From the NCBI RefSeq assembly GCF_025699125.1, contig NZ_JAILWC010000001.1, positions 228,884 to 292,883 of the forward strand: 64,000 bases of DNA, in the 5' to 3' direction. Within the stretch, counting starts at the first letter, position 1; each line of letters starts with the position of its first letter. A model generated the notes under the pieces. That model had not been told where the DNA came from, searched no databases, and worked only from the letters and a program-made list of their open reading frames with translations. Both the position numbers and the translations under genes were made by a program. This document shows positions 1 through 64,000 of this stretch, piece after piece. The DNA comes from Nitrosopumilus sp. (GTDB lineage Archaea > Thermoproteota > Nitrososphaeria > Nitrososphaerales > Nitrosopumilaceae).

Positions 1-229
1 GCAAAAAAACTTCTTTTCCATCACTGATTAATTCTTGAATAATATCCTGTGTGAAAATCTCGCTTTGAATTGGATAATACATTCCAATTTTCTGAGCATT
101 TTTAAATGCAGAAATTTTTTTTATTTTCTTTTGCATCTTCTCACTTGCAATCTTTAATAGATCAAAAGAAGTGTTGTCTCTTTTTTCTAAAAGGAGATTC
201 CTGAGTGCCTTTTTTTTACTATCGTCCAA
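1..229 (-). CDS. 5-formyltetrahydrofolate cyclo-ligase family protein (partial, 3' end outside window)
   Basis: This family converts 5-formyl-THF to 5,10-methenyl-THF using ATP. The visible 76 N-terminal residues show the family pattern: a basic SKKKALRNLLLEKR start, then IGMYYPIQSEI and a GKEVFL strand. The start is a TTG at 227-229. The gene overlaps the end of folD by 11 bp on the same strand, so the two are probably cotranscribed and act together in folate one-carbon interconversion. The rest of the protein, including most of the ATP site, runs off the left edge. Confidence 0.75.
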   Translation of the reverse strand, partial: MDDSKKKALRNLLLEKRDNTSFDLLKIASEKMQKKIKKISAFKNAQKIGMYYPIQSEIFTQDIIQELISDGKEVFL

Positions 230-1082
230 TTTGACTGCTCAGTGATGCTGCGGTGATTGTATTTTTTAATAACATGGCAACTGTCATGGGTCCAACTCCA
301 CCTGGTACTGGAGTTGCAAAAGATGCCTTTTGAATTATTTTATCATAATCTGAATCTCCTACTAATTTTTCTTGAAATCGCGATATTGCAACATCAATTA
401 CGATTGCACCGTCTTTAATCATCTCTGGTGTCAACGTGAATTTGTTTCTATCACCCACTGCTGTGATGATGATGTCTGCAGATTTACAGAATTCTGCAAT
501 GTTCTTTGTTTTAGAATGACATGTAATCACAGTTGCATTTTTTTCTAATAATAAGTGATAAAGTGGCTTTCCTACTAAATTGCTCCTGTTTATTAGAACT
601 ATGTTTTTACCTTCCAAATCAATTTTATAAAAATCAAACATCTCCATAACTCCTGAAGGAGTGCATGCAACTAATGCTGCTTTTTTCATTGCTAACAATC
701 CTGCATTATGGGGGGTCAAACCATCTACATCTTTTAGTGGTGAAATTCTTGATGTTGTGGCAAATTCATCTAACTGTTCGGGTAATGGAAGCTGAACTAG
801 GATTCCATGAACAGAATTATCCGTGTTTAGATTATCTATGATTTTATTTAATTCCATTTGAGTAACATTTGAAGCAAGTTTATGATCTTTTGTTATGATT
901 CCAACTTCTTCACATGCAATGTGTTTGTTTTTGACATATGTTGCAGATGCTGGATTTTCTCCAATCAAAATCGTGGCTAAACACGGATTGATATCTTGTG
1001 TTTTAAGCTCAAGAACTGCCTTTTTGACCCTGTCTTTGACTGATTGAGCAATAACTTTGCCATCAATTTTGATGCCTACCAT
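219..1082 (-). CDS. folD: Bifunctional methylenetetrahydrofolate dehydrogenase / methenyltetrahydrofolate cyclohydrolase FolD
   Basis: FolD oxidises 5,10-methylene-THF to methenyl-THF with NAD(P)+ and hydrolyses it to 10-formyl-THF, the donor used by PurN nearby. At 287 residues it has the usual family length. Visible motifs are YVKNK with Tyr49 and catalytic Lys53, VQLPLP near 96-101, KDVDGLTP with Asp120, the Rossmann segment with SNLVGKP, and the C-terminal PGGVGPMT. The ATG at 1080-1082 lies about 26 bp from an A/T-rich TATA-like element at 1101-1111, which fits a leaderless transcript. The downstream gene is the 5-formyl-THF cyclo-ligase. Confidence 0.95.
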   Translation of the reverse strand: MVGIKIDGKVIAQSVKDRVKKAVLELKTQDINPCLATILIGENPASATYVKNKHIACEEVGIITKDHKLASNVTQMELNKIIDNLNTDNSVHGILVQLPLPEQLDEFATTSRISPLKDVDGLTPHNAGLLAMKKAALVACTPSGVMEMFDFYKIDLEGKNIVLINRSNLVGKPLYHLLLEKNATVITCHSKTKNIAEFCKSADIIITAVGDRNKFTLTPEMIKDGAIVIDVAISRFQEKLVGDSDYDKIIQKASFATPVPGGVGPMTVAMLLKNTITAASLSSQIGR

Positions 1083-1100
1083 ACACTGTTTTTAGTTCGT

Positions 1101-1111
1101 AGATATTTAAT
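1101..1111. promoter_or_regulatory. TATA-like element between divergent genes
   Basis: The near-palindromic AGATATTTAAT is about 26 bp upstream of the folD ATG on the minus strand. It could also serve the divergent monooxygenase-like gene, whose transcript would then start near 1133. That would favour the internal ATG at 1173 for that gene. Confidence 0.4.
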
Positions 1112-1124
1112 TCTTGGAATTTGG

Positions 1125-1457
1125 ATGGAAATCTTAGAAAAGAAATTTAATGCCTATATTTCTAGCCAGAACATGTTTGTAATGATGGCAGATGTAAATC
1201 TGAAAGATGGTGCTGAAGAAGGTTTCAAAAAATGGTTTTCAGAATCAAACAAAGTACTGGCAAACTTTCCAGGGTTTATCTCAAGACGATTTTTAAAAGC
1301 AAATGACGGAAGCTATAGAATAATTGTAGAACATGAAAGCAAAGACACCTTCATCAAAATGCACAATAGCCCAGAACACGATAAACTACATCCTGAAGGA
1401 CATTCTTACATGAGTGCTCCTCCAGAAAGAAAAACATTCTCAATTGTTGCTGAATAA
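1125..1457 (+). CDS. Antibiotic biosynthesis monooxygenase (ABM) domain protein
   Basis: This small ferredoxin-fold protein resembles the ABM family, which includes quinone/heme-type monooxygenases and many proteins of unknown substrate. Visible features are the strand MFVMMADVNLKDG, a helix around FKKWFSESNK, FPGFISRRFL, and a second half RIIVEHESKDTFIKMHNSPEH. I chose the ATG at 1125. The ATG at 1173 (MFVMMADV) would give a more typical length of about 94 residues and fits the predicted transcript start better. It is followed directly by a cupin gene and both are probably on one transcript. Confidence 0.7.
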   Translation: MEILEKKFNAYISSQNMFVMMADVNLKDGAEEGFKKWFSESNKVLANFPGFISRRFLKANDGSYRIIVEHESKDTFIKMHNSPEHDKLHPEGHSYMSAPPERKTFSIVAE

Positions 1458-1458
1458 G

Positions 1459-1779
1459 TTGAAACTCGATTATGACTTAAATTCATATCTTGAAAAAATC
1501 AAAAAAAGTGATTCTTATTTTCATACTTTTATTAATCGTGAAAGTTTAGCAGCGGGAATTTTGGTTTTACAGCCAAATGAAGAAGATACTCAGGAACCAC
1601 ATAACAGTGATGAGGTATACTATGTAATTTCAGGAAATGGTTTTTTGAAAATTAAAAACAAAGATTACAAAATATCCAAAGACAAACTGTTTTTTGTTGC
1701 AAAAGGTGTCGAGCATTATTTTCATGGGAATACAAAGGAGCTAAAGGTTTTGTATTTTTTTGGCGGCCCTGACTCTTAG
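1459..1779 (+). CDS. Cupin-domain protein
   Basis: A single cupin beta-barrel of about 106 residues. The metal-binding motif one is seen as PHNSDEVYYVISGNGFLKI, with a His then an Asp/Glu pair, and motif two as VAKGVEHYFHG. The substrate cannot be read from the sequence. I chose the TTG at 1459, two bases after the stop of the preceding ABM gene. A GTG at 1414 would extend it by 15 residues within that gene. Its 3' end overlaps the end of the convergent purN by 4 bp. Confidence 0.7.
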   Translation: MKLDYDLNSYLEKIKKSDSYFHTFINRESLAAGILVLQPNEEDTQEPHNSDEVYYVISGNGFLKIKNKDYKISKDKLFFVAKGVEHYFHGNTKELKVLYFFGGPDS

Positions 1780-2393
1780 CCAATCATTGTTCTTCTTCCA
1801 GAAACTTTGATCTTTTTTCTAGCAAATAGATTAACTGCTTCGGGGTATGTCTTGTGTTCCTCTTTTAGAATTCTTTTTGATAGTGATTCTTCTGTGTCGT
1901 TTTCTTTGATTTTGACTACTGATTGAAGAATCACTGGACCTGTATCCATTTCTGAATCTACAAAATGAACTGTGCATCCTGAATATTTTGCACCGTACTC
2001 CAACGCTTGTTTTTGCGCATTTAGTCCTGGAAAAGATGGCAACAATGCAGGATGGATGTTGATAATTCTATTCTTGTATTTTTTTACAAATTGCGGACTA
2101 ATTATCCTCATAAATCCGGCAAGACAAACAAGCCCATTTTTAGGAGTTACCCCATATTTTGTTAGGGTGACGATGATTTTTTTATCATATGCTTCTCTGC
2201 TACCTTCAAACCCCTTGCTCTCAATGATCTCTGTTTTAATCCCTAACTTCGCTGCAATTTTTAGACCTGGTGCATCTACTTTATTTGAAATAACTACTGC
2301 TGGATTTATTGGGATCTTTTTACTTTTAATTGACTTTAGAATGTTCTCCATGTTGCTTCCACGACCAGAGATGAGAATTCCTAGATTTAGCAA
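1776..2393 (-). CDS. purN: Phosphoribosylglycinamide formyltransferase (GART, PurN type)
   Basis: PurN transfers the formyl group of 10-formyl-THF to GAR in purine synthesis. The N-terminal LNLGILISGRGSNM loop binds the phosphate. The catalytic triad is visible as Asn112 and His114 in NIHPALLPSFPG and Asp150 in SEMDTGP, the same spacing as in the E. coli enzyme. At 205 residues it is of normal length. The start is a TTG at 2391-2393. Together with folD and the cyclo-ligase it forms a loose folate-dependent group. Confidence 0.93.
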   Translation of the reverse strand: MLNLGILISGRGSNMENILKSIKSKKIPINPAVVISNKVDAPGLKIAAKLGIKTEIIESKGFEGSREAYDKKIIVTLTKYGVTPKNGLVCLAGFMRIISPQFVKKYKNRIINIHPALLPSFPGLNAQKQALEYGAKYSGCTVHFVDSEMDTGPVILQSVVKIKENDTEESLSKRILKEEHKTYPEAVNLFARKKIKVSGRRTMIG

Positions 2394-2451
2394 CTAGTCA
2401 ATACTAGATCAAACCTGCAATTTATATCAAATCCAATTATTTTCATCTTCG

Positions 2452-3432
2452 TTGCCTAGAAAAGTCAGGATGACTAAAAATGGAATCCTGTGTGAGGTAA
2501 ATGAAAAACGAGTTTATTTAGATCCTAAAAACAGTGATGTTTCTGGAATAAATTTTGTATCCCATGCTCATTCTGATCACCTACCAACAAAAAACGGTGG
2601 AATGATCTTATCCTCCATTGAAACAAATGAGATAGCTAATCTTAGAGGATTCACAATGAAGAATCATGTAGAATCACTAGAAAATTTCTCCCTCATTAAC
2701 AGTGGCCATATTCTTGGGGCCAGGGGTTTGCTTTTTGATGATATTTTCTATACTGGAGATATCTGTACTAGAGATAGAGGTTTTCTAAAGGGTGCAGAAA
2801 TTCCTAAATGCAAAACTCTGATTACTGAATGTACATTTGGATTGGCAGAATTTGTTTTTCCAAAAATGGAACAAATTCAAAAACAGGTTAACGAATTAAT
2901 TTCTGAACTTTACGGAAAAGGAATCCCTGTAATTTTAATGGGTTACCAATTGGGAAAAGCACAAACAATTACTCAATTATTTGGGCATTGGGGCCCGCTT
3001 TATCTTCATGATTCTGTAAAAGATATGAATTTACTTCATCAAAAATTTGGAGTCTCTTTAAAGGATGGGATGGGGCATTCTGAAGCTGAAAAAAATGGGT
3101 TACTTGAAAAAAAACCGTGGATAATGGTTGCACCAATGATGTCAAGTAAAAATAAATTTATTCAAGAAATGAAATCAAAATACGGTGCTGTAACAATTGG
3201 ATTTAGTGGATGGGCACAATCCTCACGATTTTCTTTTGGACGAAGAACTGATTACTCAATTCCAATGAGTGATCACTGTGATTTTAATGAGCTTGTTGAT
3301 ATGGTCATAAAATCTGAGGCCGAACAAGTCTATACAATACATGGATTTGTGAATGAATTTGCACAACACTTGAAAAAAATTGGCATTAATGCTCAACCAT
3401 TACTGGAAAACTCTTTAGATAATTTTACTTAG
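2452..3432 (+). CDS. MBL-fold nuclease, exonuclease/SNM1-like
   Basis: A metallo-beta-lactamase-fold protein of 326 residues with the zinc motif HAHSDH at 38-43, a second ligand region SGHILGARG, YTGDICTRDRG with the bridging Asp, and a late SDHCDF motif. The segment MGYQLGKAQTITQLF and the C-terminal VYTIHGF are typical of the mRNA 3'-end processing/ligase-associated exonuclease branch. A DNA or RNA exonuclease role is likely, but the substrate is not known. The start is a TTG at 2452. A TATA-like TTTATAT at 2421-2427 lies about 27 bp upstream, fitting a leaderless transcript. Confidence 0.82.
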   Translation: MPRKVRMTKNGILCEVNEKRVYLDPKNSDVSGINFVSHAHSDHLPTKNGGMILSSIETNEIANLRGFTMKNHVESLENFSLINSGHILGARGLLFDDIFYTGDICTRDRGFLKGAEIPKCKTLITECTFGLAEFVFPKMEQIQKQVNELISELYGKGIPVILMGYQLGKAQTITQLFGHWGPLYLHDSVKDMNLLHQKFGVSLKDGMGHSEAEKNGLLEKKPWIMVAPMMSSKNKFIQEMKSKYGAVTIGFSGWAQSSRFSFGRRTDYSIPMSDHCDFNELVDMVIKSEAEQVYTIHGFVNEFAQHLKKIGINAQPLLENSLDNFT

Positions 3433-3664
3433 ATGAAAATTTGCTACAATCACAATTTTCAACTAGACACGTTTCCGTATTTCTAATATGATCATGAGAA
3501 AAATGCTTGCATTTTTCATTTTTGCATATTCTTCTTTGGGCTTCTTTTTGCACTACTGATTGTGCTATGGCATTTGCCTTGTCCTTTGAATATCCTTTCT
3601 TATCCATGTAAAAATGAACAATACTGTTGTATAGCAAATCTGGTTTGAATTGTTTTTCTAACAT
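3425..3664 (-). CDS. Small Cys/His-rich protein of unknown function
   Basis: This 79-residue protein has an N-terminal helical half (LLYNSIVHFYMDKKGYSKDKANAIAQSVVQKEAQRR). Its C-terminal half is rich in possible zinc ligands, in the order Cys, Cys, His, His, His, Cys, Cys, Cys (CKNEKCKHFSHDH, then CLVENCDC). A single zinc site is a reasonable inference. Its end overlaps the end of the convergent nuclease gene by 8 bp. I do not recognise the family. Confidence 0.65.
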   Translation of the reverse strand: MLEKQFKPDLLYNSIVHFYMDKKGYSKDKANAIAQSVVQKEAQRRICKNEKCKHFSHDHIRNTETCLVENCDCSKFSSK

Positions 3665-3738
3665 GGGAATGTCTGGTTATAATACGGCATTATTATATTA
3701 AAAGATCTTGTGACGCCTAATTTGTTTAAATAATACTG

Positions 3739-3757
3739 TGTTTGTACTATCTGAACA
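3739..3757 (+). promoter_or_regulatory. 19-bp palindromic operator upstream of a histidine kinase
   Basis: TGTTTG-N7-TGAACA matches 10 of 12 arm positions of the motif shared across the signalling genes. Its end is 38 bp before the ATG at 3795, and a TATA-like CATATTTG begins about 12 bp downstream of it. Confidence 0.65.
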
Positions 3758-3794
3758 TCCTATTTGTCATATTTGAAATTTTGATTGTAAATAT

Positions 3795-4856
3795 ATGAGA
3801 AAATTCATGCATAGGGAAATCAAAGAAGATTCTGACATTGATCCTATGAATGCCCCCCAAAGGACCGTTTTTTTTAAAAAATCCAAACCCGCTGAAACCA
3901 TGAAGATTGATTTTAAACCTGATGAGAAATCCAAAAAAATCGATCCCGTTTTAGAAAAAACACCGGAAAAAAATTTAGAATTCAATCACGAGTCTTTAGA
4001 AGAAAATGAAAATCTAGATGAAGCAGACAAAAAATTACTTACTCTGAAAAAAGAGATTGAGACCGCACAAAAATTCCATCAATTAACAAAACAAAAATTG
4101 ACTGCAAAATCTGCGTCATTAAGAAAAACAAAATCAACACTTACCCAAACCCAAAAAAAACTTGATGAAGCATTATCCTCAAAATTTACTGCTGTGGACA
4201 ATAATAAATTGGAGATGATAGGTAAAATGTCTTCAAAAATGGCACATGATATGAGAAATCCTCTAACAATTTTACAATCCCAAATTGAATTGATGAAGGT
4301 AAAACAAAAAATTCATGAAGATACAGTCTTGTCAAACTCAATACTCAGTATGGAGAATGCACTCTCCCACATTACAAATCAAATCAACGACGTGCTGAAT
4401 TTCATTAAGACTCCTGAGATTCGCTTGATTACTTGTGATTTAAAAGAAATTGTAAAAAGTTCAATTGGTGAGGTAAAATTTCCACAGGATGTTGAATTGC
4501 AATCATCACTTAATTCCTGTGTCCTTCAATGTGATGTGGTAAAAATTCGTGGTATTATCACAAATATTATACAAAATGCCGTTCAGGCAACTGGCCTTAA
4601 AGGTAAAGTTAGTGTATCGATTGAAGTAGATGGTGCATTTGCTACAATAAAAATTAGTGATTCAGGACCTGGAATCCCTGAAGAAAACATTGAACAAATT
4701 TTTGAGCCCATGTTTACTACAAAAGATGATGGAACTGGTTTGGGATTGGCATCATGCAAGCAATATTTGGAGATGCATAAAGGCACAATCGATGTTAGTA
4801 ATAATCCCACCACATTTACAATTACACTGCCAAAAACTGCTGGATCCTCCTCCTGA
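3795..4856 (+). CDS. Soluble sensor histidine kinase with N-terminal coiled coil
   Basis: A 353-residue kinase with no membrane segment. Residues 1-80 are polar and low in complexity, and about 80-145 form a coiled coil. The phosphoacceptor His151 sits in MAHDMRNPLTILQ. The ATP domain shows the N box IIQNAVQATG, G1 DSGPGIP, the F box IFEPMFTTK and G2 GTGLGLAS. No PAS, GAF or Cache sensor is visible, so input may come through the coiled coil or partner proteins. The kinases at 59657 and 62508 are close relatives. The start is supported by the 38-bp spacing to the upstream palindrome. Confidence 0.88.
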   Translation: MRKFMHREIKEDSDIDPMNAPQRTVFFKKSKPAETMKIDFKPDEKSKKIDPVLEKTPEKNLEFNHESLEENENLDEADKKLLTLKKEIETAQKFHQLTKQKLTAKSASLRKTKSTLTQTQKKLDEALSSKFTAVDNNKLEMIGKMSSKMAHDMRNPLTILQSQIELMKVKQKIHEDTVLSNSILSMENALSHITNQINDVLNFIKTPEIRLITCDLKEIVKSSIGEVKFPQDVELQSSLNSCVLQCDVVKIRGIITNIIQNAVQATGLKGKVSVSIEVDGAFATIKISDSGPGIPEENIEQIFEPMFTTKDDGTGLGLASCKQYLEMHKGTIDVSNNPTTFTITLPKTAGSSS

Positions 4857-4889
4857 ACTCTTTTTAGAATCTGTTTGGTAATCAAAATA

Positions 4890-5189
4890 ATGGGGTTTTT
4901 ATCCAATTTCAAAAAAGATCTCCAAAATGAAAAAAGAAAAAAGGCTGCCCAAATCAACGGCAAACATCTCAAAGAACTGTTAAAAAAATTCAAAGAAGAA
5001 AGAGATAGAATAGAAGAAGAAACTGGAGTGAGACCTCAAATTGATGACACAACACAAATGTTTATGCAAAAAATTCTAAATGTGTGGATTGATGAAGGAA
5101 AAGAAATCGATGAGGAAAAATTCTGGTTAGAAGTTGACTATAATAGACAATTCTCTCATCCTGTGGAGTACTATGAAAAATCACATTAG
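4890..5189 (+). CDS. Conserved-looking hypothetical protein, charged and helical
   Basis: This protein of about 99 residues has a strongly basic N-terminal helix (FKKDLQNEKRKKAAQ) and a Glu/Lys-rich middle (KFKEERDRIEEETG), then an aromatic C-terminal stretch with VWIDEGKEIDEEKFWLEVDY. I recognise no domain. I chose the ATG at 4890. A TTG at 4875 is also possible. It follows the histidine kinase by about 30 bp and may share its transcript. Confidence 0.6.
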   Translation: MGFLSNFKKDLQNEKRKKAAQINGKHLKELLKKFKEERDRIEEETGVRPQIDDTTQMFMQKILNVWIDEGKEIDEEKFWLEVDYNRQFSHPVEYYEKSH

Positions 5190-5250
5190 GATTATCTCTT
5201 TTACAATATGTTTATTTTGATATGAAAATCACAACTCTCAAGTGAAATAA

Positions 5251-5358
5251 TTGGATAAAGAATGGCTACGTGTAAAAAGCGGTAGAAGTAAAGGCTGCAA
5301 GGATTGTATTGCTCATAGATGTATGCCAACTAGTTGTAATTGCGATTGTCATAAATGA
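5251..5358 (+). CDS. 35-residue Cys-rich protein, possible zinc ribbon
   Basis: A short ORF starting with TTG encodes 35 residues ending SCNCDCHK. It has Cys at C-x2-C (GCKDC), a further Cys after HR, and a closing C-x-C-x-C-H cluster, so one or two zinc sites are possible. The start is basic (LRVKSGRSKG), as in RNA- or ribosome-binding mini-proteins. The dense Cys/His pattern in an AT-rich gap argues against chance, but no family is assigned. Confidence 0.5.
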   Translation: MDKEWLRVKSGRSKGCKDCIAHRCMPTSCNCDCHK

Positions 5359-5375
5359 AATTTTACACATTTGAT

Positions 5376-6665
5376 TTATCTTAAAATCAAACCTATGTCC
5401 ATTAGATTTGTATGTGTAAAGTTTGTAACGATGTTTCCTTTCTGCTTTTGAAAGAATCTTCCTGAATCACTGTTTTTGAGAAATTCCTTCATCACATCCA
5501 AATCAACTTTGATGTTCTCTGTGATTGCTCCTGCAAAGATTGAATTTCCGTCTATTCCATCTGTCCCCATAGACGCTATGATGATTTTTTTTGCCTTTTG
5601 AGTGTTTTTTAATAGTCTTAAAACTAATTCTTGATTTCTACCACCCGTTCCCTTTCCAAGAACTTTTACGGTTGGTTCACCTCCAAAAATCAAACAAGTA
5701 TTTTGTTCATATGAAATGTTTTCAAGTATTTTTGGAACTATCTCTTTGATGTCTCCAAAAATTTGCATTGTTGAGACTTTGTATCCTATCTCATCAGCTT
5801 TCTTTTGCATTGCTTGCAGGCAATCATTATTGTTTGCAATGATGTAATTTTCAATTTGTGCTTTTTTTGGAGTTTCACACCTTTTTTCATTTGATCTCTT
5901 TTCTAAAATCTGCAAGACCTCCGTTGGAATTTTCCATCTGATTTTATATTTATCAATAATTTCTAATGCATCTGCATAAGTTGTATCATCCATGTATGTT
6001 GTACCTGACGCAATGGATGAAAGATCATCACCTTCAACATCAGACATCACCAAACTAATCCCGTGGCATTTCATGTTTTCAATTAGCTTTCCCCCTTTAA
6101 TTTTTGAGAGATGTTTTCTGATGCAATTGAACTCTTGAATTGTCACTCCTGTTTTCAACAGCAAATTTGTAACATGAATTTTATCATCCAATGTAATTTC
6201 ATCTGGCATTGCAAGAAGCGAAGAACCACCTCCAGACACAAGAAAAATTATTAATTCGTCACTTCGCTTATTTTGGACAAATTTCATAACCTCTTTTGCT
6301 GCTTTTACGCTTGTTTTATCAGGTTGTGGATGTCTGGAATTGAAAATTTGAAATTTTTTTCCTTTAATTTTGGCTTTGGAACCTTTGGGAATTACTATTA
6401 TTCCGCTTTTGATGGGTATTATTGCATTCAATGCCCGGGTCATAGAATCTCCAGCTTTTCCAAATGCTACGGAATAGATGTTTGAATATTTCTCAACATT
6501 GATCACTTTGCCTTTGATCCTAATTTCATTGGGCGTAACATATTTTGTAATGATATTTTTAGGATCTGCTGCTTGAAGACCTGCCTCTAAAATTTCCAGG
6601 CAATCTTTTTTCTTCTCAGTGGTTGCCAATTCTCTGAAATTTTGTATAATCACACCAATTCTCAA
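5376..6665 (-). CDS. Glycerate 2-kinase (GckA/MOFRL family)
   Basis: This family phosphorylates D-glycerate to 2-phosphoglycerate with ATP, feeding lower glycolysis or gluconeogenesis. The 429-residue protein has the two expected parts: an N-terminal DUF4147 domain with FLVSGGGSSLLAMP and RKHLSKIKGGKL, and a C-terminal MOFRL domain with FGGEPTV, GKGTGGRNQE, GTDGIDG and HTNLMD. It is divergently transcribed from the iron alcohol dehydrogenase, about 40 bp apart, with A/T-rich TATA-like sequence at 6672-6690. The exact start is uncertain, because the ATG at 6665 is close to the predicted transcript start. Confidence 0.88.
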   Translation of the reverse strand: MRIGVIIQNFRELATTEKKKDCLEILEAGLQAADPKNIITKYVTPNEIRIKGKVINVEKYSNIYSVAFGKAGDSMTRALNAIIPIKSGIIVIPKGSKAKIKGKKFQIFNSRHPQPDKTSVKAAKEVMKFVQNKRSDELIIFLVSGGGSSLLAMPDEITLDDKIHVTNLLLKTGVTIQEFNCIRKHLSKIKGGKLIENMKCHGISLVMSDVEGDDLSSIASGTTYMDDTTYADALEIIDKYKIRWKIPTEVLQILEKRSNEKRCETPKKAQIENYIIANNNDCLQAMQKKADEIGYKVSTMQIFGDIKEIVPKILENISYEQNTCLIFGGEPTVKVLGKGTGGRNQELVLRLLKNTQKAKKIIIASMGTDGIDGNSIFAGAITENIKVDLDVMKEFLKNSDSGRFFQKQKGNIVTNFTHTNLMDIGLILR

Positions 6666-6705
6666 TAATGCAAGATATAATAATAATCAATGATGCCTTT
6701 GATTT

Positions 6706-7650
6706 ATGCACACAGTACGCATTCCAAAAGTTATCAACTTTGGAGAAAACGCACTTGGTGAAACAGAGTATCCAAAAAATGCCCTGATTGTAACAACCGT
6801 TCCGCCAGAACTTTCTGACAAATGGTTAGCAAAAATGGGAATTCAGGATTATATGTTGTATGATCAAGTGAAACCTGAACCATCAATTGAAGATGTCAAT
6901 ACTGTGATTTCACAATTCAAAGACAAAAATCCATCCGTCTTAATCGGCCTAGGTGGTGGAAGTTCAATGGATGTAGTAAAATATGCTGCACCTGAGATGA
7001 AAAAAGAAAAAATCTTAATTCCAACTACTTTTGGAACTGGAGCTGAAATGACAACTTATTGTGTTCTAAAATTTGATGGAAAAAAGAAACTGTTACGTGA
7101 AGATAGATTTTTAGCTGACATGGCTGTAGTCGATTCATATTTTATGGATGGTACTCCGGAACAGGTCATCAAAAATTCTGTCTGTGATGCATGTGCTCAA
7201 GCTACTGAAGGCTATGATAGCAAGCTCGGTAATGACTTGACTAGAACTCTCTGTAACCAAGCATTTGAGATTCTTTATGATGCAATAATGAACGACAAAC
7301 CTGAAAACTACCCATACGGTTCAATGTTATCTGGAATGGGATTTGGTAATTGCTCTACTACACTTGGACATGCTTTGTCCTATGTATTCTCAAATGAAGG
7401 AGTGCCTCATGGTTATTCCTTATCTTCTTGTACTACAGTTGCTCACAAGCATAACAAGTCAATCTTTTATGATCGATTCAAAGAAGCTATGGAAAAACTT
7501 GGTTTTGATAAATTAGAACTCAAAGCTGATGTTTCAGAAGCTGCAGACGTCGTAATGACCGATAGAGGACATTTAGATCCAAACCCAATTCCAATATCCA
7601 AAGAAGACGTCATAAAATGTCTTGAAGACATCAAATCAGGTAATTTGTAA
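6706..7650 (+). CDS. Iron-containing alcohol dehydrogenase family protein; possible semialdehyde reductase
   Basis: A group III metal-dependent alcohol dehydrogenase of 314 residues, shorter than the usual 380 or so. The NAD(P)-binding motif GLGGGSSMDVVK and the IPTTFGTGAEMT segment are clear. Metal ligands can be traced as Asp in CDACAQATE, His in LGHALS and His in VPHG; the second usual His is Gln here, as in a subgroup of the family. Enzymes of this family reduce malonic or succinic semialdehyde in the thaumarchaeal 3-hydroxypropionate/4-hydroxybutyrate cycle, so that role is a reasonable inference. The ATG at 6706 looks leaderless. Confidence 0.82.
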   Translation: MHTVRIPKVINFGENALGETEYPKNALIVTTVPPELSDKWLAKMGIQDYMLYDQVKPEPSIEDVNTVISQFKDKNPSVLIGLGGGSSMDVVKYAAPEMKKEKILIPTTFGTGAEMTTYCVLKFDGKKKLLREDRFLADMAVVDSYFMDGTPEQVIKNSVCDACAQATEGYDSKLGNDLTRTLCNQAFEILYDAIMNDKPENYPYGSMLSGMGFGNCSTTLGHALSYVFSNEGVPHGYSLSSCTTVAHKHNKSIFYDRFKEAMEKLGFDKLELKADVSEAADVVMTDRGHLDPNPIPISKEDVIKCLEDIKSGNL

Positions 7651-7749
7651 AAAATTCAAAATTTTTTACCTTTTTTCTATTTTATTGATTAACTGCGAAA
7701 TTGGCAGCTTGATGAAACTTTTTATGCTAATACTCTAAGGTAATTATAC

Positions 7750-8850
7750 TTGGCTTCAAAGAAACTCAAATTTGGCATTCAAAACGGATTAAATGTCGCA
7801 AGAGCCGGATATACTGAGGACCAAATCTTAACGGCTTGCATGCTGGCTGATAAAACTGGCTATGATTCAATTTTCTACATGGATCATACGAATGTCCCAC
7901 AATGGAAAAACGCTACAGTGCTCGATCCATGGGTCATGCTTTCTGCAATAGCTGCAGTTACAAATAATGTTGAATTGGGAACTTGTGTTACAGATGCAAT
8001 TAGAAGACACCCATCAAATATCGCATTAGCCGCAATTACTCTTGATAGAGTTTCAAAAGGCCGAGCAATACTTGGTATAGGCGCAGGTGAGGCACAAAAT
8101 CTAAAAGAATTCTGCATTCCATTTGAAAAACCTGTTTCAAAATGGGAAGAGCAAATTGAAGTTATTCATACATTATACAATTCCACTCCCGACAATACTG
8201 TTGATTACACTGGAAAATATTATCAACTAGAAGGTGCGTGCTTACAAGCCCCTCCAATTAGAAAACCACGTCCTCCAACTTACATGGCATCAGGCGGCAA
8301 GAGAACTTTGGAATTAACAGGAAAACTAGGCGATGGATGGCTTCCAATTGGTTATACTCCTGAACTCTTTGAAGATCACAAAAAACAAATCGAATCATCC
8401 ATGGATAAGAACAATCGTACTCAAGAAGAAAAAGACAACTTCCAAATGGCTTTAGATATTGATGTGTACTTTTCTGAGGATGCAGAAGAATCCTGGGCTA
8501 AAATGAAAGAAGCTGTAAAAGTTAGTTTATTCAAACCCGAAGTATTGCGAGTTCATGGATTAAAAGAAATTGAAGGATTTGATTTTGTTAAATACTTTAC
8601 AGAATATTCAATGTCTGATCAAAGTTGGATTGTAAAGATGAGGGAAGCAGCTACAAAAATTCCTGACAAAATTGCACGTTCCTCCACTGCCGTTGGAACC
8701 CCTGAAGATATCATTCCCACATTTGAGCGATTTATGGAGGCAGGTGTCAATCACTTTGTTATAAGATTCTGGGGTAAGAACTACTTTGGTTCTATAGATA
8801 AATTTGCAAGTCATGTAATGCCTGCACTTAGAGAAAAAGCCAAACAATAA
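7750..8850 (+). CDS. LLM-class flavin/F420-dependent oxidoreductase
   Basis: A luciferase-like TIM-barrel oxidoreductase of 366 residues related to F420-dependent methylene-H4MPT reductase and glucose-6-phosphate dehydrogenase types. Family landmarks are YDSIFYMDHTN, DPWVMLSAIA, VELGTCVTDA, RHPSNIALAAITLD, GRAILGIGAGEAQN and GDGWLPIGYTPE. Coenzyme F420 is the likely cofactor in this lineage; the substrate is not evident. The start is a TTG at 7750, 99 bp after the dehydrogenase gene. Confidence 0.82.
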   Translation: MASKKLKFGIQNGLNVARAGYTEDQILTACMLADKTGYDSIFYMDHTNVPQWKNATVLDPWVMLSAIAAVTNNVELGTCVTDAIRRHPSNIALAAITLDRVSKGRAILGIGAGEAQNLKEFCIPFEKPVSKWEEQIEVIHTLYNSTPDNTVDYTGKYYQLEGACLQAPPIRKPRPPTYMASGGKRTLELTGKLGDGWLPIGYTPELFEDHKKQIESSMDKNNRTQEEKDNFQMALDIDVYFSEDAEESWAKMKEAVKVSLFKPEVLRVHGLKEIEGFDFVKYFTEYSMSDQSWIVKMREAATKIPDKIARSSTAVGTPEDIIPTFERFMEAGVNHFVIRFWGKNYFGSIDKFASHVMPALREKAKQ

Positions 8851-8905
8851 GGCGTCTATTCTATAACGTACAGAAAATCATTTACTCTACTTGTTTTTAT
8901 GATGT

Positions 8906-9139
8906 ATGATGGATGACGAACTACCCGAGTCTCTAAAAAAATATCTTGACATTTTAGATGAAAATGTAGAAATTTTGGCAAATCTTGAATTTGATTTAGA
9001 TGATGAACTGGAAGACGAATTGACTCCAAACATGGGACTCCACAATCTTTATGATATGACTGAAGATGTTGCCCAATCTGCACGACTCAAACGTGCTGAA
9101 TCTAATTTTTCACGAAGACAAGCCGAAGATTCTTTATGA
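8906..9139 (+). CDS. Small acidic hypothetical protein
   Basis: A 77-residue protein with a very acidic first half (many Asp/Glu in LDILDENVEIL and LDDELEDEL) and a basic tail (RLKRAESNFSRRQAEDSL). The double ATG at the start leaves a one-codon ambiguity. No family is recognised. Its end overlaps the convergent winged-helix-like gene by 6 bp. Confidence 0.6.
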   Translation: MMDDELPESLKKYLDILDENVEILANLEFDLDDELEDELTPNMGLHNLYDMTEDVAQSARLKRAESNFSRRQAEDSL

Positions 9140-9553
9140 TTTGTGTGGTCTTTTGTTTTTTGCTTTTGTAAATGCCTTTGCTCTCCGTTTGTTTTTCTGC
9201 TTTTCTAATCTTTTTCTAGTACGTTCAGTTGCATTTGTTGAGCCCTGAATGATTTTTGTCTTACTTCCGTCTCTTAACATGATCTCTTTTCCTTTGAATC
9301 TGAATTCAACATCTCTGCATTTAACATAGTATTTTTTCAGACAAAAAAATATCCTATTGTTTGTCCCATGCATGTCTTTGACCTCTTTTGATTTTTTTAA
9401 TTCATTGAGTATATTTCGAAGTAAACCTTTGTCAATTTCTGTAATTCTATGAATTTCTCGGAACCAAATGAATCTCGATTCAGATCCCCACTCCTCTAAC
9501 AGTTCTAATACTTTCTGAGTGGCATTTTCTTGTTCCTCGTTGATTTCATTCAT
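9134..9553 (-). CDS. Hypothetical protein with predicted winged-helix N-terminus and basic tail
   Basis: Residues about 10-70 read like a winged helix (VLELLEEWGSESRFIWFREIHRITEIDKGLLRNILNELKKSKEV), followed by a strand pair. The last 35 residues are highly basic (RTRKRLEKQKNKRRAKAF), suggesting nucleic-acid binding. No named family is recognised. The ATG at 9553 is the only good start. Confidence 0.6.
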   Translation of the reverse strand: MNEINEEQENATQKVLELLEEWGSESRFIWFREIHRITEIDKGLLRNILNELKKSKEVKDMHGTNNRIFFCLKKYYVKCRDVEFRFKGKEIMLRDGSKTKIIQGSTNATERTRKRLEKQKNKRRAKAFTKAKNKRPHKS

Positions 9554-9616
9554 GTCTTTTCTTTTAAACTCCTAAATTTAGCAATTTACATTAATGAAAA
9601 CTATTGATGAGGAAAG

Positions 9617-9841
9617 TCATTTATTAGATTTTTTCTTCGCTTGTTTTAATCTGGATTTTATTACCTTTACTGATTGTTTTTGATTATTCTCCATTTTGTT
9701 AGCTATTGAATCAATCTGCTGAATAATTTTTGATTGCAATTCTATTGAATTTGTTTTTAATAATTTCTTTTTTAATTTTTTCAGTTGATTGGAATAATCT
9801 CTAAAGTCGTTTTTTAGTTCATCAAGATATGGATCATCCAT
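9617..9841 (-). CDS. Small basic coiled-coil protein
   Basis: A 74-residue Lys/Gln/Ile-rich protein predicted to be one long helical hairpin. It has heptad-like leucines (LKKLKKKLLKTN) and a basic end (SRLKQAKKKSNK). No function can be assigned. It is a single gene between the preceding minus-strand gene and the divergent flavoprotein-like gene. Confidence 0.55.
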   Translation of the reverse strand: MDDPYLDELKNDFRDYSNQLKKLKKKLLKTNSIELQSKIIQQIDSIANKMENNQKQSVKVIKSRLKQAKKKSNK

Positions 9842-9918
9842 GTTGATTTTTATTTTATCTTATATTTTAGGCATTTTTTATGATCTGGATTTATAATATT
9901 ATTTATTTTTATTAATTT

Positions 9919-10551
9919 GTGCAATTAGTTGGAATTCTTCAAATAAAATCATATGACAAGGTAAAAGAATTTCTAAATGAGGAGCATGTGGGACGTCTAT
10001 CTAGCATAGATGAAAATGGGTTTCCTCAAATTATTCCAATGAATTTTGTGTTTCTTAATGATGCGATTTACATGCATTCACATGTAAAAGGAGAAAAATT
10101 GGAAAATATATCTAGAAACAACAAAGTTGGCTTTGAGGCAGACAGGGAGCTAGAGTTTTTGCCCTCTTATTTTGAGGATCCTCATAACGCATCTCTCGCA
10201 GACACTTTGTACATTAGTGTTGTAATTAAGGGAATGGGAATTTTTGTTTCTGACAGAGAAGAAAAAACACTTGCGCTCAATGGACTGATGAAAAAATATC
10301 AACCTGAAGGACAGTATGATCCAATTGAATCTGATATGAGGGTCTTAGACGCTGTAAGTGTTATCAAAGTTGTTCCTCAAACAATTCATGGCAAATATAA
10401 GATTGGACAACACTTGAATCCAAAAGATAGAATGGAACTTGCAAAAAATATTTTGAAAAAAAATTCCCCGACATCTAAAAAAACTCTAAAAATCATGGGT
10501 TTTGAAGAGACATCCGATGGTTTAAGAATGATTGATGAACCTGTTTGGTAA
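9919..10551 (+). CDS. Pyridoxamine 5'-phosphate oxidase-like FMN-binding protein
   Basis: The N-terminal 150 residues match the PNPOx-like split-barrel fold: VGRLSSIDENGFPQIIPMNFVFLNDAIYMHSHVKGEKLENI, then a NNKVGFEAD strand. These proteins bind FMN, heme or F420 and often act on small redox substrates; the specific reaction is unknown. The GTG start at 9919 lies about 26 bp after a TATA-like TTATAATATT at 9891-9900, so the transcript is probably leaderless. Confidence 0.75.
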   Translation: MQLVGILQIKSYDKVKEFLNEEHVGRLSSIDENGFPQIIPMNFVFLNDAIYMHSHVKGEKLENISRNNKVGFEADRELEFLPSYFEDPHNASLADTLYISVVIKGMGIFVSDREEKTLALNGLMKKYQPEGQYDPIESDMRVLDAVSVIKVVPQTIHGKYKIGQHLNPKDRMELAKNILKKNSPTSKKTLKIMGFEETSDGLRMIDEPVW

Positions 10552-10930
10552 GATGATGAATCTCACATGTTTTTTCCCAGTTTGTTTAAAATAACTCCAC
10601 AAAATATGATTCATGATTATTTGAAAACATGATGATTTTCTCGTGTTCTGGATTAGTACCTGACTGTGCTTGGTCAACAACTGCTATTGATCCACAAATC
10701 TTATTGAAACAGTAACCGTGCCGATTTTAAACACGTTCTTCAATTATCCACTGGTGTTAAAATCAAAATTCAATTCTCTATAAAAAATCGTTGATTTTTT
10801 GATTCTTATTCAATAATCTTTTTTTATCTTTTTTCTATTTTGGTGTTAAAGTTTGATTTGTTTTTAGTTTACCTTTAGTTTTTCATTAACAAACGTTAGC
10901 TATAAGTTCAGTTTTCAAGAATTGTATCTA
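10552..10930. other. Intergenic region with a DUF1059-like remnant and the uvrB promoter
   Basis: About 380 bp with no intact gene. It holds a truncated DUF1059-like reading frame at 10629-10715, a TATA-like TATAAG at 10901-10906, and a weak palindrome AGTTTT-N7-CAAACG at 10877-10895 before uvrB. The rest is A/T-rich with nothing recognisable. Confidence 0.6.
10629..10715 (+). pseudogene. Truncated DUF1059-like small protein
   Basis: The frame encodes 28 residues. MIFSCSGLVPDCAWST matches the start of DUF1059 proteins, which have the pattern SC..G.DC.W. It then ends early at TAA (10713-10715), before the expected helix and His-x-x-x-His-Gly segment. The next frame does not restore the domain clearly. 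I read it as a decayed paralogue of the intact gene at 61973, or a very short expressed peptide. Confidence 0.45.
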
Positions 10931-12883
10931 TTGGAACAAACATCTAGATTTGAATTAATCTCTGATTATTCTCCAACTGGAGATCAACCCCAAGCAATTG
11001 ATGAATTAGTTAAAGGCGTAAAAAAGAAAACAATTCAAACTTTGCTTGGGGTTACAGGAAGTGGCAAAACATTCTCCATTGCCAATGTTATTGCTAGAAC
11101 TGGCAAAAATACACTGGTAATTTCCCACAACAAAACTCTGGCAGCTCAACTTTATGCAGAACTAAAGCAATTCTTTCCAAAAAATAATGTTGGTTATTTT
11201 GTATCCTACTATGATTACTATCAGCCAGAAAGCTATCTTCCTCAAACCGATACCTACATTGAAAAGGATACTCAGATAAATGAAAAGATTGAAAAATTAA
11301 GACTAGAGTCTACTGCAATGCTGCTCTCAGGCGAACCTACGATTATCGTCTCCACTGTTTCATGCATTTACTCCCTTGGAAATCCAAAGGACTGGGAAGA
11401 CTTGGCAATTACATTAAAACCTGGTGATGAAATAAAAAGAACTGAACTAATTAGAAAATTTGTTGATGCACGATATGAAAGAAACGATGTTGAAGTAGCA
11501 CCTGGAAATTTCAGAGTAAAAGGTGACACTATTGATGTTACGCCTGCATACTCTGAAGATATAGTAAGAATTTCCTTGTTTGGTGATGAAATAGAAAAAA
11601 TTCTTCTTCTTGATCATGTATCATTAAAAGAAAAAAAACTTGTATCTCAAATGAAAATTTTTCCTGCAAAACATTACCTTATTGCCAAAGACGTTAGAGA
11701 AAAAGCTGTTAAATCAATTAAACAAGAATTACAAAAGCGTCTGCCCGAATTAAATGAACTAGAAAAACAAAGACTTGAAATGCGAACAAACTATGATTTG
11801 GAAATGATTGAAGAGTTGGGATATTGTTCTGGTATTGAAAATTACTCTAGGCATTTTGACGGCAGATCTGCTGGCGAAAAAGCTTTTTGCCTGATGGATT
11901 TTTTTGGAGATGACTATCTTTTAGTAATTGATGAATCCCATGTTACATTGCCACAACTTCATGGTATGTACAAGGGAGATCACTCTAGAAAAAAAGAGCT
12001 TGTAACATATGGATTTAGATTGCCAAGCGCATATGATAATAGGCCATTAAAATTTGAGGAATTTGAGAAATACATTAAAAATACAATATTTGTATCTGCA
12101 ACGCCATCAGAATATGAAAAAAAAATCTCCACAAAAATAGCAGAACAACTAGTAAGACCCACTGGTCTACTTGATCCTTTGGTTGAGATTAGGCCAACCC
12201 AAGGCCAAATGGATGATTTAATTACTGAAATCAATAAAAGAGCCGCCAAATCTGAGCGTGTTTTGGTTACTACTCTGACCAAACGGATGGCTGAAGATTT
12301 AGCTGAATATCTGTCAAAAAAACAAGTCCGGGTACGATACATGCATTCCGAAATTGAAGGATTACAAAGAACCGAATTAATCAGGCAATTACGTCTAGGC
12401 GAATTTGATGTTCTCGTTGGAATCAATTTACTGCGAGAAGGATTGGACATACCCGAAGTCTCCCTGGTTGCAATTTTAGATGCTGATAAAGAAGGATTTC
12501 TAAGAAATTTTACTAGCTTGATTCAAACATGCGGACGTGCAGCCCGAAATGAAAATGGAACCGTAATAATGTATGCTGATAACACTACACAATCTATGAA
12601 AAATGCTATGAATGAAACTAGACGTCGTAGAGAAAAACAAATTAAATATAATCTACAGCACAACATTACCCCTAAAACCATCATAAAATCAGTGCCAGAA
12701 CAAGAAACTACATTGGATGAATCAAAATTAAAATCAACTCATGATTTAAACAACGACATTATTGATTTAGATGCTCAAATGAAAAAATATTCTGAAGAAT
12801 TAGACTTTGAGCGAGCAATTGAATGTAGGGATAGGATAAAAAGACTAGAAAAGGAGATTAGATTCAAAGATGGTAGAAACTAA
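10931..12883 (+). CDS. uvrB: Excinuclease ABC subunit B
   Basis: UvrB is the damage-verifying helicase-like core of bacterial-type nucleotide excision repair. The protein shows Walker A GVTGSGKTFS, the beta-hairpin YYDYYQPESYLPQTDTY, Walker B DESHV, motif VSATPSEYE, motif V/VI regions GINLLREGLDIPEV and QTCGRAARN, and a C-terminal UVR motif (ERAIECRDRIKRLEKEI) that binds UvrA or UvrC. I chose the TTG at 10931, just after the predicted transcript start; a TTG at 10922 is three codons earlier. It overlaps uvrA by 14 bp. The bacterial-type system indicates ancient transfer. Confidence 0.95.
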   Translation: MEQTSRFELISDYSPTGDQPQAIDELVKGVKKKTIQTLLGVTGSGKTFSIANVIARTGKNTLVISHNKTLAAQLYAELKQFFPKNNVGYFVSYYDYYQPESYLPQTDTYIEKDTQINEKIEKLRLESTAMLLSGEPTIIVSTVSCIYSLGNPKDWEDLAITLKPGDEIKRTELIRKFVDARYERNDVEVAPGNFRVKGDTIDVTPAYSEDIVRISLFGDEIEKILLLDHVSLKEKKLVSQMKIFPAKHYLIAKDVREKAVKSIKQELQKRLPELNELEKQRLEMRTNYDLEMIEELGYCSGIENYSRHFDGRSAGEKAFCLMDFFGDDYLLVIDESHVTLPQLHGMYKGDHSRKKELVTYGFRLPSAYDNRPLKFEEFEKYIKNTIFVSATPSEYEKKISTKIAEQLVRPTGLLDPLVEIRPTQGQMDDLITEINKRAAKSERVLVTTLTKRMAEDLAEYLSKKQVRVRYMHSEIEGLQRTELIRQLRLGEFDVLVGINLLREGLDIPEVSLVAILDADKEGFLRNFTSLIQTCGRAARNENGTVIMYADNTTQSMKNAMNETRRRREKQIKYNLQHNITPKTIIKSVPEQETTLDESKLKSTHDLNNDIIDLDAQMKKYSEELDFERAIECRDRIKRLEKEIRFKDGRN

Positions 12884-15695
12884 ACTAAAAATTCGAGGAG
12901 CAAGACATCATAATCTAAAAAATTTAGATATTGATATTCCAAAAAACAAACTAGTTGTAATTAGTGGGTTGTCAGGATCTGGAAAATCCACATTAGCTTT
13001 TGATACAATTTATGCTGAGGGTCAAAGACGATATGTTGAATCTCTCTCAGCATATGCTCGCCAATTTTTAGAAATGATGGATAAACCTGATGTTGATTCC
13101 ATTGAAGGGTTGTCTCCTGCAATTTCTATTCAACAAAAAACCACAAGCAAAAACCCTCGCTCTACTGTGGGTACAACTACTGAAATTTATGATTATATGC
13201 GATTACTTTATGCACGAATTGGTATTCCGTATTGCACAAATTGCGGAAGAAAGGTGTCAACACAATCAGTTGAGAGAATATGTGATTCTGTCCTAAAAGA
13301 TTTTTCTGGAAAAAAGATCTTGATTTTAGCCCCTATCATTCAAAGAAAAAAAGGAACATATGAAAAATTATTTGAACAAATCAAAAAAGATGGGTATTCT
13401 AGAATACGCATAAATGGAGAAATTTTGAGCCTGGATGATGAAATTCCTCCACTTGACCGGCAAAAATGGCACAATATTGAAATTATTGTTGATAGAATAA
13501 CTAGTGAAAAATCTGAACGCTCCCGACTCTTTGAGGCAATTCAAACTGCCATTAAAGCATCAAAAGGAGATGTGATGATTGCAACTGACAAGGATGAAAA
13601 AATCTTCTCGCAAAATAATGCATGTCCATATTGTGGATTAACCGTAGGTGAATTAGAACCCCGCTCGTTTTCATTTAATTCCCCGTTTGGAATGTGTAAA
13701 ACATGTAATGGACTGGGTGTAAAGATGGAGTTTGATGCTGATTTAGTAATTCCTGATAAAACAAAATCAATTTTAGATGGAGCAATTGTTCCGTGGAGTG
13801 GACGGTTCTCATCCTTTAGAAGACAAGCATTAAGAGCAGTTGGAATGAAATTTGGTTTTGATTTGATGACTCCCTTGGAAAAAATTAAACCAAAACATTT
13901 TGATATTATTTTACATGGAACATCTGATTTAATTGATTTTAAATATCGCTCCAAATCTGGCGATTCTTCTTGGCAATATACTGACGCATTTGAAGGTGTA
14001 CTTGTAAATCTTCAACGGGTCTTTATGGAGACTGATTCTGAATCAAAACGAGAATGGTTAAAGCAATTCATGCGTGACACTCCGTGCAATTCATGTGATG
14101 GTAAAAAATTAAAACCTGAGTCACTTGCAGTCAAAATTAATGAAAAAGGAATAATGGATGTTTGCAATATGTCAATTGATCATTGTTATGATTTTTTTTC
14201 TACTCTAAAATTAACTGAAAACGAGCAATACATTGCAAAAGATGTTCTCAAAGAGATCAAAGAACGTCTGGAATTTTTGATGAATGTGGGATTGAATTAC
14301 TTATCATTAAACAGATTAAGCTCAACACTGTCTGGGGGTGAATCTCAAAGAATTAGATTGGCAACACAGATAGGTTCTAACTTGACTGGTGTTTTGTATG
14401 TGCTTGATGAACCAACAATTGGATTGCATCAACGTGATAATGCTAGACTAATTAAAACGCTAAATAAGCTACGAAATCTTGGAAATTCAGTCATAGTTGT
14501 AGAGCATGACGAAGAAGTAATACGAAATTCAGACTGGATTGTGGATTTGGGACCTGGCGCAGGAGTTCATGGCGGAAACGTGGTTTTTGAAGGAACAGTT
14601 GATAAAATTCTACATGGCGGTAACTCTGTTACTGGTGCGTATCTAAAGGATAATTCTCTGATTACATTGAAAAATAAAATTCGTAATCGTTCTGGTTCAT
14701 TAATTATTAGAAAAGCATCAGAAAACAATCTCAAAGATATTGATGTTGAAATTCCTTTGGGGTTTTTTGTATCTGTTACTGGTGTTTCAGGTTCTGGAAA
14801 ATCGACTTTGATTAATGACGTACTGCTTAAAACACTGGAGAGTCATTTTTACAAAACAAATGTCAGGCCTGGCAATCACAAAGAGATTGTTGGTTTAGAG
14901 AATATCGATAAGGTTATCGCAATTGATCAATCCCCAATTGGTAGAACACCGCGTTCAAATCCTGCAACATACATTGGTGCATTTACTCCTATTAGAGAAC
15001 TGTATGCAAATACTGAATTATCAAAAGAGCGCGGTTATGCTCCTGGACAATTTTCATTCAATGTGGCAGATGGACGATGTTTTGCATGTGATGGAGATGG
15101 CGTTAAACAAATTGAAATGCAATTTTTGTCTGATGTTTATGTCAAATGTGATGAATGTAAAGGAAAGAGATACAACACCGAAACATTATCTGTGTTGTAC
15201 AAGGGTAAAAACATCTCCGATATTTTAGACATGACTGTATATGAGGCATTAAATTTCTTTGAGAATATACCATCAATTAAACGAAAATTACAAACAGTTT
15301 ATGATGTTGGGCTAGGTTATGTCAAATTAGGTCAATCATCTACAACACTTTCTGGCGGAGAAGCTCAGAGGGTAAAACTTGCGTCTGAACTCTCAAAAAG
15401 GGGTACTGGGAAAACTCTCTATATTCTGGATGAACCCACAACCGGATTGCATTTTGCTGACGTTCAAAAATTACTTGATGTCCTTAATCGATTAGTAAAT
15501 TTAGGAAATACTGTGGTTGTAATTGAGCATAACATGGATGTAATCAAAAATTCTGACTGGGTGATTGATCTTGGACCTGAAGGCGGGGATGAGGGAGGGA
15601 AAATTGTTGCTATTGGCACCCCTCATGATTTGGCAAAGGCACCTGGAAGTTATACTGGAAAGTTTTTAAAAAAACTATTAAAAAATGACTTTTGA
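12870..15695 (+). CDS. uvrA: Excinuclease ABC subunit A
   Basis: UvrA is the dimeric ATPase that scans DNA and loads UvrB. The 941 residues carry two ABC modules. Walker A motifs are GLSGSGKST and GVSGSGKST, signature motifs are [14 protein letters not shown] and [14 protein letters not shown], and Walker B motifs are [10 protein letters not shown] and [10 protein letters not shown]. Zinc modules show CPYCG/CKTCNG and CFACDGDG with CDECKG. The length is normal. The ATG lies inside the end of uvrB, and the gene overlaps uvrC by 11 bp, so the three subunits are translationally coupled. Confidence 0.97.
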
Positions 15696-17271
15696 CATTT
15701 CAAAAATCTCCATTCCCACGGATCCTGGAATCTACTTGATGAAAGATTCAGATGGAAAAATAATCTATATCGGTAAAGCAAAGAACTTGAAAAATAGAGT
15801 CAAATCATATTTTTCAAAAAATCAAAACTACAAGACACAAAAATTAGTGGAAAAAATTTCTGAAATTGAATTTGTCCTAACAGATAACGAGAGTGAGGCC
15901 TTTTTACTAGAATCAAACATGATCAAAAAATATCGCCCAAGATTCAACATTGAATTGAAAGATCAACAAAGATATACCTATCTTAGAATATCTGATGAGA
16001 AATATCCTCGATTGCTTGTTGCACGAAGAACTAGAGATGGAAAATTTTTAGGCAAAGGACTGACTTTTGGACCATTTACTCAAGGCAGTTCAAAATTGCT
16101 TACAATTGGAACTTTGCGTAAAGCATTCCAAATTAGAATTTGTAAAACACTTCCAAAAAAAGTGTGTCTGGAATATCATTTAGGAAATTGTGAGGGTCCT
16201 TGTGAATTTAAAGATGCCCAAGAAAGATATCCAAAACATATTTCTGCTTTGGAAGATGTTCTAAAGGGAAAAAACCAAACAAAGATTTTTACAAAAAAAC
16301 TAGAAGAAGAGATGCGCCAAGCTGCTCAACTACAGCAATTTGAGCGTGCAAAAGACATTCGCGATACTCTGGTTAGACTAGGCAGTCTTCAGACTAAACA
16401 AAAAATGGAATATGTTGATAAATCCGATGAGGAGTATTTTGGAATTGGTATAAAGGAGCAGTCTGCGACTGTGATGAATTTTAGAATGATTAACGGCGTG
16501 ATTCGAGATAGTGATAAATTCTTTTTTGACTTGGTTGCTGATAATTCTTTTTCAAATTTCCTTTTTCAATACTATTCCACACATAAAATTCCCAAATTCA
16601 TTCTAGTAAGTGAGATTCCAGAAAAAAAAGAATTATTGGAATCGTTACTTTCAGAGCAAGCAGGATTTGCTGTACAAATTCTAGTTCCTTCTAAAGGCAA
16701 AAGAAAAGATGTCATAAATCTGATTTTAAAGAACATTCAATTAATTCATACAAAGGGCGGAGATCCCGGACTAGTTGAATTAAAAGAAATACTGAATTTA
16801 CCATCGATTCCTAAAATCATTGAATGCTTTGATATTTCTAATCATGGCGTGGATTTTGCAGTAGGTTCCATGTCTAGATTTGTAGATGGGATGCCCAATA
16901 AATCTGGATACAGAAAATTCAAAATTAAAACGGTGTATGGTAGAGATGATTTTGCAATGATTGGTGAGATTATTAAAAGAAGATATTATAGATTATTGGA
17001 AGAAAATTCTGAATTTCCAGATTTGATAGTCATTGATGGGGGAAAAGGACAACTTAATGCTGCTATAAAGTCACTTGAATCATTGGGATTGAATGTCCCG
17101 TGTATATCATTGGCAAAAGAAAATGAAGAAGTTTATGTCCCAAAAACTAAAAATCCTATAAAAATTTCCCAAGCAAAACCCTCTTTGAAAATATTGCAAT
17201 ATGCAAGAGATGAGACACATCGGTTTGGTGTAGCATACAATAGGACAATAAGAAAAAATAAGATAAAATAA
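15685..17271 (+). CDS. uvrC: Excinuclease ABC subunit C, lacking the C-terminal helix-hairpin-helix region
   Basis: UvrC makes both incisions. The N-terminal GIY-YIG nuclease is seen in DPGIYLMKDSDGKIIYIGKAKNLKNRV. A Cys cluster follows (CKTLPKKVCLEYHLGNCEGPC), then a UVR motif near 210 and the RNase H-like nuclease (ECFDISNHG, GMPNKSGYRKF, DDFAMIGEIIKRRY, LIVIDGGKGQL). The protein stops at 528 residues, shortly after HRFGVAYNR. Bacterial UvrC continues for about 80 residues with a tandem HhH DNA-binding region that I do not see here. Confidence 0.94.
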   Translation: MTFDISKISIPTDPGIYLMKDSDGKIIYIGKAKNLKNRVKSYFSKNQNYKTQKLVEKISEIEFVLTDNESEAFLLESNMIKKYRPRFNIELKDQQRYTYLRISDEKYPRLLVARRTRDGKFLGKGLTFGPFTQGSSKLLTIGTLRKAFQIRICKTLPKKVCLEYHLGNCEGPCEFKDAQERYPKHISALEDVLKGKNQTKIFTKKLEEEMRQAAQLQQFERAKDIRDTLVRLGSLQTKQKMEYVDKSDEEYFGIGIKEQSATVMNFRMINGVIRDSDKFFFDLVADNSFSNFLFQYYSTHKIPKFILVSEIPEKKELLESLLSEQAGFAVQILVPSKGKRKDVINLILKNIQLIHTKGGDPGLVELKEILNLPSIPKIIECFDISNHGVDFAVGSMSRFVDGMPNKSGYRKFKIKTVYGRDDFAMIGEIIKRRYYRLLEENSEFPDLIVIDGGKGQLNAAIKSLESLGLNVPCISLAKENEEVYVPKTKNPIKISQAKPSLKILQYARDETHRFGVAYNRTIRKNKIK

Positions 17272-17290
17272 GAAAAAAGGATTTTTTTGG

Positions 17291-18586
17291 TTAGTTCACT
17301 GATACACTGCCTACCATCCAAGGATGCACCATGCAGAAGTAATCATAGTTGCCTGAATCATTAAAGGTAAATGCAAATTCTGCACCTGCCATGATTAGGC
17401 TGCTATCAAATACGCCAGATGGACCGTCTGCTGGACTACCTCCAGTCACTGTATGTGCTGCTGAATCTATGTTGACCCAATTTACAGTATCACCCGCATT
17501 TATTGTGATATTTGCTGGAATGTAACATGTATTGGATTCTTCACATCCTGGAACTGAAGTGCCTACTGGAATATCAACAGTATGTGTTGTTGGTCCTGCT
17601 GATTCTTCCATCATGGTTTCTTCTTTTTGATCTTCTTCCATGGTGATATTGTCTTCAATTTCAACTGTTTGTCCTGCAGTTGTAATTGCACTTACAGAAT
17701 AACTAACAGTGAATGGATTTGTATTCATTGTGTGAACTGCTAAAGCATTTCCTTTGAATTCCCATGAACCCATTGCATTCTTTGGATCGACAAATGTCAA
17801 CTCAAAGATGGTTTCACCATCTGGGGTCCAAGTTTTTGCTGGCTTTTCATCAGCACTTATTGGACCTCTAAGTGAAACGAGTTGAATGTTTTCTGAAGCA
17901 GAATATGACAGAATTCCTGAATATACATCACTTGATGGTGCAAGAAGCACTGCAAGTTGATGAGATTCATGACCAATACCTGGATCTTGTACTGACATTG
18001 TTGTTGCCGTCTTTACGGTATCTGATACTGGTTTTTCTGTGTAGTCTACTTTGTAATCAACTATGAATGGTGTGGTTTTCATTGTATGTACTGCTAAAGC
18101 ATTACCGGCAAATTCCCATTCGCCTTTTGCGTTCTTTGGATCAACAAATGTTAATGCAAACTTTGTTTCTCCATCAGGACTCCAGATTGCTTGACCTGCG
18201 TCTTCCCCAGCTGCTAATGGACCATGTAATGTAACAAGTTGAATTGGTTCAGATGCATCATACTTGAGTGTACCTGAATATACATTACTACTTGGTGCCA
18301 AAATGATTGCAAGTTGATGAGATTCATGACCTACACCAGGATCTTGTTCTGATGTTAGTCTGTCCCAACCCGCCTTCATTGGTTTTGCAGGAGCTTCTTC
18401 TTTTACCTTATTTGCAATATCTGCAAATGGGTCTGTTTGAGTTTTTGGCTCAACAGTTTTGGAAACTACTGGAGCAGAAACGCTTGGACCGGCATCTTGA
18501 GCCACACCCAAAGAGAATGCAACGCCTACGCCTATAGCTACAATTGCGATTGAAAATGCAATTGCAGCTTTGTCTATACCTGCCAT
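17291..18586 (-). CDS. Secreted cupredoxin with two tandem N-terminal repeat domains
   Basis: A 431-residue extracytoplasmic protein. The N-terminal hydrophobic segment (AIAFSIAIVAIGVGVAFSLG) is a signal or anchor. Two copies of a domain of about 125 residues follow (near 80-190 and 200-310), both with DPG(V/I)GHESHQLA, LAPSS.VYSG, FVDPKNA.G.WEF and GNALAVHTM. The C-terminal 90 residues are a plastocyanin-like type 1 copper domain with the ligands His in SAAHTV, Cys and His in FCMVHPW, and a Met three residues later. Electron transfer or copper handling at the cell surface is likely, as with many thaumarchaeal blue-copper proteins. Confidence 0.82.
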   Translation of the reverse strand: MAGIDKAAIAFSIAIVAIGVGVAFSLGVAQDAGPSVSAPVVSKTVEPKTQTDPFADIANKVKEEAPAKPMKAGWDRLTSEQDPGVGHESHQLAIILAPSSNVYSGTLKYDASEPIQLVTLHGPLAAGEDAGQAIWSPDGETKFALTFVDPKNAKGEWEFAGNALAVHTMKTTPFIVDYKVDYTEKPVSDTVKTATTMSVQDPGIGHESHQLAVLLAPSSDVYSGILSYSASENIQLVSLRGPISADEKPAKTWTPDGETIFELTFVDPKNAMGSWEFKGNALAVHTMNTNPFTVSYSVSAITTAGQTVEIEDNITMEEDQKEETMMEESAGPTTHTVDIPVGTSVPGCEESNTCYIPANITINAGDTVNWVNIDSAAHTVTGGSPADGPSGVFDSSLIMAGAEFAFTFNDSGNYDYFCMVHPWMVGSVSVN

Positions 18587-19066
18587 TGTTGATCCATTCC
18601 TTATTACATGTTAAATAAATCTAATCTCTATCTGTGATTTGTTTTTAATTTTACTAATCTGATTTCATTTTATAATTCTCTCAAAAAATTATTGATTTTT
18701 AAAATTTTTCAAATATTTACAATAATTTCAAAAATTTCTTGAAAATATCATATGATCGCTCTAATTGAACTTTACCTCTTGTTAATGTTGTTGAACAAAT
18801 CATTCTTTTATGAAAATGAGTTCTTATCATTTACATACAATTGAGATGTCACCAAGTAACTAACCGTTTTTGGTCTTAATCTCTTTTGTTTTGTGTTTTA
18901 AATAAATCTCCAAAACAAATACGTTTTGCAGTTTTTTATACGTCTTTGTAATATGGAATAATTTTCAAAATAAACTTGATTTAATTTTAGTCGTTGTAAA
19001 GGCGACAAATTGTGTGTGTGAATTGAACATTAAGTAATCTATATCCAAGTTATTTTGTTACTAACT
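18587..19066. other. Long A/T-rich intergenic region
   Basis: About 480 bp separate two divergent genes. I find no gene, RNA or repeat here except the operator-like palindrome at 19011-19029 and a TATA-like CTATATCC at about 19038-19045 serving the rightward genes. Confidence 0.6.
19011..19029 (+). promoter_or_regulatory. 19-bp operator upstream of the first cheR unit
   Basis: TGTGTG-N7-TGAACA ends 38 bp before the ATG at 19067. TATA-like CTATATCC begins about 10 bp after the site. Confidence 0.5.
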
Positions 19067-19264
19067 ATGCAAAAATTTTTTGTAAGAAATAATTTTGATA
19101 TAAATGACAGTGATCTGCTTGTTTCATCTAAAATAGGTGTAACGAGATTAAGGCCCTCAAGTGTAAAGAATGCTATTGAATCACAAACTGGTACAATTAC
19201 CTTTCAAAATAATTTAACTCCGTTTAGGATTATTTTATCAAGAACTAAAAAACCAATTCTCTGA
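19067..19264 (+). CDS. Small hypothetical protein preceding cheR
   Basis: A 65-residue basic protein beginning MQKFFVRNNFDINDSD. It ends 2 bp before the cheR ATG, so the two are cotranscribed. No domain is recognised. The start at 19067 fits both the TATA distance (about 26 bp) and the operator spacing. A role tied to CheR or receptor methylation is inferred from position only. Confidence 0.6.
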   Translation: MQKFFVRNNFDINDSDLLVSSKIGVTRLRPSSVKNAIESQTGTITFQNNLTPFRIILSRTKKPIL

Positions 19265-19266
19265 CT

Positions 19267-20088
19267 ATGACTGCTACAATTTTAGAATGTCAAATAATTG
19301 ATATTAAAAAAATAGTAAGGAAAAAAATAGATGTAAACATAGATCACTATGCCTCTAGTTTTTTAGAACGTAGGGTTCAAAATAGAATGAACCTCATAGG
19401 AATAAAATCCTGTGCAGAATACATCTCATTCCTAGATGAAGATTTTCTTGAATCTTTTGAACTTAATTCTACTTTGTCAATTAATGTGACGCAGTTTTTT
19501 AGGAATCAAACTGTGTGGGATGTGTTCAAACAGAAAATTATCCCTGAAATTATTTCATTGTCTCCTTCTGATCAACCAATTTCAATATGGAGTGCTGGAT
19601 GTGCAATCGGAAATGAACCCTATAGCTTGGCAATGATGTTTTCTGATATGCTTCAAAAAAATGAAAAAAAATTCAAGATTGTTGCAAATGACATAAATCC
19701 AACATCTATAGGTATTGCAAAAACAGGCCAATATGAATTTGAAAAATTAAAGAATATCCCAAATTCATTTTTGTCTAAATTTTTAGAAAAAATTGATGAT
19801 GATTTATACAAATTTAGTGATGATTTAAAAAAAACTATTAATTTTCAAGTAGGCGATGTTGCATCATTTCACATTAATCATGTTGATGTAATTCTATGTA
19901 GAAATATGCTAATTTATTACGCTGACGACGCTAAAGAACTTCTTTTTAAAAAATTTCACAAGACACTAAATGACGGTGGATTTCTTGTATTGGGCATGGC
20001 TGAAGATGTGCCTATTTCAATGAAGAAATTTTTTAAAACTGTTGATTTGGGTATGAAAATCTATCAAAAAGTTTCACCTGATCCCTAA
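19267..20088 (+). CDS. cheR: Chemotaxis protein methyltransferase CheR (stand-alone copy)
   Basis: CheR methylates receptor glutamates with S-adenosylmethionine. Visible parts are the N-terminal helical domain (FLERRVQNRMNLIGI), LSINVTQFFRN, and the SAM site WSAGCAIGNEPYSLAMMF with VANDINPTSI, then CRNMLIYY and GGFLVLGMAE. At 273 residues it has full length. It is one of two CheR copies; the other is at 34073 in the main cluster. Its distance from the cluster suggests service to the soluble receptor at 23185 or to another pathway. Confidence 0.92.
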   Translation: MTATILECQIIDIKKIVRKKIDVNIDHYASSFLERRVQNRMNLIGIKSCAEYISFLDEDFLESFELNSTLSINVTQFFRNQTVWDVFKQKIIPEIISLSPSDQPISIWSAGCAIGNEPYSLAMMFSDMLQKNEKKFKIVANDINPTSIGIAKTGQYEFEKLKNIPNSFLSKFLEKIDDDLYKFSDDLKKTINFQVGDVASFHINHVDVILCRNMLIYYADDAKELLFKKFHKTLNDGGFLVLGMAEDVPISMKKFFKTVDLGMKIYQKVSPDP

Positions 20089-20181
20089 TAACATAAATTT
20101 TTTTGAATTTGTATCTAGCATGAACCTGTATGTTACTCATTACAGACAAAATTCTAAATGCATTAAGAATATTTCATTACT

Positions 20182-20259
20182 ATGAGAATTTACATTCCAG
20201 TTAGACCTTCAAGAAGACTTGATTCTGATGATGATTCTGATGCACTAGACAACTGGTAA
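20182..20259 (+). CDS. Putative 25-residue peptide
   Basis: An ATG frame encodes 25 residues with a basic start (MRIYIPVRPSRR) and an acidic Asp-rich end (LDSDDDSDALDNW). It lies 34 bp after a weak copy of the regulon palindrome at 20130-20148, which hints at a real promoter. Nothing else supports it. Confidence 0.3.
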   Translation: MRIYIPVRPSRRLDSDDDSDALDNW

Positions 20260-20299
20260 TTCAAACTTTGATAATTAAAAAATATCTTGATATAATCTG

Positions 20300-20425
20300 A
20301 TGTCGTTACTGTATGTTAAATGTCTTATTTTGACCTTCAAAAAACATGATAAATTTGAAACATTTGACTGGATGCGAAAGATTGCTTTTGATATACATGA
20401 CGTTCCAGATATGGCTATTTGTTGA
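20300..20425 (+). CDS. Putative 41-residue protein
   Basis: An ATG frame encodes 41 residues: a hydrophobic start (MSLLYVKCLILTF) and a polar, aromatic end (HDKFETFDWMRKIAFDIHD, then VPDMAIC). The composition looks protein-like rather than random, but there is no homology claim. Its stop overlaps the operator-like site at 20420. Confidence 0.3.
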   Translation: MSLLYVKCLILTFKKHDKFETFDWMRKIAFDIHDVPDMAIC

Positions 20426-20438
20426 AATTGATCACACA
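20420..20438 (+). promoter_or_regulatory. 19-bp operator upstream of a CheB-like receiver
   Basis: TGTTGA-N7-CACACA ends 42 bp before the ATG at 20480. A TATA-like ATTATCTATCC follows about 4-12 bp later. Confidence 0.4.
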
Positions 20439-20479
20439 AGATTATCTATCCTTTAAGAAAACTTCAATTTACATTGTAA

Positions 20480-20926
20480 ATGAAAATCATGATAATCAAT
20501 GATTCAAGGGCCATGCGATTATTTCTTGAAGATATTGTGAATTCCTATTTTGGCTGGCAACTAATTGGTTCGTATTCTGATGCATCTTATGCGTTGAGTG
20601 TTCTAGAAAATAAAAAACCTGATGTGATCCTTTTAGATCTTGAAATGCCTCAAATGGATGGATTTACATTCCTTGAAAGATTGGGAAATGCTAGAAAATA
20701 TCCCACAATAATAACCAGTAATTATGCAATAGATGGTTCTGAAATTGTTAATGATGCTCTGGCATTGGGGGCGGTCGATTATATTGTACCTCCACCGTCA
20801 AACAACAAAGCAGATTTTGCTAAATTCCAACTTCTACTTCGCCATAAAATTATCAAGGCTTCTCTCAAATCTAATCGTTACCATCTATTTTCTAATAACA
20901 GTGAGTCTAAACCTCGCATTACATAA
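20480..20926 (+). CDS. Stand-alone CheB-type receiver domain with non-canonical active site
   Basis: A 148-residue single receiver. The phosphoacceptor is Asp53 in LLDLEMPQMDG. Unlike a normal receiver, the first acidic residue is Asn (INDS, Asn7-Asp8), and the conserved Lys before the loop Pro is absent (VDYIVPPPS). The same two changes occur in the receiver half of CheB at 37185 (VNDS and VDFVTIP), so this looks like a CheB receiver without the methylesterase. It may compete with CheB for CheA or act as a phosphate sink. Confidence 0.8.
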   Translation: MKIMIINDSRAMRLFLEDIVNSYFGWQLIGSYSDASYALSVLENKKPDVILLDLEMPQMDGFTFLERLGNARKYPTIITSNYAIDGSEIVNDALALGAVDYIVPPPSNNKADFAKFQLLLRHKIIKASLKSNRYHLFSNNSESKPRIT

Positions 20927-21137
20927 ATTTTAGATTATTTTTCTAATGTCTGGAATTAATTTGACAATCTCTTCTTCAATAACTTGAAATTTCAATAATG
21001 TTGTTTCTTTTTTGTGTACTCAAATTAACAAAGTTAATCTTTCTTAATTTTCATTAATTGGTTAATAAACACCTGTTTTTTATCTTGTGTGACCTTGTTC
21101 TTATAATCAATAATCTTGGAATGATATTGAATAAAAA

Positions 21138-21716
21138 ATGAACAAATCTCTGATTTTGTTGCCTCTTATCGCAATTCCAATTATTTTTATTTTGTTTAGT
21201 CCTCAAGATTCTAAAAAATATTCTGAACTTGATCTTACTGGTCAAGATGCAATATTGAAGGTTGGTGAGGATTTCATTAAACAGGCCTCAGTTGAAACTC
21301 TTGATCAGGATCATATTTTAAATGAGTTAAGAGAAATCACTGAAGAAGAGATTCGTAAAGAAACACAAATACATGATCCTACAGAAAGTGAAAAGATCTT
21401 TACAAATGGAATGAAATTAAGCGACGATTATAATAGGATCAGTTTTGAATATTCTACTGAAAAACTTACTGTTGCAGAATTTTTTTCAAAATTACTGGAT
21501 TTTAAAATAAAATATGAAAAATATATGACTGCAATAGATTCTTACATTGGCGATGAGGATATCTTAGTTCTTAAGAATTCAATGGTTAAAGAATATAAAA
21601 AAATCAACGAGCAGATAACTTTGATAAAAAACTCAGGAACCATTGATGATGAATGGGAATCTCAAACTGAGTTTGATAAATACAAACAATATCTACCATC
21701 CATGTTTGATTCTTAA
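21138..21716 (+). CDS. Membrane-anchored helical hypothetical protein
   Basis: A 192-residue protein with one N-terminal membrane segment (LILLPLIAIPIIFILF) and a long acidic helical extracytoplasmic part (LNELREITEEEIRKET, FSKLLDFKIKYEKYMTAID). No family is recognised. It may be a sensor-like or surface protein. A degenerate half-site TGTTTT lies at 21074, but no full operator is seen. Confidence 0.6.
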   Translation: MNKSLILLPLIAIPIIFILFSPQDSKKYSELDLTGQDAILKVGEDFIKQASVETLDQDHILNELREITEEEIRKETQIHDPTESEKIFTNGMKLSDDYNRISFEYSTEKLTVAEFFSKLLDFKIKYEKYMTAIDSYIGDEDILVLKNSMVKEYKKINEQITLIKNSGTIDDEWESQTEFDKYKQYLPSMFDS

Positions 21717-21922
21717 TTGCTCGTATTTATCATATTTTGGAAAATTGATAAAAATAGTACTTTTCATAAACCCGACTCTGGAATCCCACAAAAATGATTT
21801 TTCTGTTTAGTTGTGACTGATTACTGTTTTTTTATGTCTGAAACCCTAAAAATTGATAAATGATCTTGCATGTTTTTTTTGAACTAGCTGGACTTCTAGA
21901 TGTCTTTGTGTTTTCATAACTT

Positions 21923-22576
21923 ATGGCAGTATTTAAAAAAAATCCTCCCGATTATTTACTTCATCCTTTTCTTGAATTTTTAATTGTCACGCTTTCTTTA
22001 ATTGCTATTTTAGTTCCACTTAGAATTCTTTCTAAAATGATTTTTGTTGATGAATGGATTGGTTCTGTTGGTGTTATCACTGTGGTTTTTGGTGTGATTC
22101 TCTTTTTATCTATGAAAGAAAAATTGGGAAATTTTGGTCAGATGTTTCTTCGTCAAATCACTAAAAATCATACCCGAAAACAAAAATGGATTATTTTTTC
22201 TCAAACCGGATTATTTCTGTCTCTGGGAATTTTGACTATATTTAGCATACATGCCGGAAATACCGAATATTATCTCTTAAAAGAGCAGGTGATAGCAGAA
22301 TTTGGGAGCAAAGGAATCATGATTGATTCGGACTTGAATTTTGACGCAATTAATCAAATATCTTCCCAAGTTTCTCCCGAACAACAGGTAGGGGCCATTG
22401 CAGCATTGCCGCTGCTTACTATACAAAATTTTGAAATTTTTTCAGTAGTGTTGGCGGTTACTGATCAAATGATGGGTGGATGGGTGATGTATTTTTGGCA
22501 AATCATGGTAATTGAAACTGTGGAGATTTCGATATTTTTGTTCATTACAAGAAAATTTACTTCAAAATATGCATGA
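21923..22576 (+). CDS. Four-helix membrane protein of unknown function
   Basis: A 217-residue protein with about four membrane segments: FLIVTLSLIAILVPLRIL, GVITVVFGVILFLSM, WIIFSQTGLFLSLGILTIF and a final VMYFWQIMVIETVEISIFLF. A soluble loop of about 65 residues lies before the last helix. The layout resembles the membrane protein at 31188 in general terms only. Confidence 0.6.
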   Translation: MAVFKKNPPDYLLHPFLEFLIVTLSLIAILVPLRILSKMIFVDEWIGSVGVITVVFGVILFLSMKEKLGNFGQMFLRQITKNHTRKQKWIIFSQTGLFLSLGILTIFSIHAGNTEYYLLKEQVIAEFGSKGIMIDSDLNFDAINQISSQVSPEQQVGAIAALPLLTIQNFEIFSVVLAVTDQMMGGWVMYFWQIMVIETVEISIFLFITRKFTSKYA

Positions 22577-22611
22577 ACAATACGTGTACTAAAAAATATT
22601 TTTCGTTTATC

Positions 22612-22989
22612 CTACCTTGCTTTCTGTTTTAATGCTTCTTTGTATTCTGCAAATGCGTCATCTTTGACAATCTTGGCCACATCTAAAATCACTTTTTTTG
22701 CATTAATTACAGTTTGCTCCCCTGAGCTTTTAGCTGATTTGTAATCTTCTTTTGCAGTTTTCCATGCTGCAAACGCTGTTTTGTATGCTAAAAACGCCTT
22801 CTTCTTTTCTTCAATGACATCTTTTTTGTTTCCTTGTTTGTCATAATCCTTGGATTTTTCTTCCATCTCTTTTCTTGCATTCTCATTTTTGCTATCTGGA
22901 TTATGATGTGCATCAACTATGGAAACTGTCTGAGCTAAAAGTAACGTTGTCAATAAAACCATCATTACAGAAATCACTTTGATATTCAT
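22612..22989 (-). CDS. Secreted Lys/Ala-rich coiled-coil protein
   Basis: A 125-residue protein with a clear signal peptide (ISVMMVLLTTLLLAQTVSIVDA, cleavage likely before HHNPDS). The mature part is a charged helix rich in Lys, Ala and Asp (AYKTAFAAWKTAKEDYKSAK). No family is recognised. It shares a divergent promoter region with the soluble receptor and carries its own copy of the operator. Confidence 0.65.
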   Translation of the reverse strand: MNIKVISVMMVLLTTLLLAQTVSIVDAHHNPDSKNENARKEMEEKSKDYDKQGNKKDVIEEKKKAFLAYKTAFAAWKTAKEDYKSAKSSGEQTVINAKKVILDVAKIVKDDAFAEYKEALKQKAR

Positions 22990-23021
22990 AATCTTCGTTA
23001 TTTTTTAGAAATATTATCTAG

Positions 23022-23040
23022 TGTCTGTTTAATTAAATCA
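23022..23040 (-). promoter_or_regulatory. 19-bp operator for the secreted coiled-coil gene
   Basis: In gene orientation it reads TGATTT-N7-CAGACA, 33 bp before the ATG at 22989. The TATA-like TAGATAATAT sits between them. Confidence 0.5.
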
Positions 23041-23127
23041 CATAATAATCATAATTATTATAAAACATTACATTTGTATTTTATTGTTGAGAAAATTTTC
23101 TCAATGTAAGTATGAATAAAAAACGGC

Positions 23128-23146
23128 TGTTTGTTCATTTTGAATT
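23128..23146 (+). promoter_or_regulatory. 19-bp operator for the soluble receptor gene
   Basis: TGTTTG-N7-TGAATT, with the left arm perfect. It ends 39 bp before the ATG at 23185, and a TATA-like AAATTATG follows at about 23152-23159. Confidence 0.5.
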
Positions 23147-23184
23147 ACCAGTAAATTATGTTGATCTATGCATTTCTTTCCATA

Positions 23185-25323
23185 ATGAGTGATTCTCAAC
23201 AAGTTATAGAATTGCATGAAAATAAAAAAGATTTTTTCCAGCAGGTAGTTGAACAAACTTCTGAAATTGGTCATGAAATCAACAGAGCGTTAAAATCTAC
23301 CAAAGAAATCAACGGTAGGGCACATATGCTTTCCACAACTGCAAAAATTGAAGCAAATCGTACTGGTGATATTGGAAGAAATTTTTTGGTCGTATCGAAC
23401 TCAATTGATGAATTAAGTACAAAAACAGATGAAGTTCTAGATAAAATGAAAAAAGAAACTATACGAGAGATTGAAAATTTATCTAAATCAATTGAAAGTA
23501 AATCTGTCAGCATTCGTGGAAGCAGATTGGCAACTCTTGCTTTGACAAATATTCGACTAATTGACAGAAATCTTTTTGAAAGGGCTGCCGATGTTCGCTG
23601 GTGGGCAACAGACGATATCTTGGTCAAATCTCTTGTAGAGAATAATATTGATGCGTATCAAGAAGCAGAAAATCGCCTTAGAGTGATTTTACAATCGTAT
23701 ACTGTTTACTATGATCTTATTTTATGTGATGTGGAAGGCAACTGTAAAGCTTCTGGAGAAAGCAAATTTGGTTTTACTGGAAGAAATTTTTCTGATAAAC
23801 CTTGGTTTAAAGGAGCCATGAATACCAACAGTGGTAAAGAACATGCATTTGAAACTGTACATCACTCCCCATCTGTAAATGATGATTATACAGTAACTTA
23901 TTCCTGCAAGATACATGAGGGGGGAAATCCTGATAACAAAGTTATTGGTGTTCTGGGTGCTGTTTTCAAATGGACTGAATTTGCACAAAGAATAGTAAAT
24001 GAAACTTCTTTATCTTCTGAGGAAAAATCAAAAACACGTGTGCTACTTTGTGATGATGCGGGAAATGTTCTTGCTGATACAAAAGAAAGAATCCTAAAAC
24101 AGACGATTAATTTTAAAGGTAAAAATGATTTGTTCCTAAAAGAAAAAGGATTCAGCGTCGTTGAAAAAGATGGAATTAAAAAAATTGTCTGCCATGCGTT
24201 GTCTCCTGGGTTTGAAGGGTATAGATCAAAAGAATGGCATTCATTAATAATTCAAGATATTGATGCGTCTTGTCAGGATCTGGATTTGACCGACAATAAT
24301 GATGAATCTCTTGATTCAATACTTGATTTAATATCAAATTTGTCTGAAGAAACACAACAGGCAATTAAAGAAATTAACAATGTCAATGATGAAACTCATG
24401 TGTTGTCTCTAAACGCTGCAATTGAAGCTGCCCGTGTGGGTGATGCCGGGCGTGGATTTGGGGTTATAGCCGGATTTATGGGTGACCTTTCACGAACCAC
24501 TGCTGAAATAACATCAAAAATGGATTCGAACACCCAAAAAAAACTCGTAGATCTTAATTCATTGATATCTATCAATTCTAGAGAAATTAAAGGTGACAGA
24601 CTTGTGAACCTGTCTTTTACAAACATTGATTTGATAGACAGGGCATTGTATGAACGAACAGCAGATGTTCGCTGGTGGGCTACTGAAGGGAGTGTAATTC
24701 AAGCATTAACTCAAAAAACAATTGAAAATAAAGATTTTCTAACAACTCGTCTTCAAACAATTCTCAAGTATTATACAGTATATTCAGATTTGATCGTATG
24801 TGACACAAACGGTGTTGTCATTGCAAATGGCTCTTCAAATAATGTGGAGAACACCAACATGAATGATGCTTCGTGGTTTCAAACTGCATTAAAGACTAAA
24901 AATGGTAGCGAATATGGATTTGACATAATTAAAACAGAAAAAGGGAATGACACATCAACTGGTCTTGTATTTTCATGTAAAATACACAAAGATGGAAATA
25001 TTTCTGATGATGTTATAGGAATTCTTGGAGTTGTATTTAATTGGAACCAATTCATTGATGTGATATTCAAAGAAACACCACTTAATGGAAACGAAGTCGA
25101 TTCTACTAGTTTAGTCATATTGGATTCTGATGGAAACAAACTATCTGAGAACATCAAACACAAAAATATGATTTCAGACCATGATTTACTGCTATTACTT
25201 AATGAAACCAAGAATTTTCAAACTATTACTTTAGATAATTCGAAATTATTGGCAGGTCATGCAAAATCAAGCGGATATGAAGGATTTTCTACCGGTTGGC
25301 ATTCAATAATAATTCAGTCATGA
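23185..25323 (+). CDS. Soluble chemoreceptor with a duplicated [MCP signalling tip + Cache-like sensor] unit
   Basis: About 712 residues with no membrane segment. The protein is two repeats of about 350 residues. Each starts with a short methyl-accepting signalling hairpin and ends with a Cache-like sensor. The first hairpin tip is degenerate (LSTTAKIEANRTGDIGRNF). The second is canonical ([19 protein letters not shown]). Both sensors share ER.ADVRWWAT, YTVY.DLI.CD, a conserved SCKIH, VIG.LG.VF.W, and a closing WHS.IIQ. Sensor and signal order is reversed from typical receptors, and a normally extracellular sensor fold seems to be cytoplasmic. The start at 23185 fits the operator spacing. It may signal through CheA/CheW or serve the nearby CheR. 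Confidence 0.78.
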   Translation: MSDSQQVIELHENKKDFFQQVVEQTSEIGHEINRALKSTKEINGRAHMLSTTAKIEANRTGDIGRNFLVVSNSIDELSTKTDEVLDKMKKETIREIENLSKSIESKSVSIRGSRLATLALTNIRLIDRNLFERAADVRWWATDDILVKSLVENNIDAYQEAENRLRVILQSYTVYYDLILCDVEGNCKASGESKFGFTGRNFSDKPWFKGAMNTNSGKEHAFETVHHSPSVNDDYTVTYSCKIHEGGNPDNKVIGVLGAVFKWTEFAQRIVNETSLSSEEKSKTRVLLCDDAGNVLADTKERILKQTINFKGKNDLFLKEKGFSVVEKDGIKKIVCHALSPGFEGYRSKEWHSLIIQDIDASCQDLDLTDNNDESLDSILDLISNLSEETQQAIKEINNVNDETHVLSLNAAIEAARVGDAGRGFGVIAGFMGDLSRTTAEITSKMDSNTQKKLVDLNSLISINSREIKGDRLVNLSFTNIDLIDRALYERTADVRWWATEGSVIQALTQKTIENKDFLTTRLQTILKYYTVYSDLIVCDTNGVVIANGSSNNVENTNMNDASWFQTALKTKNGSEYGFDIIKTEKGNDTSTGLVFSCKIHKDGNISDDVIGILGVVFNWNQFIDVIFKETPLNGNEVDSTSLVILDSDGNKLSENIKHKNMISDHDLLLLLNETKNFQTITLDNSKLLAGHAKSSGYEGFSTGWHSIIIQS

Positions 25324-25643
25324 CTTATGTTTACTATTTTATTTCGGAATTTACAACAAAGTTAAAAAAACTATGGTTTTGTCAATTAATTTCTCTTCCT
25401 TACAGGATCGTAAATTTATCTTGAATTTAATTTAGAAAATACATCATTGACTAAATGAAAGTTTGATTGTAAATACTGTGGGCTTATTTTTGACCAAATC
25501 GTATCTACGTGTAAATCCCTGTGATTTAGCAAGTTTGTGCCTAAATTCATGCCAATTTTTTTGCAGAAAAATAGATACTTCTTGTATTTTTTGTATTAAT
25601 AAAACACACAGGTTGTTTTTAAACTGAAATCATCTATTTCTTT
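25324..25643. other. Intergenic region with a decayed zinc-finger fragment
   Basis: About 320 bp of A/T-rich sequence between the receptor and the NDH-2 gene. The only coding signal is the short zinc-finger-like fragment at 25459-25524. No operator copy is convincing here. Confidence 0.55.
25459..25524 (+). pseudogene. Remnant of a C2H2-type zinc-finger start
   Basis: The frame reads KFDCKYCGLIFDQ and then stops at TGA (25522-25524). It has no in-frame start codon. The C-x2-C-G-L-x-F-D pattern matches the zinc finger that opens the next gene (NCNCCDLVFDSESKYY), but the two His ligands are missing. It is probably a broken paralogue or a decayed duplicate of that finger. Confidence 0.4.
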
Positions 25644-27077
25644 ATGTCTAAAATTAATTGCAATTGCTGTGATCTTGTATTTGATTCGGAATCAAAATAC
25701 TATGCACATTATATTGGCATTCACAAAAGTATTTCCTCATCTACAAAAAAAATTTTAATTTTAGGTGGCGGTTTTGGTGGTATTACGGCGTTAAAGGAAA
25801 TAGAAAAAAAATTTCAAAAAGAATCTGTAGAAATAACTATTGTTTCAGATAAGAATTCTTTTCTTTTTACTCCAATGTTGCCTCAGGTTGCTTCTGGATT
25901 ACTACATGCAAGTAATATTACAATACCTATACGATATTTTTGTAAAAAAGCAAAATATTTACATGCTTCTATAGACTCTATTGATTTAGATAATCAACTT
26001 GTTACTATTGAAAGATCATTTGATCACAAAGTTCGTACGTTAGAATATGATTATCTGATATTGGCATTGGGTGCACAAACTAATTTCTTTCATAATGAAA
26101 ATCTCAAAAAACATTCTTTCACAATGAAGAATATTGAAGATGCAATTGCAATTAAAAACCATGTAATTGTAATGCTGGAACATGCTGCACAAACAGGAAA
26201 CTATGAGCTACAAAGAACATTGTTGACATTTGTTGTTGTTGGCGCAGGATTTGCTGGTGTGGAGACCATAAGCGAAATAAACCAATTTATTAAAAAATCA
26301 ATCTCAAAATCATACCCTAGCATTAATCCAAAAAATGTAAACATGATTTTAATCTCTTCTAAGGATCGTATTTTGCCTGAAATCAATGGAAAATTGTCTG
26401 AAAAAGCTACTATTTTTCTTGAAAAATCTGGAGTAACGATTATGAAAAATACTAAAGCTGATGATGCAGATGAAGAAAATGTTATGTTGAGCAACGGTGG
26501 AAAATTGTCTTGTGCTACTTTAATATGGACTGGAGGTACAAAAATGGATCCAGTTATTTCAGATTTGAATTGTGAACATGATGCAAATAAAAGAATTATA
26601 GTTGATCAATCATTAAGGATGAAAAATAAAAAAAATGTTTTTGTGTTGGGCGATTGTGCTCTGATTAAAGATGAATCTACGGATACTTTCTATCCGTCAA
26701 CCGCACAGCATGCAATTAGGGAAGGAAAATTGGTGGCCGAAAATTTGATGCTTGTATTTAATAACCGCAAAAATTTAAAAAAATTCACTTTTCATAGTTT
26801 AGGAATAATGGCGATTATCGGTAATAAAGTGGGCATTGCAACTATAGGGGGGAGAAATATTAGTGGATTTTCTGCGTGGTTACTTTGGAGAATGTATTAT
26901 TTATCAAAAATTCCTTCATTTGGAAAAAAATTAAAAATTTCTGTAGATTGGTTTACTGATAGTATTTTGCCCCCTGATGTGACACACATTGGTTTAATTA
27001 AAAAGAAAGAAGTTAATTCAATACATGTCAATGAAAACGTTCCTTCAATTAAAGAACAATTGTTGTCAAATTCGTAA
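25644..27077 (+). CDS. Type II NADH dehydrogenase-like flavoprotein with N-terminal C2H2 zinc finger
   Basis: NDH-2 enzymes pass electrons from NADH to quinone at the membrane without pumping protons. Here residues 37-460 form the two-Rossmann fold: the FAD site ILILGGGFGGITALKE, the NADH site FVVVGAGFAGVETISE and the FAD contact VFVLGDCA with AQHAIREGK. A hydrophobic C-terminal stretch (SAWLLWRMYYLSKI) could bind the membrane. The first 30 residues add a C2H2 zinc finger (CNCC..F..........YYAHYIGIH), absent from usual NDH-2. The finger could place the enzyme on a partner or give a regulatory role. Confidence 0.82.
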   Translation: MSKINCNCCDLVFDSESKYYAHYIGIHKSISSSTKKILILGGGFGGITALKEIEKKFQKESVEITIVSDKNSFLFTPMLPQVASGLLHASNITIPIRYFCKKAKYLHASIDSIDLDNQLVTIERSFDHKVRTLEYDYLILALGAQTNFFHNENLKKHSFTMKNIEDAIAIKNHVIVMLEHAAQTGNYELQRTLLTFVVVGAGFAGVETISEINQFIKKSISKSYPSINPKNVNMILISSKDRILPEINGKLSEKATIFLEKSGVTIMKNTKADDADEENVMLSNGGKLSCATLIWTGGTKMDPVISDLNCEHDANKRIIVDQSLRMKNKKNVFVLGDCALIKDESTDTFYPSTAQHAIREGKLVAENLMLVFNNRKNLKKFTFHSLGIMAIIGNKVGIATIGGRNISGFSAWLLWRMYYLSKIPSFGKKLKISVDWFTDSILPPDVTHIGLIKKKEVNSIHVNENVPSIKEQLLSNS

Positions 27078-27078
27078 T

Positions 27079-27519
27079 TTATCTAAAGATTACACATAAA
27101 GAATTTTCATTTGAAATTGTGTGGATTGAATAATTTTTTAAATGAATTGTGAACATCTTTTCAAAAAACTTCTTCAAAAACTTGGTTCCATTAATTCCTG
27201 ATTTATGAACAACTTTAAAATTACTTCTTCCTGCTCTTTGTATGTATTCAAACGTCCCAAAATCAGAATCTTGAAAAAATTTTTTACACTTTTCTGCAAT
27301 CTCTCTGACATTTTCTGATTCTATTATGTTTATCTTGGTATTGATTATGTTGCTAACCACATCATTAATTGCATTTTCAACTGATTGGTTAATTAATTCA
27401 TTAATTGAAATTTTGCTAAAATTTATTTTAACATTATGACTCACTGGTTTTCTAAATTCACCAAAAAGACTATCTATATTTTCCATATTTTTTGATTTTG
27501 TTTCAAGATTCTTATACAA
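27079..27519 (-). CDS. Hypothetical protein of signalling regulon
   Basis: About 146 residues with a helical middle (INELINQSVENAINDVVSNII) and a mixed C-terminal region (FGTFEYIQRAGRSNFKVVHKSG, FLKKFFEKMFTIHLKNYS). No domain is recognised. The leftward operator and its TATA predict a transcript start near 27520, which fits the TTG at 27519; an ATG at 27486 is the alternative. Its 3' end is next to the end of the NDH-2-like gene. Confidence 0.55.
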   Translation of the reverse strand: MYKNLETKSKNMENIDSLFGEFRKPVSHNVKINFSKISINELINQSVENAINDVVSNIINTKINIIESENVREIAEKCKKFFQDSDFGTFEYIQRAGRSNFKVVHKSGINGTKFLKKFFEKMFTIHLKNYSIHTISNENSLCVIFR

Positions 27520-27558
27520 ACAACTACTTGCCAATAAAATGGACTATTATCATATGTG

Positions 27559-27577
27559 TGTCGTTTTTACACAAACG
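27559..27577 (-). promoter_or_regulatory. 19-bp operator for the hypothetical gene at 27079
   Basis: In gene orientation it reads CGTTTG-N7-ACGACA, 40 bp before the TTG at 27519. A TATA-like GATAATAG lies about 12 bp closer to the gene. Confidence 0.4.
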
Positions 27578-27626
27578 TATTTTCTGATTATTTTAATTAT
27601 TTTTTAATTTATTTTTAATAAAAATT

Positions 27627-28103
27627 TTATTTTACCAACAATACAGGAATTGGTGCATTCTGTGATATTTCAAGTGATACACTTCCTAACATTAATTTCC
27701 TATCTGATCCATTCCCCCTGGTGCCCATTATTACCAGATCTGCTTTTGTCGAATAAACATAAGACATTACAGTTTGAGTAATTGAGGATGAAGTTGCTAT
27801 AAATGTTCTACATGGAATTCCGTGCTCCTCTGAAATTTCTTTTAATTTTTTGTGTTTGATTTTTATTTCATTAAGTTTTTTTTGTTCAATGACGGTTTGG
27901 TGTGTATTATAATTCAAGAATGAACTTGAATGTTGTTCACTATAAAAAACTGAAAGAATGATTATTTCTGATTTATGCTTAAAATTTAAATTAATTGCAT
28001 GCCAAAACGCTCTATCTGACATTTTTGAATTATCAAAAGGTACCAAAATTTTTCGAAAAATCGCTTTTGAGAATTTCTCTTGTTGAGGTGTACTCACTTG
28101 CAT
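27627..28103 (-). CDS. Universal stress protein (UspA family)
   Basis: A single Usp domain of 158 residues. The N-terminal ILVPFDNSKMSDRAFWHAI and the nucleotide-binding motif MGTRGNGSDRKLMLGSVS (G-x2-G-x9-G-S) indicate an ATP-binding type. The end NAPIPVLLVK is typical. It lies among receiver genes and carries an operator copy, so a stress-signalling role within the same regulon is plausible. Confidence 0.9.
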   Translation of the reverse strand: MQVSTPQQEKFSKAIFRKILVPFDNSKMSDRAFWHAINLNFKHKSEIIILSVFYSEQHSSSFLNYNTHQTVIEQKKLNEIKIKHKKLKEISEEHGIPCRTFIATSSSITQTVMSYVYSTKADLVIMGTRGNGSDRKLMLGSVSLEISQNAPIPVLLVK

Positions 28104-28137
28104 GAATGATATTGGTGTCTAAATTTTAAAGCAAGTT

Positions 28138-28156
28138 GTATGGTTAATTTAAACAG
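28138..28156 (-). promoter_or_regulatory. 19-bp operator for the universal stress gene
   Basis: In gene orientation it reads TGTTTA-N7-CATACA, 10 of 12 arm matches, 35 bp before the ATG at 28103. Confidence 0.6.
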
Positions 28157-28174
28157 AATCCTAGAATCAATTAT

Positions 28175-28672
28175 CTATTCTAATTTGTCGTGAAGTTTTC
28201 TCATGATGTCCAAATATGTACTAATTTGAGCATGTGTGGGTTCTAGTTCTTTTAGACTTTTAATGTCTACGTTTAGTTTTTCTAATTCTTCATATGTAGT
28301 TTTATCTTCAATCACATTCAGTAATTTTTGCAATCCAAACGGTTTTTGCAAAAGCTCCACTATCTGTTTCAAAGTTTTAATTGATTCTTTTAGTGTGTCT
28401 TCAACATAAGCTGATGCGAACAAAATCCTTTGTTTTGGACATTTTGCTAATATTTCTGATGCAACTTGCATTCCATTTTTACCTGATAGCTGATAATCTA
28501 AAATAACAATATCGTATGGAATTGATTCTGAATTCTGATCAAAATTTGCAAAGTATGTTTTTAATCCTGATTCCCCGTTCGTTTCTAAAGTTACATTATG
28601 GTTATTTGATTCTAGAAAAATTTTATATTCTTCAAGCAGGTCAATTTCATCTTCAACAATTAATACATTCAT
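28175..28672 (-). CDS. Response regulator, receiver domain with helical extension
   Basis: A 165-residue protein with acidic VEDE, phosphoacceptor Asp59 in VILDYQLSGKNG, FASAY and the Lys of LLQKPF. About 10 extra residues lie between helix 2 and strand 3 (FANFDQNSESIPYD). That enlarged loop is shared with the receivers at 30684 and 59160. The C-terminal 45 residues form a helix of unknown role, and there is no DNA-binding domain. It lies close to the receiver gene at 28703 on the same strand. Confidence 0.85.
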   Translation of the reverse strand: MNVLIVEDEIDLLEEYKIFLESNNHNVTLETNGESGLKTYFANFDQNSESIPYDIVILDYQLSGKNGMQVASEILAKCPKQRILFASAYVEDTLKESIKTLKQIVELLQKPFGLQKLLNVIEDKTTYEELEKLNVDIKSLKELEPTHAQISTYLDIMRKLHDKLE

Positions 28673-28702
28673 AATTTTAGTTTTCTCTGTATTATTTATA
28701 AT

Positions 28703-29086
28703 CTATGTAGAAATCACCGGTTTAGATTTATTTGATACTTTTTCAACGGCCTCCATAATTTGACTTATTTTAAATGGTTTAAAAATTACTGCGTCCACAT
28801 TACATTCTTTTAGTTTTCTGTCTGTTTCTTGAGTTAAATCTGCAGTAACCATGATGATTTTTGCCTCTTTAAATTTTTGCCTCAAATTTGTTAAAAGATA
28901 AAATCCATCGTATTCTGGCATCCAAAGATCTGAAAAAACTATGTCTGGTTTTTTTTCTTCAAATAATTTTACTCCGTCTAAACCATTGTATGCTTTTCCT
29001 AAGACCTCAATATCTTGCAATGAAAGAAATTCTGAAAATACTTCTACTGTATCAAAATCATCATCTATAATTACAGCAGTTGTCAT
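28703..29086 (-). CDS. Response regulator, receiver domain only
   Basis: A CheY-like receiver of about 127 residues with the acidic pair in IIDDDF, Asp53 in FSDLWMPEYDG, MVTADL and the Lys of FKPF. I chose the ATG at 29086 because a longer frame starts with poorly conserved sequence and the upstream half-operator lies 38 bp before this ATG. The downstream receiver at 28175 probably shares the transcript. Partner kinases are unknown; the divergent membrane kinase at 29203 is a candidate. Confidence 0.83.
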   Translation of the reverse strand: MTTAVIIDDDFDTVEVFSEFLSLQDIEVLGKAYNGLDGVKLFEEKKPDIVFSDLWMPEYDGFYLLTNLRQKFKEAKIIMVTADLTQETDRKLKECNVDAVIFKPFKISQIMEAVEKVSNKSKPVIST

Positions 29087-29123
29087 GTTGATTTTCTTTT
29101 TTTCTGCATGAAAAGGAATTGTT

Positions 29124-29142
29124 TTAAATTTTTGAACAAACA
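29124..29142 (-). promoter_or_regulatory. Half-operator for the receiver gene at 28703
   Basis: In gene orientation it reads TGTTTG-N7-ATTTAA; only the upstream arm is perfect. It lies 38 bp before the ATG at 29086, the same spacing as the stronger copies. Confidence 0.35.
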
Positions 29143-29146
29143 AAAG

Positions 29147-29165
29147 TGTCTGTTTAATTTAGACA
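29147..29165 (+). promoter_or_regulatory. 19-bp operator for the membrane histidine kinase
   Basis: TGTCTG-N7-TAGACA is a symmetric palindrome (TGTCT and AGACA arms). It ends 38 bp before the TTG at 29203. Confidence 0.6.
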
Positions 29166-29202
29166 ACCAGTAATTCAAGTTAATTTAAATCATAATGGAA
29201 AG

Positions 29203-30657
29203 TTGTTAGAGATTTCTAGTCACTCCCAATTTAGAATTGGAATATGCATATCAATGATAATTTTGCTGCTAGGCGTAGTTTCAATTTATACTATAAAAAC
29301 AATGGATGGTATTAATCAAAATTATAATTTTATTTTAGAATACAATCAAAACATTTCAAATTTTGATGATATTAAAATAAAATATGAGCGCCAGATGACT
29401 ATCTTTGAAAGCTTAAAATCTGAAGAGAATTTGGTAGGTGTTGGCACTTTTTGGATATATAATACAGAAATAAAAAACAAAATTTATGATTTCAATACTT
29501 TGATTATTAATAATCCTCAATTCATTGAACTTTTAGAAGATAAAAAATCTCTTGAACTTGAAAATAATATTGATTCATATTATAATTTACATCTAAATTA
29601 TGAAAATAGCGCATCTGATGCACTATCTTATTTCTATGATGGTGATTTTGGTTCATTTTTACTCGAATATGAAAATCTAAAACATTTGCAATTTGAATTA
29701 TTTGAAAAACTTGAGGATATAGAACAGACTCTTGAAATAATACCAGTTTATTCCAAAATATCTGTTGAACACATTATTACTGATTTTCAGATTCTACAAT
29801 GGGCTATGATAATTTTGGTAGGAGTTGTAACTACTATGCTAGTTTTTTTCCTTAATCAGACAAATTCTAATCTCAAATCTGAGATAAAAATGCAAACAAA
29901 AAATCTTCAGAAATTAAATGAACAATTAAAAAAAGTAGACAAAAAAAGAGAGGAGTTCATCTCTATTGCATCTCATGAATTAAAAGGTCCAATTCAACCT
30001 ATTTTTGGATTTGTTGAACTTGCTAAAACAGGAATTATCTCTAATCAGGAGGCTTTGGAAGGAATATCTAACATTGCTCTAAATCTGGAAAATATTGCAA
30101 ATAATGTACTAGATCTGACAAAAATTGAAAATGATGAACTAGAATTACACTTGGAGAAAAATAGCATAAATGACCTGATTTCTGAAGTATTGGATTCTGA
30201 GCATTTTAATCCTGACAGAAAAGTACCGATAATTACCAGACTTGATGTTGATGTAGTCATGAATCTTGACAGGACTAGAATTAAACAGGTTTTGAGAAAT
30301 ATTTTGGATAACTGTATAAAATTTACAGAAACAGGTACTATTACTATTCAAACTAATTTATTAAAAGACAAAAAAACTCTAAAACTTTTCATAACTGATT
30401 CGGGTCCTGAAATCCCACATGATGTTTTACCAAAAATTTTCAAAAAATTTGTGACAAAAGGTAATTACAAGGTTTCAGGATTTGGACTTGGACTGTATAT
30501 ATCCAAAAATATTGTTGACGCTCATAAAGGGAAAATTTCTGCATATAACAAAAATGGACATCCTGTTTTTGAGATATCCTTACCTATAATTTCATTTGAT
30601 CTTACATGGAAAGATTCTGAGTCATCTAATTTAGAAAAAAATATTGAATATAACTAG
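29203..30657 (+). CDS. Membrane-bound sensor histidine kinase
   Basis: A 484-residue kinase. Two membrane segments (about 10-30 and 195-220) flank an extracytoplasmic sensor of about 160 helical residues. The cytoplasmic part has a coiled coil, the phosphoacceptor His in SIASHELKGPIQP, the N box RNILDNCIKFT, G1 DSGPEIP, and G2 SGFGLGLYI. The start TTG at 29203 is supported by operator spacing. The input signal is unknown. Neighbouring receivers on the other strand are likely partners. Confidence 0.87.
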   Translation: MLEISSHSQFRIGICISMIILLLGVVSIYTIKTMDGINQNYNFILEYNQNISNFDDIKIKYERQMTIFESLKSEENLVGVGTFWIYNTEIKNKIYDFNTLIINNPQFIELLEDKKSLELENNIDSYYNLHLNYENSASDALSYFYDGDFGSFLLEYENLKHLQFELFEKLEDIEQTLEIIPVYSKISVEHIITDFQILQWAMIILVGVVTTMLVFFLNQTNSNLKSEIKMQTKNLQKLNEQLKKVDKKREEFISIASHELKGPIQPIFGFVELAKTGIISNQEALEGISNIALNLENIANNVLDLTKIENDELELHLEKNSINDLISEVLDSEHFNPDRKVPIITRLDVDVVMNLDRTRIKQVLRNILDNCIKFTETGTITIQTNLLKDKKTLKLFITDSGPEIPHDVLPKIFKKFVTKGNYKVSGFGLGLYISKNIVDAHKGKISAYNKNGHPVFEISLPIISFDLTWKDSESSNLEKNIEYN

Positions 30658-30683
30658 CGATAAAATATTTTAAATTATAAAAT

Positions 30684-31052
30684 TTATACCAATTCTAGAA
30701 TCTTTGATAACTGAAATGGTTTTTGAAGAAACAAAACTTTGTCTTTTAATTTTGAAAAGTTTCTCTCAGTTGATAATGCATATGCTGATGCTAGAATAAT
30801 TTTTTGTTCTGGATTTAGGGATAAAATGTCTCCTGCTACTTCTGCCCCGTTTCTTTGAGGCATTGAATGATCCAAAATCAATACATCAAATGTGCTCTTC
30901 TTTGAATCTGCATTAATGCTTTTTGTATATTTTTGAATACATTCTTCTCCATCTTTTACAATCTCGACTTGATGATTTTCACTTTCAAGTATTTTTGCAT
31001 ATTGTGTTGCTGTGAATTTATTATCTTCTGCAACTAGAATTTTCTTTGCCAT
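30684..31052 (-). CDS. Response regulator, receiver domain with enlarged loop
   Basis: A 122-residue receiver with AEDNKFTATQY at the start, Asp61 in LILDHSMPQRNG, ASAY and the Lys of LQKPF. The segment before strand 3 (KYTKSINADSKKSTFD) is about 10 residues longer than in CheY. The receiver at 59160 shares the AEDNKFTA.QY start and a similar insertion, so the two are paralogues. No output domain is present. Confidence 0.85.
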   Translation of the reverse strand: MAKKILVAEDNKFTATQYAKILESENHQVEIVKDGEECIQKYTKSINADSKKSTFDVLILDHSMPQRNGAEVAGDILSLNPEQKIILASAYALSTERNFSKLKDKVLFLQKPFQLSKILELV

Positions 31053-31085
31053 GATTTTTTCAGTAAATTCTGGTTAATCATGTCT

Positions 31086-31104
31086 TGTCTGTTCAAATCA
31101 AACA
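31086..31104 (-). promoter_or_regulatory. 19-bp operator for the receiver at 30684
   Basis: In gene orientation it reads TGTTTG-N7-CAGACA, 11 of 12 arm matches, 34 bp before the ATG at 31052. Confidence 0.65.
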
Positions 31105-31130
31105 CGGAAATTTGATTTTTAATGTAAAAC

Positions 31131-31149
31131 AGTTCGTTCGTTTAACACA
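31131..31149 (+). promoter_or_regulatory. 19-bp operator for the membrane protein at 31188
   Basis: AGTTCG-N7-AACACA ends 39 bp before the ATG at 31188, followed by the strong TATA box ATTATATAAT at 31151-31160. Confidence 0.45.
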
Positions 31150-31187
31150 CATTATATAATATTATCCAAATACTTCTGACTGATTCT

Positions 31188-31835
31188 ATGCGATTTACAA
31201 GTTCTGATAAATATGATGGATTTGAGAATGATTCTAGAGAAGAAGCACAATTATTAGAAAAATTTAATGATTATGCAAATCTAGAAAAAAAGATTTCAAA
31301 GCGAGCGTTTCTCGAAATATCTGATGAATCAAAACCTGGAAAATTTGGCAAAAAATTCATTATATCTGCAATGATTCAAGGAGCGATTGTTACTGGGTTA
31401 ACAATAGCTCTTTTTTTAAATCAACTTTTTGTGTTTAGTGGAAATACTCAAAACATGTTTGATTTTGCCTTTACTGATAATCTCGGAATTTTCTTTTTTG
31501 GATTTGTTTTGCAAATTGGATTAACTGCAGGATTGGCAACAATTGGCATATTTTATAATCATATTGAAACAAATTTGCATAGTGGGTTTACAAAATTCAA
31601 TACTCTGCTGTCATGGATTCATCTATTTGGAACAAATATTTTTGGTAGTATGATTACAATATCTTTGATTTTTGCTGGTATTGCCACTAGTCCACTATAT
31701 CAAACAGAATTGAGTTATTTACTGTCTTCAATCCCTGCCTTGGTTTACATTTCTGCCGTTTGTCTTGCAGTTGTCATGGGTATTGGGATTCTTGGAACCT
31801 CTTTTTCATTTATCAAAAAAAATACTGATGATTAA
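31188..31835 (+). CDS. Four-helix membrane protein of signalling regulon
   Basis: A 215-residue protein with a soluble, charged N-terminal 60 residues and about four membrane segments (FIISAMIQGAIVTGLTIALFL, FFFGFVLQIGLTAGLATIGIF, HLFGTNIFGSMITISLIFAGI, and a last one near IPALVYISAVCLAVVMGIGIL). No family is recognised. A strong TATA box and an operator precede it. Its end overlaps the convergent YncE-like gene by 4 bp. Confidence 0.65.
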   Translation: MRFTSSDKYDGFENDSREEAQLLEKFNDYANLEKKISKRAFLEISDESKPGKFGKKFIISAMIQGAIVTGLTIALFLNQLFVFSGNTQNMFDFAFTDNLGIFFFGFVLQIGLTAGLATIGIFYNHIETNLHSGFTKFNTLLSWIHLFGTNIFGSMITISLIFAGIATSPLYQTELSYLLSSIPALVYISAVCLAVVMGIGILGTSFSFIKKNTDD

Positions 31836-33217
31836 GATAGAGCGCAGATAGGAAGAATGTTCACCCAAATCTCATATGGGTTAACCTTGTCAATATCGTT
31901 AATGGGGAAGAAAAACTCTTCATCACAGTTGATTTCTTTTGGTTGAGGTTTATTTTCAAGATCATTGCTAAACATCATTGCTAGGTCCATCGTCCATGTG
32001 GGAATTACAGCTGTTTTTGGCTGAAGTTCTTTCTTTTTATTATAGTCGTCAAGCAAAATACGTGCAATTCCATTTCCATCAAACTCACCTGTGACTCCCA
32101 GGTTTTTCAGCAATCCTGAAATCATGTCTGTATCAATATCTTCACGTTGTGGGATGTTGGAAATTCCCTCTATTACCTCTAAAATTAACTCATCATTTAC
32201 TGAATTGTTATCTGAGATGACTTCTTCAATAATAGGCGTGAGTGTATAGTGATCATAATCATATGATACAGCGGAGATTGAATTTGACAATGGATTTGCA
32301 ACATAGATGATATTTGCAGTTGGAGAAATAATCATTGATTGTGGTGAGTCAAATACAGAAATTGTTTGAATTTTTTTAGAATTTTCATCAAGTAAATACA
32401 ATTCATTTGAATGTTCATTTGAAATTGTTGTGATTCCATTCTTTTGATTAGTATTCATTTGCCAAGCTCCTGATGTGATTGGAATTTCAAATATTACTTG
32501 TTCATTTTGAAGATCTAGTACAGTTATTGCATTTGAATCCCAACTTGTTATATAAAGAACGTTGCTCTTTTCATTAATTGATAGCCCCCATGGTTTAACT
32601 CCTGGATTTACATCGTTAATTAATTCATCCGTATTTCCATCAATTATGTGGATTACTTCAGATGTTCCACTTGCAACATATGTCTTGTCTGTGTTCTGAT
32701 TAATTGTAATTGCCCAAGGACTTGAATTGATAAATATTGATTTGATGACTTTGAAATTTTCTGTATCTAAAATTATAATTTCATTTTTTATTAAATCTGA
32801 AACATACAGTTTTTTATTATCTTCATTAAGTGCAATGTCCCATAACGATTCACCAATTTTAATGGATTTTATCACTTTTCCATTGATTCCATCAATTACA
32901 GAAAGCGTTCCTGAAATTTTGTCTGTTACATAAATCAAATGTTGTTTGTAGTCTACTGCAATTCTTGTGGGATTGGAATTCCCTTCATTTATCATTACTG
33001 TGTCTTTGATTATCATGGTTGATGCATCAATAATTGATATTGTTCCAGATTCATAATTTGGCACGTATAGATTATTCAATCTTGGGTCAAAATCGATATC
33101 TCTGGGGAAATCTCCTACTTTTACCGTATCTTGAATTGCAAAAGCGTTTCCAGATAATGCAACCAACCCAAAGAATGCTGATGATATGATGAATAACCCA
33201 TATGCGTTTAATGACAT
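31832..33217 (-). CDS. Secreted YncE/YVTN-type beta-propeller protein
   Basis: A 461-residue protein with a signal peptide (IISSAFFGLVALSGNAFA) and seven or so blades of about 42 residues with the repeating forms LYVTD...GTLSVIDG and YVSDLI.NEIIILD. The last 130 residues are helical and less repetitive, ending in a region with Cys pairs. Such propellers are common surface proteins in this group; the ligand is unknown. Confidence 0.78.
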   Translation of the reverse strand: MSLNAYGLFIISSAFFGLVALSGNAFAIQDTVKVGDFPRDIDFDPRLNNLYVPNYESGTISIIDASTMIIKDTVMINEGNSNPTRIAVDYKQHLIYVTDKISGTLSVIDGINGKVIKSIKIGESLWDIALNEDNKKLYVSDLIKNEIIILDTENFKVIKSIFINSSPWAITINQNTDKTYVASGTSEVIHIIDGNTDELINDVNPGVKPWGLSINEKSNVLYITSWDSNAITVLDLQNEQVIFEIPITSGAWQMNTNQKNGITTISNEHSNELYLLDENSKKIQTISVFDSPQSMIISPTANIIYVANPLSNSISAVSYDYDHYTLTPIIEEVISDNNSVNDELILEVIEGISNIPQREDIDTDMISGLLKNLGVTGEFDGNGIARILLDDYNKKKELQPKTAVIPTWTMDLAMMFSNDLENKPQPKEINCDEEFFFPINDIDKVNPYEIWVNILPICALS

Positions 33218-33534
33218 GGCCTATTTAGCACAAATTAGACTATATCATATACGGAATTTTTCCTTGAAAATACCTTCCATTTTGGTAGATAAATTGATGA
33301 TTAGTTTTTTAAATTTTGGCCATCTTTTATGTTGATATGGTCATTTCTGGCCCGTTTTCTTAATTTATGTACGATCACATAGTTTTGTAATGCGTTTCAA
33401 ATACTGATTTTCTGATTCGATTTTCTCTTTTGTTTTCTTTGACAATATTTCTCATTGATGATTTTGTTGATAATGTGGTGCTCTGACTTTTGTTTATCAC
33501 TATTTGATAATCTGGTACACTGCAGCGTTTGTGT
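33218..33534. other. Intergenic region without recognisable features
   Basis: About 317 bp, A/T-rich, between the propeller gene start and the end of cheY. I see no operator copy, gene or repeat in it. The leftward promoter for the propeller gene may lie near the TATA-like stretch at about 33240-33252. Confidence 0.5.
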
Positions 33535-33912
33535 CTATTTTGCTCTTAATGCTTTATTCAAAACTAACCCTACATTTCCCTTGTCAAATGGTTTTATTAT
33601 GTAATCTCTTGCACCTGATTTCATCGCGTCTTGAACTATGTGTTTTTGTTCTACTGATGTGACCATTATTACTCGTGCATTTGGATTCACTTTCATGATT
33701 CCCTTTAAAGCTTGAATTCCATCTGCTTTGGGCATGTTGACATCCATAGTCACCAAGTCTGGTTTATGCTGTATGTATTGTCTTACAGCTTCTACTCCGT
33801 CTGGCGCTTCTACAATTTCAGTTGCAAGTCCATTAGATTTTAAAATATCTTTTAGAACTGTTCTCATAAAAGATGCATCGTCTGCAATTAACACCTTCAC
33901 TCCGTCTCCCAT
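33535..33912 (-). CDS. cheY: Chemotaxis response regulator CheY
   Basis: A 125-residue receiver with all canonical residues: Asp11/Asp12 (IADDASFMR), Asp57 in VTMDVNMPKADG, Thr in VTSVEQ and Lys in DYIIKPFDKG. CheY carries the signal from CheA to the archaellum motor. In most archaea this needs the adaptor CheF, which is not seen in this window. It has its own promoter region with the operator about 91 bp upstream. Confidence 0.93.
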   Translation of the reverse strand: MGDGVKVLIADDASFMRTVLKDILKSNGLATEIVEAPDGVEAVRQYIQHKPDLVTMDVNMPKADGIQALKGIMKVNPNARVIMVTSVEQKHIVQDAMKSGARDYIIKPFDKGNVGLVLNKALRAK

Positions 33913-34002
33913 TTTAAAAACTCCTTCTCATTGGATTTTTTTTGACTTTAGATTCAAAAAATATTTGCATGTTTCTTCTTATTTTTTTTATTAATATCTA
34001 TA

Positions 34003-34021
34003 AGTTTGTTTATGTTGTACA
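34003..34021 (-). promoter_or_regulatory. 19-bp operator of cheY
   Basis: AGTTTG-N7-TGTACA on the plus strand lies within AGTTTGT and ACAAACT, a 7-bp inverted repeat. In gene orientation it is 91 bp before the cheY ATG, and a TATA-like ATAGATATT is about 12 bp nearer, leaving a leader of about 50 nt. The same layout is seen at cheB. Confidence 0.5.
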
Positions 34022-34072
34022 AACTAATGTCTTGACAAATTTTTCATAGTTGTTAAATTCAACAAAATATTT

Positions 34073-34888
34073 TTAATATTCTATTTTTTGATAAATTCTT
34101 TCTTTTGGGTACAGAGTTAAAAATAACTTATTTCCAATCGTACCAAACATAGATTCATTTTGTCCAAGAATTAGTATTCCGTTTTCCGTTAATGAATCTG
34201 CAAATTTTTCAAAAATTGCCTTATACCTCTGTTTATCATAATAGATCAACACATTTCTGCAAAAAATCATATGGAATTTCTTTTCTGTAATTTTCATCAT
34301 GTCTATATTTTCATATTTTATTTGATTACTTATGTTGGATTTGATTTGATATTGATCGTATTCTAATTTTTCAAAATACTTTATTCTCCTTTTTGTGTTG
34401 ATATTTACTAAATTTGCATCTCTGTAAATTCCTTTTTTTGCACGACTAATTGCATCTAAATTAATATCATTTGCAAAAATTTCATATTTAATATCTCTTG
34501 ACTTTAATACTTCGTTTAGTGTTATTGAAACACTGTGTGGTTCCTCACCTGTTGCACACCCACAACTCCATACATACGCAGTATGAACTTTTGATTTATT
34601 TATTAAATTTGGAATTATCTCCTTCTCCAGTTTCTCCCAAACATGTGGATCTCTAAAAAATTGTGTTACATTAATTGAGAATGCTAAATAAAGATTATTT
34701 GCCTCCTCCAAATTTGTTGATAGCAGTTTTAAATATTCATCAAAATTCACAATTCCATTAATTTCCATTCTGTGACGAATTCTTCTTTCTAAAAAAGCAG
34801 GTTTGAAACCATCTATGTTTTTTCCAGTTTTTATCTTTACCTCCGTTCTTATTTTATCTAAAATTGCGTTAATTTCTGATTCCATCAA
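34073..34888 (-). CDS. cheR: Chemotaxis protein methyltransferase CheR (cluster copy)
   Basis: A 271-residue full-length CheR. The N-terminal FLERRIRHRMEINGI, LAFSINVTQFFRD, the SAM motif WSCGCATGEEPHSVSI, FANDINLDAI and CRNVLIYYD are clear. It methylates receptor glutamates and is placed after cheC in the cheB-cheA-cheC-cheR order. The first CheR at 19267 is a paralogue of similar length. Confidence 0.93.
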   Translation of the reverse strand: MMESEINAILDKIRTEVKIKTGKNIDGFKPAFLERRIRHRMEINGIVNFDEYLKLLSTNLEEANNLYLAFSINVTQFFRDPHVWEKLEKEIIPNLINKSKVHTAYVWSCGCATGEEPHSVSITLNEVLKSRDIKYEIFANDINLDAISRAKKGIYRDANLVNINTKRRIKYFEKLEYDQYQIKSNISNQIKYENIDMMKITEKKFHMIFCRNVLIYYDKQRYKAIFEKFADSLTENGILILGQNESMFGTIGNKLFLTLYPKERIYQKIEY

Positions 34889-34950
34889 ATTATTCCACTT
34901 TTCATTTTTTCTTTTCTAATCGTATCCTTGACCATCATGGTGCCCGCTTC

Positions 34951-35631
34951 CTACAAGTTTTTTAACAAATCATCAATTGCATCATTTTGACCTCCTAGCA
35001 AATTTGTATTTGATTTGTCTGAATACTTGTTTTCTTCAATATCTTTTGATTCATGGGAGATCAATTTCTTTGCATGTTCAGGATGTTGAATGATGATCAT
35101 GTGGATTTCGGTTTTACTATTTTTTCCTGTTAGTAGTACATCTGCAATTACAATGTCTTTACTATTGCTATTGACATCGTTTGTAGGTTCTGATAATAAT
35201 TCCTCTAATTCTCCTTCTTTGAATGTTGGTGTGGATAAATCTATTCTAAATCCTGTATCTTTAGATAATGCATTGAAAAATGACCCCGTTAAAATATTGG
35301 CAACTTCTTGCAATGCTGATTCTCCCATTTCATCAATCTTGTTAACTTCGGAACCTAGTAATTTTGATGCAATTTTCATTGCATCTTCAAGTCTTAAAGT
35401 ATATAGTAATTCGATATGGATGTCTCCTTTACCGTTTAATCTAACTGAATGTAATTTAATTTGTTTGGATGTTAAACCGATATTTCTTACATTTATGTTG
35501 TTTTCTAGCATGGTTAATTTGTGTTGTATTGGTTCTTTCAATAATGTAGAAAAAACTTCACATGTTTTTTCTGTAATATAATCATTGAATGTTGATGATA
35601 ATTTTTTAATTTCAATTTTTTGCAAGTTCAT
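34951..35631 (-). CDS. cheC: CheY-P phosphatase CheC
   Basis: A 226-residue CheC-like protein. The phosphatase motif appears once, as DEMGESALQEVANILTGSFFNAL (Glu-x3-Asn), and the fold is suggested by the preceding LEDAMKIASKLLG. CheC dephosphorylates CheY-P and, in many systems, binds CheD. A cheD gene was not found in this window. It follows cheA by 10 bp. Confidence 0.85.
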   Translation of the reverse strand: MNLQKIEIKKLSSTFNDYITEKTCEVFSTLLKEPIQHKLTMLENNINVRNIGLTSKQIKLHSVRLNGKGDIHIELLYTLRLEDAMKIASKLLGSEVNKIDEMGESALQEVANILTGSFFNALSKDTGFRIDLSTPTFKEGELEELLSEPTNDVNSNSKDIVIADVLLTGKNSKTEIHMIIIQHPEHAKKLISHESKDIEENKYSDKSNTNLLGGQNDAIDDLLKNL

Positions 35632-35641
35632 GTTTTAACTC

Positions 35642-37192
35642 CTATTGAATTATTGTTGATGGATCAATTACTAGGGCGACTTTTCCATCTGGCAGTATGG
35701 TAGCATTTGAAAATAAATCTGTTGATTCATTTCTGTCTAATTTTTTAATTACAATTTCTTGATTTCTTTCAAATTTATCCACTACTAACCCATAATTTTT
35801 TCCATCATTTTCAATTATTACTACTGTTAGTGGTTTTGATTTATCTGATTCGTTTTTCATTTCAAATAATTCATTTAGTTTTATCAAAGGAATTATTCTA
35901 TCTCGAAGTTTAATTACTTCAGTTCCATGCAATGAAGTTATTTCATTCTGTTTTATTTGGAGTGTAGTTGTAATACTTGAAAGTGGAATTGCAAATTTTT
36001 CCCCTGATATCACTACTAACAGTCCTCTGATTATTGAAAGACTCAAAGGTAAAGATAATTCAATAGTGGTGCCATTACCTCTCTCACTGTTGATTTTGAC
36101 TGTTCCTCCAACTGACTCAATTTGTGAAATTACTACGTCCATTCCTACCCCTCTTCCTGAAATATCTGTTACTTCTTTTGCGGTGGATAAACCTGGGGCT
36201 CCAATTAATTGAACTGCTTCTTGATGTGAGATTTTCTCTGCTTCTTCTTGAGTAATAATTCCGCTTTCTATAGCTTTTTCTTTTACTCTGTCTACATCAA
36301 TTCCTCTTCCATCATCATTGATTATGATGAGTACATTTTCTCCTTTTCTTGAAACTGTGAGTGTGATATTGCCTGTTTCTGGTTTTCCGCAGATTGTTCG
36401 TTCATCAGGTGATTCAATGCCATGATCTGCACAATTTCTTAGAATGTGTAATAGAGGATCTGTGATAGAATCTAAAACACTTCTATCCAATTCAATTCCA
36501 GAACCATCCATGCTCAAATTAATTTTCTTTGATAATTTTTGAGATGTGTCTCTTACTGTTCTGTTGAATCTACCAAAAATCTGATCTATTGGGACAAGTC
36601 GAATTTGCATCGACTGATATTGTAAATCTGTGATTAATCTATCAATTTCTGTTACTATTTGCTTTAAATTTTCATATTTTTCATTTTCAATTGTTTGCTG
36701 TAGTTGCATTTTTGATGTCAATAACTCCCCCACTAAATTTACAACAGAGTCCAAATCCGACATTTTTACTCTTATTGTGGGTAATGTTGTTGTCTTGACG
36801 GATTCTTGCATGGGGATATTTTGAATTTCTTGTTCTGGTGATTCTAGTTTTTTTAAATAAGGTGCTAAATCCACTTTTAATTTATCATCTGATATCATTT
36901 GTTGTAAAAGATCAATGCATACAAAAAGCGCACTGGTAAGATCATGTGTTAATTTTTCTGTTCCTTTTCTAATATTGTCAAATATGTTTTCAATATTTTT
37001 ACACAGTTCTCTTGTATCGTCATAATTCATTGTAGATGCCATACCTTTGATAGTATGAGCTGACCTAAAGATTTGATCTAAATATGATCTATTTTCTGGT
37101 TGTTCTTCTAATTGTAATAATGTCTTGTTCATTATTTCTATATGTTCTAATGCCTCGGAGACATACATCTCACGATAATTATTATCAGACAA
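35642..37192 (-). CDS. cheA: Chemotaxis histidine kinase CheA lacking the P2 domain
   Basis: A 516-residue CheA. The P1 HPt domain carries His46 in IFRSAHTIKGMAST. A short linker (EQEIQNIPMQESVKTT) goes directly to P3 (KMSDLDSVVNLVGELLTSKMQL), P4 with HILRNCADHGIESP, DDGRGID and GRGVGMDVV, and the CheW-like P5 with the end NATILPDGKVALVID. The usual P2 docking domain for CheY/CheB is absent, so receivers would dock elsewhere. It overlaps cheB by 8 bp. Confidence 0.94.
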   Translation of the reverse strand: MSDNNYREMYVSEALEHIEIMNKTLLQLEEQPENRSYLDQIFRSAHTIKGMASTMNYDDTRELCKNIENIFDNIRKGTEKLTHDLTSALFVCIDLLQQMISDDKLKVDLAPYLKKLESPEQEIQNIPMQESVKTTTLPTIRVKMSDLDSVVNLVGELLTSKMQLQQTIENEKYENLKQIVTEIDRLITDLQYQSMQIRLVPIDQIFGRFNRTVRDTSQKLSKKINLSMDGSGIELDRSVLDSITDPLLHILRNCADHGIESPDERTICGKPETGNITLTVSRKGENVLIIINDDGRGIDVDRVKEKAIESGIITQEEAEKISHQEAVQLIGAPGLSTAKEVTDISGRGVGMDVVISQIESVGGTVKINSERGNGTTIELSLPLSLSIIRGLLVVISGEKFAIPLSSITTTLQIKQNEITSLHGTEVIKLRDRIIPLIKLNELFEMKNESDKSKPLTVVIIENDGKNYGLVVDKFERNQEIVIKKLDRNESTDLFSNATILPDGKVALVIDPSTIIQ

Positions 37193-38237
37193 GATTTTGC
37201 ATTTCCTCGTAAATTTTTATTGGTATTTCATTTATTCCTACTACGTGATCAGCCGCATCAAGATCAATTACAGCTTTTGGCATTCCAAAAATTACACATG
37301 TTTCTTTATTTTGAACAATGGTGTGACCTCCTCTTTTTTTTATTGTTTTCATGCCGAATCCTCCGTCATGACCCATCCCTGTAAGTACTACGCCTATCAC
37401 ATTTGATCCATACACTTCTGCTGCAGAAACCATTGTCATGTTAACTGATGGTCTAACTCCAAATCTCTTTTCACTTGAATCTAAGTGAATCCTTCTATTA
37501 GGAAGAACAATCATGTGATAGTCTCCAGGCGCTACTAGGATTTCATGATCTCTGATTTCATCTCCTTCATTAGCTTCCTTTACTGTGAATCCTGTTTTTT
37601 CTGATAATCTATTGGCAAACTGTTTTGTAAACTCTTTTGGCATATGTTGGACTACCAAAATTCCAGCGGCAATATTTGCAGGTAGGTTGCTTAGCACTTT
37701 TTGAACCATTCCTGGTCCTCCAGTTGATGAACCAATTACTATTAATCGTTCAGATGAATTTGATTTTGTAAAAATTTTTTTACTTGGTTTAAGTGAATAA
37801 ATTTTTTCTGTAATCAATTGTATTGGATCTGATTTTGCAGAAATTTTTATTTTTGTTATTAATTCTTCTTGCAGTTTTTTATCATCTATGTCTTTTAATG
37901 GTATGGTGACAAAATCTACTGCACCGTTCTCTAATGCATCAAGAACTACCTTAGATCCATCTTGTGAAAAACTGCTTACTATTATTGTTGGAATCATCAT
38001 TTTCATTTTTCCCATATTTTCAATGAAAGTCATTCCATCCATTGTTGGCATTTCTAAATCTAACAAAATCACATCTGGTTTTCTTTTGGGTATTTTTGCT
38101 AATGCATCTTCACCGTTTACTGCTGTCCATTTAATTTCAATTTCATCAACATTAATCAAATCTGATATGTATTTTCGCATAAGATTTGAATCATTTACAA
38201 TGCCTACATTGATTGGTATCGCTTTTTCTTTTAACAT
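37185..38237 (-). CDS. cheB: Chemotaxis protein-glutamate methylesterase CheB
   Basis: A 350-residue CheB with a receiver (Asp60 in LLDLEMPTMDG) and a C-terminal methylesterase with Ser in GSSTGGPG, His in VVQHMP and Asp in GMGHDGGFGM. The receiver is unusual: Asn15-Asp16 (VNDS) replaces the acidic pair and the conserved Lys is missing (VDFVTIP). The same pattern appears in the receiver at 20480. CheB demethylates receptors. The gene starts the cheB-cheA-cheC-cheR run with the operator about 91 bp upstream. Confidence 0.94.
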   Translation of the reverse strand: MLKEKAIPINVGIVNDSNLMRKYISDLINVDEIEIKWTAVNGEDALAKIPKRKPDVILLDLEMPTMDGMTFIENMGKMKMMIPTIIVSSFSQDGSKVVLDALENGAVDFVTIPLKDIDDKKLQEELITKIKISAKSDPIQLITEKIYSLKPSKKIFTKSNSSERLIVIGSSTGGPGMVQKVLSNLPANIAAGILVVQHMPKEFTKQFANRLSEKTGFTVKEANEGDEIRDHEILVAPGDYHMIVLPNRRIHLDSSEKRFGVRPSVNMTMVSAAEVYGSNVIGVVLTGMGHDGGFGMKTIKKRGGHTIVQNKETCVIFGMPKAVIDLDAADHVVGINEIPIKIYEEMQNLV

Positions 38238-38327
38238 GTATGATGTCTCCTTGATAAAAATCTCATATCATTTGATTCAAAATTAACCATATTTTTTAAA
38301 TCAAAAAATTCATAATAATGTGGTGTA

Positions 38328-38346
38328 TGTCTGCGTCGAACAGACT
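38328..38346 (-). promoter_or_regulatory. 19-bp operator of the cheB-cheA-cheC-cheR run
   Basis: TGTCTG-N7-CAGACT on the plus strand, in gene orientation AGTCTG-N7-CAGACA, 9 of 12 arm matches. It lies 91 bp before the cheB ATG with TATA-like ATTATTATG at 38312-38319 about 12 bp nearer. Confidence 0.55.
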
Positions 38347-38362
38347 AAAAAATGGTTTACTC

Positions 38363-38566
38363 TTAATTCTGATTTAATCCATTCTGAACTTCATGAGCCC
38401 GTATTAATGAAATTCGTAATTGATCATATAGTGATGGATTGTTTTCTTTTTTTGCTTTAATTTTTAATTCAATTAAATCTTCTACTATGTTTTTCATATA
38501 TTCTTGTTTCCATCTGATGATGTCTTTTTCTTTATCACTTGATTCAAGTTCAATTTTGTCCCACAT
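38363..38566 (-). CDS. Small helical protein within the chemotaxis cluster
   Basis: About 67 residues starting MWDKIELESSDKEKD, with a charged helical core (WKQEYMKNIVEDLIELKIKAKKEN). It lies between cheW and cheB. A longer frame starts at 38644, but its first residues look like translated promoter sequence, so I chose the ATG at 38566. It is too small to be CheF or CheD. Function in chemotaxis is inferred from position only. Confidence 0.55.
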   Translation of the reverse strand: MWDKIELESSDKEKDIIRWKQEYMKNIVEDLIELKIKAKKENNPSLYDQLRISLIRAHEVQNGLNQN

Positions 38567-38701
38567 GGTATTTAGATTGATATAATTTGAGCACACTATC
38601 TTACCATGTCTTGTTTTAAAGATAAAAACAACGGCTAAAACCATCTGATTTCAATTCCAAAATGGAAATAATCTAATAATGAAATGACGTAATTTTTATT
38701 T

Positions 38702-39289
38702 TTATGCTTCTTGATTAATTATAGCTTCTATTTCTGGAATAATTTCATCATTACTATTTTCTACATTATTTTCTGATTCTATTTCAACAGATTTTGAATT
38801 TATGGGTGTGTCGTTTTTATTATGTTCATCAGTTTCGCTCAGGAACTTGGCCACATCCACTAAAATAATTAATTTTTCATTCATTTTAGCTATTCCTTTG
38901 ATGTAATTCTCTTCAAATGCACCTTGTGGGGATTCCTCTACATCTTTTGTTGATATTCTTAATACTTCGTTTACCTCATCAACTAGGAGCCCTGTGAGAG
39001 TATCGTTTACATCTGCGACTAGTATTCTTTGTTTTTCAATTTCAGTTGTACTTGAATTTGATAATCCTATTTTTTTGTTCACATCAATAATCGGGATGAT
39101 TTTTCCTCTTAAATTCATCACTCCTCTAACATATGGTTTTGATTTAGGTATTTTTGTAATTGCTTCAACGATTTTAATTTCTTTAACTTGATCAATTGGT
39201 ACTGCATAATTACCTTTTTTTGAAGATTTTTCTGAAATGGTAAACGTGACAACTTGTATTGTATCATTTAATACTGTTTGTGTTGACAT
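38702..39289 (-). CDS. cheW: Chemotaxis coupling protein CheW
   Basis: CheW couples receptors to CheA. The CheW fold is seen in TFTISEKSSKKGNYAVPIDQVKEI, PKSKPYVRGVMNLRGKIIPIIDVNKKIG, and VDEVNEVLRI. About 50 extra acidic residues form a C-terminal tail (ENNVENSNDEIIPEIEAIINQEA), an unusual addition. The operator lies 34 bp before its ATG. Confidence 0.9.
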   Translation of the reverse strand: MSTQTVLNDTIQVVTFTISEKSSKKGNYAVPIDQVKEIKIVEAITKIPKSKPYVRGVMNLRGKIIPIIDVNKKIGLSNSSTTEIEKQRILVADVNDTLTGLLVDEVNEVLRISTKDVEESPQGAFEENYIKGIAKMNEKLIILVDVAKFLSETDEHNKNDTPINSKSVEIESENNVENSNDEIIPEIEAIINQEA

Positions 39290-39322
39290 GAAATGATTTT
39301 AAAACAATATATGATAATTATT

Positions 39323-39341
39323 TGTTTGTTTAATGTGAACA
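39323..39341 (-). promoter_or_regulatory. 19-bp operator of cheW
   Basis: TGTTTG-N7-TGAACA on the plus strand, in gene orientation TGTTCA-N7-CAAACA. It lies 34 bp before the cheW ATG with TATA-like ATCATATATTG about 13 bp nearer. Confidence 0.6.
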
Positions 39342-39506
39342 ATAACCATATTGATTATCTATCATGTGTACGTAACAGTTTATTTCTGATTTATGCTTGC
39401 AATTTTTTTATGCGTACATGATTAATGTAAAATCGTCTTTAAATTATTTTTTAAATTTAAAAAATAATTGTTGTCTGGAATTTTTAAAATAAACCTTTGA
39501 CACTTT

Positions 39507-40880
39507 TTATTTGATGTTTCCTTTTTTTAGTTTTTCAACAATTTCTTTGATCTGTGGTTTGACTATTTTCCCTGCATCGATATCTTTACATGCTTCTTCC
39601 ATGCCTGTAATTTCCATTATTTCTGTAATTGGTGTTCCAATTATCACATATCCTTTGACGTTGTTATTTTCATCAAATGTTGGACTGATTACTGTTTTTG
39701 TCCAGAATCTTTTGCCATCTTTTGTTTTATTTCTAAGATATGTCTGAAATATTTTTCCACTTGAAATTGTTTTCCATAATAAATCGAATAATTTCTCATC
39801 ATGCCAATCCGATTTAAAAATTCTATGCATTTCGCCTTTTAATTCTTCTTCAGGGAATTTTGAAATATCTAAGAAAAAGTGATTTACATAATCACTGATC
39901 CCATCAACATCTGTAGTTGATATGATTGTTGATGAATCTAAAACATTTGTGATTTCTGATAACGTTCTTGCGTCTTTATATGCATCTTTTAGAGTCTTTG
40001 TTTCTTTGTCTTTTGCTTTAACAATATCTTCAAAACTCTCTAGATTTGTTTGTGCTACAGATAACACTTCTTCGCTTGCAGCAGTAGCCTCTTCTGTTCC
40101 ACTTGAAACTTCTTCTGTTGCTACTGAAATTTCTTGCATTTGTGAAACGACTTCTGAAATTGATACTGAAATATTTTTAATCGATGTAAGTATATTTGTA
40201 ATTACTTCATGAGCATCTTGAACAATGCTATTTCCTTTCTCAATACTGCCAGTTGTTTTATCTGATGAATTTTTTAATGAACTTACAAGTTCTGAAATAT
40301 CTTCTGCTCCTTTTTTGGAATTTTCTGCAAGTCTTCTTACCTCGTCAGCTACTACTGCAAATCCTCTTCCCACATCTCCTGCTCTTGCAGCTTCAATTGC
40401 TGCATTAAGCGCCAAAAGATTTGTTTGCTCTGCAATTTGAGTAATAAATCCTGTCATGTTATCCACTTTTGATAATTCTACTGCTAATTTCTTTACATCA
40501 TTGGATGATTCTGATACAATTGATTTCATACTGTCCATCTTGTTCATTCCTTTCTCAGCATCAGCACTGATGGTTTTGCTGATTTCCTCTGATTGTCGCA
40601 TCATCTCCATGGCTTTTGTTGCATTTTTAGCTACTCCTTGAATTGCCGATGCAATTGATTGTAAGGATTGTGATACTTCTTCAACTCCGCTTGTCTGACT
40701 TCTTGAAGCCGATTCTAACTGTGTCACTGTTTCGCTTAATTCTTCAGATGATGCTACTGCTTGATCAAATGATTTGAGAACCTTTGTTCCCATGCTATTG
40801 CTATTTGTATTAATATTATCTGTTGATTCTGATTTTAAGATTGCGTTTTCATCGATGATTTTGGTTTTTTGTGTTGACAT
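39507..40880 (-). CDS. Soluble methyl-accepting chemotaxis protein with C-terminal PAS sensor
   Basis: A 457-residue receptor with no membrane segment. Residues about 30-300 are a methyl-accepting signalling domain with tip [37 protein letters not shown], canonical for CheA/CheW binding. A PAS domain follows in the C-terminal 150 residues ([36 protein letters not shown]). The order is reversed from typical receptors, as in the protein at 23185. The PAS suggests sensing of redox or a small ligand in the cytoplasm. Confidence 0.88.
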
Positions 40881-40913
40881 ATTTCATCAATGATAATTTT
40901 CTAGTTAATGCTT

Positions 40914-40932
40914 TGTTTGATCATTTAGAACA
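40914..40932 (-). promoter_or_regulatory. 19-bp operator of the soluble MCP
   Basis: TGTTTG-N7-AGAACA on the plus strand, in gene orientation TGTTCT-N7-CAAACA. It lies 34 bp before the ATG at 40880, with TATA-like AAATTATCA in between. Confidence 0.6.
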
Positions 40933-40979
40933 GATTCTTTTTCAATAAATCTATTTTTGAAACATATGAAATATCTGAA

Positions 40980-42464
40980 TCAAACTCCTGGAAGTGGAGC
41001 TGTAAATATGATGCTATCCAAAAAGTCTGCCATAAATTCATTTATTGCAAACATTGAGATTCCTCCTACTACAAGTAATAATCCGATATGGAAAAAGACT
41101 GTTTTGTATAGACCTCCTTGGATAATTTTTATGGCAAATCCGCTAATTATTGATGTCATTATGAGTAAAACTGGCATCAGCATACTCATTAGGACTGGAT
41201 CTATTGGGCTTAATTCAAACGCAGCATTTGAAAGATCTCCTTCAGATAAATCGTTGAATAACTCAGTTAATTTATTCATTAATCCAAATATTGACAATGA
41301 GAGAACATGTAAAATAACTACAACTAGTTGAAATGTTGATGCGTTCTGTGCTCTTTTGCCTCTTAATTCACTAATTTTTTTTGTAATGTCTGCAACTACA
41401 TTTCCTACCAGATTCATATCTGCTCCTTTGTATATTGATGTTGAAACAATATCATTTCCATTTGCAATGATGTGATGCCCTGCTTCAATTGAGAATAATT
41501 GGAAACAAATTTTCTGGTCAATTCTATTTTTGATTCTATTCTTTAATCCGTCAATGAATATCTGAATGGTTCCAAAATTACTTCTCATTACTGCCTGCAG
41601 TGCTTGCCCCATGGAACCTACTGTGGATAATAATTGTCCAAAATGGAGAATAAATGTAGGATACCATTCAGTATATGTTGAAATTTTTGATTCTTGTTTT
41701 TTTGCAACTATTCCAGGATAAAGTAATGGTATTCCACCCAACCCCACAGCAAGAATTGGTGGTATCATGTTTGTAATTAAAAGCACTGCTGAAATTCCTA
41801 CAGTGCCAAAAATTCCCATATGCATCTTCATTCGAAATTGTTTTTCAATTGCATCATCTGTATGTGCTAGTACGTCTCTTGGAAACATGAAAAACATCAT
41901 TGCCACAAACACTGCCATCCCAATACCTGTGCCCATCATTGAGACAATTAGAATTGTTTCTGAATCTCCAAATCCCATTAACATGCTCATAATGGCGTTT
42001 GCAGAAATCATAAACGATGCAGTAGACATTAAAGTGTAAAACATCTCTGAAAATAATTTTTGAGTCTCAAGATTTGCTTCATATTTTATTGAATATGACG
42101 CCAATGAATTTTTTAATTCATCTCTAAAAAATGTCTTCAAGTCATCCCCTAATCTTACAACTTGAGATAGTTTCACAAGAAGTAATTTTGTTGGATCGTC
42201 TTTTTGTTTTGAAACTTTTCTTCCAATCATTTCACATGCTGATGCCAATCCATATGACCATCCCACACCTAATCTGTATGTGTCTCTGAATGCCTCGGAG
42301 TATTTTCCATACTTTGAGTCTTTTCCAGTTTTAAAAAGATCCACTGCTCCAATTTCCCCTGTAGAAATACAGTACAACAAAGCAATGAAATAAACAAAAT
42401 TTTCGTCAACCTTACTTCCTGAGGTAAAAAGATTTTTTACATCTTTTACCTTGTTTACCATCAT
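40980..42464 (-). CDS. arlJ: Archaellum assembly platform protein ArlJ (FlaJ)
   Basis: The polytopic membrane protein of the archaellum motor that works with ArlI. Of 494 residues, about nine hydrophobic segments are visible (for example TLMSTASFMISANAIMSMLMGFG, TILIVSMMGTGIGMAVFVAMMFF and ISAVLLITNMIPPILAVGLGGI). The cytoplasmic loop with QALQAVMRSNFGTIQ resembles the T2SF family. It overlaps arlI by 4 bp and is last in the cluster. Confidence 0.9.
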   Translation of the reverse strand: MMVNKVKDVKNLFTSGSKVDENFVYFIALLYCISTGEIGAVDLFKTGKDSKYGKYSEAFRDTYRLGVGWSYGLASACEMIGRKVSKQKDDPTKLLLVKLSQVVRLGDDLKTFFRDELKNSLASYSIKYEANLETQKLFSEMFYTLMSTASFMISANAIMSMLMGFGDSETILIVSMMGTGIGMAVFVAMMFFMFPRDVLAHTDDAIEKQFRMKMHMGIFGTVGISAVLLITNMIPPILAVGLGGIPLLYPGIVAKKQESKISTYTEWYPTFILHFGQLLSTVGSMGQALQAVMRSNFGTIQIFIDGLKNRIKNRIDQKICFQLFSIEAGHHIIANGNDIVSTSIYKGADMNLVGNVVADITKKISELRGKRAQNASTFQLVVVILHVLSLSIFGLMNKLTELFNDLSEGDLSNAAFELSPIDPVLMSMLMPVLLIMTSIISGFAIKIIQGGLYKTVFFHIGLLLVVGGISMFAINEFMADFLDSIIFTAPLPGV

Positions 42465-44131
42465 TGTTCATCAAGCTCCTTTAGATATTCTTCCAATCCA
42501 ACTTCATTACAATGTGAAATTGCATTGAACACATCATAATAATTGAATATTTTCTTCTCCATCATTTTCTCTAAGATTTTTGCTCGTAATTCTAGTTCTT
42601 CATATAATTTTCCCTCGTCTTTCTTTTTCATTCCTCTTTTTTCTAATACTTTTGAAATGAATAGTGCACTGCTTCCTTTTCCTTTGAATCTTACAGTATC
42701 GGTTCCTGCATCCCAATCAAAAACTGGTATGAACATTACGTTACCCTCATTTGAAATTCCTAAAATTTCATTTATTGATAATACTCGACGAACTCTTTTT
42801 CCTTCTGGATTAAGAACCGCCCCTTGGAATAATGCCAGGTTTAAATTTTCCATGTATGTTTTTGGAATGTTAATTGGATCATTTGAGAGTCTTTGAATAA
42901 GTGGAACCATTCCTGCTGCGTGAAATGTTGCAATTACAGGGTGGCCTGTCTGCATAGCTGCAAATGCTACATTTCCTTCGGCCCCCCTAATTTCTCCTAC
43001 AAGAATGTAATTGGGTCTCTGTCTTAATGCTGCTTTGAGAAGATCATCCATTGTAACGCTGGAAGCTGCATTTCCTGTGTTTCTAGTAGCTTCTGTAATC
43101 CAGTTGTTATGAGGAAGTGTCAATTCAGGAGTATCTTCAATTGTTACTACTTTCCAGTTTGCTGGAATGAATGCAGTTAATCCCATCAATGTTGTGGTTT
43201 TTCCTGATGCAGTCTCTCCATTTACAAACAGACTCATTCCTGCTTCCAACATCATCCACAAATATGCAACTTCAGTAAAGTTCATGACTCCTGATGTTAG
43301 AACTTGAATAATTGATAGTGGTGTACTGGCAAATTTACGTATAGTTGCATTTGTTCCTTTTCTACTGATGTCTTTTCCAAATACTATGTTAATTCTGGAA
43401 CCATCAGGTAACGTTGCATCTACCACTGGTCTTGCATGCGATATTGTTTTTCCAAACTGTTCTGATAAACTGATAATTAATTCATCAATTGCATCAACAC
43501 TGAGAAAAACTGGAACTTTCAGTGTTCCAAATGCTTTGTGAATTATGTACATGTTTCCAGCTCCAATAATTGAAATGTCTTCTAAATTTGGATCATTTAG
43601 AAATGGATCTAAGAGTCCAGTTCCTGCTCTTTTTTGCAGAAAATGGTATTTCAGATCAGTTATTTTGTTTGCCTCTACTGGTAGAGTCTTTATTGTAAAT
43701 GGATCTCCTAGTTTAGAATAATCTACTGGATTTGGGGATGATGCCAAGGTTTTGCTGAGATATTGATCTACCATGTTGAATCTCTCTGTAATTTCTATTG
43801 GTGGATCCAACCCTCCAGCTTTTGCAGCAAACACTTTGTCTGCAAATTCCATTAGTTCTCTATCTGGCTCATCAGGCTCAATTATTACATATTCATTATA
43901 TCCGTCATCTGAGGTAGTATGTGGATTAATGTGAATGAATGTGTCTTCCCCAACTGCATAAATTAAATTTGGTTCTTTCAGCTTTTTGTGTTCAGCTTTT
44001 AATTCTTCGGAGAAAAGAGGAAGTGGATTGCCTTTTGCTTGATATGTCTCGAGATAGTTTTTCAGGTATGGTTTTTCCTTTATTTTCTGGACAAACTCCG
44101 CATCGTTAATTTTTGATATGTCAAAAACCAT
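42461..44131 (-). CDS. arlI: Archaellum motor ATPase ArlI (FlaI)
   Basis: A 556-residue secretion-type ATPase that drives assembly and rotation. Landmarks are the N-terminal helical domain, DGSRINIVFGKD, Walker A GETASGKTTTLMGL, ITEATRNTGNAASSVTMDDLLKAALRQRPNYILVGEIRGAEGN with Walker B and the His box THAAGMVPLIQRL (after AVIATF). It follows arlH by 8 bp. Confidence 0.95.
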   Translation of the reverse strand: MVFDISKINDAEFVQKIKEKPYLKNYLETYQAKGNPLPLFSEELKAEHKKLKEPNLIYAVGEDTFIHINPHTTSDDGYNEYVIIEPDEPDRELMEFADKVFAAKAGGLDPPIEITERFNMVDQYLSKTLASSPNPVDYSKLGDPFTIKTLPVEANKITDLKYHFLQKRAGTGLLDPFLNDPNLEDISIIGAGNMYIIHKAFGTLKVPVFLSVDAIDELIISLSEQFGKTISHARPVVDATLPDGSRINIVFGKDISRKGTNATIRKFASTPLSIIQVLTSGVMNFTEVAYLWMMLEAGMSLFVNGETASGKTTTLMGLTAFIPANWKVVTIEDTPELTLPHNNWITEATRNTGNAASSVTMDDLLKAALRQRPNYILVGEIRGAEGNVAFAAMQTGHPVIATFHAAGMVPLIQRLSNDPINIPKTYMENLNLALFQGAVLNPEGKRVRRVLSINEILGISNEGNVMFIPVFDWDAGTDTVRFKGKGSSALFISKVLEKRGMKKKDEGKLYEELELRAKILEKMMEKKIFNYYDVFNAISHCNEVGLEEYLKELDEQ

Positions 44132-44139
44132 TTTCTCAC

Positions 44140-44841
44140 CTATGCATTAGCCATTGATATTGGAACAATCTTTATCCCAAAAATCAAATCTACCTCAAAA
44201 GCAAAACCTGATTCTGGTGTATCTGCAGCACCTAATAGCTTTATAATTTTTAGAGTCTTGACTTCTTTATCTCCAACTACTACTGTTCCTAATTTGATGT
44301 ATACGTCTGCGGTTCCAATTATTGCTGTGTTTATGGCTTGTGAAAAATCAGATGAATGGCTCGTTATGATTATTGTTTTTCCCATTGATACTATTTCTTT
44401 GCAAAATGAGATAAAGTCAAGTATTGATTCATTTTTTGAATTGTTCGCCATTGGAGAAATTGAATCAATAATTACCCCGTCCACTTTATCTATTTTTTCT
44501 AAAATAAATTCTTTAATTGCAGGAAGAATCTTTTCTGTATTGTTATTAGTCCATTTTGCATCTTTGATATACATTGGAACAAAAATTAATTGACTGCGAA
44601 CAAAAGGTTTTGAAAAATTAAATGTAATTGATTTCATTTTTTGAATATGTTGTTTAACTGTATTCTCAATTACACAAAGTAAACTTTTTTTTGATGTGAG
44701 TAACCCATTCATTATTTGTGCTGAAATTGCACTTTTTCCAGTTCCATGTGCCCCTTCTATGAATACAAGAGATGGCGAAGGAATCCCCCCTCCAAATTGC
44801 CTGTCTATCTCTTCATTTCCTGTAGAAATAATATTAAGCAT
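44140..44841 (-). CDS. arlH: Archaellum motor regulatory ATPase ArlH (FlaH)
   Basis: A KaiC/RecA-like protein of 233 residues, partner of ArlI. Walker A is IEGAHGTGKSAISAQIM near residues 28-44. Walker B is VIIDSISPM. The C-terminal part (TADVYIKLG, KTLKIIKLLGA) is typical of ArlH. It starts about 79 bp after arlF and before arlI. Confidence 0.92.
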   Translation of the reverse strand: MLNIISTGNEEIDRQFGGGIPSPSLVFIEGAHGTGKSAISAQIMNGLLTSKKSLLCVIENTVKQHIQKMKSITFNFSKPFVRSQLIFVPMYIKDAKWTNNNTEKILPAIKEFILEKIDKVDGVIIDSISPMANNSKNESILDFISFCKEIVSMGKTIIITSHSSDFSQAINTAIIGTADVYIKLGTVVVGDKEVKTLKIIKLLGAADTPESGFAFEVDLIFGIKIVPISMANA

Positions 44842-44920
44842 AAGTACACCTCAAATTGAACACTAAGAAAACTATGAGAATTTTCTATTAAAGAAAATGT
44901 TTGACTTTTTTGAACAGAAC

Positions 44921-45433
44921 TTAGGCAACAGATCTTGTTTCAGTAGCGACTACACCATTTTGTGTTGCAACTATGACAATCAAATTACTTCCACTTTGTA
45001 TGTTATTGGATATTTCTACATCTACCGTAATTGTTTCGCCGTTATTGAGAATTTTTGGATCAATGATATCATTTGTCCAAGTACTGATACACCATTCTCC
45101 AATATCCGGCGCACAGGTGTAATCATAAGTCAAAGTTTCAGTCTGTGTTATACCTGCACTATTATACGTGATTATTATATCAAATTTATCAAATTCCCAC
45201 AATTTTTCAAGATTTGTGTTTGTGATGTCAAAACTAAATGTGGAATCTGTTCCAGGATCATTTGGGATGCTCACACCAATTGATGTTTTGACTAATTTAC
45301 TCTCCCAATCAGATGTTTCTGATGATGCATCTGAAAATGAAGCAGCTTTATCTGTTAGTCCACCAAATGTAAAAATCACAAATGTGATTCCAAACATGAT
45401 AATTCCGCCACTAATTGCATTACTTAACCCCAT
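44921..45433 (-). CDS. arlF: Archaellum stator protein ArlF (FlaF)
   Basis: A 170-residue protein with an N-terminal membrane segment (ISGGIIMFGITFVIFTFGG) and an extracytoplasmic beta-sandwich. Cys residues in YTCAPDIGEWC may form a disulfide. ArlF anchors to the S-layer in other archaea. It is 10 bp after arlG. The assignment of F versus G rests on the order and on the GGIIMFGITFVIF segment. Confidence 0.82.
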   Translation of the reverse strand: MGLSNAISGGIIMFGITFVIFTFGGLTDKAASFSDASSETSDWESKLVKTSIGVSIPNDPGTDSTFSFDITNTNLEKLWEFDKFDIIITYNSAGITQTETLTYDYTCAPDIGEWCISTWTNDIIDPKILNNGETITVDVEISNNIQSGSNLIVIVATQNGVVATETRSVA

Positions 45434-45443
45434 GATTCATTCC

Positions 45444-45920
45444 TCAAGGTACCGAGAAAATATAATCATCTGATTCACCATTCGATATAGTTAATTGAAC
45501 AAGATATGATGTACTGCTTTGTAATGACGAGTCGTCCTGTATTGTGATTTGGATTGTATCGCCTTGAGACCATACAGAATCCACGCTGGTTCCATTGAAA
45601 ATCCATTGTGGTGTGGTGCCTGTTGAGTATCCCACAAAATCAACTGAAGTAATAGGTCCAAAATATAGGTCAGATGAACCCAATCCCTTAATTGGTGTCA
45701 AACCTGTATTTTTTACCCACGCATTCACTGACGTGCTGTTTAACTGGCTAACATGAATTATCTCAAACTTACTTAGCATTTTGTCTTTTTGAGCTTCTGT
45801 TGTTGCAGTATAGTATCCTTCAAATGTTCCAACCTTGCTCACAACAATGCCTGTAATTAATCCTGCAACTATGATTGATGCAATAATTAAAATCCCTTCA
45901 CTGATCATTCCAGATGCCAT
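45444..45920 (-). CDS. arlG: Archaellum stator protein ArlG (FlaG)
   Basis: A 158-residue protein with an N-terminal membrane helix (ISEGILIIASIIVAGLITGIVV, the archaellin-like start) and a beta-rich domain with VSQLNSTSVNAWVKNTGLTPI. ArlG is a filament-like stator component paired with ArlF. Its start overlaps the end of the arlX-like gene by 1 bp. Confidence 0.85.
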   Translation of the reverse strand: MASGMISEGILIIASIIVAGLITGIVVSKVGTFEGYYTATTEAQKDKMLSKFEIIHVSQLNSTSVNAWVKNTGLTPIKGLGSSDLYFGPITSVDFVGYSTGTTPQWIFNGTSVDSVWSQGDTIQITIQDDSSLQSSTSYLVQLTISNGESDDYIFSVP

Positions 45921-47167
45921 TATTTCACCTCATTTGCAACTGTTTTTTCCAGAAAATCTTCCATCTCTGAATTCTCATCTTCGATTTTCGTTATTCCATT
46001 AGAATTATTTTTTTTATCAATAAATTTTTTTAATTGTTTTTCATCCACTGTAATATTCAAAGTCTTACAATGAACTTTAGCTAGTTCAAATACTTCTTCT
46101 GAAACAAAATCTCTTGATAATTCATCAATCAGAGAAATAACATCTTCTGGCAATTTGGAATTTTCTTCCTCTATAGGTTCTTGTACCACAGGTTCTTGTA
46201 CCACAGGTTCTTGTACCACAGGTTCTTGTACCACAGGTTCTTGTACCACAGGTTCTTGTACCACAGGTTCTTGTACCACAGGTTCTTTTGGTTTAGAATT
46301 TGATTTTGAAATTTCTGGAGGATTGGTTGGTTTTTGAATTAATTCGTCTACATTAATTGTTTGAATGTTATCTTTGAATGGAGCATCTTCTTTCATGAAA
46401 TTTAATGGATTGTTCATATCTGTTGTGAGTAATTTAATGTCAGTTAGAGTGGTTTCAAAAGAATTTGAAAGAATTTCCACTTCTTCTTTTACTGTAGTCA
46501 GATCCATCTTGAATTGATCAAAATCTGTTTTAAGTGTCTGAATATCGTTTTCTATTGGTTCTAGTTTCTCCATGATGATTAATTCTGTGTCTGAATTATC
46601 TAGTGATGTATCTGAATAATTTCCATCGCCCTCAGTTTCCACTCCTGCTAGTAAAGCTTCTATTTCTGAATTGCCCCCTATGCTGTCTTCTGAATTATCC
46701 TCAGCATTTGCTCTGGATAACATGGCCTCTATCTCTGGATTTCTATTTTCTTCTCCCTCAGCATTTGTTTTTGTCAAAAGTGTTTCCATTTCTGACATTC
46801 CTGAACCGTTTTCAGAATCTGTCCCTGCTAACAAAGCATCAATCTCCGAATTTTCACTACTTGAAGTTTCTGTGATTGATGATTTTTTTGGTGTTTGTAT
46901 TTTGGCGTTGTTTGATTTTCCTTTCCCTTTTACTGATATGTTTTTTAATGATAAATTTTTTAAATTAATTTTTTTAAAATTAAGACCAACTACTATTACA
47001 ACAAGTGGAACCAACAATGTAAACAAAACATACTGTTCATCAAAAAGATATTGAGGAAATATTTCATAAAGAACAAGAAAATACATTGCAAATCCTGAAA
47101 ATATGATTAATTTTAAATTGCTTTCACTGATTTTTAGTTTAGAAAAAATAGTTGATGGGGGGAGCAT
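45920..47167 (-). CDS. ArlX-position membrane protein with repeated LL-type peptide motifs and a PVVQE repeat
   Basis: A 415-residue protein at the arlX position of crenarchaeal-type archaellum clusters. Two membrane helices (IIFSGFAMYFLVLYEIF, VLFTLLVPLVVIVVGL) are followed by a cytoplasmic region. Five short motifs of the form S-E-I/M-D/E-x-L/M-L recur (NSEIDALLAG, MSEMETLLTK, NPEIEAMLSR, NSEIEALLAG and NSEMEDFLEK near the C-terminus). A coiled coil near 205-245 and seven PVVQE repeats follow, then a C-terminal helical domain. In crenarchaea ArlX forms a ring around the motor. Here the repeated motifs could be docking sites for partners. Confidence 0.72.
   Translation of the reverse strand: MLPPSTIFSKLKISESNLKLIIFSGFAMYFLVLYEIFPQYLFDEQYVLFTLLVPLVVIVVGLNFKKINLKNLSLKNISVKGKGKSNNAKIQTPKKSSITETSSSENSEIDALLAGTDSENGSGMSEMETLLTKTNAEGEENRNPEIEAMLSRANAEDNSEDSIGGNSEIEALLAGVETEGDGNYSDTSLDNSDTELIIMEKLEPIENDIQTLKTDFDQFKMDLTTVKEEVEILSNSFETTLTDIKLLTTDMNNPLNFMKEDAPFKDNIQTINVDELIQKPTNPPEISKSNSKPKEPVVQEPVVQEPVVQEPVVQEPVVQEPVVQEPVVQEPIEEENSKLPEDVISLIDELSRDFVSEEVFELAKVHCKTLNITVDEKQLKKFIDKKNNSNGITKIEDENSEMEDFLEKTVANEVK
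46176..46280. repeat. Seven perfect 15-bp tandem repeats
   Basis: The unit GGTTCTTGTACCACA occurs seven times without change, coding on the minus strand for the PVVQE series. A partial copy follows at 46281. Change in copy number would keep the reading frame, since 15 is a multiple of three. Confidence 0.95.
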
Positions 47168-47177
47168 AAAAAACCTC

Positions 47178-47891
47178 CTAGCCCAAATCTACTATGGTGT
47201 TTGTGATTGTTGGAACTTGTCTTTCTACCGTCAAGGCTGCACCAGTTGGTGTAATGATTTCCACTTTGACCTTGTCTAATGATGCAGGTCTATCAGCTGC
47301 ACTGTAAAGAATTGCCAAAACTGCTGTTTCACCTTGTGAAAGAATGTCATTTGGTGGTGATTCATTTGCTTGTGTAAAGTAAACGAATGCACGTGTATCT
47401 GTTGGAATTTCATTACTGAATGGATCGCCAACTATGTCGGCAAATGCTTCACCTGTTCCACTAGATTCTGTATTATCTGCTTGTATGGATGCTGCTGATA
47501 GTTGTTTCCATTCTTGAGTAGATAATGTACCTACGTAGATGTTGTCGTAATTTTCGCCATTACTGACATATTTTACGGCCATAGTCTCTGCATCAAGATT
47601 TACATCTGATCCACCAGATGAGACCTTAAATGGAAATGCTGTAGCATTAAGTGATCCGTCATTTACGTATCCTTGACCAATAACTTTGCCTGCAACCTGC
47701 ATGCTGCTACTGGATTCACCCAAACTAGAGATGATCGAAGTCTTTGCTTTCTGTGAGGTAGTAAATCCCATGTTAAGTACAACAAATGCTAAGGCTGCTG
47801 CTACGATTACAAATGCAATCATGACTATTGCAGACTCTACACCGATGACTCCACGATGAGAATGTCGCGTTCCCTTTCGTTGTAATTTCAT
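47178..47891 (-). CDS. arlB1: Archaellin ArlB, copy 1
   Basis: A 237-residue archaellin with the class III signal MKLQRKGTRHSHRG cut before VIGVESAIV, a hydrophobic filament helix, and a beta-rich surface domain ending VERQVPTITNTIVDLG. It lies 10 bp before the arlX-like gene, so it probably opens the arlB1-X-G-F-H-I-J transcript. Its promoter holds a perfect 19-bp operator and a TATA box 27 bp before the ATG. Confidence 0.95.
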   Translation of the reverse strand: MKLQRKGTRHSHRGVIGVESAIVMIAFVIVAAALAFVVLNMGFTTSQKAKTSIISSLGESSSSMQVAGKVIGQGYVNDGSLNATAFPFKVSSGGSDVNLDAETMAVKYVSNGENYDNIYVGTLSTQEWKQLSAASIQADNTESSGTGEAFADIVGDPFSNEIPTDTRAFVYFTQANESPPNDILSQGETAVLAILYSAADRPASLDKVKVEIITPTGAALTVERQVPTITNTIVDLG

Positions 47892-47929
47892 TGATAGAAT
47901 TTAGTGGGATGGGAGTATATCATCGCGTG

Positions 47930-47948
47930 TGTTTGCTGTGATCAAACA
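47930..47948 (-). promoter_or_regulatory. 19-bp operator and TATA box of archaellin copy 1
   Basis: TGTTTG-N7-CAAACA is a perfect 6-7-6 palindrome 39 bp before the ATG. The TATA box GATATAC at 47915-47921 is 27 bp before the ATG, so the transcript is leaderless. Confidence 0.8.
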
Positions 47949-47980
47949 AGACTAATTTCAAATTATTCAAAAAACAGTAT

Positions 47981-48700
47981 TTATCCTAAATCTAGAACTT
48001 CGTGGGTAATACTTGGTATGTCTCTGCTTATTGTCATGGTTGCGCCACTTGAAATCATTATTTCTAAATTAATCCTGTCTTGTGATTGAGGTCTGTCATT
48101 TTCAGCAAATGCCACTGCCAATACTGCGTGCTCTCCCATATCTAAAACTTGGTTTGCATTTAATCTCTTTGCCCAATATACGAATGCACTTGTTTCATTG
48201 GGAGTGGTCCCATTAACCGGATTTGCCTCATTAAAAGCATCAAATGAAGAATCTGTTTCAAGGTCTGCCTGTCTAAATGCAAGAACAGATTGTCTAAAAA
48301 TTTCAGATGTTATAGCTCCTGCATAGATGTTATTGTACTGAATAGATTTAGTGATATAACTAATTGAGACAACATCTGATGCAAAATTTACAGAATTTCC
48401 CGACTCTGAAATTTTTAATGGTATTGTAGTAGCATTAATTTTTTGAACAACTCCGCATCCTGAATTCACATTAATACAACCTACTGCAGTAATTGATCCT
48501 GCTATCTTCATGGCACTTGTAGCTTCTTCAAGACCTGCCAGAGTTACAGTCTTTGCTTTCTGTGAGGTAGTAAATCCCATGTTAAGTACAACAAATGCTA
48601 AGGCTGCTGCTACGATTACAAATGCAATCATGACTATTGCAGACTCTACACCGATGACTCCACGATGAGAATGTCGCGTTCCCTTTCGTTGTAATTTCAT
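47981..48700 (-). CDS. arlB2: Archaellin ArlB, copy 2
   Basis: A 239-residue archaellin with the same leader and first helix as copy 1. The variable outer region differs: an added CINVNSGCGVV segment with two Cys, and AFRQADLETDSSFDAFNEANPVNGT. It ends ITHEVLDLG. The first 150 bp and about 60 bp of promoter are the same as in copies 1 and 3. Confidence 0.95.
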   Translation of the reverse strand: MKLQRKGTRHSHRGVIGVESAIVMIAFVIVAAALAFVVLNMGFTTSQKAKTVTLAGLEEATSAMKIAGSITAVGCINVNSGCGVVQKINATTIPLKISESGNSVNFASDVVSISYITKSIQYNNIYAGAITSEIFRQSVLAFRQADLETDSSFDAFNEANPVNGTTPNETSAFVYWAKRLNANQVLDMGEHAVLAVAFAENDRPQSQDRINLEIMISSGATMTISRDIPSITHEVLDLG

Positions 48701-48738
48701 TGATAGAATTTAGTGGGATGGGAGTATATCATCGCGTG

Positions 48739-48757
48739 TGTTTGCTGTGATCAAACA
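48739..48757 (-). promoter_or_regulatory. 19-bp operator and TATA box of archaellin copy 2
   Basis: A perfect TGTTTG-N7-CAAACA palindrome 39 bp before the ATG at 48700, with GATATAC at 48724-48730, identical to copy 1. Confidence 0.8.
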
Positions 48758-48807
48758 GAAAACTCGAAATATCAAAAATAAGAAAAAGGAAAACCAGTGT
48801 TATTGGT

Positions 48808-49521
48808 TTAACCTAGGTCTACTACGGATGTAGTGATTGTTGGAACTTGACGTTCTACTGACAATGAGGCTCCAGTTGCTGGAATTATCTCCACTCTAAC
48901 TGTATCAAGTGAAGTTGGTCTCTCTCCATCTTCAAATGCCACTGCCAATATTGCATGTTCACCATCATCTAAGATTGAATTGATGGTTGATCCACTAACT
49001 GACCAGTAGATGAATGCTGCAGTATTGGTTACTACGGTTTGATTTACAGGATTCATAACTCCTGAGAAGTTTGTCAAACTATTATCCACTGCTCCTCTAA
49101 ATGCATCAGCTAATGATCTGTATTCTGCATCAGTAACTGTACCAGAGTAAATATCATCATATTCGATACTATTGCTGACATATTTCACTGCAGTTGTTGC
49201 TGCTGACAAGTCTACTGCATCTCCACCAGAAGTAATCTTGATTGGGTATGCAGTTGCATTAAGATATGGTGTACTACATCCATTACTAGATGATGTACAA
49301 CCTACGCCGATAACTTTACCGGCAACCTGCATGCTGCTACTAGACTCTCCTAATCCAGAGATGATTGTGGTTTTTGCTTTCTGTGAGGTAGTAAATCCCA
49401 TGTTAAGTACAACAAATGCTAAGGCTGCTGCTACGATTACAAATGCAATCATGACTATTGCAGACTCTACACCGATGACTCCACGATGAGAATGTCGCGT
49501 TCCCTTTCGTTGTAATTTCAT
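48808..49521 (-). CDS. arlB3: Archaellin ArlB, copy 3
   Basis: A 237-residue archaellin. The start is as in copy 1. The variable part has CTSSSNGCSTPYLNATA and DAFRGAVDNSLTNFSG. The C-terminus VERQVPTITTSVVDLG is identical to copy 4. The two Cys of the variable region are also present in copies 2 and 4 and may form a disulfide. Confidence 0.95.
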   Translation of the reverse strand: MKLQRKGTRHSHRGVIGVESAIVMIAFVIVAAALAFVVLNMGFTTSQKAKTTIISGLGESSSSMQVAGKVIGVGCTSSSNGCSTPYLNATAYPIKITSGGDAVDLSAATTAVKYVSNSIEYDDIYSGTVTDAEYRSLADAFRGAVDNSLTNFSGVMNPVNQTVVTNTAAFIYWSVSGSTINSILDDGEHAILAVAFEDGERPTSLDTVRVEIIPATGASLSVERQVPTITTSVVDLG

Positions 49522-49559
49522 TGATAGAATTTAGTGGGATGGGAGTATATCATCGCGTG

Positions 49560-49578
49560 TGTTTGCTGTGATCAAACA
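49560..49578 (-). promoter_or_regulatory. 19-bp operator and TATA box of archaellin copy 3
   Basis: A perfect TGTTTG-N7-CAAACA palindrome 39 bp before the ATG at 49521, with GATATAC at 49545-49551. Confidence 0.8.
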
Positions 49579-49628
49579 GAAAACTCGAAATATCAAAAAT
49601 AAGAAAAAGGAAAACCAGTGTTATTGGT

Positions 49629-50348
49629 TTAACCTAGGTCTACTACGGATGTAGTGATTGTTGGAACTTGACGTTCTACTGACAATGAGGCTCCAGTTGC
49701 TGGAATTATCTCCACTCTAACTGTATCAAGTGAAGTTGGTCTCTCTCCATCTTCAAATGCTACTACCAATACTGCATGCTCGCCTTGATCTAATACTGCA
49801 TTAGCAGTTGTTTGGACTGACCAATAGATGAATGCTGCTGTGTTAGCTACAACAGATCCTGTCATTGGCTGTGCATTGTTAAAATCATCAAAATCACTAC
49901 TACTTTCAGCATCTGCTTGATCTAATGCGGATGTTAAAGATCTGTATTCTGTTGCCGTGATTGGACCTGCGTAAACATCATCATACTCAATTGCATTACT
50001 AAGGTATCTTACAGCTGTTGTTGCTGCTGACAAGTCTACTGCATCTCCACCAGAAGTAATCTTGATTGGGTATGCAGTTGCATTAAGATATGGAGTTGAT
50101 GAACAACCTCCTGCCGATGTTGTGCAACCTACGCCGATAACTTTACCGGCAACCTGCATGCTGCTACTAGACTCTCCTAATCCAGCGATGATTGTGGTTT
50201 TTGCTTTCTGTGATGTAGTAAATCCCATGTTAAGTACAACAAATGCCAAGGCTGCTGCTACGATTACAAATGCAATCATGACTATTGCAGACTCTACACC
50301 GATGACTCCACGATGAGCATGTCGCGTTCCCTTTCGCTGTAATTTCAT
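49629..50348 (-). CDS. arlB4: Archaellin ArlB, copy 4
   Basis: A 239-residue archaellin with leader MKLQRKGTRHAHRG (one Ser to Ala change). The variable part has CTTSAGGCSSTPYLNATA and LDQADAESSSDFDDFNNAQPMTGS. The C-terminus is the same as in copy 3. It differs from copies 1-3 in the promoter spacer sequence but keeps the same spacing. Confidence 0.95.
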   Translation of the reverse strand: MKLQRKGTRHAHRGVIGVESAIVMIAFVIVAAALAFVVLNMGFTTSQKAKTTIIAGLGESSSSMQVAGKVIGVGCTTSAGGCSSTPYLNATAYPIKITSGGDAVDLSAATTAVRYLSNAIEYDDVYAGPITATEYRSLTSALDQADAESSSDFDDFNNAQPMTGSVVANTAAFIYWSVQTTANAVLDQGEHAVLVVAFEDGERPTSLDTVRVEIIPATGASLSVERQVPTITTSVVDLG

Positions 50349-50386
50349 TGATTAGAAAATGAATGATGTAGGTATATCATGGCGTG

Positions 50387-50405
50387 TGTTTGCTGTGATC
50401 ATACA
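50387..50405 (-). promoter_or_regulatory. 19-bp operator and TATA box of archaellin copy 4
   Basis: In gene orientation TGTATG-N7-CAAACA, 39 bp before the ATG at 50348, with GATATAC at 50372-50378. The spacer to the start codon differs from that of copies 1-3 while the spacing is kept. Confidence 0.75.
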
Positions 50406-50422
50406 TGTTTAAAATAATGACT

Positions 50423-51283
50423 TTAAAGAGAATTTTTGAAGAAATTTAATGAATTGACGAATTCTTTTTCTGTCATTAAATCATTTCCGTACCAGCATAA
50501 TGTTTTTTTGAACCAATTTGGAAGAAGTACTTCTTCAAAAATAAAATTATCTTCTAATTTAAAATCTTGACAAAATTCCAGATATTTTGATTTCTCATAT
50601 GCTATATTTTTTGAAATTTTTATCTGCATGCTGGTAGATTCACTTGGAATGCCATAAACTAACTTGAGTACATAATTTTCATCTTTGTCCCATAAAGAAT
50701 CTGAAATATCTATAACTTCGTTAAAAGATGAATCTGATTCAAATGATTTGATTTTTTGATAGACGAGATTGTTTTTACTGTCATAAATTAACATCTCATA
50801 TTCTGTATTTCCTAAATCTGATTCCACTAATCCTCCAATTGATAAAATATTTTGATTTAGAATTTCATATGATATGTCTAATGTGGAAAAAAGTATGTTT
50901 GGTCTATCTTCAAAAAATATTTTACCTGTATACCATGGATGTATTTCACAAAAATAATAGTATCCTGCATAATCCGTAAAATCTAATGAAATCGAATTGC
51001 TATTTTCTCCTCCTGAAATAATATCTGTGGAAAAGAATGTTCCAGAATAATCTGGATGTTGAGGTACTCCGCTAACAATTCTATGGCTAATTGAATCATT
51101 GTTTTGCCATGTTACTCTATCTCCTGAAAATATTGGGAGTTCTTTGGGCTTGAACAATTCTTGTCCTCCATGGCTATCGTAAGGATTTATGGATACGATC
51201 CAAGAATTTTCTGCATATGCTGACAATACGATATATGGTAAAACCATGAATAATCCTAAAATTATCATTATTTTCATCGTCAT
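50423..51283 (-). CDS. Secreted cupredoxin-like protein inside the archaellin group
   Basis: About 287 residues with a signal peptide (MIILGLFMVLPYIVLSAYA). A cupredoxin domain follows with His in SISHRIVSG and Cys/His in YYFCEIHPWYTG, but no Met three residues after the His as in the paralogue at 17291, where the motif is CMVHPWM; here it is Tyr. A second beta-rich domain and a C-terminal part with two Cys (LEFCQDF, TLCWYGN) follow. It sits between archaellin copies 4 and 5 on the same strand. It might be a copper or electron-transfer protein linked to the archaellum, or just an inserted gene. I chose the ATG at 51283. Confidence 0.7.
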   Translation of the reverse strand: MTMKIMIILGLFMVLPYIVLSAYAENSWIVSINPYDSHGGQELFKPKELPIFSGDRVTWQNNDSISHRIVSGVPQHPDYSGTFFSTDIISGGENSNSISLDFTDYAGYYYFCEIHPWYTGKIFFEDRPNILFSTLDISYEILNQNILSIGGLVESDLGNTEYEMLIYDSKNNLVYQKIKSFESDSSFNEVIDISDSLWDKDENYVLKLVYGIPSESTSMQIKISKNIAYEKSKYLEFCQDFKLEDNFIFEEVLLPNWFKKTLCWYGNDLMTEKEFVNSLNFFKNSL

Positions 51284-51372
51284 CACATAATCATAAAAAA
51301 TTTGTAATTTGTAGTGTTGTTTGATCAAAATAAACAAAATAAAAAAGTAAAAAACCTGGCTAACTCACAAGA

Positions 51373-52053
51373 TTAACCAAGATCTACTATTCTCGATGAT
51401 ATGTTTGGAACAGTACGCTCTACTGACAATGGTGCTCCAGTTGGAAGAATTACTTCTGCTCTAATCACATCAAGTGACTGTGGTCTTTCAGATTCTGAAA
51501 ATGCTATTGCTAACATTCCGTGTTCTCCTTGGTCCAAGATAAAGTTGTCATTTCTATTTACGTTGAAATAAAAAATTGCTTTTGTATCCGTTGGACTAGA
51601 AGCATTTACCGGATTTGATGAAATATATCCTGCTGTAACTGATGCTTCCATGGCATCTGCCAGTGTATCATAAGTTCCTGTAGCTATAGCTCCTGCATAG
51701 ATGTTTCCATGCTCAACATTGTTACTAAGATAACGAATGGCAGCATTTGAAGGATTAAGATTAATAGATGATCCTCCAGAGACAATCTTTAGTGGAACAG
51801 CTGTTGCATTAAGTTTTCCTGCAGTGATGTGGCCTGAACCTACAATTTTCCCTGCAATCTCTAATGCACTACTTGCTTCATCTGCACTTGAGACTATGGC
51901 ATTTTTTGTTTTTTGCGTAGTTGAGAATCCCATGTTAAGTACAACAAATGCTAAGGCTGCTGCTACGATTACAAATGCAATCATGACTATTGCAGACTCT
52001 ACACCGATGACTCCACGATGAGAATGTCGCGTTCCCTTTCGTTGTAATTTCAT
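51373..52053 (-). CDS. arlB5: Archaellin ArlB, copy 5
   Basis: A 226-residue archaellin, the most divergent of the five. The leader and helix match the others until MGFSTTQKTKNA. It lacks the paired Cys of copies 2-4 and ends VERTVPNISSRIVDLG. It is the first archaellin in transcript direction and is separated from the others by the cupredoxin gene. Confidence 0.95.
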   Translation of the reverse strand: MKLQRKGTRHSHRGVIGVESAIVMIAFVIVAAALAFVVLNMGFSTTQKTKNAIVSSADEASSALEIAGKIVGSGHITAGKLNATAVPLKIVSGGSSINLNPSNAAIRYLSNNVEHGNIYAGAIATGTYDTLADAMEASVTAGYISSNPVNASSPTDTKAIFYFNVNRNDNFILDQGEHGMLAIAFSESERPQSLDVIRAEVILPTGAPLSVERTVPNISSRIVDLG

Positions 52054-52091
52054 TGATTAGAAAATGAATGATAGGGGTATATCATGGCGTG

Positions 52092-52110
52092 TGTTTGCTG
52101 TGATCGTACA
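52092..52110 (-). promoter_or_regulatory. 19-bp operator and TATA box of archaellin copy 5
   Basis: In gene orientation TGTACG-N7-CAAACA, 39 bp before the ATG at 52053, with GATATAC at 52077-52083. A further weak palindrome TGTTCG-N7-AAAACA lies at 52128-52146. Confidence 0.7.
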
Positions 52111-52205
52111 ACTTTTCTGAATGGGGGTGTTCGTTTGGAAAAAACATACAGTATCTAATTATGTCAAAATTTGTTTAAAACTTAATGAAAAATCAACGAC
52201 TTCTA

Positions 52206-52267
52206 AGTTATAAAGTTCCTAATGGTGGATCAGATATATACCAGAAAAACTCAGAGGAGAAAGTAAT
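52206..52267 (+). promoter_or_regulatory. Promoter and ribosome binding site of the TrmB gene
   Basis: The Shine-Dalgarno sequence GAGGAG at 52254-52259 lies 8 bp before the ATG at 52268. Such a site is uncommon here, since most neighbours look leaderless. A TATA-like GTTATAAAG at 52206-52214 predicts a start near 52236 and a short leader. Confidence 0.55.
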
Positions 52268-53077
52268 ATGTTAAGTAAAGATGAAATCTATAATTCTCTA
52301 GTTCATTTTGGTTTAGAAGAAATAGATGCCAAAATCTATGTAGGTCTGCTTCAAATGGGTTCTGTAACTGTAGGTACAATGGCACAAAAACTAAACGTCG
52401 ATAGAGGAAAGGCATACAGATCTCTTAACAAGCTGAGAAACATGGGAGTTATTTCAACAACCTTTTCAAATCCTACAATTGTGAATGCTGTAGAGCCATC
52501 AGAAGCATTAACAAGTGTAATTCAAAAGAAAGAAGATGAAATAGTGATGTTACAAAAGTTGGCAAGAACGGTAATTGAGAGTCTGCATAATTATGAAAAT
52601 AATGTGTCTGCTACTGATTTGTCATCATTCTCTATTGTTCAAGGAAGATCAAATATCTATACTAGAATTGGAAAACTAATTCAAGAATCTACAGATAAAA
52701 TCTTCCTGGTTACAACTTCAGATGATTTGATGAGGATGTATCATACATCTATTCCAGATAAAATCCATGCAAAAATTAGCACAGGCGGCGAAGTGAGAAT
52801 AATTACTAATGACTGTGATTCCAAAACAATGGAGATAATTGAGCAGTTAGGTACGCCTGAAGTTAAAATTGGAAAACTACCCTCTAAAAGTAGGATGATT
52901 GTGGAATCCAAACATCAACTAATAATGTCTGGTGCAATGAAAGAATCCATGGATCTTAACGACGATGTAGATTCAATCATGTACACAAATTCTGAAGAGA
53001 TGGTTGAAAACATGTTTAGTTTGTGTACTCATTTATGGAAAAAATCAAAACCAATGGAAATACTATCTTCCAATTAA
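52268..53077 (+). CDS. TrmB-family transcriptional regulator
   Basis: A 269-residue TrmB protein with the N-terminal winged helix (LVHFGLEEIDAKIYVGLLQMGSVTVGTMAQKLNVDRGKAYRSLNKLRNMGVI), a coiled linker, and a C-terminal PLD-like ligand domain (STDKIFLVTTSDDLMRMY, GGEVRIITND). TrmB proteins bind palindromes and respond to sugars or other ligands. It lies just outside the archaellum genes, divergent from copy 5, and is the nearest DNA-binding protein to the operators. That makes it a candidate for the regulator, but this is inference. Confidence 0.87.
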   Translation: MLSKDEIYNSLVHFGLEEIDAKIYVGLLQMGSVTVGTMAQKLNVDRGKAYRSLNKLRNMGVISTTFSNPTIVNAVEPSEALTSVIQKKEDEIVMLQKLARTVIESLHNYENNVSATDLSSFSIVQGRSNIYTRIGKLIQESTDKIFLVTTSDDLMRMYHTSIPDKIHAKISTGGEVRIITNDCDSKTMEIIEQLGTPEVKIGKLPSKSRMIVESKHQLIMSGAMKESMDLNDDVDSIMYTNSEEMVENMFSLCTHLWKKSKPMEILSSN

Positions 53078-53089
53078 TTTTTTCTTTTT

Positions 53090-54892
53090 TTATTTTATTA
53101 ATTCTTTAAATTCAAACATATTTGATATGCTTTCAAAAATTACTTCGTTTGATGCAATTTCTTTAAATGTATTATTTGTTTTAATCACTTTGGATAAAAT
53201 TTCCATGGCTTGTTTTGTATTGCCTTGTATCATCTGAATCTTTGATTTTTGATATTGTGCATAATAATAGCGGTCGTCATTCTCTGGAATTTGCTCTAGA
53301 CAAAGAATTGCATCCTCGTATTTTTGTTGAGAAAAAAACGCCATAGATTTTTTCAAAATTATGTTTGAATCCAGAGGATTCACGCTCAGTGCTTTTTCAA
53401 AAGAATCTATTGCCTTCTCAAAATTATTCAAAATTAGGTGTGTTTTGCCAAGTTCATAGAATGCTTGTGGATTATTTTTGTTATTTTGGATTATTTTCAT
53501 GGCTATTTGACCTGCTTCTTCATGACGCCCAAGAATGGATAATAGGTGGGATTTTCTCTCTAAAATTGATGTTGATGATGATTTTGATAATAGTTGATTA
53601 GTATAAGATAACCCGTTTTCATAATTTCCCACTTTTAATGATAGTTCAGCTGCATTTTCCAGTGCTTCAATATTGTCTGGTTCTGATTTGAGGATGTTTT
53701 CTATACATAGAAGAGCTTCTTGAAATTCTTGTTTTTGAGCAAATATTCTTGCTTTGTAAATGAGAGCAATATTGTTTGTTTTTGTTTTACCTAAAACCCC
53801 ATTAAAAATAGTTAATGCAGCAGCAGTTTTATTGTTGTTGAATAACAATATTCCTTTCTTTAATAATTGCTCTCTGGGTTCTGTTGTTGAATCTACCAAA
53901 TGATCACAACACTCTATTGCTTCATCAAGTTTTCCATTTTTTTCTAACAATTCGATTTTATAATTTAATGCTTCTTTATGGTTTGGTGAAATTTCTAAAA
54001 TTTTTTCAAAATTGGACATTGCCTCATTAGTATTATTTATGTCCATGTGTGTTTTTCCTAAAAGCAGATGTGCCTCTATATTGTTTGGTGTTTTATTTAG
54101 TACTTTTTTAAAGTGTGCAATTGCATCATTAAAATTATTGATTTCAACATATATTTTTCCTAAAAGCAAATGAGCTTCTACATGGTTTGGTGAAATCTCT
54201 ACAAGTTTATTCAAATATATTAAAGCCTTTTGATATTCATTTTGTTTTGTAAATGTATGTCCTAGCAACAATAATGAATCAACATGATCATTATCTGCAA
54301 TGATTGATTCTAATATGCTAATTCCATCTTGAATATTTCCAATTTTTATTTGTGATTTTCCTAAATAAAATTTGGCCTCTAAATTTTCAGATTCTAAATC
54401 TAGTATGTTTTGAAACTGTTTAATTGCTTCTGAAAAATTTTGTTTTGCAAACATGATTTTCCCTTTCATAAAAAACGCCTCTGGAATATTCTTATATGTA
54501 ATTAAGGCTTCATCATAACATGTTAGCGCCTCATCTAATTTTGATAATTTAAAAAGACATAATCCCTTGTTACATAAAGCTGAATATGATTGAGGGTTTT
54601 TTGCTAAGGCACTTTCATAGTACCTTAATGATTCAGAAAATTTTCTACATGCAAGAAAATAGTTTGCAAGATTTAGATCATCTGTAAAATCTTCAAAATC
54701 ATCATCTCCGTCAATTTCTCCTTTAATTCTCTCTCTTGATTCTAATAATTTCTCGATTTTTGATCTTACTTCCGTATCAATTTGGGGTAATTTAGGAAAT
54801 AACGTTCTAAATGATACTCTATTTTCCTCCAAAATACTGCCTATTAGGCCATTTACCATCTTAAATTTGACTAACGCAGAATTTGCAGACAT
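53090..54892 (-). CDS. TPR-repeat protein
   Basis: A 600-residue protein made of about 13 tetratricopeptide repeats of 34 residues (LCNKGLCLFKLSKLDEALTCYDEAL, AHLLLGKIYVEINNFNDAIAHFKKVL and so on), with a short acidic N-terminal region. Such repeats hold protein partners. It has an operator copy and is probably a scaffold in the signalling regulon. The partner is not evident. Confidence 0.85.
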   Translation of the reverse strand: MSANSALVKFKMVNGLIGSILEENRVSFRTLFPKLPQIDTEVRSKIEKLLESRERIKGEIDGDDDFEDFTDDLNLANYFLACRKFSESLRYYESALAKNPQSYSALCNKGLCLFKLSKLDEALTCYDEALITYKNIPEAFFMKGKIMFAKQNFSEAIKQFQNILDLESENLEAKFYLGKSQIKIGNIQDGISILESIIADNDHVDSLLLLGHTFTKQNEYQKALIYLNKLVEISPNHVEAHLLLGKIYVEINNFNDAIAHFKKVLNKTPNNIEAHLLLGKTHMDINNTNEAMSNFEKILEISPNHKEALNYKIELLEKNGKLDEAIECCDHLVDSTTEPREQLLKKGILLFNNNKTAAALTIFNGVLGKTKTNNIALIYKARIFAQKQEFQEALLCIENILKSEPDNIEALENAAELSLKVGNYENGLSYTNQLLSKSSSTSILERKSHLLSILGRHEEAGQIAMKIIQNNKNNPQAFYELGKTHLILNNFEKAIDSFEKALSVNPLDSNIILKKSMAFFSQQKYEDAILCLEQIPENDDRYYYAQYQKSKIQMIQGNTKQAMEILSKVIKTNNTFKEIASNEVIFESISNMFEFKELIK

Positions 54893-54930
54893 TAATTATG
54901 CAGAGATTTTTGTTGTAATAGCATTCTGTA

Positions 54931-54949
54931 CGTTCAATTTGTTTAAACT
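54931..54949 (-). promoter_or_regulatory. Weak operator copy for the TPR gene
   Basis: In gene orientation AGTTTA-N7-TGAACG, 7 of 12 arm matches, 39 bp before the start at 54892. Confidence 0.35.
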
Positions 54950-54975
54950 GAGCATTTTTGTTGGAAATATTTGTG

Positions 54976-54994
54976 CGTTCAATTCGGGTGAACT
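54976..54994 (+). promoter_or_regulatory. Weak operator copy for the large surface protein
   Basis: CGTTCA-N7-TGAACT has the exact inverted repeat GTTCA/TGAAC with 7 bp between. It ends 35 bp before the TTG at 55029. A/T-rich TATA-like GATTATAATG follows at 54998-55007. Confidence 0.35.
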
Positions 54995-55028
54995 TATGAT
55001 TATAATGTTCATTTAAGTTGTTTATATA

Positions 55029-57350
55029 TTGAAATCAATATTATTTGGAGTATCTCTTTTGTTGACTTTTTCTGTCATAGGCTATGCTTATGCAATAGAA
55101 AATGAGTATGAATTGGAATATAATCTTCTTCCTAACAAAATTCATGAAAATGATATAGTTACTTTAGAAGTGTATAACACACATGGCAGTAAAGTATCTT
55201 TGGATAAAATACGTGATCTGAAAGTTGAATCTCTTGACAAATCCATTATTGAAGTAATTGATTTTGAAAAAATCCATCCCTACAAAACCTTGATTAAATT
55301 AAAAGCATATGATGAGGGTGAAACAATTCTTTATGTTTTCACTGAAGGTTCTACATTATTGGAGATTCCTGTAAAAGTTTATGGAAATAATCTTCCAAAA
55401 AACATCTCTCTTGATCTATTTCCTGATGTTTTTGAAATAGACCAAAACAATCAAGGAATATTGTCACTTTTACTTACCGATGAAAATGGTATGGTGACAA
55501 GAGCAGACAAAGATTATTTAATAAAACTTGGTGCTTCAAAATCGGGAGTTATCACTTTTAGTGATTCTACTGCGATTATATCTAAGGGGGAGTTTGAAAC
55601 CATGCAAACTTTTACGGTAAATAAAAAAGGATTAATCACTATTACTGCAAAGTCTGATGATCTTGAATCATCTAAATTATTAACTGTTGATGAATCTGCT
55701 GACAGAGAAATTCAAATATTTATAATTCCTGAAGATATTAGTTCGTCTAACACTTCAAGTGGACATTTAATTGCACAGCTATTTTCCAATGGAAAGTTAA
55801 TCAAAGCTACAAAAGATATCACTGTTTTCTATGAAATTGAAAGTTCAACTGATTCAGAAACTGTAAACACAAGTTCTGATGTTAATACTATAAACCCTAA
55901 TGGATACTTTCAAATTAAAAAAGGGCAAACTTATGGACATGAGTTATTTTCAATTCAAAAAGGCGAAACTGACTCCTACACACTTACTGCAACAACTCAA
56001 GATCCATTAGTAATAGTCGAAGAAACATTTGAAACAATAGATGTTGAATTGTATGGGCATGAACAAATAAAATTTGAACCCCTATCTGTTTTATCGGATG
56101 GTTCTAGGCAATTAATAGGCGTGCTTTATCTTGAAGATGAAAATGGTCATCCTGTAACTGCTGATAGAGATATTGTTGTTCCATTTACTACCTCTGATAA
56201 AACAATCTCTATTGAGAATTCGATTATTAAAAGAGGATTTGAATCTGCTTTGGTATTTGGGAACATGGGGTATTTTGTTCCTGCAAATTCTAACATTGCC
56301 CCAAATATTCCCAACTCTGAAGTTGTTACACTAGATATTGATGGATTTGATGAGGATTCTGTATCCTTGAAGACCTATGTGTCTACAGATCATTTTCTAA
56401 AAGGTGAACGACATTGGATTGCTGTATATATGGAATCTTCTGATGGGTTGTTTCAAATTCCAAATTACCTGCAAATTGATATCTCTGATTCTGATATATT
56501 TGCAGTTGATAAAGAAAACATAATGAAATATCCTTATTTTACAATAATCCCTATAATGGCAGTTAATTCAGGTGATGACGATTTAGTAATTAATGCAGGT
56601 GAATTTGAAACTAGTATTTCATTATCTAGTGTTTCATCAAAACCTGATTCATTATCCCTTGACTATTCTGATAGATTATTTAATGGAGTTAAAGATACAT
56701 TTGTTTTGCAAATATTAGATTCCTCAGGATTCCCTGTAAAAATCAATGAAGACATTAATGTCAAAATATTTTCTTCTGATTCCTCCATACTTGATTTTCC
56801 CAAAAGTGTAACAATTCCCAAAAAGTCTAGTTTTACATTGTTTGATCTAGAACCTGCATCTTCTGGAACCTTTGATGTTTCTTTTGTTTCTGAGGGATTA
56901 CCAATACTTACTGAAGAGATCGTCGTCGAGGAAATTACCCCTACAATACAAATTACTAGCGCCGATATTGTGGAAGAAGGAGACTCTTTTATTGTTTCAA
57001 TTTTGGCAAAACAAAATGGAGTTCCTTTGCAAAATGCTCCTGTTATTTGGGAATTAGAGGGCGGTATTACTACTATCAGTGATGAACAAACTGGTCCCAC
57101 AGGTGAGGCAATTGCATCTATAATTTCTACTTCGGATGAATCTGTAAAGATTTTGGCTAGTATTGACGGTCCTATTCAATCAGCATTTGCATCAAAAATT
57201 ATCAAAGTCAATGCAACATCTATTGAAATGATTCAAGAATCTGATGATTCATTTAAGAAACCTGACGTTGCAGGATTTGATCCTATATTAATTATGGTCC
57301 CTGCTGTAATTGTGGGGATGATATTTTATATGAAAAGAAAGTCAAAATAA
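55029..57350 (+). CDS. Large surface protein with Ig-like repeats and C-terminal anchor
   Basis: A 773-residue extracytoplasmic protein. It has a signal peptide (ILFGVSLLLTFSVIGYAYA), several beta-sandwich repeats resembling Ig-like or invasin/BIG domains (DRDIVVPFTTSDKTISIENS, LFNGVKDTFVLQILDSSGFPVKINEDI), and a C-terminal membrane helix (ILIMVPAVIVGMIFYM) before KRKSK. It is a likely cell-surface or S-layer-associated protein. The TTG at 55029 is the start. Confidence 0.75.
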   Translation: MKSILFGVSLLLTFSVIGYAYAIENEYELEYNLLPNKIHENDIVTLEVYNTHGSKVSLDKIRDLKVESLDKSIIEVIDFEKIHPYKTLIKLKAYDEGETILYVFTEGSTLLEIPVKVYGNNLPKNISLDLFPDVFEIDQNNQGILSLLLTDENGMVTRADKDYLIKLGASKSGVITFSDSTAIISKGEFETMQTFTVNKKGLITITAKSDDLESSKLLTVDESADREIQIFIIPEDISSSNTSSGHLIAQLFSNGKLIKATKDITVFYEIESSTDSETVNTSSDVNTINPNGYFQIKKGQTYGHELFSIQKGETDSYTLTATTQDPLVIVEETFETIDVELYGHEQIKFEPLSVLSDGSRQLIGVLYLEDENGHPVTADRDIVVPFTTSDKTISIENSIIKRGFESALVFGNMGYFVPANSNIAPNIPNSEVVTLDIDGFDEDSVSLKTYVSTDHFLKGERHWIAVYMESSDGLFQIPNYLQIDISDSDIFAVDKENIMKYPYFTIIPIMAVNSGDDDLVINAGEFETSISLSSVSSKPDSLSLDYSDRLFNGVKDTFVLQILDSSGFPVKINEDINVKIFSSDSSILDFPKSVTIPKKSSFTLFDLEPASSGTFDVSFVSEGLPILTEEIVVEEITPTIQITSADIVEEGDSFIVSILAKQNGVPLQNAPVIWELEGGITTISDEQTGPTGEAIASIISTSDESVKILASIDGPIQSAFASKIIKVNATSIEMIQESDDSFKKPDVAGFDPILIMVPAVIVGMIFYMKRKSK

Positions 57351-57380
57351 ATTCATTTTCTATGAATTAATTTTTTAAAG

Positions 57381-58139
57381 TTAAAATTCTGCAAGTCGTT
57401 TTAGTTCTTTTAATATTTTATCATTATTTTGTATTATGTCTTCTGGTGTGCAATTAAGCATGTGTCCATTCTCTATTTTATAAAATTTCCATTCCTCGCA
57501 AATTGTATTATTTGAAATATTTGAATTATCATACTTCCAATCAAATCCGTTAATTGTGTCTGGATCTGGAAATGACGGTCCTCTCTGAAGAATCATTGTT
57601 TCCTTCTCATAATTTATCTTGACTTTGGAATTTAATGCGCCTGGATACATAAAAATAACATTTGGATGAGAAGTTATTGCTAAAAATTCGTTTTCTGTAA
57701 CAAATTCATTATGTAACAAAACTATTGAATCATAATTGTTCAAAATCTCAGGATTTTTATCAATATCTATGTCATCTATTACACTATATCCTAAGAATTC
57801 TAAAACCCTAAAACTTTTTGCACCTACAGAAAAAATAGGATCATAATATTCTTCAATTTTCACTTCTGAACATGTATCACATCTGCCCAAATAGAAGTCA
57901 TGAATTCCTCCCCATGCATACGCTGTTTGTGTGAGAATAGGATATATCACTGCAGTTTTTTCAGGGGCGCTAAGTTCGTCATATTGCTCAAAAAATCGAG
58001 TCTCTGGCATTTGAGATATTCTATACTCATCAAAATCATTAGATGTGTTTAGTGCTTCTGAAGAACCTGTTTTCAAAATAATTATCACTGATAACATAAT
58101 CAAAATTGAACAAATCATAATTTTTCTACTTATCGGCAA
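57381..58139 (-). CDS. Secreted protein of unknown function
   Basis: A 252-residue protein with a signal or anchor segment (IMICSILIMLSVIIIL). The mature part has a possible Cys pair CDTC near 108-111 and a domain with KSFRVLEFLGYSVIDDIDIDKNPEILNNYDSIVLLHNEFVTENEF, followed by HPNVIFMYPGAL. The latter reads like an alpha/beta fold with a nucleotide- or sugar-type site, but no family is assigned. Confidence 0.6.
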   Translation of the reverse strand: MPISRKIMICSILIMLSVIIILKTGSSEALNTSNDFDEYRISQMPETRFFEQYDELSAPEKTAVIYPILTQTAYAWGGIHDFYLGRCDTCSEVKIEEYYDPIFSVGAKSFRVLEFLGYSVIDDIDIDKNPEILNNYDSIVLLHNEFVTENEFLAITSHPNVIFMYPGALNSKVKINYEKETMILQRGPSFPDPDTINGFDWKYDNSNISNNTICEEWKFYKIENGHMLNCTPEDIIQNNDKILKELKRLAEF

Positions 58140-58173
58140 TATTTTCTATGCCTAAGAATAATACAAAAAGAAC

Positions 58174-58192
58174 TATTTGTTCGAATTAAACA
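58174..58192 (-). promoter_or_regulatory. 19-bp operator for the secreted protein at 57381
   Basis: In gene orientation TGTTTA-N7-CAAATA, 10 of 12 arm matches, 35 bp before the ATG at 58139. Confidence 0.6.
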
Positions 58193-58200
58193 ATATGAAA

Positions 58201-58219
58201 GGTTTGTTCATGGTGGACA
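58201..58219 (+). promoter_or_regulatory. 19-bp operator for the metzincin-like gene
   Basis: GGTTTG-N7-TGGACA ends 41 bp before the ATG at 58260. TATA-like CATATATCG lies at 58226-58234. Together with 58174-58192 it forms a divergent pair. Confidence 0.45.
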
Positions 58220-58259
58220 GACTCTCATATATCGATGAATAATTAATAAACAAATTCAA

Positions 58260-59108
58260 ATGTTAGGCATATCTTATGTTCTTAAAAATAAGAAATTAAT
58301 TCATTTCACTAAAAAAAATCTCCCACCTAGAACAAAAGTATCCAAAATTAAACATCAGAAATCAATTCTAGTTTTACAAATTGGAATACTGATATTTTTT
58401 GGAGGTTATTTTACTGGACTTCCATCTTCATCTGGTGAAAATGAAGAACTTCTAAATTATGTTGGCCTTTTTAATTCCGAACATACTGTCGAAAATTTGA
58501 GAGGTGATTCTATTAGTCTTTCTAAATACTGGAGACTTTCTCAAGGATCTTCATTAAGTGTAAATATTCTAAACCCTGTTTCAATTTCTAACGAATCCAT
58601 TGAAACTATTCGGGAATCTATATTATCAAAAGAAAAAATTAATCTCGAAGATTCTTTATTGCACAAAGGACCTCAAAACTCTTTCTCAAATTATTACATT
58701 GGTTGGGCTGGAGCCCTTGAAAATACTCCTGAAACAAAAATTCCAATCCCCAAAAATTTTGAAGTTCTAAACTCACAAAAATCAAATGGTGATATTGTTG
58801 TGATTTTATCAAACATTAAAGATCGTTCAGGTAATACTGGTTATACCAAAACAATTCTGGAAGGCGAAGAAATTGTCAAAGCCTTTATAACAATTTATGA
58901 TGTTGATTCACTTTCAAATACTCAGCTTGGAACAATTATGAGACATGAATTTGGACATGCGTTGGGATTGGGACATTCAACTGCTCCTGAAGATCTCATG
59001 GCCCCAACTATTGATATGACTTATCCATATATCTCAGACTGTAACATAATTGCAATGACTGATTTGTATAATGAGAATTCTGATGGGACTACAATATGTG
59101 AAAAATGA
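58260..59108 (+). CDS. Membrane-anchored metzincin-like zinc protease
   Basis: A 282-residue protein with an N-terminal basic stretch and one membrane helix (SILVLQIGILIFFGGYFTG). The catalytic motif HEFGHALGLGH places His229, Glu230, His233 and His239, matching the metzincin signature HExxHxxGxxH. A later Met (DLMAPTIDM) may be the Met-turn. It lacks an obvious propeptide. It would cut extracellular proteins, perhaps surface or filament proteins. Confidence 0.85.
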   Translation: MLGISYVLKNKKLIHFTKKNLPPRTKVSKIKHQKSILVLQIGILIFFGGYFTGLPSSSGENEELLNYVGLFNSEHTVENLRGDSISLSKYWRLSQGSSLSVNILNPVSISNESIETIRESILSKEKINLEDSLLHKGPQNSFSNYYIGWAGALENTPETKIPIPKNFEVLNSQKSNGDIVVILSNIKDRSGNTGYTKTILEGEEIVKAFITIYDVDSLSNTQLGTIMRHEFGHALGLGHSTAPEDLMAPTIDMTYPYISDCNIIAMTDLYNENSDGTTICEK

Positions 59109-59159
59109 GCTTAGATTCAACAAACAAGTCTTGATAACTAAAAAATTGGTAAAACAGAA

Positions 59160-59630
59160 ATGGTCAAAAAATTACTAATCGCAGAAGACAACAAATTTAC
59201 TGCGATGCAATATAAAAAATTCTTTGAAGCAAATGGTTATGATGTTGATATCTTTAACAATGGTGCTATCTGTCTTCAAAAATATGAAAACGAATTAAGA
59301 TACAGGAAAATTGTATTAAAGGATAAAACACCTCCCTATGATTATGTTTTATTAGATCAGGATATGCCAAAAATGACGGGTACTGTAGTATCTGAAAAAA
59401 TCCACAGACAATGTCCTCGACAAAGAATTATTTTCTTGTCTGCATATGGTCAAAGCATCATGCAATCAAATGAAAGCACAAAAGATTCCTATCTTCAGAT
59501 CATGCAAAAACCCTTTTCTTTGGAATTTTTACTAAAGAAAATTACTCCAAGATCCTTTTCAAGTATAAAAAGATCTAACCAAGAAAATAATCTATTAACT
59601 GCAACTCAAAGTCCAGAAACAATCCGATAA
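59160..59630 (+). CDS. Response regulator, receiver domain with enlarged loop
   Basis: A 156-residue receiver starting LLIAEDNKFTAMQYKK, a paralogue of the one at 30684. The phosphoacceptor is Asp66 in VLLDQDMPKMTG. About 15 extra residues come before strand 3 (YENELRYRKIVLKDKTPPYD). The Lys of MQKPF is present. A weak partial operator with the arm CAAACA lies at 59121-59126. It converges with the PAS kinase gene, a possible partner. Confidence 0.84.
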   Translation: MVKKLLIAEDNKFTAMQYKKFFEANGYDVDIFNNGAICLQKYENELRYRKIVLKDKTPPYDYVLLDQDMPKMTGTVVSEKIHRQCPRQRIIFLSAYGQSIMQSNESTKDSYLQIMQKPFSLEFLLKKITPRSFSSIKRSNQENNLLTATQSPETIR

Positions 59631-59656
59631 TTTTGCTTAAAGATAAGTGACTTTCA

Positions 59657-60808
59657 TTAAAAATGAGAATCAATGAGATCATTATCTATTCCTTTTTTTG
59701 GAATTCTGATTGTAAATATTGTGGGTGGTGAAGTGACGAAAATTTTTCCTCCATGTCCGCTAATTATTGATTTAACACTGGCTAATCCTAGGCCTGTTCC
59801 TTGCTGTTTTGTAGTAAATAAAGGTTCAAAAATTTCTTCTATTATGTCACTTGGAATTCCTTTTCCTGAATCTTTAATTTTGATGACTATGTTTTCTCCT
59901 TTATCTTCTAAAATAATTTCTATGGTGCCTTTTCCTTCAATTCCTTGAATTGCATTTAAAATTAAATTGGTAATAGCAACTGAAAGTCGTTTTTTATCAC
60001 AATAAATTTCAAAATCGTTTTTAGAAATTTCAAAATAAATTCTGTCTGGAAGATTAATTGAATCTAACGAGTCTGCAATGATTTCCGAAATTAGGGTTTT
60101 TTCAAATCGCATAGGTTCTTTTCTAATGAAGCCTAACACATCGTCTATTTGATGAGATATTCTGTCAATTGCGCGCTCAACTCTATCAAAATGCTTTGTT
60201 TCTAATTCATTTTTGCCATATATGATCTTGAGATTTTCAAGTGATACTCTAATTATTGAAAGGGGATTTCTAATATCATGTGATAATCTTGCTGCTAGTT
60301 CTCCAATAGTGACTAGTTTTTCTTGCTTAACCAATTTTTTTGATTGTTCTTCAATTATTTGATTGGATTTTTGTAATTTCATTAACGTCTCTTCCATTTT
60401 ACTTTCTTTTTCTTTTTGATTTGTAATGTCAAAACGTATGGCGATATATTCTAAAATTTCTCCATCTTGATTTTTAATAGGTATAATGGTTGCTTTGTTC
60501 CAAAAGAGCTCTCCGTTTTTTCTTTGATTACAAATTTCTCCAGTCCATATTTCTCCTTTCGAGATTGTTGCCCATAACTCATCATAGTATTCTATGGGAT
60601 GTACGCCACTTTTCAACATTAATAGATCTGTTCCAATTATTTCATTTTCTGTAAATCCTGAAATTTCACAAAACTTTTGATTTACATGTGTAACAATTCC
60701 ATTTGTATTCATCACTGTTACGATTGATGAAGAATCAATCGCTCTTCGTAAATTGTCTTCTAGAGAATTTTGTTTTTCCATTTTGGATATCTTCGTTTTC
60801 TCTGCCAT
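59657..60808 (-). CDS. Soluble PAS sensor histidine kinase
   Basis: A kinase of about 383 residues. The PAS domain spans about 20-135 (SSIVTVMNTNGIVTHVNQKFCEISGFTENEIIG, WTGEICNQRKNGELFWNKA). The linker coiled coil and phosphoacceptor His follow in AARLSHDIRNPLSIIRVS. The ATP domain shows NLILNAIQGIEG, DSGKGIP, IFEPLFTTKQQGTGLGLAS. The kinases at 3795 and 62508 share the HD-x-RNPL box and C-terminal order. I chose the ATG at 60808. Confidence 0.9.
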   Translation of the reverse strand: MAEKTKISKMEKQNSLEDNLRRAIDSSSIVTVMNTNGIVTHVNQKFCEISGFTENEIIGTDLLMLKSGVHPIEYYDELWATISKGEIWTGEICNQRKNGELFWNKATIIPIKNQDGEILEYIAIRFDITNQKEKESKMEETLMKLQKSNQIIEEQSKKLVKQEKLVTIGELAARLSHDIRNPLSIIRVSLENLKIIYGKNELETKHFDRVERAIDRISHQIDDVLGFIRKEPMRFEKTLISEIIADSLDSINLPDRIYFEISKNDFEIYCDKKRLSVAITNLILNAIQGIEGKGTIEIILEDKGENIVIKIKDSGKGIPSDIIEEIFEPLFTTKQQGTGLGLASVKSIISGHGGKIFVTSPPTIFTIRIPKKGIDNDLIDSHF

Positions 60809-60924
60809 GACCAATACAACAAAATAATGTTGAATTGCTTTGATTTATGTGCATCTCACATAATAATATAATAATGTCCACATTTTCCGAAATCGGTAAT
60901 TCGATTATTTTTAATAAAATGAAC

Positions 60925-61320
60925 CTATCTTCTTTCTTCTGATTTAATTTCCCACTTTTTAGTACCGAATCTTGAAGTTTCTAATTCCAAGTGCCCTATG
61001 ACTTTATCTCCATTGAGAACTTTGGCATAATCTGATTTTTTCCTACGAATGATCCTTGCTTCTTCTTTATATCCTCCTTCTATCATTTTTATTCCAAATC
61101 TTTTTCCAGCTTTGGAGATTAACTTCCTACTTTTAACTGAGTCATCTGATAATAATAATAAATCAAAGTCACCAAAATTCTGTGTAGATAAAATACTATT
61201 TTTTAATTTTACTTGCAATTTTAAATCTGAATCTTTCGCTTGTTCGTTTAACCAACTTGCAACTTTTTCACCATTGCCTTTTTCAGCTCCATAAACCTGT
61301 TCTTTCATGGATTTACTCAC
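60925..61320 (-). CDS. Hypothetical protein
   Basis: A 131-residue charged protein starting MSKSMKEQVYGAEKGNGEKV, with a mixed alpha/beta pattern (DFDLLLLSDDSVKSRKLISKAGKRFGIKMIEGG) and a basic end. No domain is recognised. No operator copy precedes it. Confidence 0.5.
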   Translation of the reverse strand: MSKSMKEQVYGAEKGNGEKVASWLNEQAKDSDLKLQVKLKNSILSTQNFGDFDLLLLSDDSVKSRKLISKAGKRFGIKMIEGGYKEEARIIRRKKSDYAKVLNGDKVIGHLELETSRFGTKKWEIKSEERR

Positions 61321-61444
61321 AACAATCTATTAATATGATTTTTTAATAATTCTGTTTTTTTAGTTTGACGGCTGTATTTCTGCCAATTTGGAATTGGTTT
61401 TTTACCTATTTTTCCATCTAATCTATAACTTTTCTTGTGATAAT

Positions 61445-61693
61445 ATGAATATGTACAAGATATCTGTTCATCTAGGTACCTGTATTGCAACCCAACAAAA
61501 CAAACCTACCTCATATTGGACTGTGTTGAACCATTATGGGATAACTCATACTGATCTAAAAAAACTGAATTTATCATACGAAGAACTCTATGAGATATAT
61601 AAGATAATTCAAAGACATGAAGAAATACGTGAATTCCTTAAAAATCTAAAGGAAAAAATTGCAATGACTGCAAAAAATAACAACGTATCATAA
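61445..61693 (+). CDS. Hypothetical protein
   Basis: About 82 residues with a helical, charged C-terminal half (LKKLNLSYEELYEIYKIIQRHEEIREFLKN). The upstream part of the longer frame (from 61388) is hydrophobic and lacks support. I chose the ATG at 61445, close to a TATA-like ATCTATAAC at 61418-61426. No function assigned. Confidence 0.45.
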   Translation: MNMYKISVHLGTCIATQQNKPTSYWTVLNHYGITHTDLKKLNLSYEELYEIYKIIQRHEEIREFLKNLKEKIAMTAKNNNVS

Positions 61694-61810
61694 TTCAGAT
61701 TAGAGATTTCACATTTTTTGAAATTTGAACAGGTTGCCTACTTTGCACATACAACACCCCATTAACCAATCTGTTGTAATTATGTTGTCATCGATAACTC
61801 TCAATGGGAT

Positions 61811-61850
61811 GTCGCGTCCTTTGCGACTCCCCCTTTTAGGGGGTTCGATT
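61811..61850 (+). terminator. Two hairpins followed by a T-tract
   Basis: GTCGC-7 nt-GCGAC at 61811-61827 and CCCCC-5 nt-GGGGG at 61829-61843 are adjacent stems, then TTCGATTTTTTT. The second is strong and looks like a transcription stop for the rightward gene ending at 61693, or part of a structured small RNA. The GC-rich stem stands out from the AT-rich surroundings. Confidence 0.45.
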
Positions 61851-61921
61851 TTTTTATTTTCAAAATTACATATTTTATTAAAATGATTTCTCTTTCTGTT
61901 GTGTATTTGACTAAATTTATT

Positions 61922-61940
61922 TGTTTTATGTGAACAAACC
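61922..61940 (+). promoter_or_regulatory. 19-bp operator for the DUF1059 gene
   Basis: TGTTTT-N7-CAAACC, 10 of 12 arm matches, ends 33 bp before the ATG at 61973. TATA-like TTATTTATAT lies about 12 bp downstream. Confidence 0.6.
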
Positions 61941-61972
61941 AAATGATTTATTTATATTTTTAAAAGAACAAC

Positions 61973-62137
61973 ATGGTAAAAATATCCTGTAACAATTATG
62001 GATTTGATTGTAGTTTTGAAATAAATGGCAATACAAATGAAGTAATTGAAAAATATCAAAAGCATTCTATAGATGAACATGGAATAGAATATAGCACTGA
62101 AGGGATTAATCAATTGCTTCTTAGAATGAAGAACTAA
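61973..62137 (+). CDS. DUF1059-like small protein
   Basis: A 54-residue protein. The pattern SCNNYGFDCSF, then E.I.KYQKHSIDEHGIEY, matches DUF1059 (two Cys in SC...G.DC.F and the closing His-x-x-x-HG segment). DUF1059 proteins are small, often archaeal and of unknown function; metal binding through Cys/His is plausible. The start fits operator and TATA spacing. It was too short for a simple length cut but is well supported by the family pattern. Confidence 0.75.
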   Translation: MVKISCNNYGFDCSFEINGNTNEVIEKYQKHSIDEHGIEYSTEGINQLLLRMKN

Positions 62138-62211
62138 CATTGTTTATTCTGTTTAGAACATTCTATGAGTTGATTTTTTTGATAATATGAGAAATTTATG
62201 AATATTAATTA

Positions 62212-62448
62212 TTATTCATTAATCTCAATATCTTCTAAAATCTCTAAATGGTATAAGTATGACTCAAAAACCATTGGGGCATTTTGCTGCAGTGATTTTT
62301 TAATACTTTTAGAAACTTCTGTGGTTTGCTTCATATCTGTAGTACTGTTTTCTAATATGAAAATACGTTGAACGAAATTTGGTTGACTAATACATGAATA
62401 TGTTTTATTGATAAATATCTCATTATTTTCTCTAATGTGCTCTAGCAT
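62212..62448 (-). CDS. Hypothetical protein
   Basis: A 78-residue frame starting at an ATG, MLEHIRENNEIFINKTYSC, with a helical middle and acidic end (HLEILEDIEINE). The protein looks plausible but has no recognised domain. Its start is only 10 bp from the operator of the opposite gene, so it is not clearly under that operator. Confidence 0.4.
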   Translation of the reverse strand: MLEHIRENNEIFINKTYSCISQPNFVQRIFILENSTTDMKQTTEVSKSIKKSLQQNAPMVFESYLYHLEILEDIEINE

Positions 62449-62457
62449 TCATGAGTA

Positions 62458-62476
62458 TGTTTGAAATAAACAAACT
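62458..62476 (+). promoter_or_regulatory. 19-bp operator for the soluble kinase at 62508
   Basis: TGTTTG-N7-CAAACT, 11 of 12 arm matches, ends 32 bp before the ATG at 62508. TATA-like GTAATATGG lies between. Confidence 0.65.
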
Positions 62477-62507
62477 GTACGTAATATGGTGCTTAGAATA
62501 ATTTCTT

Positions 62508-63587
62508 ATGATGTTGGTAGATAATCCTATGGAACGAGATCCAGTTCTACGTGATTTGACTGAAATTTCAGTTAATGCCCTAAAGGATTTAGAACTAGCT
62601 AGAAAGGAACTTAAAGAAAACGATCTCCGAATGCAAGAAATGAACAAACTTGCAAATGAACGAGTAAATGAAATGTCTAGAGTTAATCAGCAACTTCAAG
62701 ATAAAATATCTTTTGTAGAAACCATGACAAAATCAATCCAAGAAAAAAATGAACACCTTGAAAAAGAATTAAAAATTACTGAAACAGAAAAAATCAATTA
62801 CAGCAAACTCAATTCATTATTAAAAGAAGATCTTACTAAAGTAATTAAAAAAGAAAAAGAACTCTCCATCAAACAAATTTTCCTTGAAAGAAAAGTAAAG
62901 GAACAGGCCGAGAATTTAATGAAAGGCGAAAAAATGTCTATAATAGGAACATTTACGTCCAGATTGGCTCATGATATAAGAAATCCGTTATCAAAATTAA
63001 AAATGTCTCATGATATTTTATGTAATTCTCCAAACATGCCAGTACTTGAAAAAATAAAACATCAGCAAAGAATTGAGTCTGCTATTTCTAATATGACTCA
63101 TATTATTGAAGATGTTTTAGAATTTGTTCGAATGTCTGAACTTAACATGCATGAAACATCATTAAAAACAATCATAAAATCTAGTCTTGAAGGGATTCAT
63201 ATTCCGCCATCAGTGAAATTAGAAATTAAAGGGGATGATCGAATGACTTTATGTGATTCTAGAAAATTAGAAGCGGTGTTTATCAATCTTATTACAAATG
63301 CTATTGAATCCATCCGTGGAAAAGGATTTGTAACTATAATCATTAAGGATAACAAAGAAAATATCGAAATATGTTTTGAAGATTCAGGATCTGGTGTAAT
63401 TCCACGTTTGCAGGAGAAAATTTTTGAACCAATGTTTACAACAAAACAGCATGGTACTGGACTAGGATTGGCTATTTGTAAAATGATAGTTGAACAACAT
63501 GGGGGTAGATTAATTTACAAAAACACTCCCTCTACATTCTCAGTACTTATGCCAAAAGTTAACAATTCAACAATGGTGGCACAATAA
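62508..63587 (+). CDS. Soluble histidine kinase with long N-terminal coiled coil
   Basis: A 359-residue kinase. Residues about 20-140 form a continuous coiled coil (LELARKELKENDLRMQEMNK). The phosphoacceptor lies in SRLAHDIRNPLSKLKMS. The ATP domain shows INLITNAIESIRG, DSGSGV, IFEPMFTTKQHGTGLGLAI. No separate sensor domain is seen, as in the kinase at 3795. The second ATG at 62511 is an alternative start. A Cys-rich small protein follows 3 bp later. Confidence 0.9.
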   Translation: MMLVDNPMERDPVLRDLTEISVNALKDLELARKELKENDLRMQEMNKLANERVNEMSRVNQQLQDKISFVETMTKSIQEKNEHLEKELKITETEKINYSKLNSLLKEDLTKVIKKEKELSIKQIFLERKVKEQAENLMKGEKMSIIGTFTSRLAHDIRNPLSKLKMSHDILCNSPNMPVLEKIKHQQRIESAISNMTHIIEDVLEFVRMSELNMHETSLKTIIKSSLEGIHIPPSVKLEIKGDDRMTLCDSRKLEAVFINLITNAIESIRGKGFVTIIIKDNKENIEICFEDSGSGVIPRLQEKIFEPMFTTKQHGTGLGLAICKMIVEQHGGRLIYKNTPSTFSVLMPKVNNSTMVAQ

Positions 63588-63590
63588 CTC

Positions 63591-63779
63591 ATGCAAACTT
63601 ATCGTAAAGAATTAATTGGAACCTTAGCTGAACAAATAACAAACTGTATGTATTGTTCATTGGATGGATATGTTTGTAAAATTCATGCACAAATTACAAC
63701 TAAAACCATATTTGAAAACACACAAAAAATTATGGATGAATTAAAATCTTGTACAAAGATTTATGGGAAGTGTGTTTGA
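63591..63779 (+). CDS. Small Cys-rich protein next to the soluble kinase
   Basis: A 62-residue protein with CMYCSLDGYVCKIH (C-x2-C-x6-C-x2-H) and two more Cys near the end (KSCTKIYGKCV). A zinc- or redox-active site is plausible. It follows the kinase by 3 bp and probably shares its transcript, so it may serve as its input or partner. The family is not recognised. Confidence 0.6.
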   Translation: MQTYRKELIGTLAEQITNCMYCSLDGYVCKIHAQITTKTIFENTQKIMDELKSCTKIYGKCV

Positions 63780-63791
63780 AAAAATCACACT
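63773..63791 (+). promoter_or_regulatory. 19-bp operator for the receiver at 63827
   Basis: TGTTTG-N7-CACACT, 10 of 12 arm matches, ends 36 bp before the ATG at 63827. TATA-like CATAATTATAC lies at about 63804-63814. The site overlaps the end of the Cys-rich gene. Confidence 0.6.
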
Positions 63792-63826
63792 AGTCAATAT
63801 GTATCATAATTATACTTTGTTTAGGT

Positions 63827-64000
63827 ATGGCTAGAAAATTTCCTGTAATATTACTTGCTGATGATTCTCAGGCATTTAGGGTATTTTGTAGGGATGCAAT
63901 TAAAAATTCTATAAAATTTATTCAAATTATAGAGGCTTCAGATGGAATTGAAACCTTAAAACAGTATCAATTACATAGACCTGATGTAATTTTATTGGAT
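63827..64000 (+). CDS. Response regulator receiver domain (partial, runs off the right edge)
   Basis: The visible 58 residues start MARKFPVILLADDSQAF and end RPDVILLD. The acidic pair in LADDS and the phosphoacceptor Asp of ILLD are present. Any output domain lies beyond the window. It has its own operator and promoter. Confidence 0.8.
   Translation, partial: MARKFPVILLADDSQAFRVFCRDAIKNSIKFIQIIEASDGIETLKQYQLHRPDVILLD

Follow-up and report, generated by a model that had tools for sequence, protein, structure and literature searches.

Why should a single soluble chemoreceptor carry two signaling tips, each followed by a sensor of its own, and how could it signal from the cytoplasm? This question is raised by one gene in the 64,000-nucleotide stretch of a Nitrosopumilus sp. 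genome analyzed here (the window). The gene lies on the forward strand in an open reading frame of 721 amino acids (positions 23158-25323). Because its homologues start near Met10 (MSQ.., MSTSQ..), that methionine is the likelier start, giving a protein of 712 amino acids (Table 1).

Table 1. Positions in the window of the two-unit receptor gene, its parts and the associated chemotaxis genes.
Feature	Positions	Strand	Basis
Complete receptor gene, likelier start	23185..25323	+	ORF opens 23158; Pfam, homologue starts
Unit 1 hairpin, residues 26-112, apex near Asp71, variant tip HMLSTTAKIEANRTGDIGRNFLVVSNSIDELS	23233..23493	+	Second MCPsignal stretch; AF2 helix 26-149; variant kept in 10/10 fusions
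Unit 1 dCache_1 sensor, residues 113-370	23494..24267	+	Pfam; VIA-align Z about 21 to DctB
Unit 1 SCKIH motif, not conserved family-wide	23902..23916	+	Alignments
Inter-unit linker, residues 371-385	24268..24312	+	AF2, dN/dS
Unit 2 hairpin, residues 386-470, apex near Asp429, canonical tip	24313..24567	+	Best MCPsignal stretch 390-459
Unit 2 dCache_1 sensor, residues 471-721, the faster-evolving of the two sensors	24568..25320	+	Best Pfam stretch 516-692; dN/dS
Unit 2 SCKIH motif	24973..24987	+	Translation, alignment
CheA, presumed signaling partner	35642..37192	-	
CheW, presumed signaling partner	38702..39289	-	
MCP-PAS, sole further MCP detected in the genome, with full-length MCPsignal, then C-terminal PAS; methylation-site match	39507..40880	-	

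The initial annotation, made from the sequence alone, had described a soluble receptor in which a tip and a Cache-like sensor are duplicated in this reversed order, and both Pfam and AF2 analyses agreed with it, the predicted chain consisting of two copies of a helical hairpin with a mixed alpha/beta sensor behind it. Two stretches of the protein matched dCache_1 (PF02743, 4.9e-26) and passed the cut-off, and two matched MCPsignal (PF00015, 1.2e-21 in total), that of unit 2 exceeding the cut-off and that of unit 1 alone scoring 31.1 bits, below the required 34.6. Aligned over 338 residues, the halves share 39% identity, with an alignment score of 607 compared with a maximum of 43 among 200 shuffles, and the ADVRWWAT and SCKIH motifs pointed out earlier occur in both.

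A transmembrane form of the receptor was rejected, as no hydrophobic stretch of the kind was present: the highest 19-residue Kyte-Doolittle mean was 1.65, within a predicted Cache strand, against 2.4 in a neighboring membrane protein, so that no membrane helix is seen. No match to the methylation-site consensus was found in the receptor, and one was found in the MCP-PAS protein of the same genome; the CZB zinc domain had no Pfam match in the receptor at E up to 1. The hairpin arms are predicted to be about 45 residues long (helix from residue 26, apex residue 71), or about 6.5 heptads each. The signaling domain of Tsr has 36 heptads and the shortest heptad class named in the literature read is 24H, so that the receptor arms, judged on predicted length, would fall below every named class.

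AF2 modeling of the entire chain gave a mean pLDDT of 83.7 and a pTM of 0.75, and modeling of one unit alone (35 sequences) gave 87.5 and 0.76. The modeled sensor, as compared by VIA-align, has the two PAS-like lobes and the long N-terminal helix of a dCache_1 domain, and the comparison grouped it with the dCache domains of DctB, Pct and Tlp receptors, its best crystal match being 3by9 (Z 21.4, rmsd 2.4 Å, 225 residues); no relatives of the sensor alone were detected among PDB sequences by phmmer at E up to 10. In an alignment of 35 sequences from across the phyla, the motif DR.LYER..D..WWA and residues Tyr181, Tyr184, Asp186 and Trp216 were invariant. The amino-acid binding motif of dCache_1AA domains, around WY, has an Arg two positions before W; the receptor has W216-F217, and the residue two positions before W is Lys in unit 1 or Ala in unit 2.

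The Cys-x3-His of the SCKIH motif had been suggested to bind metal or heme. This proposal was rejected for failing conservation across the family: most single-unit relatives have SCTVRE or SAAVRE in its place, and the second units of some other fusions have SSKIH or YCNVY, a variation that speaks against a metal or heme site common to these proteins.

The receptor had also been considered unusual for its cytoplasmic Cache-like sensor and its tandem structure, and this view holds only for the latter. Soluble single units, tip then sensor, were found in Proteobacteria, Planctomycetes, Verrucomicrobia, Actinobacteria and Spirochaetes and in most archaeal relatives. A genome scan with the single-unit alignment confirmed at least 562 stretches, some perhaps matching by the tip alone; at the best 80 of these, which came from archaea and several bacterial phyla, nearly all family open reading frames encoded 340-400 amino acids with a tip, then dCache, and no membrane helix. 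The single-unit family was present in 28 of 289 genomes searched from the class containing an Azospirillum genome and in 11 of 246 from the phylum containing a Schlesneria genome, and none of these positive genomes had a two-unit frame. The reversed soluble receptor is thus widespread in bacteria and archaea, and only the fusion is unusual. NCBIfam contains no model for the single-unit family, giving just weak matches to other MCPs, and no description of the soluble tip-dCache family or of the two-unit fusion was found in the literature searched. An 807-amino acid open reading frame of Cellulomonas hominis (L143:1270-3690) has about 470 residues without Pfam matches ahead of its tip-dCache unit.

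When the two-unit architecture was sought in other genomes, it was found, among the matches listed, only in the genus of the window and in a second genus from the same family; nine genomes together encode ten distinct proteins of this kind, two of them in a single genome, and fusions beyond these two genera may exist. Genome G203 encodes two different two-unit receptors (L034, L037), 62% and 57% identical to that of the window. The receptor is a conserved, unusual fusion built from a common, apparently undescribed receptor type.

The origin of the fusion was indicated by a genome of a sister genus (G022), in which each unit has a gene of its own, the two genes lying next to each other on one strand within an archaellum-chemotaxis gene cluster, with a T2SSE-type ATPase gene (archaellum ArlI-like) upstream and genes for MCP-HAMP, cheW, cheB, cheA, cheC and cheR downstream. 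In the phylogenetic tree, this pair's first gene clustered with every first unit of the fusions (support 100/99) and its second gene with every second unit (97/93), showing that duplication preceded fusion and that the order was kept. Fusion of neighboring genes is often taken to mean that their products interact, and the same-order fusion of adjacent genes suggests that both single units already paired before they were fused. Adjacent duplicated single-unit tip-dCache genes were also observed in Thalassospira, Asticcacaulis and Pararhodospirillum (L105, L108, L120, L131); tandem pairing thus arose more than once.

The two tips differ consistently. In Tsr numbering, the first units have Thr381, Lys383, Asn387 and Ser402 in all ten fusions, in place of the Asn, Ala, Ala and Glu of Tsr; every one of the 115 other units with a comparable tip carries Asn381. 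Glu385, Arg388 and Phe396, which have been assigned to trimer contacts on the basis of homology with NpHtrII (PMC8144572), are kept in every first unit. The dN/dS of tip 1 was 0-0.12 in six pairs, with similar values for tip 2. Decay of tip 1 was therefore rejected on its invariance and its low dN/dS, and it is a fixed, conserved and specialized variant under purifying selection; the earlier distinction between an off-consensus first tip and a canonical second one stands, but the word "degenerate" that had been applied to the first is misleading.

Across the six reported trimer-contact positions, unit 1 showed higher conservation than unit 2 (p 0.011), in a post hoc permutation test on few related sequences that takes its contacts from another receptor, NpHtrII, and ignores kinship. 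In the split pair of G022, Arg388 is replaced by Ser in the second gene and kept in the first. The residue patterns of the fused and split forms both fit an orientation of unit 1 toward the trimer axis and of unit 2 outward. As for the sensors, each of the six pairwise dN/dS comparisons placed sensor 1 under tighter constraint than sensor 2.

The link of the receptor to chemotaxis genes was examined in the window and across the genus. In the window, some 8-10 kb separate the fused gene from the che cluster, and most other fusions do not share the surroundings of this gene. Both receptor and CheW were found in nine genomes of the genus, receptor only in one, CheW only in two and neither in 83 (Fisher p 4.6e-10, kinship ignored). 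The one receptor-only genome (G129) holds a broken relic, a fragment (L036) with a 189-amino acid open frame and an internal stop in the match, which together with the absence of CheW suggests that the receptor was lost jointly with the chemotaxis system. MCP-PAS, which is encoded in the che cluster, has no membrane helix either: like the fused receptor it is a soluble protein that carries its sensor C-terminal to the MCP domain, so that the search turned up no membrane-bound receptor in this archaeon.

Taken with moderate confidence, the reading that we favor is that the protein is a cytoplasmic chemoreceptor, a covalent pseudo-heterodimer with a specialized first hairpin, that signals to CheA/CheW. 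It would have arisen from a widespread soluble single-unit receptor by tandem duplication followed by fusion, and the two hairpins of one chain would most likely pack side by side to form one four-helix MCP tip. Two units of undefined mutual placement are expected to give a clearly lower pTM, and the near-equal values of the double and single proteins, as an indirect measure, favor a fixed in-chain arrangement, most simply hairpin on hairpin, although this geometry is to be read as a predicted one. Within it, the specialized tip of unit 1 would keep the residues used between dimers in the trimer, and the canonical tip of unit 2 would provide the contact to CheA/CheW. A small molecule of the cytoplasm may bind one or both dCache domains, and the N-terminal helix of the sensor, continuous with the hairpin in the model, would carry the signal out. 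The sensor C-terminus leads to no membrane helix, which points to exit by the N-terminal helix, and the free C-terminus of sensor 2 would make this route obligatory at least in unit 2. The putative binding of CheW and control of CheA, suggested by the genomic association, would alter CheA activity and archaellum switching. Since no methylation sites were found in the receptor, adaptation, if any, would act through shared arrays, where it could be supplied by the methylatable MCP-PAS. More tentatively, and with rather less assurance than we attach to the pseudo-heterodimer as such, the receptor could be a single-chain dimer whose hairpins have for good taken over one role each, inner (trimer-axis) or outer (kinase-facing), where a homodimer has to share both, with cytoplasmic dCache domains that signal backwards via the N-terminal helix.

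The pairing could instead be homotypic, two chains forming a homodimer in which unit 1 contacts unit 1' and unit 2 contacts unit 2', so that a two-tip receptor bridges neighboring array positions. MCPs form homodimers, the single-unit relatives can pair only with a copy of themselves or with another receptor, every hairpin is complete, and such a form would be invisible to single-chain AF2 modeling; however, the one-chain pTM of 0.75 suggests a firm in-chain arrangement, and the invariant asymmetry of the tips and the order-preserving fusion fit heterotypic pairing better, which leads us to regard the homotypic form as rather unlikely.

It is less likely still that tip 1 is a non-signaling spacer, or has lost its role, and that unit 2 alone signals. 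The departures of tip 1 from the MCP consensus at Asn381, Ala383, Ala387 and Glu402 and the sub-threshold Pfam score of unit 1 would agree with such a spacer, but these same positions are invariant among the fusions, tip 1 is under purifying selection like tip 2, and it retains Glu385, Arg388 and Phe396. An output other than chemotaxis, for example as a scaffold, or metal or heme sensing through the Cys and His that each half of the receptor in the window has kept, is very improbable, given that the tip is kept, that the receptor co-occurs with CheW, that the split form lies among che genes, and that the Cys and His vary both in single-unit relatives and among fusions. The pseudo-heterodimer model is moderately supported, and it is testable.

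Among known proteins, the nearest to the fusion are the soluble single-unit receptors of Nitrosotalea, Pseudomonas, Caulobacter, Azospirillum and Bradyrhizobium, annotated merely as methyl-accepting chemotaxis proteins, which share its domain order, its LYERxxDVRWWATD signature and its lack of a membrane helix (identity per unit about 40% to archaeal and nearest bacterial forms) but have one unit per protein and keep Asn381. The adjacent gene pairs of G022 and G039 encode orthologous halves in the same order as the fusion, although as two proteins and among archaellum and che genes. PctA, Tlp3 and Mlp24, which are transmembrane dCache_1 receptors, and DctB-type kinases have the same dCache fold (VIA-align Z 18-21, rmsd 2.4-3.3 Å), but their sensor is extracellular, precedes the signaling domain and signals by a C-terminal membrane helix. 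TlpD-type proteins have a full-length MCP coiled coil. The TlpD/CZB type and the archaeal class V receptors (PMC9680633) are likewise cytoplasmic, with the sensor behind the MCP domain, but that sensor differs from dCache_1.

A chemoreceptor homodimer is asymmetric in the array while its subunits have the same sequence, which makes a one-sided change hard to introduce. In a natural fusion with two specialized tips, each side could be altered alone, which would test which subunit sets kinase activity, and the fused receptor could show how work is divided between two receptor subunits. The analysis also indicates a large group of soluble dCache receptors, apparently not described before, whose cytoplasmic sensor would have to signal via its N-terminal helix, in contrast to the outside sensors behind the Cache signaling model, in which the N-terminal helix extends the first membrane helix and the signal exits by the C-terminal membrane helix (PMC4822843).

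Other genes of motility and chemotaxis were also observed in the window. Two CheR genes are present, one in the che cluster (34073-34888) and one 3 kb from the receptor (19267-20088), the nearer of which is not beside the receptor in most other fusions. On the reverse strand, positions 45444-52053 hold tandem archaellin-family genes, with Arch_flagellin matches at 45444-45920, 47178-47891, 47981-48700 and 51373-52053, and a cupredoxin-domain protein (50423-51337) is encoded among them.
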